Shown here piece after piece: positions 1 to 32,216 of a stretch of DNA of 32,216 nt (within the stretch, counting starts at the first letter, position 1; every line of letters starts with the position of its first letter). The notes beneath the pieces are model-generated. The model searched no databases. It was given only the letters and a program-made list of their open reading frames with translations, and had not been told where the DNA came from. Position numbers and translations under genes: made by a program. The DNA is from a virus. The stretch spans positions 1 through 32,216 of the IMG/VR virus record IMGVR_UViG_3300025960_000014, one strand, 5' to 3'.

Positions 1-3000
1 CTGCCTACAGACGAAGGAGCAGTAAAGATCCCGTCAGAGTCAGTACTGTCTTTAAGCAACGACAACTATAGGCTACAGCTTAATCCTAACCATGATGCTT
101 ATGATAAGGTGGCTAACCCGACACAGTTAGGATACTTCCTGAATGTGATGCATAAGCTGACAGATGCAGGGGCACCTAATATCGAAGCAGCTAACCAGGT
201 ATATTCCGCCATTGCAGAAAAAGTAACCCGGGGCATAGCCCGGCTCTCCCAGAACTCACTGGATAAGCAGGGTAAGTTTACAGCTGGTTCGATCATCCGT
301 ACCCTTTCCGGGGTAGGTAACGAGCGTATCCAGGAGATGCTCAAGTCAGGGATTAACTATAACTTCCCGAATATAGCAGACAAGGCCCTCATCCAGATGG
401 CCAATATTACTTCCAAAGGAACCGTGAAGATCAAGTTCCCTGGAGGTAAGATGGTATTGCAGAGTAGTTATGGCGCAGATATCCCATCTGAGATCCCTAG
501 GGGACAGGACGAATTCTGGAGCAGGTATGGCCAGGATGTAAGCAGTGCCCTGGATCATCCAAGAAGACTGGAGTATAAACAGGATCCTGCTACCGGCAGG
601 TGGCATGCAGAAGTGATCCTGCCAAAGATTTATGCGGATAAAGCAAACCCGGGGGACTTCCTGACCGGGGATATGATGGGTTTCCGTATCCCATCGACAG
701 AACTGCATAGCTCAGTACCCCTGAAGATAGCTGGCTTCTACGATGATAAAGGCTCTAACGTAGTGATCGCACCTGCCGAGCTAGTGGCCCAGCATGGTTC
801 TGACTTTGACGTGGATAGCTTGTATACCATATCCAGGGAGCAGTCCTCCAAGCGACTATGGCGCCAGGATGGTACGGAAGTAATCGATAAGGGGCACCCG
901 GTAGGTTACTACAGGGAAGCGGATGACAGTCTGAAGTTCAACCCGGACAGGTTCCGTGCAGAACTGGACCGTCACCGGATTGAGTATGCAGGAGATAAAG
1001 GCGTACTGGCAGACGTGGAAAAGCTTCACGATCAGCTACTGAACAATATTGTTACCGAGTCCTTCCTGGATACCATATCTCATGAGAGTAACCGGCAGCG
1101 TATGCTGACCCCGATCTCTACCGACGTGATCGATAACAGCTTTAAGGAGCTGGGAATCAAGCCGGAACTGAACCTGAATACTTCCAGGATCCTGGATAAT
1201 ATGAAGATGTTCAATTCCAACTTCCAGGGGGCAAGCTTAGTAGGTGTATTTGCTAATGGCATGAAAGCGCTAAGTTATATGTCCCGTGCCGGTAAGTCCG
1301 AAGCAGGAGATGAATACCCACAGTTACAGGGAGAAAATCCGGGCATTACTCTAGGGGACAAGACCTACGATAAGTTCACAGAACTGGACCATACAGGCGG
1401 GAATATGTGGAGTGAGCTGGACGCACTGGTGAATACCTCCGTAGATAACGTGAAGGACCAGAAGCTTTACCTGATGAATGCTACTGACCGCACCGGGGGC
1501 GTATATATCGCAGCCAAAGCAATAGGTATGCCACTAACCGATGCGATGCGCCTAATGCTCCAACCGGTGATTAAACGCTATTCTACTATAGATGGTGGCA
1601 GATCTACCGTGCTAAATAACCTGAAGGCAGAGATGGCAGAGCATGCGGTAAAGCTTGGTCTGCTGGAAAATGCCAAATATTCGGATATCGAGATGGAACT
1701 ACAGGGCAGGGAACTACCTAAAGCAGAATCCCTCTCCCCTAAGGTTCTGGACAAATACCTGAAGGCTAACAGCTTCGGGGAAACGATAGAGGAATTTAAC
1801 CACCAGTTCCATGTATTGAAACAGTTCGAGCGGTTAGTAAAGATCGGAGATGATATTACAGACTTCTCCCGGGCAATCTCTATTGTACAGGATATGCCGG
1901 TATTCTACCAGGATATTGCTACCAAGCAGGATACCTGGAACAAGATCGGTACAGTAACAGATGGTAAGTTCTATACTTCGGATCAGTTTAGCTTTAACCT
2001 GGATAGACTGTTCGAGGCACAGCCGAATATCGCTGCAGCCTACGATACTTTCCAGTGGATGAAGAAAGGGATAGATACTTCCCTGATCAAACACTTCCCT
2101 GAAGTGCAGTCCCTGGCTAAACAGTTGGATAGATCCATGAAGATCAAGCTGGCCGGAGACCAGAATAAGAATGTGGAGCTACTGAAGAATGAGGTAATGA
2201 GTTATCTGGTCTCTTCTTACTACAGTTCAGAACTACAGAACCAGGAGCCGGTAACCGTATCGGGAAAGAAATCCAAGAACGAGCGGATAGTAACCGGGAA
2301 AGTCGCCTGGGGCCAGCAATTCGCAGACCACATCTCCCAGGTTCTGGCAGAAGATAAGAAGTTAGCAGATAATGACCAGAACCCGTTCCTGAAACGTATT
2401 GCAGTAAAAGACAGGGGCTATGGAATTAAGACCCTGGAGTTTGCCAATACTTCCAATCCTACCGCGGAAGAATCTGTGGAGATGCAGGATGGCTTCTCTG
2501 CTATTAAGGGTGAAAGCCTGAAACAGGACCTGGTAAAGTATGCCGCCTTGAACTATGGGATGAGCTTTGGCGTAAGGAACTACTCCATGTTTATTCCTTC
2601 AGAGTACCTGAGGCCGCTTTCAGATTTTATTAACCGTGACCTGAGGGATAAGGTACAGGCCTCCAAGCTGGATGAAGAAGGCACGCTGATCTCTGGCCCG
2701 TTAAAGCACCTGGCAGATAACCTGGCTATCAAGCTGGCGGTAAACAATATTGACCGGTTGCCATATATTTCCTCGAAGAAGATACAGCCTATCCATACCC
2801 TGGACGAGAACGGACAGCCTAAATACACCAGTATTGGTAACGAAGCGGTAGCAGTACATTCCGGTTATGACGGGGAGTACTACTGGAACCAGGCCTATGA
2901 GAACCCGGTAGTAAAAGAGAACGGGGACCGTAAATACTCCGAAGATGACCTGCCACAGTTTATCCGCAGGAGAGAAGGTGGTATCGAACGAGGGAGAGAT

Positions 3001-6000
3001 GTTGCCTATATCCGGGTAAATGATGTAGACAGTGATAAGGTATACTACCAGAAGCTGGGCTACAAGAACTTTGCCGGGGGCTATGACGGCGCAGACAGGG
3101 CCATCGATGGTAACTATGCTATAGAGGATTACTTTGGCAAAGGAACTATCCCGGTACCTGTTGCAGATATCCGTACCGGGAAGTATGAGACTTATAACGA
3201 GCATATCAAACCAGGCCAGCATGTGATCATTTACCCATACTCTAATGAAACCCGGGAACAGGGGATCTCTGGAATAGTAGATAAGGTAACAGAAGGGCTA
3301 GTAGATAAAACCAAGAAAAGTTTTACACTAGTTCCTAACACTGTGGATAAACCTAATACACCGGACGAGGTAGCAGCTATTACAGCCATTGCGACAGATG
3401 TGGCTAGTAGGTTTAACCTGGATCTGCACATTGCCGAAGGTGCTGCGGGTGGTAAGAAAGGCTCGATCTATGGAGACCGGATCAACCTGGATCCAAGACT
3501 GATGACCAGGGACACGCCCTTCCATGAGATAGCGCACCCATTGGTGGCAGCTATCCAGCAGAATAACCCGGGCTGGTATCAAAGTTTAAGCACAGAACTT
3601 AAAGAAAGCCCTGAAGGCAGGATACTCCTACGTAGGGTACAGGCAGCCTATCCTGAGCTGACCAGTGTTGCACAGGAGCGAGAAGCCCTGGTAACTGCTA
3701 TAGGCCAGGAAGCTGCTGGTAAACTAAAGGAGGGTAGTTTCAGAACCTTAGTGAGAAGGTTGATGAGGTCTGTAGGTAACCTGGTTCGTCAGGTTCTGAC
3801 CAAACTCAAAGGAGGAGAACCACTGACTATTAAGGACCTGGCCAATGAAGATATGGTTAAGCTAAGGATTGGGGATATTGCTGATATCCTGGCTAATACC
3901 AAAGTAAAGCTGGACCTGAGCAGTGTCCAGGATGACGTGCAGTACTCCAAGGACCTGGATAAACCAGATGGTATCATAGAGAAATTACTGGCTAACCAGG
4001 ATAATATCAAGGATCCGGAAATCGATATCAATGGCAAGCAGGGAGATACCTATAAGGTAAACGGAGATATTCTGCCCCGTATTTCCAGGGTAATGGACAA
4101 CTTCACCTTCCGTAAGAAACAGGAGTATACCAACCCGGACGGCTCTACCATGAGTTCTGAAGATGCGATCGCCAAGCGGGACGCTGACCGGATGTTCCGG
4201 AATACGCCTCCAGGTGGGAAGCTGATCATTGACGGAGTAGAAATGGATAAAGCTACTTACCAGGAACAGAAGAAGAAACTGCAGTTACAGGGGCAGCTTA
4301 AAGGGGATATCATCCATGCCCAGTTACAGCGGTTCTTTACTATGGATCCGGCTACCAAACTGGAGCTTACCAAGAAGATAGAAACCCTGGCTGCACAAAG
4401 CGAAACCAGGGCAGATGCTTATAATTGGATTACCGACAAGAAAGTCCTTTCCAAGGTTCTGGACAATGCGGGTATTCATGTAGGGGATAATGTTCCTGAG
4501 AACCAGCGAGACCGGATTTACTCCGAGCTTAAGGTAGCGTCACCAGAGATTGGGGCAGGTAAGATCGACCAGTTAGTAGTAAGACCTGACAACAGGTTAA
4601 AAATCGTAGACTGGAAAACCGGTGCAAGACTGAAAGATAAGTATACTTCTAATATCATGAAGTATGGCTTGCAAGAACACCAGATCACGGATAATCCGCT
4701 AGACCGTGCCAAGTTGCAGGTAACGCTATATGCCTTAATGGTTAAAGCAGAACACCCGGAAGCGAAGTTTGACGGATTAACTGTAATGCATATCCCGAAT
4801 GAGTATGAAGCTACCCAAGGCAGGAATGCACTAAACGTAGAAACAAGCGATTACTTGCGGATGATTGAGCAGTACTACAGGAACGAAGAGCCAGCTAAGT
4901 ATAAATCCTTACTATCCAAGTCTCCTAAGCTGTTTGACCCGAGGGAGTACAATGCCCCAAGAGATGCAGACTATACCCAAGATGTACTGAATTCCAATGG
5001 AGCTTCCGAAGCAGAAACCATGCAGAGCTTAAGACTGCAACTGCAGAAACTGGTAACTACAGTAGAGCTCCGTAAAGCAGAAGACAGTTCTGAAGAATGG
5101 ACCCGGGAAGAAAGGCTGACCAGGGATCGCCTGATGAAGAAGATCCTGCAGGGTAGCAGCCTAATCCCGGTAGATTTCTCCGGGGAACTGGATTCCAAGT
5201 ACGAGATCTCTACAATGACCCGGTACCTGGCTAACCTGAATGATACCCATAATCCCTATATACAGACTTATGCTTCTATGCTAAATGCTGGTAAGGAGGC
5301 TGCACGTGCAGAGTTTGATACTAAGCAGAGGGAGTTTAAGAGACTCCTTGGTGCAGTTCTGAAAGAAAAGGGCATGAACCAGAACTTACTAGAAAGATCT
5401 GTGGCCTGGGTAAATAAGGAGAAGGTCTTCCAGAACCTATGGAACGAGAAGGAGACTATAGATCCGGATACCGGTACCAAGTACCTGGAACGCGGCTTGA
5501 CTGTAAAGGGAGATGAGAAATACAATAAGCTTTCCACCGCAGAAAAGGCACTCTCTGATTATATGGCTAAGGAGATGAAAGATATCTTCCATGACGTAAT
5601 GGTAACAGGTAAGAATGCTATCGTAGGAGAAGATACCAGGGGTAACCCTATAACCAAGCTGGGCTTATATAATAAATCCAGAAGAGGTGCTGCCTTTGAG
5701 TATAAGGATAACTTCGTTCCCCGGGTAGCGATTACTCATGAGGAAGTATTACAACGGGCTACCCGTAACGGCCTGTCTGGTATAGCTGCTTATGGAAAGG
5801 ATCTATTCCTACGGCATGTAACAGACTACTTCGAGAATAATATAGAAGGGTATAACCAGAAAGACTATGGCTTACCAGTACGTTTCCTGGGGAATGCCAA
5901 TACTTATGCTTCTCCGGACAGCTACTCGATGGATTTACAGTTAGCCTTTGAGAAGTACATGGAACAGATGATCAATAAAAAACACCTGGATCATAGCTGG

Positions 6001-7575
6001 GTAGCAGGACAGGCCCTGAAGGGTTACCTGGAAACCCGGAACGACATGAACGGCCAACCAGCATTCAAGAATGCAGCCGGTTTCCTGGACTTCCAGATTA
6101 ATAATATCCTGATAGGTGACAGACTTCTTCGTGGTTCTGGAAAATTAACTCGTCAGGGAATGGCTGTATACCGTAAGGATGGGGAGAACTATAATATCTC
6201 CCCGGTAAAGATCTACCGTTCCCTGAAGTCAGGCTTTGCTGCTTCTACTCTATGGTTACAACCTGCACGGAGCCTGAAGAATGCGATCCAGCTAGAGTAT
6301 ATGCAGGGGAAAGAGGAACTGGTAAACGGGATCCTGAGAGGCATTAAAGGTACCAATACCAAGGAACTGGACCTTTCTCCAAAGAGCATGGTAGCTAACT
6401 ACAAAGAGGCTATGGGTAGCCAGTTCACCCAGTTAACCGGTAATACGGATACGGACTTTATACACCAACTGGCTAAAAAGCTAAGGTTATATCCTGCGAT
6501 GAATGAGATGGGAATCTCCCCGTCAGATTCGATGACCAGGGGAGCAAGGCTATTATCTACCCATAACTTTGCCTACCTGTACCAGATGCCGGAAGAGGTA
6601 GTGAACGTACAGTATGCTTTAAGTTTCCTCAAGAACCTGAAGGTGGAAGGGGGGAAGTATGCAGGAAAATCTATGTACGAGATGTACAAAAACTCCTTTG
6701 ATAAAACTACAGGAGAGTTCAAGCTTCCTGCCGACTTTACCCGGGGTAAGATCCAGCTGCCGGATGGTACCTTCGATACCTTATCCGGTCTGCACCCGAT
6801 GGAAGTACAGAAGATCCACAGGGGAATAGCCAAGCTACAAGGCGGGTACCGTTCGGATGAAAAGACTGCTGTGCAGGCTACCATCCTGGGAGATGCCCTA
6901 ATGATGTTCAAACGCTGGATCCCGGGAATGCTGGTAAACCAGTTTAAGAGCAAATACGAGGACCCGTCTATAGGTCAGTTTGAGAAGGTAATGGACAGCG
7001 CCGGCCAGCTGAAACAGCGTGACGGGGAAGATGTCTACGAGTGGCGGGCACGGGTAGTAGAAGGCAGAGCCAAGGTAATGGGCAGACTGATCATGAACTA
7101 TATGGGCATGGCTAAGAACTCCGGTTATAACTGGGGGGATCTTTCTACCGAACAGCGTAAATCTGTAATCGACTTTAGTGTAGCACTGGGAACCTGGGCT
7201 TCTATGCTCACGATGAGTGCAGCTTTACTGGGTAAACGGAATGAAAAGGATACCTTAAAAGAGTTCACTACGGAAATGACCGGCAGGCTATTCGAACAAT
7301 GGGCAGTACCAGTAATGGCAGACTCTGCCCTGCAACCTCCGGCTGTAGTCAAAAAGAGCCTGGAGATAGGTAAAGGCTTCTATGCTTTGCTTGCAGGGGG
7401 AATAAACGAAGCGGTAGGCGGTCCGGACGAGCAAACCTACACGAATAAAGGTGACCGTAAAGGAGCTTCCCTGATAGAGAAGAACCTGCCATTCTCCTCC
7501 AGCCTGTATGAGATTAACAAGGATAGAGAGAACGCGGACAAGGATACCTTCTGGGATGAGGTAAATCCCTTTTAA
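1..7575 (+). CDS. Giant virion RNA polymerase polyprotein (crAss-like), C-terminal 2,524 residues; 5' end outside window
   Basis: The frame is open from base 1, so the gene starts upstream; the GTG at 109 is internal. Near the left end, nt 667-729 encode a GFRIP..ELHSSVPLKI segment followed by HGSDFDVD (DFDVD at nt 802-816). This matches the double-psi beta-barrel metal motif of YonO/crAss-like single-chain RNA polymerases. A glycine-rich KIKFPGGKMVLQSS stretch (about nt 424-465) may be part of the other barrel. Further on are HEIAHP (nt 3523-3540) with a downstream EREALVTAIG, a gluzincin-like Zn-peptidase signature, and a PD-(D/E)XK nuclease: GDIIHAQ (about 4303), GKIDQL...IVDWKTG (about 4558-4623), QVTLYAL (about 4717). 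The C-terminal ~900 residues have no motif I can name. In crAss-like phages such proteins are packaged in the virion and transcribe early genes after injection; that role is inferred here by family. Processing by the internal peptidase is possible but not shown. Confidence 0.85.
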   Translation: MPTDEGAVKIPSESVLSLSNDNYRLQLNPNHDAYDKVANPTQLGYFLNVMHKLTDAGAPNIEAANQVYSAIAEKVTRGIARLSQNSLDKQGKFTAGSIIRTLSGVGNERIQEMLKSGINYNFPNIADKALIQMANITSKGTVKIKFPGGKMVLQSSYGADIPSEIPRGQDEFWSRYGQDVSSALDHPRRLEYKQDPATGRWHAEVILPKIYADKANPGDFLTGDMMGFRIPSTELHSSVPLKIAGFYDDKGSNVVIAPAELVAQHGSDFDVDSLYTISREQSSKRLWRQDGTEVIDKGHPVGYYREADDSLKFNPDRFRAELDRHRIEYAGDKGVLADVEKLHDQLLNNIVTESFLDTISHESNRQRMLTPISTDVIDNSFKELGIKPELNLNTSRILDNMKMFNSNFQGASLVGVFANGMKALSYMSRAGKSEAGDEYPQLQGENPGITLGDKTYDKFTELDHTGGNMWSELDALVNTSVDNVKDQKLYLMNATDRTGGVYIAAKAIGMPLTDAMRLMLQPVIKRYSTIDGGRSTVLNNLKAEMAEHAVKLGLLENAKYSDIEMELQGRELPKAESLSPKVLDKYLKANSFGETIEEFNHQFHVLKQFERLVKIGDDITDFSRAISIVQDMPVFYQDIATKQDTWNKIGTVTDGKFYTSDQFSFNLDRLFEAQPNIAAAYDTFQWMKKGIDTSLIKHFPEVQSLAKQLDRSMKIKLAGDQNKNVELLKNEVMSYLVSSYYSSELQNQEPVTVSGKKSKNERIVTGKVAWGQQFADHISQVLAEDKKLADNDQNPFLKRIAVKDRGYGIKTLEFANTSNPTAEESVEMQDGFSAIKGESLKQDLVKYAALNYGMSFGVRNYSMFIPSEYLRPLSDFINRDLRDKVQASKLDEEGTLISGPLKHLADNLAIKLAVNNIDRLPYISSKKIQPIHTLDENGQPKYTSIGNEAVAVHSGYDGEYYWNQAYENPVVKENGDRKYSEDDLPQFIRRREGGIERGRDVAYIRVNDVDSDKVYYQKLGYKNFAGGYDGADRAIDGNYAIEDYFGKGTIPVPVADIRTGKYETYNEHIKPGQHVIIYPYSNETREQGISGIVDKVTEGLVDKTKKSFTLVPNTVDKPNTPDEVAAITAIATDVASRFNLDLHIAEGAAGGKKGSIYGDRINLDPRLMTRDTPFHEIAHPLVAAIQQNNPGWYQSLSTELKESPEGRILLRRVQAAYPELTSVAQEREALVTAIGQEAAGKLKEGSFRTLVRRLMRSVGNLVRQVLTKLKGGEPLTIKDLANEDMVKLRIGDIADILANTKVKLDLSSVQDDVQYSKDLDKPDGIIEKLLANQDNIKDPEIDINGKQGDTYKVNGDILPRISRVMDNFTFRKKQEYTNPDGSTMSSEDAIAKRDADRMFRNTPPGGKLIIDGVEMDKATYQEQKKKLQLQGQLKGDIIHAQLQRFFTMDPATKLELTKKIETLAAQSETRADAYNWITDKKVLSKVLDNAGIHVGDNVPENQRDRIYSELKVASPEIGAGKIDQLVVRPDNRLKIVDWKTGARLKDKYTSNIMKYGLQEHQITDNPLDRAKLQVTLYALMVKAEHPEAKFDGLTVMHIPNEYEATQGRNALNVETSDYLRMIEQYYRNEEPAKYKSLLSKSPKLFDPREYNAPRDADYTQDVLNSNGASEAETMQSLRLQLQKLVTTVELRKAEDSSEEWTREERLTRDRLMKKILQGSSLIPVDFSGELDSKYEISTMTRYLANLNDTHNPYIQTYASMLNAGKEAARAEFDTKQREFKRLLGAVLKEKGMNQNLLERSVAWVNKEKVFQNLWNEKETIDPDTGTKYLERGLTVKGDEKYNKLSTAEKALSDYMAKEMKDIFHDVMVTGKNAIVGEDTRGNPITKLGLYNKSRRGAAFEYKDNFVPRVAITHEEVLQRATRNGLSGIAAYGKDLFLRHVTDYFENNIEGYNQKDYGLPVRFLGNANTYASPDSYSMDLQLAFEKYMEQMINKKHLDHSWVAGQALKGYLETRNDMNGQPAFKNAAGFLDFQINNILIGDRLLRGSGKLTRQGMAVYRKDGENYNISPVKIYRSLKSGFAASTLWLQPARSLKNAIQLEYMQGKEELVNGILRGIKGTNTKELDLSPKSMVANYKEAMGSQFTQLTGNTDTDFIHQLAKKLRLYPAMNEMGISPSDSMTRGARLLSTHNFAYLYQMPEEVVNVQYALSFLKNLKVEGGKYAGKSMYEMYKNSFDKTTGEFKLPADFTRGKIQLPDGTFDTLSGLHPMEVQKIHRGIAKLQGGYRSDEKTAVQATILGDALMMFKRWIPGMLVNQFKSKYEDPSIGQFEKVMDSAGQLKQRDGEDVYEWRARVVEGRAKVMGRLIMNYMGMAKNSGYNWGDLSTEQRKSVIDFSVALGTWASMLTMSAALLGKRNEKDTLKEFTTEMTGRLFEQWAVPVMADSALQPPAVVKKSLEIGKGFYALLAGGINEAVGGPDEQTYTNKGDRKGASLIEKNLPFSSSLYEINKDRENADKDTFWDEVNPF

Positions 7576-7605
7576 TTTGATAGATCAATAATTTAATTAT
7601 ATTTG
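7576..7605 (+). promoter_or_regulatory. Bacteroidota-type promoter-like motif (TTTG-N18-TATATTTG)
   Basis: TTTG at 7576-7579 is followed after 18 bases by TATATTTG at 7598-7605, close to the Bacteroidota -33/-7 consensus (TTTG...TAnnTTTG). The expected transcription start (about 7612) would fall at or just after the ATG at 7609. It is therefore either a promoter giving a leaderless transcript, or simply an AT-rich translation-initiation region. The match is visible in the sequence; the function is a weak inference. Confidence 0.25.
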
Positions 7606-7608
7606 GCT

Positions 7609-8367
7609 ATGGGATTGCAACTTAAACTTAGTAAGGTTAGTCTGAGTGCAGACGGAACCACCCTTATCGTACAGGATACGACAGGAAATTACAACAGTAC
7701 TACCAATCCCGGAGGCTATGGTACGCCTAACCCGGTGAGAGCTACTACCCTGGTACAGCTCCGCTGGAAACTCTATAGAGATTGTAACTGGCTTCTGATC
7801 TCAGGAAGCTACCAGCAGTCAGATATAGAGGCAGGTTATGCCATCACGACCATCAATATAGGCCTTTCTACGGTTCTGAACCTGCTACCAGACGGGGTAG
7901 AAGAAATACAATTCCTTTCTGGCTATGCGATGTCTGGTACGGTAACTACGATACCAGGAGAGTCTACAGTTACAGTAATGGACCTGGATATCTCTACCTT
8001 ACAGTCAGGGATGTATATCTCCTTCCAGTCCCAGCCGACAGTACTGTATCTGGTAAAGAGTATCTCAGGGGGAATTATTACACTCGATACCCCCTACGGG
8101 GGTTCAAACACGACTGAGCACTGTAACCAGTGGTACCAGGTCGTACTCGATGTGCTTATCCAGACTATGGGCCAGAACCGGATTGATGATAGGCTTACCC
8201 GTTACACCGTAGATTCCATAACTGATACAGAACTTGAGAATTTAGTTGAGCTGACTATGGATGAGCTGGCTGCTACCGCCCGGTTTAATGCCGGGGATAT
8301 AGCTGGCGCTAATGATCTGGCACTCTCTGTACAGAGCAGGTGCCTTAAACAATCCAGAGTATGGTAA
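7609..8367 (+). CDS. Putative virion structural protein (neck/tail associated), 252 aa
   Basis: A 252-residue soluble protein beginning MGLQLKLSKVSLSADGTTLI. It is rich in beta-type sequence in its first ~180 residues and turns helical and acidic at the end (TDTELENLVELTMDELAATA). I chose the ATG at 7609 over the in-frame TTG at 7603. It directly follows the giant RNA polymerase gene and overlaps the next gene by 7 nt, so it belongs to the virion operon. N-termini of the LKLS...DGT.L...DTTG type are, from my recollection, common among Bacteroidota phage structural genes, but I cannot assign it to a particular ring, neck or tail component. Its function is unproven. Confidence 0.6.
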   Translation: MGLQLKLSKVSLSADGTTLIVQDTTGNYNSTTNPGGYGTPNPVRATTLVQLRWKLYRDCNWLLISGSYQQSDIEAGYAITTINIGLSTVLNLLPDGVEEIQFLSGYAMSGTVTTIPGESTVTVMDLDISTLQSGMYISFQSQPTVLYLVKSISGGIITLDTPYGGSNTTEHCNQWYQVVLDVLIQTMGQNRIDDRLTRYTVDSITDTELENLVELTMDELAATARFNAGDIAGANDLALSVQSRCLKQSRVW

Positions 8368-8630
8368 CAGTAGATAGCTTTAACCAGCAGTATGCTGACG
8401 CACAGGATGCTTTCTCTTCCTACAGGTTAAGAAGAGTTACCGGGAGTCGCTGGGGGATGAGAACTGGCCCGGTATATAAAGCTTCTACCTTGCTCTGGTT
8501 GTATATCCGGGCACTAAGCCGGTTTGACCCGGCTTCGGAAACCAACTTTCTTAGCCAGCAGCAAGTAGAATTCATATTTACACAGATCAGGACTTTATCA
8601 GGAATACTCAATGGACCCGCTTACCCGTAA
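8361..8630 (+). CDS. Small virion-operon protein of unknown function, 89 aa
   Basis: An 89-residue, largely helical protein (SYRLRRVTGSRWGMRTGPVYKA near residues 20-41, helical from 42 on) without signal peptide or clear membrane segment. Its ATG overlaps the end of the preceding gene by 7 nt and its end overlaps the next gene by 20 nt, so translation of the three is probably coupled. The position between a structural gene and the tail fibre suggests a tail or adaptor component. I do not recognise a family. Confidence 0.6.
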   Translation: MVTVDSFNQQYADAQDAFSSYRLRRVTGSRWGMRTGPVYKASTLLWLYIRALSRFDPASETNFLSQQQVEFIFTQIRTLSGILNGPAYP

Positions 8631-8853
8631 ATTACCAGACCCTGCCCCGGTACAAAAGCCCGTAGAGCAGGAAGATTGTGGCTGTAAGGATGCTTCACAG
8701 GGCGGGAACTCTCAACCTGGTTCTGGAGCATGCCCCACTACACCCTATGTTACAGGAGGCTTTACCCTGGTAGCCAGGAATAATACGACAGGAGGCTGCC
8801 AGTTGGTAGACCTGGATTTTATACAGGATAGTCAAGACCCCATATTAGAATAA
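8611..8853 (+). CDS. Small cysteine-containing protein upstream of tail fibre, 80 aa
   Basis: An 80-residue protein with a proline-rich start (LPDPAPVQKPVEQ), a CGC pair at residues 23-25, further cysteines around residues 40 and 63, and a beta-type C-terminal half ending QDSQDPILE. It starts within the last 20 nt of the preceding gene and stops 4 nt before the tail fibre ATG. The gene order suggests a small fibre-attachment or adaptor protein. That is inference from position only; I recognise no domain. Confidence 0.55.
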   Translation: MDPLTRKLPDPAPVQKPVEQEDCGCKDASQGGNSQPGSGACPTTPYVTGGFTLVARNNTTGGCQLVDLDFIQDSQDPILE

Positions 8854-8857
8854 ATAA

Positions 8858-11800
8858 ATGAGCCAGGGAGATACATATTCGCCAGGAGGAATAGGCATTA
8901 AGGGGCTAAAGATACAGCTCCTAAGGATACCTGTTTCCCAGATAGATCCTACCCAAATATTTGAACTGGGCAGGACAATCTACGGGACAGATACTAGTAG
9001 CCCTGCACAGGTCATCTCCCATAAGAATGGCGATGGAGTTACCCAGTACCAGAACCTGCAGGAACTATTTGTAGAACCACTTAGTGCGATTACCGGAGGC
9101 AGAAACGGGATTACATCTAACGGGAGTTACCTGGAACTGGGAGGGCCTTTAATACAGCCTACTACTGTTAGCTTCTCCAGTACAACCCCACTCTCTTTTA
9201 CAGAACTTTCTTCAGGTTCTAGTGTGGGAATTAATAGTACAGGTTTTAGTGCTACCTATAGTAGTGGATCTAATTTTACTTCTCTTATTGCCGGTAAAGA
9301 CCAGGCATTGATGCAGATTAATTCCGGAGCATCTACCACAGGATTGATTATGGACTACACTCTGGGAATGAGAGTATCCGATGCAATCTTCTCTAAGGGA
9401 CTGGTTTATACAGATGACTATTCATCTCTTGGTAAACTGGACTCCAGGTGGATACCTGATTGGGGAGCGGTAACTGATGCAATCGCAGAAGCTACTTCTA
9501 CAGCTACCATGTACTTTGCTCCTGGTACGTTAGTTGGACGAGGCCCTACCTTTTCAGATCCCGGAGGAACTATCGATAACCCCTGGGCACCAAATGCTAC
9601 GAACGGCCTGAGCATCTCCGATGGTTCTGGAATAGTTCTGGGAGGACCATTAACAGGAAATACTACTATTAATACACAAAATCATGTTCTACAGCTTACA
9701 GATAGTTCTTTAAGCGGTTCAAGTGGTTTTGAAGTAATCCTTGGAGGAAATTATGTACTCCCAAATGAGCAAGGAGCACTTGTAGTAGGGGCTTCAGGAG
9801 GTAGGATGTACTACACATCTGATACTACACTAACAAATTATCCCACCGCAATGGTGGAAGTTGGAAATGACTATGGACCAGATAATGTTAGAGTTCAGCT
9901 TTATGTTACTAATACAGGAGCGACTTTAGCTAGGGGTATTGGTATGGGCCAGAAATCCGCAGAGAATGGAATATTAGTAGCTGATAGAATAAGTAATATA
10001 GGACTTATAGGCCACACATCTATTGTAGGAACTGGTAGCGGCTCATATTGGTTATATACGGTGCATCCTACAATGAATCAATACCAATATGCTCAATACG
10101 GTAATTTGCCTGCCTTACAAACTACAGTAAGTAGTTATGCCGGAGGTAATTTCATAGGTCAACTTCACAATTTTTCTGATAGTACTACAGCCGCTTATAG
10201 CGCAGTTATAACTGGTGGAGGAAGTAATTCCGTATTGGGGAGATGGAATGGCACTCAGTGGATTGTAGTAGGAGGTAGTAGCTCTGGTTCTGTAGCTTGG
10301 GCATCCATTACCGGCAAGCCCACAACCTTAGGCGGTTACGGTATTACTGATGCAGTCAATTCCACAAGTACACAAACGGTGAGTGGGGTTAAAACATTCA
10401 GCAACGATATTAATGCCCAAGGAAACATTTACATGACCGGGAATATCTTTGCTAATGACACTTCGCCTTATTATTCCAGAGATGCAAATGATGCACGGTA
10501 CCTGTTGTTAACAGGTGGAACTATGAGTGGTAACTTGATTTTCAATGGTGGGGCAAGTATCACAGTAAATAGTGATTTGGCTAATATAGGAGTTAAATCA
10601 ACAACCAATCCTAATTTGTATACTGCTGCAACTTATAACAGCTTTGAACTGCATAACGGAGCTAATAATTACACGTCATATCTCAAATCTCAAATAACTG
10701 TTACTGATGGTACGAACGCTTTTTATATTAACTACCCAACTACTTTATTAACAGGTACAACATCTGTTACATTCAGAAATGTAGGTGGTACGATTGCATT
10801 GCTTTCAGACATAACCAGTGCTACACCAGCGTGGTCATCAATCACCGGTAAACCAACGACATTATCTGGATATGGTATCACCGATGCTTATCCGTTAACT
10901 GGCAATCCGTCCGGCTTTATTACGCTTTCTTCATTATCGAATACAGCTCCTATTACATATAATAGCTCGACCGGTGCAATAGGCATAACGCAAGCAACTA
11001 CATCAACAAATGGATTTATTTCAAGTACGGATTGGAATACGTTTAATAATAAACAATCAAGTTTAAAATGGGTAAATGTCTTAGACTATGGCGCAACTGG
11101 AAATGGTACCACAAACGATACTACGTCCATACAAAATGCCGCTAATGCAATCTCGTCAACAGGTGGTGTATTATATTTTCCACCAGGAAACTATCTTATA
11201 TCCTCTGCCATATCCATTTCAAATAGTACTCAAATATTAGGAGCAGGTGGTATTGCGGGTATGCAATCAGGGGGAACAAGCTTTAATATAGCGATATCTA
11301 CTGTCACTTCAAATTCATTAACGGCAAACGCCTTTACTATTGGCGCTGATAACTGTTCTGTAGATAATATTTGTATCAGAAATTCAAATACATCTGGTAC
11401 ATTCCCATCATCAGGGGCAGGAATAGTTCTGAATAAGTCAATAGGGTTCAGGATGAATGATGCCTCTGTCCTTTACTTTTACGATAATATCAACTTTGTC
11501 AATGGGTGGGATTGGAAAATAGATGGCTGTCATTTCTCCTTCCCGGTTCGTTATAATATGAGGATACAAGATGTGGCATTACCGGATGCCGGTGACCAGT
11601 CTATAACAAGTTCCTGGTTCTATTGCAACAGCACCTCGGCTACATCATTAAGGTATGAGAGCGGTGGGGGCTTAAAACTTAATAATGTTAAATTTAATGC
11701 TGGTGGAGCCGGTATTCCAAATGTTGCAATAGATGTAAATATGCAAGCCTCTACGGTTCTATTTCAAATGTCGAATTGTTCGGTAGAGAACTACGGTCAA

Positions 11801-13585
11801 TACGGATTGAAAATAACTGCAGCATCAGGAGTTTCCTTTAATAATGTTAATATATCCAACAATGAGTTTTCTGGTGGTGCAGGTTATCCTATCTATATAG
11901 ACCCGTCAATAGGTGGTGGTTCGATGGGAAATATATCAATCGGTACTAACTTCCTTAATACAACTGATACAACTAAAGCCGCCTTAACAGTAAGAAATTG
12001 TAATGTAGTTAGAGTTGGAGATATTAACTTTGGAGTAAGCACTATATTAACAGACTTTACAGGGAGTTTTGCCCCAAATGGAACTACAAAAGTAAATTTA
12101 AATAGAAATCAGGGACAGCAGACTTTATCAATTTCAGCGGGGGTAGCAAATTGGGATTATAGTAAAAGCACTTATGCGACTATTACCTTAACGGGCAATA
12201 CTACGGTAAACCAAGTTAATAATGTATCGGGGGACATGGCCTATCTGTCAGTGGTACAGGATGCTACTGGAGGGCGTACATTAACGATGCCTGGGGTAGT
12301 ATTTATTGGTAATTCTGTTATAAACCCGTCACCGAATGCAATTAGCTATATAAGGTTGTACCAGAACATAGCTACGGTAATATCCGACTATGCACAGCAA
12401 GCGAAAGTATATAGTTCTCCCAATGGCTTTGCCGGGTATACAGTCAGTACACTACCTGCTGGTAATTTAGGAGATCAGACATATGTAACCGACGCAACAA
12501 CACCGACCTATTTAGGAACATTAACTGGCGGTGGTAGTGTAAAAACTCCGGTATTTTATAATGGATCGGCTTGGCAAGCACTTTTAACAACTGTAGATCA
12601 GGCATTTGCACCAACTTGGACAGGACAGCATATCTGGCAGAACAATTCGGCAAGTAGTACATTAACACCTTACATTAAGGTGGCAAATAATACAACTGGA
12701 TTAGCTTCATCTGGTACCACTTATTATTCGCCTGCAATATCATTATTATCACCTGTATACACCGGAAGCGCATCCTCAAACATGGAATTTAGGTTAACGT
12801 CTCAGTCTAATCAGTCTAACAATTTCGGATATTTTACGATATCTTCTTATATAGGGGGCGGTTCAGGAACAAACGTTTTCCAGGTAGATAATTTCGGTAA
12901 CGGATTTACAAGTGGTAGCTGGGGCGTTCACGGCTTCAGTGTAGGGACTTCTACTACTACAGATGGCCTAACCCAAATAAACTTTACAGCGGCAACATCT
13001 GGTGCCCAGGTGCAAAATTCATATGCTACCAGGTGGATGGGGGCTGCATGGACAGGTTCAGCAAACAACTGGACAGAGTGGACTAACGGTGTAAGAAACA
13101 CTGCTGGGTCTCCTCCTGTATCTAAATTATTCTGGGCTGAAAGAACAAGTACCAATAATAGCGGTTCTTACACGGATATAATGAGCTTGGATAACTCGTC
13201 AAACCTGGCATTACTAAACACCATATCTGTAAAACATATCATTGGCTCGTCTTCTGCTCCAACAATAGCAGCTGGTACTGGCGCTGGCACGTCTCCTACG
13301 GTATCGATTAGCGGAAACGATCTAATACATAAGGTAACAATCACAACCGGAACATCACCTACAGCTTCGGCAACAGTAGCAACAATAACGTTTAACGTAG
13401 CCTACGGAGTAGCCCCTAAAATTATACTGACTCCCGTAAACTCTGCTGCTGCTGCGCTAAATGGAACTGCTCAGATATATGTTGATGACGCAAGTACCAC
13501 TACAACTGTATACGTTATAAAAGTTGGATCAGGAGGGCTTACTGCTAGTACAACTTATTTATTTTATGCTCAGATAGCACAATAA
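8858..13585 (+). CDS. Tail fibre / pectate-lyase-fold receptor-binding protein, 1,575 aa
   Basis: The first ~250 residues resemble the virion-attachment part of Bacteroidota phage fibres (GLVYTDDYSSLGKLDSRWI around residue 180). A repeated W.SITGKPTTL.GYGITDA motif, typical of tail fibres, occurs at residues 481-499 and 659-677. A Pectate_lyase_3-type beta-helix begins near residue 737 (VLDYGATGNGTTNDTTSIQNA...GGVLYFPPGNY) and runs to roughly residue 1,060; beta-rich repeats follow. The C-terminus is a probable beta-sandwich (APKIILTPVNSAAAALNGTA). The protein most likely binds, and perhaps cleaves, a surface polysaccharide of the host. The catalytic residues cannot be placed by eye. Codon and base composition become visibly more AT-rich from about nt 9,650 and especially 10,900-12,300, which fits mosaic acquisition of the receptor-binding part. 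Confidence 0.85.
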   Translation: MSQGDTYSPGGIGIKGLKIQLLRIPVSQIDPTQIFELGRTIYGTDTSSPAQVISHKNGDGVTQYQNLQELFVEPLSAITGGRNGITSNGSYLELGGPLIQPTTVSFSSTTPLSFTELSSGSSVGINSTGFSATYSSGSNFTSLIAGKDQALMQINSGASTTGLIMDYTLGMRVSDAIFSKGLVYTDDYSSLGKLDSRWIPDWGAVTDAIAEATSTATMYFAPGTLVGRGPTFSDPGGTIDNPWAPNATNGLSISDGSGIVLGGPLTGNTTINTQNHVLQLTDSSLSGSSGFEVILGGNYVLPNEQGALVVGASGGRMYYTSDTTLTNYPTAMVEVGNDYGPDNVRVQLYVTNTGATLARGIGMGQKSAENGILVADRISNIGLIGHTSIVGTGSGSYWLYTVHPTMNQYQYAQYGNLPALQTTVSSYAGGNFIGQLHNFSDSTTAAYSAVITGGGSNSVLGRWNGTQWIVVGGSSSGSVAWASITGKPTTLGGYGITDAVNSTSTQTVSGVKTFSNDINAQGNIYMTGNIFANDTSPYYSRDANDARYLLLTGGTMSGNLIFNGGASITVNSDLANIGVKSTTNPNLYTAATYNSFELHNGANNYTSYLKSQITVTDGTNAFYINYPTTLLTGTTSVTFRNVGGTIALLSDITSATPAWSSITGKPTTLSGYGITDAYPLTGNPSGFITLSSLSNTAPITYNSSTGAIGITQATTSTNGFISSTDWNTFNNKQSSLKWVNVLDYGATGNGTTNDTTSIQNAANAISSTGGVLYFPPGNYLISSAISISNSTQILGAGGIAGMQSGGTSFNIAISTVTSNSLTANAFTIGADNCSVDNICIRNSNTSGTFPSSGAGIVLNKSIGFRMNDASVLYFYDNINFVNGWDWKIDGCHFSFPVRYNMRIQDVALPDAGDQSITSSWFYCNSTSATSLRYESGGGLKLNNVKFNAGGAGIPNVAIDVNMQASTVLFQMSNCSVENYGQYGLKITAASGVSFNNVNISNNEFSGGAGYPIYIDPSIGGGSMGNISIGTNFLNTTDTTKAALTVRNCNVVRVGDINFGVSTILTDFTGSFAPNGTTKVNLNRNQGQQTLSISAGVANWDYSKSTYATITLTGNTTVNQVNNVSGDMAYLSVVQDATGGRTLTMPGVVFIGNSVINPSPNAISYIRLYQNIATVISDYAQQAKVYSSPNGFAGYTVSTLPAGNLGDQTYVTDATTPTYLGTLTGGGSVKTPVFYNGSAWQALLTTVDQAFAPTWTGQHIWQNNSASSTLTPYIKVANNTTGLASSGTTYYSPAISLLSPVYTGSASSNMEFRLTSQSNQSNNFGYFTISSYIGGGSGTNVFQVDNFGNGFTSGSWGVHGFSVGTSTTTDGLTQINFTAATSGAQVQNSYATRWMGAAWTGSANNWTEWTNGVRNTAGSPPVSKLFWAERTSTNNSGSYTDIMSLDNSSNLALLNTISVKHIIGSSSAPTIAAGTGAGTSPTVSISGNDLIHKVTITTGTSPTASATVATITFNVAYGVAPKIILTPVNSAAAALNGTAQIYVDDASTTTTVYVIKVGSGGLTASTTYLFYAQIAQ
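10298..10888 (+). repeat. Pair of W.SITGKPTTL.GYGITDA tail-fibre repeats
   Basis: Two 19-codon copies at 10298-10354 and 10832-10888 are identical at 17 of 19 residues, but differ at many synonymous positions. They are therefore an old protein-level repeat rather than a recent DNA duplication. Such units flank swapped modules in phage fibres and may serve as recombination or hinge points; that role is inference. Confidence 0.7.
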
Positions 13586-13589
13586 GATT

Positions 13590-13913
13590 ATGCAACGACA
13601 CGGAATACAAGAGATCACAGCTACAAGTGGCACACAGACAATAAATGATGCTACTGGCATTGTTTATATTAATCCCGCTACCACGGCTTCAACCCTGACA
13701 TTAAAGTTCCCGGCTAATCCCCAGGATCAGGATATTGTGAGTATTCAGTTTGGCGGGACGATCACCGGAACTAGTGCAGTAGTAACAACATTGACGCTAA
13801 GCCCAAATACCGGACAAGCATTATTAGGGACTTTACTAACGGGTGCGAATGCGGGAACTTCTACATGTTTTCAATATAGAGCATCAAATTCAAAATGGTA
13901 TAAACTTTACTAA
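13590..13913 (+). CDS. Small fibre-like beta-rich protein, 107 aa
   Basis: A 107-residue beta-rich protein (ATTASTLTLKFPANPQDQDIVSIQFGGTI, then TLTLSPNTGQ and a terminal SKWYKLY) of the kind seen at the ends of phage fibres, where small domains form trimers. Its ATG lies 4 nt after the stop of the large tail fibre, so the two are co-translated neighbours. A fibre tip, cap or chaperone-like role is plausible; there is no catalytic motif. Confidence 0.65.
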   Translation: MQRHGIQEITATSGTQTINDATGIVYINPATTASTLTLKFPANPQDQDIVSIQFGGTITGTSAVVTTLTLSPNTGQALLGTLLTGANAGTSTCFQYRASNSKWYKLY

Positions 13914-13918
13914 AAATC

Positions 13919-14089
13919 ATGACAATAAAAGAAAAGGCAATCGAGATCTTAGAGGTTATTATTGCAGATACGGAACAGAAATTAGCAGCCTGGAAACAAG
14001 AACTGGAGAATCTGAGGGCTCAGCCAGAGCTGTTGGCAGATACTACCGGAGATCCGGTACCTCCTGACCCTACCCATCCTAAACCATGA
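13919..14089 (+). CDS. Short coiled-coil protein, 56 aa
   Basis: ATG at 13919 opens a 56-codon frame encoding MTIKEKAIEILEVIIADTEQ, an AAWKQELENLRAQ helix and a proline-rich tail ending in KP. The first ~35 residues form an amphipathic helix likely to be a coiled coil. The stop overlaps the next ATG as ATGA (14086-14089), which strongly supports translation of this short frame. A competing frame across 13843-14067 encodes an arginine-rich, low-complexity sequence and is rejected. Function unknown. Confidence 0.65.
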   Translation: MTIKEKAIEILEVIIADTEQKLAAWKQELENLRAQPELLADTTGDPVPPDPTHPKP

Positions 14090-14445
14090 GTAGACAGGCT
14101 AAAATATTATTCCTGACACATTTTTATCCACTTTTTCTGGCAAGTCACCTATACTTTGGAGATTGGTGCAGAATGTGTCAGGTAGTATTTAATGTAGTTC
14201 CTATAGTAGTATTTGGCAGCTTATTTTATATCTGGTCAGAGAGTGTCCAGAAACTAAGTAAATTTGAGCAGTTTTGTATCCGGTATTTAATCGGAAATAT
14301 TATATTTATATCCGGATACTACGAACTCTGCATATTTGTCTCGGAAAAATCGGCGCCATGGGTTTATGACAGGAATTGGCAAGTAGCAGCGTTTTTACTT
14401 ATTACCTTAATACTTTATATCTATAAACACCGTGAGCGCACATGA
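14086..14445 (+). CDS. Multi-pass membrane protein, 119 aa
   Basis: A 119-residue hydrophobic protein with about four predicted membrane segments: FLTHFYPLFLASHLYF (near 9-24), VVFNVVPIVVFGSLFYIW (33-50), YLIGNIIFISGYYELCIFV (67-85) and VAAFLLITLILYIY (100-113), with a short basic tail. It starts in an ATGA overlap with the 56-aa gene and overlaps the next gene by 14 nt. It could be a holin-type or superinfection-related membrane protein, but a better holin candidate sits beside the endolysin. I recognise no family. Confidence 0.6.
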   Translation: MSRQAKILFLTHFYPLFLASHLYFGDWCRMCQVVFNVVPIVVFGSLFYIWSESVQKLSKFEQFCIRYLIGNIIFISGYYELCIFVSEKSAPWVYDRNWQVAAFLLITLILYIYKHRERT

Positions 14446-14620
14446 CCTATCTAATTTATTATTTGCAGTGATACTAGTAGGTGGTGCGATTTTTGCAGCA
14501 TTAAACTTATATTTATTTACCAGTACCTTCAAAGAAGTACAAGAATTGAGAAGACAGAATAAAGAGCTAAAGTTGAGATTACTTGAATGCGAAGAGAACC
14601 ATCAGCCGAAACAGTCATGA
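14432..14620 (+). CDS. Small membrane protein with coiled-coil tail, 62 aa
   Basis: GTG start at 14432. One N-terminal membrane segment (LLFAVILVGGAIFAALNLYLF, residues 9-29) is followed by a charged helical stretch (KEVQELRRQNKELKLRLLEC). The layout resembles an inner-membrane spanin or other envelope-anchored coiled-coil protein, but a spanin candidate with a lipobox lies further downstream, so the role is open. It overlaps the preceding gene by 14 nt, and its stop overlaps the next ATG as ATGA. Confidence 0.55.
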   Translation: MSAHDLSNLLFAVILVGGAIFAALNLYLFTSTFKEVQELRRQNKELKLRLLECEENHQPKQS

Positions 14621-14943
14621 CACATCAACAACAGCAAGACCTATCACAGTACATGAAGAATGTAAAATGGTCTACTATGCTATTCCAGGTAGTACCGGCA
14701 GTAGTTTCCATACTGATAGCCATTATCGGATGTTACTACGGGCTAAAGGGAGATATTAAAGATAGTCGTATTGAATCAAAAGAACAGATCACGTCTGTAG
14801 CTACGATGCTAAACAGGAAGATAGATAGTGTGCAGCACCTGAATGATATTAAGTTCAATACTATTAACTTAAAGTTAGAACCTTATTCTAATCCCAAGGG
14901 AGAACCCGGTAAGATCATATTTATCCCCGATAAGCAAAAATAA
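14617..14943 (+). CDS. Single-pass membrane protein, 108 aa
   Basis: I chose the ATG at 14617, which overlaps the preceding stop (ATGA), over the in-frame ATG at 14587. The protein has a short polar N-terminus (QQQQDLSQYMKNVKW), one membrane segment (VVPAVVSILIAIIGCYYGL, about residues 25-43) and a ~60-residue charged, mostly helical tail ending IIFIPDKQK. It forms a tightly overlapping trio of membrane proteins with the two genes before it. Possible holin, antiholin or envelope-spanning factor; no recognised family. Confidence 0.6.
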   Translation: MTHQQQQDLSQYMKNVKWSTMLFQVVPAVVSILIAIIGCYYGLKGDIKDSRIESKEQITSVATMLNRKIDSVQHLNDIKFNTINLKLEPYSNPKGEPGKIIFIPDKQK

Positions 14944-14954
14944 CCTGCACGACC

Positions 14955-14984
14955 CTTGTTAATACAAAATTATTTATAGCTTTA
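14955..14984 (+). promoter_or_regulatory. Promoter-like motif upstream of the MBG/beta-helix gene
   Basis: The 59-nt gap between 14943 and 15003 carries CTTG (14955-14958), an 18-nt spacer, and TAGCTTTA (14977-14984), a partial match to the Bacteroidota -33/-7 pattern. A start near 14991 would leave a ~12-nt leader before the ATG at 15003. The gap is one of the few in this packed operon, so an internal promoter is plausible but unproven. Confidence 0.3.
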
Positions 14985-15002
14985 CTGTAAAATCAGTAAG
15001 TT

Positions 15003-17540
15003 ATGGATTACTACTTTGACCCTGCAGTAGTCAGTGGTGGATCTGGAACCCAGGTAAGCCCCTGGCCAATGAGCAGGGTATCTACAGTAGGTGCCGCAGG
15101 AGACAGGCTTCTGTTTAAAAAAGGAAGTACTTATACAGGTACGATCAACTATTCTGCCTCCGGGGCTGTTGGAAATCCCATAACATTCGACTTATACGGT
15201 ACCGGTAATAACGCTGTACTGAACGGAGGAGGGGCCAATGCTCCCGTGCTCCAGATCAGTGGCAGCTACATTACTATCAATAATCTGATACTACAGAATA
15301 ACACTAGTCCTAACGGCATCATCTACTTAGGTTCTGGTATACACGACATTACTATCAATAACTGCTATATCAATACGGGTATACGGGGCGTCAATGTATG
15401 GCACTGTGGCTCTGGAGGCGTTGCCAATATCAAAATACTTCATAATTACTTTGCTAACATACACGATAATGATAGCCATAGTAATGGTGGCGGATCCCCG
15501 ATACAGTTTAATAATTCAGTTGGCAGTGGCCAGGAGGTAGCCTATAACAATATCTATACGGATATGAGCCAGAATACGTTGGGTGTAGGTGACCTGATCT
15601 CTTTGTACCAAAGTTTTGGTACTGCTTCCAGCTATATGCTGGTACATGATAATAACCTGTTAGGTGGCTCCCTGAATACCAGTGGATACTGCGGTATCAC
15701 CCTGGGAGACGTAGGCGGAGGGTACCAGCGGGTTTATAATAATAAGATTGTAAATGCTGGGAATGCTGGTATACAGCTGGTTGGTGGTAGCAATATCATT
15801 GCAGATAACAACCAGATATTCGGAAGTTACAGTGCAATAGCAGCTCAGGGGATCACGGTAGGGTACTTTGGAGGAGGCACTACACCTGCTAACTGGACCT
15901 GTACGAACAATAAGGTCAACTTTACCAACCATAACAATAATAAGTATAGCTGGTTTGTCTCCCCAATTGCAGGGACACCACCGGTAAGTATGTCTACCAA
16001 TACACCACAGTTTGGTTATGATACTACGATTACCAGTGCATTATTACCAAACCCTTTATGGACTGGTAGTCCCTGGAACACCACCGGGCTTACTTTCGGT
16101 AGCCTGGCTCCCAGAACCTATGGGGCTGCTGACTTCGATCCGGGAGCAACAGGACCTAACCCGATTACTTATAGTTCTTCTGATATTTCGATAGCAACTA
16201 TTGTATCCGGTAAAGTACATATCGTGAAGTCTGGTACCTGTACTATCACAGCTACAGATGGGACGACCACTATTTCTCAGAGCCTGACTATCAATAAAGC
16301 AGTACTGACTGTAACAGCAGATCCGCAATCCAAGCCTTATGGCCGGGCTAATCCTTCATTAACAGCTAGCTTCAGCGGCTTCGTCCTGGGAGAATCCTCC
16401 TCAGTTCTGACCTCTCAGCCAAGCTTGTCTACTACGGCCAATACCGGCTCGGTAGTAGGTACCTATCCGATCACGCCTTCAGGCGCAACTGCAGTTAACT
16501 ATAGCTTCAACTATATAAACGGAACCCTGACAGTAACTAAGGCTTTACTGATCGTAACAGCCGATAATAAAACTAAGGTGTACGGGGCAGCTTTACCTAC
16601 GCTAACTATTACTTATTCCGGGCTTACCAACGGGGACACGCCAGCCAGTTTAACAACACAACCTGTACCTGCTACCACAGCAACCAATAGTTCAGCTGCC
16701 GGCAGTTACCCGATTACCGTAAGTGGAGGAGTAGCTTCTAACTACTCTTTCAGTTATACTGCAGGATCACTTACAGTGAGCCAGGCTCCCCTTACAATTA
16801 CAGCCGACAATAAAACCAAGGCACAGAATACCGCCAACCCTGCTTTAACAGCCAGCTATGCTGGCCTGGTAAACGGAGATACACCTACTACTTTTGGGAC
16901 GGCACCAACTCTGGCTACTACAGCAGTCACTGGGTCTCTCCCGGGGAATTATCCTATCACGATAACAGGAGCCAGTTCTGCCAACTATACCATCACACAG
17001 GTTCCCGGGATACTGACTATATCTTCTAATGCTATCGTCTTTCCCAGTATCCTACCAAAGACTTACGGGAGTGCAGATTTTGATCCTGGTGCTACTTCTG
17101 CTGGGAATACTATCACTTATTCTAGTGATAACCCTGCGGTAGCAACTATCGTTAGTAACCTGGTTCATATCGTAGGTGCCGGGAGCTGTAACATTACAGC
17201 CAATAATGGTTCTATTACTTCCTCACAGCCGTTAACTGTATCTAAGGCTAACCTGTCTGTTACTCCGGATAATCATGTAATCATCCTGGGCGCAGATATT
17301 CCACCGCTTACAATCAGTTATTCTGGTTTTGTAGGTACAGAGAGTATTTCTAATTTAACTACGCAGCCTACTGCTACTACTACGGCTACCTCAAGCTCTC
17401 CTGTAGGAAGCTACCCGGTAACAGCATCAGGAGGCGTATCAGCAAATTACAACTTTATTTACACCGATGGTTCAATTAATATCATCACGAACAATACCAT
17501 TATTTTCCATATACCTATCGTTGTAAAAGTATCCTTGTAA
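15003..17540 (+). CDS. Beta-helix (pectate-lyase-like) protein with Ig-like and MBG repeats, 845 aa
   Basis: The first ~340 residues form a right-handed parallel beta-helix: repeated DITINNCYIN, VYNNKIVNAGNAGI and IIADNNQIFG rungs, preceded by GTQVSPWPMS and GDRLLFKKG as in secreted beta-helix carbohydrate-active proteins. Then come an Ig-like unit (RTYGAADFDPGATG, from about residue 364), three MBG-type repeats (from about 433, 514 and 595; cores VTADNKTKVYG and NYSFSYTAGSLTV), a second Ig-like unit (KTYGSADFDPGATS, from about 676) and a fourth MBG repeat (from about 749). MBG domains are typical of Bacteroidota surface adhesins, so this is probably a virion-borne adhesin or depolymerase. 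There is no signal peptide, consistent with a phage particle protein. It could also be a secreted decoy, which is less likely. Confidence 0.8.
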   Translation: MDYYFDPAVVSGGSGTQVSPWPMSRVSTVGAAGDRLLFKKGSTYTGTINYSASGAVGNPITFDLYGTGNNAVLNGGGANAPVLQISGSYITINNLILQNNTSPNGIIYLGSGIHDITINNCYINTGIRGVNVWHCGSGGVANIKILHNYFANIHDNDSHSNGGGSPIQFNNSVGSGQEVAYNNIYTDMSQNTLGVGDLISLYQSFGTASSYMLVHDNNLLGGSLNTSGYCGITLGDVGGGYQRVYNNKIVNAGNAGIQLVGGSNIIADNNQIFGSYSAIAAQGITVGYFGGGTTPANWTCTNNKVNFTNHNNNKYSWFVSPIAGTPPVSMSTNTPQFGYDTTITSALLPNPLWTGSPWNTTGLTFGSLAPRTYGAADFDPGATGPNPITYSSSDISIATIVSGKVHIVKSGTCTITATDGTTTISQSLTINKAVLTVTADPQSKPYGRANPSLTASFSGFVLGESSSVLTSQPSLSTTANTGSVVGTYPITPSGATAVNYSFNYINGTLTVTKALLIVTADNKTKVYGAALPTLTITYSGLTNGDTPASLTTQPVPATTATNSSAAGSYPITVSGGVASNYSFSYTAGSLTVSQAPLTITADNKTKAQNTANPALTASYAGLVNGDTPTTFGTAPTLATTAVTGSLPGNYPITITGASSANYTITQVPGILTISSNAIVFPSILPKTYGSADFDPGATSAGNTITYSSDNPAVATIVSNLVHIVGAGSCNITANNGSITSSQPLTVSKANLSVTPDNHVIILGADIPPLTISYSGFVGTESISNLTTQPTATTTATSSSPVGSYPVTASGGVSANYNFIYTDGSINIITNNTIIFHIPIVVKVSL
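16299..17490 (+). repeat. Four MBG-type domain repeats within the 845-aa protein
   Basis: About 80-residue units begin near 16299, 16542, 16785 and 17247. They share an [VI]TAD..[ST]K.[YQ]G-like start, a central (S/T)(F/Y)(S/A)G(F/L)..(G/T)(E/D) turn, a (G/S).YP[IV]T.SG element and NY.F.Y..G.L. The first three are tandem; the fourth is separated by an Ig-like unit. The units have diverged at protein level and are not recent DNA copies. Confidence 0.75.
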
Positions 17541-17558
17541 CAATTTTAACAAACTAAT

Positions 17559-18044
17559 ATGAGCAAAAACCTGAACAAAAAAGAAGCACCTCTGGCTATG
17601 CCTGCAGAGGGTAAAGTAGAATTTTCTTTCCGTGCATCTGAACTGGTAAATATTAAACAAGCTTGCCAGGCCTTGAGAGACTTCCGTCATTGTGGTATTG
17701 ATACTATGCGTAAGTTCCACGCCAATAATAAGCTGCTAGCTACAGCTCTGGAGGAAGTATCAGATGAAGAAGAAGTACTTCGTGATCTTCATACCATTAT
17801 TTACGGCCCTGAAGCCAGTAAACTTTCTCCTGAGGAACTTGCTGCCAGAACCAAAGAGTTCAAGAAGGCCAATAAAGAGTATGGGGTAAGAGAATATTCT
17901 ATACATCTGTACACTGTACCTAACAGTGTCTTTGAGCCACACCTTGCTGACGAGTCTAAGTTCCCAAAGAAGACTATCAACAATACAGAGATAGATACGT
18001 TAGTTGCTTATCTGGATCTCTGTTCAGAAGGAATTATCACATGA
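17559..18044 (+). CDS. Unknown protein between virion and lysis genes, 161 aa
   Basis: A 161-residue soluble, charged, mostly helical protein (EFSFRASELVNIKQACQALR; EEVSDEEEVLRDLHTIIYG; LSPEELAARTKEFKKANKEYG) with a more beta-type end (REYSIHLYTVPNSV). There is no signal peptide, membrane segment or catalytic motif. It lies 18 nt after the MBG protein and its stop overlaps the holin candidate's ATG as ATGA, which ties it to the lysis cassette. It could be a tail accessory or a lysis-timing factor; I do not recognise it. Confidence 0.65.
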   Translation: MSKNLNKKEAPLAMPAEGKVEFSFRASELVNIKQACQALRDFRHCGIDTMRKFHANNKLLATALEEVSDEEEVLRDLHTIIYGPEASKLSPEELAARTKEFKKANKEYGVREYSIHLYTVPNSVFEPHLADESKFPKKTINNTEIDTLVAYLDLCSEGIIT

Positions 18045-18379
18045 ACTACTTTAAAGAAGCAAAGCTAAGGTGGAGACAAGGTACTCCGCCTTGGTTCGAA
18101 AAGACCCAGAAGATCTGTGGCGCCCTGGTTGCATTAGGGGCTACTACAATGGGAGTCAGTTATCCGGCTAAGTTATCCTGGCTAGCAATCGTAGGCGGAG
18201 TAATATTTGGTGCAGGTACCTTTGGCGGCGCAATATGCCAGTTTGTAGTTACTACAGCCGGGATTATCATACAGCCAGGAGAGAGCATTGAGAATAAGAC
18301 CTCCGAGCCTATAGAAGTGAAGCCAGCCACAGGTGGCATTCCTGCAGAAAACGCACCACCTGTAAACCCACAGCCATGA
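18041..18379 (+). CDS. Holin candidate, 112 aa
   Basis: A 112-residue protein with a basic amphipathic start (MNYFKEAKLRWRQGTPPWFEK), two hydrophobic segments (ICGALVALGATTMGVSY, about 26-42; LAIVGGVIFGAGTFGGAICQFVV, about 48-70) and an acidic/proline-rich soluble tail. Size, two membrane helices and the position immediately before a spanin and endolysin, with ATGA overlaps on both sides, fit a phage holin releasing the signal-less endolysin. The family assignment rests on topology and context, not on a conserved motif. Confidence 0.6.
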   Translation: MNYFKEAKLRWRQGTPPWFEKTQKICGALVALGATTMGVSYPAKLSWLAIVGGVIFGAGTFGGAICQFVVTTAGIIIQPGESIENKTSEPIEVKPATGGIPAENAPPVNPQP

Positions 18380-18930
18380 GAACGTTCCTGATTATTATAC
18401 TGGCTCTACTCTGTTTTAGCTGCAAAGTAAGGCAGGTGGCAAAAACTTCCTCTCACCTGGTCAAAGATTCCTCCAGAACCATAGTGAAGGACTCCAGCGG
18501 AGCAAAGACTGTCCACACTATTGATACTTCTAAGAAGTCGGTTACTATAAAAACAGTAGATAAAGATAGTTCTGAAACGACTACCACGATCATCCCGGAC
18601 TCAGGGAGTACAGTAGTAATCGATAAGAACGGGTCTGTCTCCGGTAAGATTAAATCGATCACTACCCATAAGGTGGATCATTCTTCCAGAACCAGAGAGA
18701 AGAATGAACAGCAGCGAGCGGGCAAGGACTCTATCAGTACTCAGCAATCCCACACTACAGTTCTGGACTCTGGGCATACCCATCTCGTCAGAGATACCAG
18801 CTCTAAACAGATTAAGTCAGATAGTACGGTGGCAGCTAACTTCCCCTGGAAATGGGTCCTGATCCTCCTGGCTGGGCTTCTTATTCTGGGTGGTTTATTT
18901 TGGAAATTTCGTAAATTCTTTGGATTATGA
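18376..18930 (+). CDS. Unimolecular spanin candidate (lipoprotein with C-terminal TM), 184 aa
   Basis: The N-terminus MRTFLIIILALLCFSC-K looks like a lipoprotein signal with Cys16 as the acylated residue (lipobox-like CFSC, not a perfect consensus). Residues ~20-150 are a Ser/Thr/Lys/Asp-rich low-complexity region with repeated KDSS units. The C-terminus (about 155-184) is a membrane helix, WVLILLAGLLILGGLFW, followed by a basic KFRKFF tail. An outer-membrane lipid anchor and an inner-membrane helix on one chain are the defining architecture of u-spanins such as phage T1 gp11, which fuse the two membranes in the last lysis step. It sits between the holin candidate and the endolysin with ATGA overlaps. 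The role is inferred from architecture. Confidence 0.7.
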   Translation: MRTFLIIILALLCFSCKVRQVAKTSSHLVKDSSRTIVKDSSGAKTVHTIDTSKKSVTIKTVDKDSSETTTTIIPDSGSTVVIDKNGSVSGKIKSITTHKVDHSSRTREKNEQQRAGKDSISTQQSHTTVLDSGHTHLVRDTSSKQIKSDSTVAANFPWKWVLILLAGLLILGGLFWKFRKFFGL

Positions 18931-19391
18931 TAGGTAGAGCAGCAATGAATATTGCCGGCACCCAAGTAGGTGTACGGGAAGCAACAGGCCATAACGATGG
19001 TACTGCAGTTGAAGGTTATTTAGCATCAGTAGGCCTGGGTAAAGGCTACTCCTGGTGTATGGCATTTGTATACTGGTGTGTGAAACAAGCAGCACTCGCG
19101 GCTGGAATTCCCAACCCACTGGAGCAGACTGGCGGCGTACTGGAAGAATGGAACTCAGGCAGAGGCCAGCATATCGAGAAACATTCCATACAGGCTGGAG
19201 ATATTGGTATCCTGGATCTGGGTAGCGGGCACGGCCATACCTTCTTTATAACAGGGGCCTGGCCCGAACAGGATCTGATCCATACCATAGAGGGCAATAC
19301 CAATGATGACGGCTCAGCAGATGGTATCGGTGTCTTCCGTAGACAGCGCAGAATATCCGATCCTCACTTCGTTGGAGCTATCCGTATCTAG
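18927..19391 (+). CDS. CHAP/amidase-type endolysin, 154 aa
   Basis: A compact single-domain peptidoglycan hydrolase. The N-terminal helix (AMNIAGTQVGVREATGHND) precedes a catalytic-Cys motif YSWCMAFVYWC (Cys44). It continues with QAGDIGILDL, GHGHTFFITG (His104) and IEGNTNDDGS (Asn124), giving the Cys-His-Asn arrangement of CHAP/NlpC-like enzymes. There is no signal peptide or SAR segment, so export to the periplasm should depend on the holin. It is the last gene of the + strand block, and a terminator follows ~100 nt downstream. A separate cell-wall-binding domain is absent, as expected for a phage of a Gram-negative host. Confidence 0.85.
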   Translation: MIGRAAMNIAGTQVGVREATGHNDGTAVEGYLASVGLGKGYSWCMAFVYWCVKQAALAAGIPNPLEQTGGVLEEWNSGRGQHIEKHSIQAGDIGILDLGSGHGHTFFITGAWPEQDLIHTIEGNTNDDGSADGIGVFRRQRRISDPHFVGAIRI

Positions 19392-19436
19392 TCTCCCCTT
19401 GCAAAAAATAGGCATGAAATTTGCTGATATTATTAG

Positions 19437-19468
19437 AATGATGTATATTAGCATTCACACACATCATT
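19437..19468. repeat. Inverted repeat AATGATGT...ACATCATT in the convergent gap
   Basis: Eight-base arms at 19437-19444 and 19461-19468 are separated by 16 bases, in the 127-nt gap between the converging blocks. It could be a weak RNA hairpin or a protein-binding palindrome; nothing else in the gap suggests which. The rest of the gap holds the terminator and no open frame. Confidence 0.3.
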
Positions 19469-19488
19469 AGGAAATTTAAAGGGCAAAT

Positions 19489-19520
19489 GAAGCCAGGTAT
19501 AAAAGCCTGGCTTCTTTGTT
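19489..19520 (+). terminator. Rho-independent terminator closing the virion/lysis block
   Basis: GAAGCCAGG (19489-19497) pairs perfectly with CCTGGCTTC (19506-19514) around an 8-base loop and is followed by TTTGTT. It lies just after the endolysin gene, where late + strand transcription should stop. It abuts the stop codon of the last - strand gene (19519), so the two blocks converge on it. Confidence 0.75.
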
Positions 19521-19758
19521 ATACAGCAGACATAATTGATATACTGATATCCCGTTTGCCCTTCTTTGGCGCATACATTCTTAAGGCCCTGAACAGGGTA
19601 ACCTTAGGTACCCCATATAACTTTATGATCTGGGTTGGGCTTAGTCCCTGCCCATACCTGAGTTCTAGTATCAACCCCATCCTTTCTCTTGAATCCCGAT
19701 CAAACCCCACAGCATACACTTCGAACTGGTTACCATCTTTTCTCTTAGGTATTGCCAT
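19519..19758 (-). CDS. Small HTH-like protein, 79 aa
   Basis: A 79-residue basic protein. The C-terminal half (LSPTQIIKLYGVPKVTLFRALR, about residues 39-60) has the length and pattern of a helix-turn-helix with a GV turn, followed by a basic KKGKR patch. It starts 14 nt inside the preceding zinc-finger gene and is the last - strand gene before the convergent terminator. A DNA-binding regulator is plausible; the HTH call is by eye and needs a profile search. Confidence 0.5.
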   Translation of the reverse strand: MAIPKRKDGNQFEVYAVGFDRDSRERMGLILELRYGQGLSPTQIIKLYGVPKVTLFRALRMYAPKKGKRDISISIMSAV

Positions 19759-20113
19759 GTGCAGTTTCTTCTTTATGTTTTCTCTTAAGATGAGCTGGTA
19801 ATCCTAATAACTTCTTACCACAGTAGGGGCATAGAACTTTTTTAAGTTCTCTATTCTCATACTGAAGCTGCGTAGCCCAGGATATCTCATTATCAAGTCG
19901 CTTCTTAGTAGTATCTAATTCTTTCTTAATCTCTTCAATCTTAATCTGTAGAGTAGATTTCCTATAGCTTTGTGCATGGCCGTTAGGGCAGTAAAAAGTA
20001 TCTTTGGTCTCTCGAAGCTTATTAAGCTGAGGCTTATAGATCATAAATGGTACTCCACAATTAGCACAATCAACTCTCTCGAAGGCTACTAACTCGTTTT
20101 CTAACTGATACAT
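19745..20113 (-). CDS. Zinc-finger / coiled-coil protein, 122 aa
   Basis: Two putative zinc sites are visible. The N-terminal one is CANCG (C16, C19) with YCPNGH (C42, H46); the C-terminal one is a C2H2-like CPYCGKKLLGLPAHLKRKH (C95, C98, H108, H113). Between them, residues ~53-92 form a charged coiled coil (IKIEEIKKELDTTKKRLDNE). The combination suggests a DNA- or RNA-binding dimer. It lies behind a strong terminator that ends the upstream unit and overlaps the HTH-like gene, so this pair may be expressed separately from the replication genes. No precise function is known to me. Confidence 0.65.
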   Translation of the reverse strand: MYQLENELVAFERVDCANCGVPFMIYKPQLNKLRETKDTFYCPNGHAQSYRKSTLQIKIEEIKKELDTTKKRLDNEISWATQLQYENRELKKVLCPYCGKKLLGLPAHLKRKHKEETAHGNT

Positions 20114-20128
20114 TATACTCCTTTCTTT

Positions 20129-20159
20129 AAAAAGAGTAAGGGTAGTTAACCCTTACTCT
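20129..20159 (-). terminator. Rho-independent terminator after the 187-aa gene
   Basis: On the - strand a perfect 10-bp stem pairs AGAGTAAGGG with CCCTTACTCT around a 7-base loop (arms at 20150-20159 and 20133-20142), followed by a run of five T. The stop codon of the 187-aa gene lies in the loop, so transcription ends directly at that gene. The two genes further left would need readthrough or their own promoter. Confidence 0.7.
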
Positions 20160-20709
20160 CAGCAATAAAACTAATGTCGGAGTCTACATTTAACAGGATA
20201 TCCTGCTCTCTTAGCTTAGGCTCCAGTTCATCCTCAGGACCAAGCTTCTCTCCCAGAACTTCGTTGAGCTGCTCTCTCAGCTGTTCATCCCGTTCAAGTA
20301 CCAGGACTAACCTGGATGTAAAGAAAGTCTTGTCTTTCCTTGGGAAATTCCTGTGCAAACCAGAGAACTGGTATATCAACTGTTTAGCTTCATCTGACAT
20401 TCTTGAAAACTTACTATCAAGGAATAATGCGATATCGTCCTGGAACCGGGCCGGGCAATTATACAGGATACAAGTCCCTTCCCCTGCATCCAGATCGGTG
20501 AGGTAGTTGGGATGTTTCCAGTAATCTATTCCGAAGTCCCTATTCTGAACTACTACCGCTATTTTTCCATTGACAGTAACATAGGCATTGACCAGGTTAT
20601 CCTTGTCTCCATAACTAAACCTGCTCAGCCCCAGCAGGGGTAAGATAAGGTAGTTTGCATAGTTCTCCTTATCAGAGACGCTGCGTAAGTGGAATTGTTG
20701 TTTCTCCAT
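20146..20709 (-). CDS. Unknown protein downstream of the 5'-3' exonuclease, 187 aa
   Basis: I preferred the ATG at 20709 (MEKQQFHLRSVSDKENYANY) to an in-frame TTG eight codons earlier. The protein has a hydrophobic LILPLLGL near residue 25, a beta-type middle (AYVTVNGKIAVVVQNRDFG), a YNCPARFQDDIALFL stretch and a highly acidic/basic helical C-terminal third (REQLNEVLGEKLGPEDELEP). There is no catalytic motif. It follows the exonuclease by 27 nt, suggesting a replication or recombination accessory role; that is inference from context only. Confidence 0.6.
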   Translation of the reverse strand: MEKQQFHLRSVSDKENYANYLILPLLGLSRFSYGDKDNLVNAYVTVNGKIAVVVQNRDFGIDYWKHPNYLTDLDAGEGTCILYNCPARFQDDIALFLDSKFSRMSDEAKQLIYQFSGLHRNFPRKDKTFFTSRLVLVLERDEQLREQLNEVLGEKLGPEDELEPKLREQDILLNVDSDISFIAESKG

Positions 20710-20736
20710 ACCTTGTAATTTAGTAGGAGACAAGAA

Positions 20737-21681
20737 TTATACCGAGAAGTCAGGGACATCCTCAGGAGCCTGGTCGGCTGCTTTATTGTAATCTGCATAA
20801 GCTTCCAGATCGTAGCCCCGGATAGCATCTTCATCGACCTCATCCAGTGATAAGTCAGTAACGAGTTTACAGAGCTGGTAATTCTCCCAGAACTTGGAGA
20901 TAGCGGTGGTCATGCCATGCTTTTCATAGGCCTGGGCATAAGCAGCCATACAGCGGAGCATAAAACTACGTTCCCAGGACCCTGGCAGAATAGGATCAAT
21001 CTCCTTAGCTGCAGCTACAGGCCCAAATCCGGGAATACCTTCCACGTTGTCTGTGCTATCACCTTCGATAATCTGTTTGTATAAGAATGCCCAAGCTTGG
21101 TGCTGAGACATGGTATAGAGCATCTTGGTCTTAGGATTAAAGTGATCTCCGGGGATCTGCTTCAGATCCTTATCCGTATGCACTATAATCCGGTTCTGGA
21201 TATGAGTTGCCATCGTCGCACAGAGATCATCCGCTTCATACCCTTCCGGTGTCCGGATAAATCCCCAGGCATCCATCAGGTACTGCTCGATAATCGGGCA
21301 TAACCGCTCGTACCACTCCGGCTTTTCCTTTCGCTGCCCTTTATAAGGCCTGGATACTGCAATAGCAATCCGGAAGTTTGGCTTAGCGAGGTCATGGTAC
21401 TTATACTCCTCTGGCTCCAGATCATAAGCGTCAGGGCCTTCTGCCCATATATCTCTTTCTATCCTGGGAGCAGGGCTTAGTATTCCTACGTAATGTCTGG
21501 CTCCGACCCCCTGGAGCGTGTCATGCATGAACTGATCTACTTCTCGCAGTACCGGCTCATTCAGGAAGTCGTCCTTATGGTTCCAGCCAATGGCATAGGC
21601 AATCCCATCTCCATCAATGATAGCTGTTCTGGTGCCTAAAAAGTGCCCCTCATTGAAGGGGATATGTTTGATATCTGTCAT
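20737..21681 (-). CDS. FEN-like 5'-3' exonuclease (PIN fold), 314 aa
   Basis: Metal-binding acidic residues characteristic of the T5/T7/Pol I 5'-nuclease family appear in order: IIDGDGIAY (D23, D25), RPYKGQRKEKPEWY (111-124), GYEADDLCA (E149, D151, D152), HTDKDLKQI (D170, D172) and EGDSTDNVEGIPGFG (D208, D211 plus the helix-3-turn-helix). The enzyme would remove RNA primers and flaps or process ends during phage replication. It overlaps the upstream PD-(D/E)XK nuclease gene as ATGA, forming a DNA-processing pair. The family is clear; polarity and flap preference are inferred from the family. Confidence 0.85.
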   Translation of the reverse strand: MTDIKHIPFNEGHFLGTRTAIIDGDGIAYAIGWNHKDDFLNEPVLREVDQFMHDTLQGVGARHYVGILSPAPRIERDIWAEGPDAYDLEPEEYKYHDLAKPNFRIAIAVSRPYKGQRKEKPEWYERLCPIIEQYLMDAWGFIRTPEGYEADDLCATMATHIQNRIIVHTDKDLKQIPGDHFNPKTKMLYTMSQHQAWAFLYKQIIEGDSTDNVEGIPGFGPVAAAKEIDPILPGSWERSFMLRCMAAYAQAYEKHGMTTAISKFWENYQLCKLVTDLSLDEVDEDAIRGYDLEAYADYNKAADQAPEDVPDFSV

Positions 21682-22208
21682 AATCCTAATGCTGTTAATT
21701 GTTGTGCCACCTTAGCTTTATCCTCCTCAGGCAGGGAATCGAAATAGTTGTTTAGCAGCTCAAATCCCTTCTTCAGGTTCTGGATCTGCTGTATCATCCT
21801 GAAGAGATCTTCCATCTTCATTACTGCATACTGTCCCTTAGTCAGGAACCGGTTACCTGCCGTCTTTACTGTCCGGTTATGGAGTACGATATTGATTTCA
21901 GAACCAGAGGGCATTTCGTCCAGTAGTTTGTAGTACTCCAGCTTGGTCTTGGCTGTCAGGTTCTTGCACTGAAAGTTATAAGGCAACCTGCCATTCTTAT
22001 GCTCCTCGGAGTTCATAATATCTACCTTCTTTCCATCCCTTGACCGGCTCTCTGCCCTGGAGGTAGCTGCGAAGGCAAAGCCTATATCCTTAAGGATCTT
22101 TACTACTTCCCGTTCAAAACTATGACCTGCTACTCGATTTCTTACTCCGTTAGTTTTGCTTGCTGGCTTATTGGGCTTTAACTCTGGTGTATTTTTTAAT
22201 CTGTCCAT
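21678..22208 (-). CDS. PD-(D/E)XK nuclease, Holliday-junction-resolvase-like, 176 aa
   Basis: After a ~25-residue basic leader comes the restriction-endonuclease-fold signature: GHSFEREVVKILKDIGF (E32), RSRDGKKVDIMN (D63) and YNFQCKN (Q80, K82). The sequence spacing fits Hjc/VRR-like resolvases, which cut branched DNA and help packaging or recombination. The C-terminal third is helical (MEDLFRMIQQIQNLKKGFELL) and may dimerise. It overlaps the exonuclease start by 4 nt. A rho-independent terminator lies directly upstream. Substrate specificity cannot be read from the sequence. Confidence 0.75.
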   Translation of the reverse strand: MDRLKNTPELKPNKPASKTNGVRNRVAGHSFEREVVKILKDIGFAFAATSRAESRSRDGKKVDIMNSEEHKNGRLPYNFQCKNLTAKTKLEYYKLLDEMPSGSEINIVLHNRTVKTAGNRFLTKGQYAVMKMEDLFRMIQQIQNLKKGFELLNNYFDSLPEEDKAKVAQQLTALGL

Positions 22209-22220
22209 AGTCCAAATATA
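22206..22220 (-). promoter_or_regulatory. TATATTTGGACTATG start-proximal motif
   Basis: On the - strand TATATTTG (22220-22213) is followed by GAC and the ATG of the resolvase-like gene, directly after a terminator's T run. The same core, TATATTTGG..CTATG, precedes the 252-aa gene on the + strand at 7598. It resembles the -7 box TAnnTTTG, but no -33 TTTG is present and a start would fall at the ATG, so a promoter role is doubtful. Confidence 0.25.
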
Positions 22221-22252
22221 AAAAGAGTATCCCTTCTCGGAGATACTCTTTT
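22220..22252 (-). terminator. Rho-independent terminator after rIIB
   Basis: An 11-bp inverted repeat pairs AAAAGAGTATC (22221-22231) with GATACTCTTTT (22242-22252) around a 10-base loop. On the - strand the stem is followed by T-rich TTTTTATATTT. It lies between the rIIB stop (22266) and the resolvase start (22208). The A/T-flanked symmetry could let it act in both directions. Confidence 0.75.
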
Positions 22253-22265
22253 GGTAGATAATCAG

Positions 22266-23456
22266 TTACAGCGCATTCTGCTCTTCAACCAGTGATTGAG
22301 CTTCTTTGGCTTTCTCCTCGGCTGCTTCAATAGCTGCCTTACGGAACTCTGTCCATTCAGCATCAGTCATTGAAGAGAAGTGACTGGAATGGTAGATACT
22401 GCGGTTAATACCAGCATTTGAACTATGCACATAGTACCTGCGTACACGCAGGGCACCTGAACCATCATCAGTAATGGCACCTATGTCAGAGGGGTCAATA
22501 AAGATATTATGAGTAACAGTACCTGCAGTTTGATAACCTTTAACATAATCTCTGTTACCTGCATGGAGTCCCGGTACACAAGAGATACGGTCGTCGGTAT
22601 TCACCTGCTCCCATTTCTCCAGTTCTATTACCCGGCCAACTTTGATAAAGTGCTTCAGTTCACCTTTCTTTAGTTCCTCGCCCTTCTTTAGCTTGGTTAG
22701 CTCATAGCAGTAGAATGGATCTCCACCATTCAAACCTTGTACTGCAGGATAGAAGATACGGTCCTCTACATGCTCAGGCAAAGCTGCAGGAAGCTTTTCA
22801 CCAGTATCCTCATCGAAGCCGGCGCCATAACGGTCTGCCTCTTTACCGGTTTCCTTATCAAACTTCTTCAGGAGTTCCTTAGATACTTTATAGGTACAAA
22901 GTAATCCCTCCATCGTGATCGGGGTCTGGAATACGGTAGCTCGTTGTATAGCTACTTCTGAAGTTACACCTTTCTTGGTTTCCAACTCGGCTTTCAGACC
23001 CCAGTCAATAGTAGTCTTATTGACATAGTTGGCCAAGCGCCGTGCTTTGGCATCTGAATAATGCGGATTACGCAGGAAACGGGTCCAGAACTTAACGATT
23101 GGAAGGAAGTCTATCCCTTTCTCTACCGAGGTCAGGATACGGTCAACCAAGGGTTGTGGTACAGGACGAGAAGAGATCGTTACCCCATCAGTAGTTTTCA
23201 GGTAGAACTTCCCGGTAGCCTCGTTAACTACCAGGTTAGGACAGGCTGTTTCCACTATGTCCTTATAGCCTTCTTCGGTAAGTAACAGGAACTGGTCTAC
23301 TATAGCCTGGAGAGCAGTCATAGAGACAGCCTGGTTAGCCTCAGCTTCCAGGCGTTTCATCTCCTTATACTTCTCCTCAGAGTAGTTCACTCCAAAGCTC
23401 TTACCGTTTACAGAGCCGGTGATTGCATTGTCAATGCGATTTACTGTAATCATCAT
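22266..23456 (-). CDS. rIIB: rIIB-like protein, 396 aa
   Basis: The C-terminal part carries the pattern of the T4 rIIB C-terminal domain: ISCVPGLHAGNRDYVKGYQ (about 291-309), then HNIFIDPSDIGAITDDGSGA and LRVRRYYVHS (about 316-345). The middle (DFLPIVKFWTRFLRNPHYS, about 117-134) also fits rIIB-like phage proteins. It follows an rIIA-like gene by 14 nt, as in T4. In T4, rIIA and rIIB act at the membrane and overcome exclusion by the lambda Rex system; a similar anti-exclusion role here is inferred. Two adjacent ATGs (23456, 23453) are possible starts. A terminator follows. Confidence 0.75.
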   Translation of the reverse strand: MMITVNRIDNAITGSVNGKSFGVNYSEEKYKEMKRLEAEANQAVSMTALQAIVDQFLLLTEEGYKDIVETACPNLVVNEATGKFYLKTTDGVTISSRPVPQPLVDRILTSVEKGIDFLPIVKFWTRFLRNPHYSDAKARRLANYVNKTTIDWGLKAELETKKGVTSEVAIQRATVFQTPITMEGLLCTYKVSKELLKKFDKETGKEADRYGAGFDEDTGEKLPAALPEHVEDRIFYPAVQGLNGGDPFYCYELTKLKKGEELKKGELKHFIKVGRVIELEKWEQVNTDDRISCVPGLHAGNRDYVKGYQTAGTVTHNIFIDPSDIGAITDDGSGALRVRRYYVHSSNAGINRSIYHSSHFSSMTDAEWTEFRKAAIEAAEEKAKEAQSLVEEQNAL

Positions 23457-23470
23457 TTTGATTTAAAGGG

Positions 23471-26185
23471 TTACGCCTCAATTATTACTCCAGGATCAGC
23501 TACCTGAGGCACTGGCTGCTGAGCTGGTATACAAATATAACCTTTAAGGTCCAGGTACTCACGTATTTCCTGTTCCACAGCATGGGTTATTTCACGCTTT
23601 TCTACCAGGCAGTTCACCTGGTTTAGTAATGGCTGTACATGTTCGGTAACTTCCAGGAGCATTTGTAGTTTTTCATAGATCTCCAGTTCCACACCTAAGG
23701 CATCCTCGAAAGAGTTTTCCTCATTGGTCTCGAACAGGGCCTTACTCTTAGCTGCAATAGCCTGTAAGTTACCAGGGTTCTTGGTAACGAATAGCTGAAG
23801 CTCAGTTACTTTATCTGCAAATAGCTCCAGGTTCTGGATCAGCTCTATTCCGCTACCATCTTTATGGTTGGCCATTTCCCCCTTCAGGTCTTTATAGTTT
23901 ACCCGGACGTACTCAACCAGTTCTTGCCAGGTATTACTAGCTATCGGGTCAAATATTCCGAAGTTCTTCAAGAACTGGAGTGAAGGGCGGCGCTGCTGGA
24001 TCTTTCGGGCAGTCTGCCATTTTACTAATTTGTTGTGCATAGATATAGTCTTTGTTTCAGGATTAAAACTCATGAAGAAATCATCGATAAACAGGTGAGG
24101 CTTCAGATACTTGGCATTGGACTGGGAAACCATCATGATCTTCAGCTCATCATTCCAGAGAGAATCTTCATCCATGTGCTTTAGTGTATCATTATCAGCT
24201 ACCCACTTGCCAAGTAATTCAGCAGCCAGACTTAGATTAGCTTCATCTTCCTGAAAGCCATAAATGATTAGCCCTTTGTCCTGTAAGATCTCCTTAATCT
24301 TTGGTTCTCTTTTCCTACGATATATCGGATACCCTCTATTCTGGTAGTAAAGCCCATAAAAACTATTACAAACCATCCGGTTCTCCAGTGCTCTTAGCTC
24401 AGCAGGAGTCAAGTTAGACTTTACTTCCTCGATGGCAGCTTCTGTATCCTCGTCCTCTTCTTTCTCATTAGCACGGAAGTCCTCTGGCACTACGATACTC
24501 TCATAGAACTCAGTGAACTTGCTGTCCCGGAGAAGCTGATCTACTAATTCCTGGTCCTGTTTGAACTTCTTAAACTGCAGATCCAGTACCTTATCCCTGC
24601 CTTCCTGGTCAAGCTTCTTCCATTCATCATAGCTCATTTCTACCAGTTCCAGCTCTTCTTTGCTTAGCTTTTCCGGATCCTTGAATACGGCTCTTCCCTT
24701 AGGGATAACCTTGATAAAGCCATGTGGATAGACAGTGAGCATAAACATTTCCTGGCGGAAATAAGTATCCCCTTCCTGGTAGAAGATCTGCTTGCCATTA
24801 ACCTGTCCCCAGTTATGCACCATGTTCCTGGATAGGGAATTAATATTCACTCCCTTGGCCTTGGAATACTTGACAGTCTTAGTTACCTCTACCACGTCGT
24901 ATCCCGTAAACAGCTCACTTGGGTTCTGGGAGAACTTAATCTTAGGCAGTGGCTTGAACTTTGGCTTGATGGACTTCAGCTCTACGATATTGCTGAACCT
25001 ACCGATCACTGAACCTTTATCCATCCCGCCTACGGCAGTAGCTGATTTAAGCGCCCAGTCGATCAGGTCATCCGATACCAGGGCAGCATTCAGTAGTTTC
25101 TCAGCTATATGCTCCCCTTCTTTAAAAGTGGAATGGATAGCTTCCCTGGTCTTCTCAGTCCATCTCACGGACTCCCGGTTCATGGTGATATCTACCAGGG
25201 ATGGATTGATCTTCATCCCGATATTACCTACCCGCTCTTCCTCTTCCAGCATCAGGAAATTTACGTACCCATAACAGATCCCGTTTAGGATCAGGTGTGG
25301 TTTGGAGTAGTAAGTACTTTCCTTAGTAGGCATCACGAAGATGTCATCTTCATACTCGATCTTAGCCTTTACTTCCTGTTCCAGAACCTGACCATCTTCA
25401 TGGATCTCGAATTTGATCCCATCCAGGTAAAGCAGCTGGCTCTTTACAGCCTCAATGAAGTCCTTCTTCAAGCCCTTCTTGGCCTGCAATATGACCTCTA
25501 CTCCATTTGGTTCTGTGGTAGGATAGTAATGGACCTTCAGGTTCTCCTGGGTAACCATCTCATAGAAAGGGTTTTCCTCTCCGGTAGTCAGGTTAAACCG
25601 GGGAACAATAGAATCCACCTTGTAGCCATAAACATTGAAGTGAAACTCCATCCCGTTATACCGGGTAATCAGGCCATAGTACGGAATATCCAGTGCCAGT
25701 CCTGCTTTGCTCCCCACTCCAAATTTACCCAGGTCATCCTTGGAATTCCGCTTGGTAGAATAGAGTGGGTTAAAGTGCTTTTCTAATCTCAGCCCTCCCA
25801 GACCTACACCGGTGTCAATAATATGGAAAGTATCCCGCTGGGCATTATTATTTACCTTGTAGATTAGCTGGATCTCGTTCCTGGTCTTGCTAAGCCACTT
25901 CTCGTTATAGTAGGATGGATCATACTTGCTATCCTTGAATAGCTCTCCGTCCCGGTCAATATAGAAATCTTCCACTTTGGCCTTACCTGAGTTGATCAGG
26001 AAGAAGCGCTGCTTCTCATTAATACTATCCCTGCAATTGGAGACAAGCTCCCGGATAGCTGATGGGATCGGGTATTGATACTGATACTGCTGAATAAAAT
26101 CGAATAAGATGGACTCAGACCCTTCAGCAAAAGTCTTTTTAATCCCCCCAGTACCTTCGATGGCTGGGACTTCTAATATTGCCAT
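23471..26185 (-). CDS. rIIA: rIIA-like GHKL ATPase, 904 aa
   Basis: The N-terminus is a Bergerat-fold ATPase of the GHKL class: N-box RELVSNCRDSINE (E46, N50), G1 box IDTGVGLGG (D124), and G2 box LGKFGVGSKAGLA (about 152-163). The long remainder is mixed alpha/beta with an acidic patch (EKEEDEDTEAAIEE) and a helical C-terminus, without membrane segments. Adjacency to an rIIB-like gene supports the rIIA assignment over gyrase- or MORC-like proteins. The ATG at 26185 lies 5 nt after the homing endonuclease stop. Its first 16 residues are mirrored by a stub on the far side of that endonuclease, suggesting that the N-terminus was rebuilt after an insertion. Confidence 0.75.
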   Translation of the reverse strand: MAILEVPAIEGTGGIKKTFAEGSESILFDFIQQYQYQYPIPSAIRELVSNCRDSINEKQRFFLINSGKAKVEDFYIDRDGELFKDSKYDPSYYNEKWLSKTRNEIQLIYKVNNNAQRDTFHIIDTGVGLGGLRLEKHFNPLYSTKRNSKDDLGKFGVGSKAGLALDIPYYGLITRYNGMEFHFNVYGYKVDSIVPRFNLTTGEENPFYEMVTQENLKVHYYPTTEPNGVEVILQAKKGLKKDFIEAVKSQLLYLDGIKFEIHEDGQVLEQEVKAKIEYEDDIFVMPTKESTYYSKPHLILNGICYGYVNFLMLEEEERVGNIGMKINPSLVDITMNRESVRWTEKTREAIHSTFKEGEHIAEKLLNAALVSDDLIDWALKSATAVGGMDKGSVIGRFSNIVELKSIKPKFKPLPKIKFSQNPSELFTGYDVVEVTKTVKYSKAKGVNINSLSRNMVHNWGQVNGKQIFYQEGDTYFRQEMFMLTVYPHGFIKVIPKGRAVFKDPEKLSKEELELVEMSYDEWKKLDQEGRDKVLDLQFKKFKQDQELVDQLLRDSKFTEFYESIVVPEDFRANEKEEDEDTEAAIEEVKSNLTPAELRALENRMVCNSFYGLYYQNRGYPIYRRKREPKIKEILQDKGLIIYGFQEDEANLSLAAELLGKWVADNDTLKHMDEDSLWNDELKIMMVSQSNAKYLKPHLFIDDFFMSFNPETKTISMHNKLVKWQTARKIQQRRPSLQFLKNFGIFDPIASNTWQELVEYVRVNYKDLKGEMANHKDGSGIELIQNLELFADKVTELQLFVTKNPGNLQAIAAKSKALFETNEENSFEDALGVELEIYEKLQMLLEVTEHVQPLLNQVNCLVEKREITHAVEQEIREYLDLKGYICIPAQQPVPQVADPGVIIEA

Positions 26186-26190
26186 ACTTC

Positions 26191-26790
26191 TTATGTTTTA
26201 AATTTCCAAATGTAGCCACTAGCATGTGGCCTTATATTATGAAGGGACTTGGTGATGTTACTAATTCCTGGAACCCTTTGAGCTTCTGTAACCGAGTCCC
26301 AATGACGTATGAAGTTACCTTCTAGATCATATTGAGAAATAGCCATCCATTGCTTTCTACCAACCTTGGCAGCATGTTCCTTAGACTTAGGGACTCCTTT
26401 CTGTGAGTCAGAGAGCAGCTTACGTGTATAGTCACTCATTGGAGCTTTAGGCTTTTGGGGTCTTTCTAGTTTACGGCCTAAGGAAGACCCTGCTTTAGGG
26501 CACATATTGTAACCATACCTTTTATCAGCCGACTGCATCATATTAATCCACCATTGCTCTGTACTAACACAGAACTCAGGTTCTACACAGTCCAGAATAA
26601 AGAACTCGAAGTTATCTTCTCCATACTTATTAAAGGCCCTTTGTAGATAAATTGAGTGATGCTTGTTCTTCCTAAGCAACTTCTGATGGTAGAATCCTCT
26701 ATCCTTTAAACATCTGGCAGAGGATCCAATATAAACCTTATGATTTACCAGGTTTATAATCATGTATACACCGGTTAGATTTGATTTCAT
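26191..26790 (-). CDS. GIY-YIG homing endonuclease with NUMOD motifs, 199 aa
   Basis: The GIY-YIG nuclease domain is at the N-terminus: GVYMI (7-11) and KVYIGSS (18-24), R31, KYGEDNFEFFIL (55-66) and a likely catalytic E78 in TEQWW. A NUMOD3-like segment (MSDYTRKLLSDSQKG, about 118-132; PKSKEHAAKVG) and a NUMOD1-like helix-turn-helix (ISQYDLEGNFIRHWDSV...GYIWKF, about 151-197) follow, the usual DNA-recognition tail of SegA/I-TevI-type enzymes. It would cut an endonuclease-free allele and spread by repair. It is inserted between the 78-aa gene and rIIA; no intron core is evident in the 33-nt and 5-nt flanks. Confidence 0.85.
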   Translation of the reverse strand: MKSNLTGVYMIINLVNHKVYIGSSARCLKDRGFYHQKLLRKNKHHSIYLQRAFNKYGEDNFEFFILDCVEPEFCVSTEQWWINMMQSADKRYGYNMCPKAGSSLGRKLERPQKPKAPMSDYTRKLLSDSQKGVPKSKEHAAKVGRKQWMAISQYDLEGNFIRHWDSVTEAQRVPGISNITKSLHNIRPHASGYIWKFKT

Positions 26791-26823
26791 ACTGTAATAT
26801 ACAAAAAAGTTACTTGTATAAAG

Positions 26824-26877
26824 TCATAACTTGAAGCCTGATTCCCCTTCTGTTTTTGGTTGTTCAAGTATTGCCAT
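26824..26877 (-). pseudogene. Truncated rIIA N-terminal stub (17 codons) left of a homing insertion
   Basis: ATG at 26877 reads MAILEQPKTEGESGFK, then L and TGA. The intact rIIA gene begins MAILEVPAIEGTGGIK: 10 of 16 residues and 27 of 48 bases match. The stub's ATG overlaps the end of the 78-aa gene by 14 nt, a start arrangement like other overlaps in this block, which suggests this was once the native rIIA start. The frame then breaks at the point where the endonuclease cassette begins. Alternatives are a short leader peptide or chance; the shared residues from position 1 favour a duplicate. Confidence 0.6.
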
Positions 26878-27100
26878 AGTCTTTAGTTAAGTCCCAGCTG
26901 TGACTGGGATCTGGTATAAAACAAATTGAGGTTCTCCACTGATAGCCTTCTTGTCCAGTTTTATGAGATTGATCTCCCTGGTATTCTATCACATCATCAG
27001 TAGACATAACTAACCAACCACCGAATACTGCAGCTCTATTAAGATAATTAGAGTGTTCAGAGAATATCTTTTCCCATTTTAGCTTAGTTAATTCTGCCAT
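26864..27100 (-). CDS. Small conserved-looking protein, 78 aa
   Basis: A 78-residue protein rich in aromatic residues: LKWEKIFSEHSN, AAVFGGWLVMSTDDVI, and WRTSICFIPDPSHSWDL. The GGWLV...FIPDP.H.W pattern is one I associate with small phage proteins of unknown role, but I cannot name the family. It starts 4 nt after the ThyX stop. Its last 14 nt overlap the rIIA-like stub. There is no catalytic motif or membrane segment. Confidence 0.6.
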   Translation of the reverse strand: MAELTKLKWEKIFSEHSNYLNRAAVFGGWLVMSTDDVIEYQGDQSHKTGQEGYQWRTSICFIPDPSHSWDLTKDYGNT

Positions 27101-27104
27101 AGCT

Positions 27105-28070
27105 TTACTTCTTTAATAGTCGTGGATCTCTTCGGTTTTCATTCTCGAACATCTTCCGGTACTGGATAAACCCCCGGAAGTTACCATACCAGCCGAGCTC
27201 CATTTGTTGAGTATTAAAATTAAATCTGGTTTCTGATCCTTCAAAATCTGTTTGAGACATAGCTCTAGTACAATGCTCAAATGCTGACCAGTGACCTGAG
27301 GAAGCCAACCTATCATGTAGTTCTAGGTCAGCTGTATAGTTGATCTTCTGTTCAGAACCTGGAGTAACGTAGGAGATACGGGCACAACGAACTGTAGCGA
27401 GCTTAACCTGAAGATCATCAAGTACTGGCTGAAGATCATGTATAGAGGGAGCGAAGTCAGGCTTAAACTTTGTCAATTGATAATGAGCTATAGAAATTAA
27501 CTGTTCATTGTCAAATTGATCCCCAAATGGTATATGCCATTCTCCAGCTTTCAGTAGCTTCGGCTCTGAGGCATTACAGGCATCCAAATACTTATAAGCC
27601 AGCTCCTGTAGATGTACCTCGGCCATATCCTCAGCCCGGAGAGCAAAGAAATTCTCCAGTTCTGTAGCTGTGATAAGAGCTGTGTGGTACATAAAAGGCT
27701 CTAAATATCGATTACAAAGTTGCTTAGTTACTCCTAATTTATTAAGCCTAGTAGCCTCAGCTATGGCATTATCTCTAGCAGATAGCCAATGATGAACTAA
27801 GTTCTTTATATTAATTTCTTCCTGAGTAAAATACTCAGTTCCCTGCATTCCGGTATGGTCTCTTTGCCACTTTTTAGGTATAAATGGGTTCTTCTGAACC
27901 GACTCTACCATCCTCTCGAACCGGATAGCTCTACTAGAAGCTGAGTTCCTGGAGAGCATCCTGTGAGTGTTGATCTCGGCTAATAAATAGCGAGGGAAGG
28001 TGCAGATTGCTGAGATGCAACGCTGCCCAAATTCATTTTTGCTATCGCAAATTATCTTGACGTCCGTCAT
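27105..28070 (-). CDS. thyX: ThyX-like flavin-dependent thymidylate synthase, 321 aa
   Basis: The ThyX signature RHRxxSxNxxSxR appears as THRMLSRNSASSR (residues 35-47), with Thr in place of the first Arg, a variant I recall among phage ThyX-like proteins. A second conserved block, CNRYLEPFMYHTALITATEL and NFFALRAEDMAEVHLQELA, matches the FAD/dUMP-binding helices. The C-terminal ~70 residues (HWSAFEHCTRAM and NFRGFIQYRKM) also fit. The expected reaction is methylation of dUMP to dTMP using methylene-tetrahydrofolate and FADH2, feeding the adjacent dNMP kinase. A variant activity on another deoxynucleotide cannot be excluded. It starts 3 nt after the kinase stop. Confidence 0.85.
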   Translation of the reverse strand: MTDVKIICDSKNEFGQRCISAICTFPRYLLAEINTHRMLSRNSASSRAIRFERMVESVQKNPFIPKKWQRDHTGMQGTEYFTQEEINIKNLVHHWLSARDNAIAEATRLNKLGVTKQLCNRYLEPFMYHTALITATELENFFALRAEDMAEVHLQELAYKYLDACNASEPKLLKAGEWHIPFGDQFDNEQLISIAHYQLTKFKPDFAPSIHDLQPVLDDLQVKLATVRCARISYVTPGSEQKINYTADLELHDRLASSGHWSAFEHCTRAMSQTDFEGSETRFNFNTQQMELGWYGNFRGFIQYRKMFENENRRDPRLLKK

Positions 28071-28073
28071 AGT

Positions 28074-28910
28074 TTAAGTTTTTAATAAGTTATCTTCCTT
28101 GAGTGCTTCCAGAACCTTAGAGAGAAGCTCTTCTAGACTACCATCATTCTGTATTTGGTAATCGAACTTCCAATTATCCAAGCTCGTCTCAGAAGAGTGA
28201 AGACTTCTAGGTACCTCTCCTTGATGGATAATATCCCTATCTACTCTCCACACTACTCCACCTCTATCCTTAATAGCCTGAGCCTCATTACCAAATCTAC
28301 AGTCTGAAATGATCCAATTAGGATACTCACCATATATAGGTGTAGTCACCTCTTGTACTGGGCCATCATTAGAGAAATCTACTAGTACAGTTCTTCCAGA
28401 TACTCTAGGAGTATATTCTGACATCAGGGCATTTACCCATGCGTTAGGATGTACCTTATCCCGGACTGCATCTGTACCCAGCTTCTGGAGGAGTTCTCGG
28501 ACAGTCATAGCATGTACTTGCATATCATGGTATTCCCTCTCTTCTAAACTGGCTCTTTCATAAGATCCTAATGAAAGTCGGTTTCTTTCTCCGGTTCTAT
28601 CTCTGGGAGTACCTGGAGACTTATAGCTTCCAGTATGAATAGCATAATCGTACCAGTTCCACTCAGGCCCAAGTTCTCTACTCTTCACTTCTTGCTTCTC
28701 CAAGTCTTCAACTGGAATGCCAGTGAGTAGAGAAACCATCTGCTTTAGCTTGTAGGCGAACTTCTTAATATGCCATCCAGAACCAGAGTAATCTCTGGAG
28801 CTGTTATTCCTGTAACCATCAGGATCAGTTCTACCCAGCATGTGATACTGTATCATCTTGGCTACCGTGTCTTTTCCGGCACCTATATAGCCTGATAGCC
28901 CGATAATCAT
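28074..28910 (-). CDS. Deoxynucleoside monophosphate kinase (T4 gp1-like), 278 aa
   Basis: A P-loop at the N-terminus, GYIGAGKDT (residues 7-15), is followed by phage dNMP-kinase landmarks: MTVRELLQKLGTDAVRD and VHPNAWVNAL (substrate lid region), IISDCRFGNEAQAIKDRGG (Walker-B-like strand), and HSSETSLDNWKFDYQIQNDGSLEEL at the end (given here only as landmarks near residues 235-262). The enzyme would phosphorylate dTMP, dGMP or a modified dNMP using ATP. It overlaps the MazG-like gene by 4 nt and is followed by ThyX, so the three form a nucleotide-supply unit. Confidence 0.85.
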   Translation of the reverse strand: MIIGLSGYIGAGKDTVAKMIQYHMLGRTDPDGYRNNSSRDYSGSGWHIKKFAYKLKQMVSLLTGIPVEDLEKQEVKSRELGPEWNWYDYAIHTGSYKSPGTPRDRTGERNRLSLGSYERASLEEREYHDMQVHAMTVRELLQKLGTDAVRDKVHPNAWVNALMSEYTPRVSGRTVLVDFSNDGPVQEVTTPIYGEYPNWIISDCRFGNEAQAIKDRGGVVWRVDRDIIHQGEVPRSLHSSETSLDNWKFDYQIQNDGSLEELLSKVLEALKEDNLLKT

Positions 28911-29215
28911 CTCTGTAGCCTCCCAAAATTTGGTATAGTTTCGATATAGCCTTGAACTTTCTCACACTTTATCTCCTTTATACTATCTAGAACTAAGTCA
29001 GATATTTGTAGTTTCTGCTTCACACGGGTCAGCATCATCTCTACATCAGCTATCTCCGCCAGAAACTCATTATAGAGTTCTGGATCTAGACCTTTGGTAA
29101 AGAGTTGAGTGATAGCTACAGATAGTTCTGAGCATTCTTCAGCTAACTTTAACAAACAATAATCCTTCTCAAATCTACCCGTAGTAATTTCTATAAATTT
29201 CTCATGAAACTTCAT
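28907..29215 (-). CDS. MazG-like nucleoside triphosphate pyrophosphohydrolase, 102 aa
   Basis: A short all-alpha protein with the MazG metal-binding pattern LAEECSEL (E26, E27, E30) and EIADVEMML (E54, D57). A single ~100-residue domain fits phage MazG/dUTPase-like enzymes that hydrolyse (d)NTPs to monophosphates. The substrate could be a canonical dNTP to be removed from the pool, or (p)ppGpp-related nucleotides; the sequence does not decide. It starts in an ATGA overlap with the primase stop and overlaps the dNMP kinase start. Confidence 0.8.
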   Translation of the reverse strand: MKFHEKFIEITTGRFEKDYCLLKLAEECSELSVAITQLFTKGLDPELYNEFLAEIADVEMMLTRVKQKLQISDLVLDSIKEIKCEKVQGYIETIPNFGRLQR

Positions 29216-30204
29216 GTTGTCAGTGTTTGTATAAGATTAATAAATTCTCTTGCTCCATACCTGGCCCGGAACTCAGCTGGATCTTTACAGCCTGTAGACT
29301 GGGGGATCTCTCGCTGATCATAGGGATAGAAGTCAGCCCGGTGCTTCCCGTCATTGTCAAACAGGACAAAGATCTGGTCATACTTTCCTTCCAGGTACCT
29401 GAGATATTCCGGTACAATAGGTGTGTTCTCCGACCTGGGAGCTACGGCATTAAACCCATGGGCAGTAAGGCACATTACATCCTTACGGGCCTTGGTAATG
29501 ATCAGCTTTCGGTCTGAATACTCCAACTGGTGAAACCCATGCAGGTCTTTATCAGTCAGGCTCTGGCGGAACTTCTTATCCGGTGGTGCAAAAGGTTGAT
29601 AAATTTGATAACGGTTCAGTATTTGATAGGCGAAGCATAAGCCGTGCCGGGGAGTACTTCCTCCAGGCTGATCTTTTCTTAACCAGTAGAGTTCTACAGC
29701 TTTAGTGTTGAACCTTTGTAGTAATTCCTGATCTACTCCGAACTGTAACCAGTAATCCAGTTCTACCTGTTTAAAAGGCCTGGACTTGATCCTGATCTCA
29801 GCTGGAATAGCAATAGGGGCTACATAGTTAACGATCTTTTCTTTAGGCGGTTCCTTAGAACCAAAGCCCAGCTGAAAGTCGAAGTCAATTTTCTGTAGTA
29901 CCTTCTGGTAAGCATCAGCTCCCTGGTAGCCCATCAGTTTCTTAATGAGCTGGAAGATATCTCCTGATAGGCCTCTGCCTCCTGAGTCCTTCCACATATA
30001 CTCCCGGTGGGAATAGTGGGACTCAAATATCGAGAAGGATGGGAACTCATCAGAGTTCCCTGTCCGTATTCTCGACCTGTACTTAGTCCTGAGTTCTGGC
30101 TCGAAGCCTAAGTACTTGCAGTATAACGTATACTCGCTGACCCGTTCCAGGATGGCTTCATCACTCAGGATGAATCTCCTGGCTGCATCTTCGAGTGAGG
30201 CCAT
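29212..30204 (-). CDS. DnaG-type primase with degenerate zinc ribbon and Toprim domain, 330 aa
   Basis: The N-terminal ~100 residues align in pattern with the DnaG zinc-ribbon domain (SEYTLYCKYLGFEPE; DEFPSFSIFES; MWKDSGGRGLSGDIFQLIKKL), but the positions of the four zinc ligands carry no Cys/His pairs. The Toprim fold follows: KLIITKARKDVMCLTAHGFN (233-252), VAPRSE, and IFVLFDNDGKHRADF (278-292, DND acidic pair), with a GCKDPAEF motif near 305. In the canonical TEGxxD motif the Glu is replaced by Lys238. It would make RNA primers for lagging-strand synthesis with a helicase encoded elsewhere. Activity despite the substitutions is unproven. Confidence 0.75.
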   Translation of the reverse strand: MASLEDAARRFILSDEAILERVSEYTLYCKYLGFEPELRTKYRSRIRTGNSDEFPSFSIFESHYSHREYMWKDSGGRGLSGDIFQLIKKLMGYQGADAYQKVLQKIDFDFQLGFGSKEPPKEKIVNYVAPIAIPAEIRIKSRPFKQVELDYWLQFGVDQELLQRFNTKAVELYWLRKDQPGGSTPRHGLCFAYQILNRYQIYQPFAPPDKKFRQSLTDKDLHGFHQLEYSDRKLIITKARKDVMCLTAHGFNAVAPRSENTPIVPEYLRYLEGKYDQIFVLFDNDGKHRADFYPYDQREIPQSTGCKDPAEFRARYGAREFINLIQTLTT

Positions 30205-30206
30205 AC

Positions 30207-31106
30207 TTATTCTCCTTCCGGTTCTGCAAATTGTGAAAGATCGGTAGCTGACGGAGCAGCCTCCTCACTTTTCTCTGGTTCTGGGGTAACTTCTACAGCA
30301 GGAGCTGAGAAATCTACCGGAGCCTCAGGCTGCTGGCCAAATAAACCTTCTACTTTTGCTACTTCTTCAGGAGCAGGAGCAGAATCATCTGATGCAGTAG
30401 CAGACTGGATAGGATTATCCAGACCTTTGCTGATCTCATAATCAGTGAACTTTGGCACATAGCCATCAGCATCTGCCTCGAACAGCGTGGTAGCACCTTT
30501 AGTGCCGGCTTTAATGTACAGTTTGGATTTATCCTTAGGGATCATTACATCCTCCAGGAATGGTTGCTCTTCCAGGAACTTATCACGGAAGCGGCCAAAG
30601 TGTTTCTCCTTGCTCTGGCGAACCAGCAGCAAACGGGATAATTTGGCAGGATCAGTGATCTTAAACTGGGCTCCCATAGTCAGGAACTGATCTACGATAT
30701 TAGCATAGATCTGGCTGTACTTGGTTTCATCCTCAACAGCTTTCAGCACATCCTCATCTGTCTTGATCATTCCAATACCTTTCAACACATCCCAGCGGAT
30801 CTGGTTAGAGGTAACGAAACGTTTCAGGATATGGTGTAGCTGGTTCTTGAAGTTCATCAGGTTAGACAATAGCTTCTCAGGAGCCTGTAGCTCATTCTGG
30901 TACTCCCTGCTTGGAGGAAACATCAGAAAAGTAGTAGCACCTGCAGAACTGCCTGAAGCATCTGAACTCTCATTCATCTGCTCCAGTAAAGAAAGCTTCT
31001 TTTTAGTCTCACCACCTGCTTCCTTGAAGGTTACAGCCAGCGTACCTTTTTCATTCTTCTCGGCTTTTTCAATAAATACCGGTTCATTAACACCTACTTT
31101 TATCAT
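30207..31106 (-). CDS. Acidic-tailed replication-module protein, possible ssDNA-binding protein, 299 aa
   Basis: A lysine-rich N-terminal part (VFIEKAEKNEKGTLAVTFKEAGGE), a helical middle (LLSNLMNFKNQLHHILKRF; YSQIYANIVDQFL; SRLLLVRQSKEKHFGRFRDKF), a small beta part (YIKAGTKGATTLFEADADGYV), and a ~75-residue Pro/Ala/Glu-rich tail ending FAEPEGE. Acidic C-terminal tails attached to a globular core are typical of phage ssDNA-binding proteins, and the gene directly precedes the primase. I cannot confirm an OB fold by eye. An alternative is a scaffold or recombination mediator. Confidence 0.5.
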   Translation of the reverse strand: MIKVGVNEPVFIEKAEKNEKGTLAVTFKEAGGETKKKLSLLEQMNESSDASGSSAGATTFLMFPPSREYQNELQAPEKLLSNLMNFKNQLHHILKRFVTSNQIRWDVLKGIGMIKTDEDVLKAVEDETKYSQIYANIVDQFLTMGAQFKITDPAKLSRLLLVRQSKEKHFGRFRDKFLEEQPFLEDVMIPKDKSKLYIKAGTKGATTLFEADADGYVPKFTDYEISKGLDNPIQSATASDDSAPAPEEVAKVEGLFGQQPEAPVDFSAPAVEVTPEPEKSEEAAPSATDLSQFAEPEGE

Positions 31107-31188
31107 GGTTTTTATAATTTTCTGTTTACGGAATAAGGATATCCCCCGAAAGGGATATCCTGGTTATATAGATGGTTGATGTGTGTGC
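31107..31188 (-). other. Intergenic hairpin region between the two acidic-tailed genes
   Basis: This 82-nt gap contains a 10-bp inverted repeat, AGGATATCCC (31136-31145) and GGGATATCCT (31152-31161), with a 6-base loop. The - strand sequence after it is TATTCCG, too poor in T for a convincing intrinsic terminator. It may be an attenuator, a processing site or a partial terminator between the two genes. The 30 nt before the 31106 start are AT-rich. Confidence 0.45.
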
Positions 31189-31914
31189 TTATTTTGCAGC
31201 TCCGGGAGCTACTGTAACAGAGCCACGGGTAGTTGCATCATCTTCCTCTGCAGGAGCAGCAGATGTAGCCTCTTCCTCCGGTTCTGAAGCAACTTCTTCC
31301 TCATTAACCCAGCTTACCGGAATTAAAGGGAATAAGGTCAGGTTCTCCCTGGTCACTACAGTAGACTCTCCTTTGCTCTCACCACGGCTCACTACCTTAG
31401 GGATGTAATATTTCCCGTTATCGGTATTAAAGCTGTTGTCACGGGCGATTACCAGGTCGATAAAGCCATCTTCGTTTGGCTCCTCCCCATACACTTCTTT
31501 GATGTGCTCCAACAGAACCTTACCAAAAGTAGTCGCACCCTGGGTCAGTACGTCAGAAGCAGCACCAGTCTCATCATAAGTAGTACGGCCAAACAGGTCC
31601 AGCTTACCTTCTGCTTTATCTACAGCAGCGATAAAGATAATACGGTTATCTTTTGGCCAGTGCTGAGTATTAGGAAAGTCAGTTGACTTGAACACATCGA
31701 AGCCATTACCTTTAGGTTCTACATCCTTAGCGCGATACTGGAGATCAAACTCCTTGATCAGGGCTACAGACGGGAACACGGATCCGTCTTTGAATACACG
31801 GATATCTGCTGTTTCAGGAGTACGGGCTTTAGCCGTAGTAGTCCTGGCTGTAGCAGGTTTAACAACTTCATTGGCAGCTAAGCTTGCCTTCTTCAGGAAA
31901 TCTAATCCTTTCAT
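31189..31914 (-). CDS. Conserved-type phage protein with acidic tail, 241 aa
   Basis: A basic, Ala/Thr-rich N-terminus (residues ~1-35) is followed by a globular beta-rich core (ADIRVFKDGSVFPS; FDVFKSTDFPNT; RIIFIAAVDKAEGKLDLFG; GATTFGKVLLEHIKEVYG; FIDLVIARDNSF; YYIPKVVSRGESKGE) and a low-complexity acidic tail (EEEVASEPEEEATSAAPAEE). I have the impression that this core recurs in crAss-like phages next to replication genes, but I cannot give a function. The acidic tail and position allow an ssDNA-binding or accessory role. It lies 62 nt after the gene at the right edge. Confidence 0.6.
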   Translation of the reverse strand: MKGLDFLKKASLAANEVVKPATARTTTAKARTPETADIRVFKDGSVFPSVALIKEFDLQYRAKDVEPKGNGFDVFKSTDFPNTQHWPKDNRIIFIAAVDKAEGKLDLFGRTTYDETGAASDVLTQGATTFGKVLLEHIKEVYGEEPNEDGFIDLVIARDNSFNTDNGKYYIPKVVSRGESKGESTVVTRENLTLFPLIPVSWVNEEEVASEPEEEATSAAPAEEDDATTRGSVTVAPGAAK

Positions 31915-31976
31915 CAGTTTGAAATTTAAGTTATTGAATCATTTACATCTACCCTATCAAGCCGGGCAAACTTAGG

Positions 31977-32216
31977 CTATTTTGTTTTTGCGGCCTCTTC
32001 TGCCTCGAAATCTATCTCCCCTGCATTATACTTGTGGATCCTGTCCAGAACCAAAGCATAGTCGTTATCGATAAATAGGGGAAACATCTTCTCAGGCGTC
32101 TTGGCCAGTCTCCGGTCGTCCCGGTTAGTTTGGAATTGATAAATAGGCTGCTCTCCGCTACTATAGTCGATCACGGTGTGAAGGATATAGGTGAAGTAGC
32201 TTGGGATCTTGACTAC
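31977..32216 (-). CDS. C-terminal end of a probable phage ATPase (partial, 79 aa in window)
   Basis: The frame is open to the right edge, so the gene begins outside; the GTG at 32174 is only an internal candidate. The visible part reads VVKIPSYFTYILHTVIDYSS, then YQFQTNRDDRRLAKTPEKMF and a helical, acidic end. An IPSYF..ILH....YQFQT..D...AK.P.....PFI-type ending resembles the last strands of RecA/Sak4-like AAA ATPases in phage recombination modules. This is a tentative reading because the P-loop is not in view. Confidence 0.4.
   Translation of the reverse strand, partial: VVKIPSYFTYILHTVIDYSSGEQPIYQFQTNRDDRRLAKTPEKMFPLFIDNDYALVLDRIHKYNAGEIDFEAEEAAKTK

Follow-up and report, generated by a model that had tools for sequence, protein, structure and literature searches.

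A likely start-restoring homing cassette at the rIIA locus of a metagenomic phage and similar layouts in other phage genes

Gene order and features of the rIIA locus

The window analyzed here is the whole stretch of 32,216 nucleotides of IMG/VR virus record IMGVR_UViG_3300025960_000014. Read along the minus strand, the locus under study consists of a 78-aa gene, a short stub, a GIY-YIG endonuclease gene, rIIA and rIIB (Table 1). The stub ORF (26877-26824, minus strand) reads MAILEQPKTEGESGFKL with 17 codons to the stop; it shares the reading frame of the endonuclease, whose ATG follows 33 nt after the stub ends. The rIIA ORF begins at 26185 with MAILEVPAIEGTGGIK, and the gene that follows it matched PHROG RIIB at 8.7e-10. 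The primase upstream was ~30% identical to primases of Crassvirales and Flavobacterium phages, and from this relatedness we infer that the window probably comes from a phage of Bacteroidota.

Table 1 Features of the rIIA locus in the window.
Feature	Position	Strand	Basis or remark
Upstream gene, 78 aa	26864..27100	-	ORF; shares 14 nt at its 3' end with the original rIIA start
Stub, native rIIA codons 1-16	26830..26877	-	Translation; 48/48 nt identical to the L001 rIIA start
Spacer, 39 nt	26791..26829	-	One frame reads YDFIQVT, resembling rIIA codons 28-34 (FDFIQGT)
Free-standing GIY-YIG homing endonuclease with NUMOD1-like C-terminus, 199 aa	26191..26790	-	Pfam, PHROG
Foreign, recoded 5' end replacing rIIA codons 1-34	26084..26185	-	Matches L001 at 65/102 nt
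Restored full-length rIIA, 904 aa	23471..26185	-	PHROG RIIA 4.2e-11; 95% amino acid identity to L001/L002
Tract differing from L001	23310..26185	-	Ends in rIIB codon ~49; three-way alignment

The endonuclease met the criterion of a GIY-YIG catalytic domain (Pfam 2.9e-05, 24.7 bits against a cut-off of 22.6) and matched PHROG 314, a homing endonuclease family, at 4.7e-30; the NUMOD1 match was weak (Pfam 0.016). When aligned with its relatives, which are present in many crAss-like phages, the GVY...YIG, R and E positions line up. Gene splitting of the MobE/nrdA type could be excluded, since the rIIA of the window is full length and has its own start.

A group I intron would offer a different account of this arrangement, in which the stub is exon 1 and is spliced to rIIA. 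GIY-YIG enzymes are often intron-encoded, and a related phage (L218) has an rIIA split by two endonuclease-carrying group I introns. However, Rfam gave no match in the window at gathering thresholds and nothing credible over 25900-27200 at E<=1, although the same library detected the introns in the L218 rIIA and in another locus (L078), which served as positive controls. A chance snoRNA match in 25900-27200, on the opposite strand and far below its threshold, was rejected. The hallmark of a mobile group I intron, a conserved RNA core around the endonuclease, was thus not met for the window. Moreover, just 39 + 5 nt of DNA between the stub and rIIA lie outside the endonuclease ORF, and splicing is unneeded as rIIA has its own start. 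We consider the intron explanation very unlikely.

In L218 itself (2523-5635), the two introns interrupt rIIA at the GHKL ATP-binding region and carry a GIY-YIG ORF and a second endonuclease-like ORF. Taken together with the cassette of the window, these introns would therefore make rIIA a gene targeted more than once by homing elements, which have settled there in two different ways.

Comparison with endonuclease-free rIIA loci

Two IMG/VR contigs (L001 and L002) encode RIIA proteins 95% identical to that of the window. Both lack the endonuclease, and in both rIIA begins with MAILEQPKTEGESGFKKKFEEGTEAILFDFIQ exactly at the position of the stub. Upstream, L001 and the window showed 11 differences in 3 kb, with zero in the nearest 566 nt and in the 48-nt stub; the two sequences diverge exactly after stub codon 16, and they are the same again over 3.7 kb downstream of the differing rIIA tract. 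The 78-aa upstream gene is identical in L001. In L002 its place is taken by an unrelated 71-aa ORF (5799-6014) with the same 14-nt overlap with the rIIA start, and because that start is unchanged despite the unrelated upstream gene, the stub is part of rIIA, not of the gene before it. In three more distant contigs (L011, L014 and L015; 29–34% identity), rIIA likewise lies directly after the upstream gene without an endonuclease, and the proteins begin with MAI and keep the QYQY motif. A native relic beside the endonuclease that matches empty-site relatives is one criterion of a mobile-ORF element, and it was met here. The insertion in this rIIA is known from a single contig. Direct tblastn of rIIA against annotated phages gave no match, and scans of genome contigs for a relative found none.

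The first-pass annotation had taken the stub for the old start of rIIA, on the basis of identity with the present start in 10/16 residues and 27/48 bases and of the 14-nt overlap of the stub ATG with the 78-aa gene. These values held on recount, as did all its other coordinates and counts. The resemblance is not due to chance, as endonuclease-free relatives use the stub sequence as their real start. The prediction that such relatives would begin rIIA at the stub, overlapping the upstream gene, was borne out in L001 and L002, and the outcome named as refuting it, a conserved unrelated 17-aa leader in endonuclease-free relatives, was absent.

Two further explanations bear on these comparisons. 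The stub might not be a relic but have a function, as a short leader peptide or translational coupler, and its frame and its distance from the endonuclease ATG would make re-initiation possible. However, the same bases are rIIA codons 1-16 in the endonuclease-free relatives, and stubs elsewhere go with the recipient and not with the cassette, which leaves this explanation unlikely. Alternatively, since the window is a metagenomic virus record, the locus might be an assembly chimera of two phage strains. This is very unlikely: both sides of the window match the single strain L001 over kilobases, and the same layout is present in the phage PhiCrAssBcn14 and in many independent contigs.

Codons 1-34 of the window rIIA differed from L001 at 37 of 102 nt (64% DNA identity), and beyond codon 34 there were only single differences at nt 120, 138 and 177 and none on to nt 365. 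The join between this diverged 5' end and native-like rIIA lies near codon 34/35, immediately ahead of the conserved QYQYP motif, and a second criterion of mobile-ORF elements, a replacement end fused in frame and more diverged than the relic, was met. In this order of native stub, endonuclease and foreign start, the native-like codons continue the foreign start, and the rIIA ORF is intact. The first-pass annotation had placed the entry of the endonuclease about 16 codons into rIIA. This must be amended, as the clustered differences end at nt 102 (codon 34) and the foreign segment exceeds 16 codons; the element probably inserted originally at codon 34/35. The suggestion that the two copies are old or come from different phages also needs correcting: the junction is recent, because the stub DNA is identical to L001, and the diverged partner is the donor allele.

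The spacer between the stub and the endonuclease may be a remnant of the donor's own stub. Its YDFIQVT frame was matched in score by 178 of 20000 dinucleotide shuffles, of which 44 also ended at codons 33-35, and we regard this evidence as suggestive only. If the remnant is real, the insertion would possibly have been at codon 34/35, with a stub that has since lost codons 17-27, a reading that is equally no more than suggestive.

The rest of rIIA is a mosaic relative to L001, about 94% identical up to position 23310, and we could not decide whether this tract is one long conversion tract or a separate exchange. One block at about codons 580-680 (window 24146-24445) reached only some 74% identity to L001/L002, much less than the remaining gene.

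Similar layouts in other phage genes

An ORF-like duplication across the endonuclease (E<1e-4) was present in 14 of 156 endonuclease loci with enough flank. Control ORFs (about 338, with five endonucleases that have YVG instead of YIG excluded) gave one clean duplication, a tandem paralogue (L242), plus a few low-complexity matches. Four survey or control matches (L194, L237, L238 and L252) proved on inspection to be GC-rich or low-complexity translations. Flank repeats in L078, L079, L081 and L083 were also set aside, as L078 has two group I introns there and the other three have the same repeat. Besides rIIA, the host genes, named by Pfam/PHROG, encode an SF2 helicase, a GH19 endolysin with the insertion before the catalytic HET, a primase with an antisense endonuclease and the insertion in the zinc finger, a spore-photoproduct-lyase-like radical SAM protein with the insertion before CxxxCxxC, and two unassigned proteins of 304 aa and 76 aa. 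In the window and the helicase loci compared below, Rfam found no intron. A mirror image of the layout was seen in L200 (2644-3944) and L201, where an upstream 101-aa gene is intact with a restored C-terminus and the relic of the native one lies downstream of the endonuclease. Similarly, in the phage tikkala (L030, 1509-2508), which has an HNH enzyme, the C-terminus of a glycoside hydrolase is foreign; the HNH ORF ends in the native C-terminal codons, which match crAss001 in 61/66 nt. Empty-site comparisons exist only for rIIA, two helicase sets and tikkala.

Two cassettes contained additional small ORFs. In the primase cassette, a small ORF that looks ribbon-helix-helix-like by eye adjoins the antisense endonuclease (L061:2839-2997), and in L042 (1354-1581) a 75-aa Cys-rich ORF, zinc-ribbon-like by eye, lies between stub and endonuclease.

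The SF2 helicase of an environmental phage group, reached through a scan of 80 endonuclease loci, gave a further set of comparisons. An adjacent endonuclease was present in 10 of 76 loci, nine of them with enough upstream sequence, and a stub was found in 9/9 of these assessable loci versus 0/66 of the others. The loci are not phylogenetically independent and represent about three cassette lineages and five recipient alleles. The stubs were identical or nearly identical to the start of endonuclease-free relatives. Between L114 and L118, for example, the stub matched in 77/78 nt, the restored codons 1-27 in 53/81 and the following 400 nt in 399/400. The cassettes of L151 and L153 were 99% identical (844/853 nt), with an identical new 5' end (51/51), and their recipients differ: upstream DNA was not alignable position by position, and downstream DNA was 89% identical. 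L178 and L187 have the new end in common and different stubs. Stubs track the recipient and not the cassette. The cassette of L178 also carries a tRNA gene (1685-1807) between stub and endonuclease.

In Crassvirales, the SF2 helicase of cr112_1 (annotated as HKD nuclease) shows the same layout, with the stub MDRKQAQEEIMNIKSNAILCELPTS followed by a stop, the endonuclease and the restart MDRTEIQKEILEIKSQSILLQLPTSFGKS. The empty sites of crAss001, cr106_1, PhiCrAssBcn22 and tikkala have no GIY-YIG gene there, and at the position of the stub their helicase begins with MNREQAQEEIMNIKSNSILCELPTSFGKS or a sequence very like it. The insertion falls within the Walker A motif. PhiCrAssBcn14, whose record lists the host Bacteroides intestinalis DSM 108646, has a near-native stub, an endonuclease reduced to its C-terminal half, and a foreign start; from helicase codon 22 its DNA is the same as that of crAss001 over at least 150 nt more, and nearly so over the rest of the gene. 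We infer that it represents the expected decay stage, with the endonuclease degraded and the new end retained. In this phage (L029, 2117-2572) the foreign ATG is now ATA, and the annotated start lies inside the endonuclease remnant. A DnaB helicase of the Kolpuevirus 'frurule' (L020:2730-5023), which a GIY-YIG gene splits into 60 aa and 345 aa, counts as a split gene and not a restored one, being without a restored end.

Across nine cases, stub and restored end were identical in 56–78% of bases and, except in one (14/27), in 54–85% of residues, and the longest exact run common to both was 6–14 nt. Identical residues were often encoded by different codons, and differences were commonest at third positions, a pattern suggesting that the protein was constrained and the DNA free.

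An ordinary intergenic endonuclease and an unrelated recombination that swapped the 5' end of rIIA, with the stub as an accidental leftover, could in principle produce the same picture. In favor of this explanation, these phages show mosaicism all along rIIA, and endonucleases at exchange boundaries are known (PMC10448857). Against it stand the 9/9 versus 0/66 association in the helicase, and the foreign segments of PhiCrAssBcn14 and L114, which stop at the insertion point with near-identical DNA beyond. We therefore regard a separate swap as unlikely. That the same layout occurs in other phage genes, with near-identical cassettes in divergent recipients, is shown by the sequences. The first-pass claim that the endonuclease arrived with a replacement N-terminus is supported, and independent cases whose empty sites are near-isogenic lend it further weight. 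The layout recurs and forms a class, so it is not a one-off; "self-healing" is supported as anatomy and history, and as a mechanism it remains likely and unproven.

Proposed mechanism and relation to known systems

We propose that the window likely contains a start-restoring homing cassette; cutting, homing and rIIA function are inferred, and there is no cleavage or homing assay. In this scheme, the endonuclease would cut conserved DNA of the uninterrupted gene, and break repair would copy the cassette together with the replacement end; in the window, a GIY-YIG gene and a diverged rIIA 5' end would have been copied into the 5' part of rIIA in an L001-like phage. Because the replacement end is recoded, the restored gene would escape recutting, and stub and restored copies would seldom recombine to excise the cassette. 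A close copy, by inference, would be cut by the endonuclease or recombine with the stub, ejecting the endonuclease. The host operon may supply translation of both the endonuclease and the restored gene, whose ATG would overlap the endonuclease stop or sit a few nt past it; there are no transcript data. Later decay would remove the endonuclease and leave the new end, as envisaged for PhiCrAssBcn14.

Several observations count against the cassette. With 16 codons, the stub of the window falls short of the 34-codon foreign segment, and the left junction is not a clean insertion, so a stub deletion or illegitimate join must be assumed. The mosaic elsewhere in rIIA (codons ~121-904) means that the foreign 5' end could possibly have come separately. 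Finally, most survey cases lack an empty-site comparison.

A bolder reading, toward which we lean only slightly and as a whole, is that natural home-and-rescue drives with a recoded start form a widespread class in phages. These would target conserved motif DNA near the gene start (RIIA QYQY, helicase Walker A, GH19 endolysin HET, the primase zinc finger and radical SAM CxxxCxxC) and would be harmless to the host, self-immune and able to replace gene ends across strains. The cassette accounts for an intron-less homing endonuclease inside a conserved gene without destruction of that gene, and it would also account for the diverged, mosaic N-termini of some phage genes and for short orphan ORFs annotated before endonucleases. 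Its specific predictions are testable in cultured Bacteroides phages.

Reviews exist of gene-splitting and intergenic phage endonucleases (PMC2988022) and of the closeness of such enzymes to essential genes (PMC10448857). The stub/restored-start layout is not described in the relevant sections of either paper, and no phage precedent for gene-end-restoring cassettes was found in the open-licence literature searched. Like T4-type Seg and Mob enzymes, the endonuclease of the window is a free-standing GIY-YIG enzyme at a conserved phage gene, and those enzymes spread with co-conversion of flanks (PMC2988022). However, they lie between genes and cut a neighbor at a distance, and no stub or replacement end has been described for them. 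MobE (Aeh1 nrdA) and MobA (T4 gene 60) likewise lie within conserved phage genes, but their hosts stay split into two polypeptides, whereas the gene of the window is made whole by the supplied end. SGI1-type integrase islands are also alike in that they insert at a gene end and supply the lost codons; they differ in relying on a site-specific integrase with attachment repeats that are nearly identical, where the cassette has an endonuclease and a recoded end.

The closest natural counterparts are the mobile-ORF elements of fungal mitochondria, which replace gene ends downstream of the insertion (PMC3630166, PMC7315562) and have produced gene hybrids of Allomyces atp6, of Glomus atp6, atp9, cox2 and nad3, and of Tremella cox1, nad4 and others. 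In both systems an endonuclease element brings along a diverged substitute for one of the ends of the gene it targets, and the native end persists as a relic beside the endonuclease, with empty-site relatives showing that the relic is native (PMC3630166, PMC7315562). The fungal elements replace the C-terminal side, a criterion that the N-terminal replacement of the window does not meet and that among the phage cases is represented by L200/L201 and tikkala; the other phage cassettes bring a new 5' part, start codon included, in several gene classes. Gene-end restoration is thus known from fungal mitochondria, and the start-restoring form in phages is without precedent in the open-licence literature searched. 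Engineered HomeR drives share the design of a homing nuclease in a needed gene with the re-coded missing end as rescue (PMC7968924), and differ from the window in being synthetic, CRISPR-based, placed at the 3' end of a gene and built in Drosophila. The comparison suggests that phages may have evolved a recoded-rescue design before gene-drive engineers devised the same.
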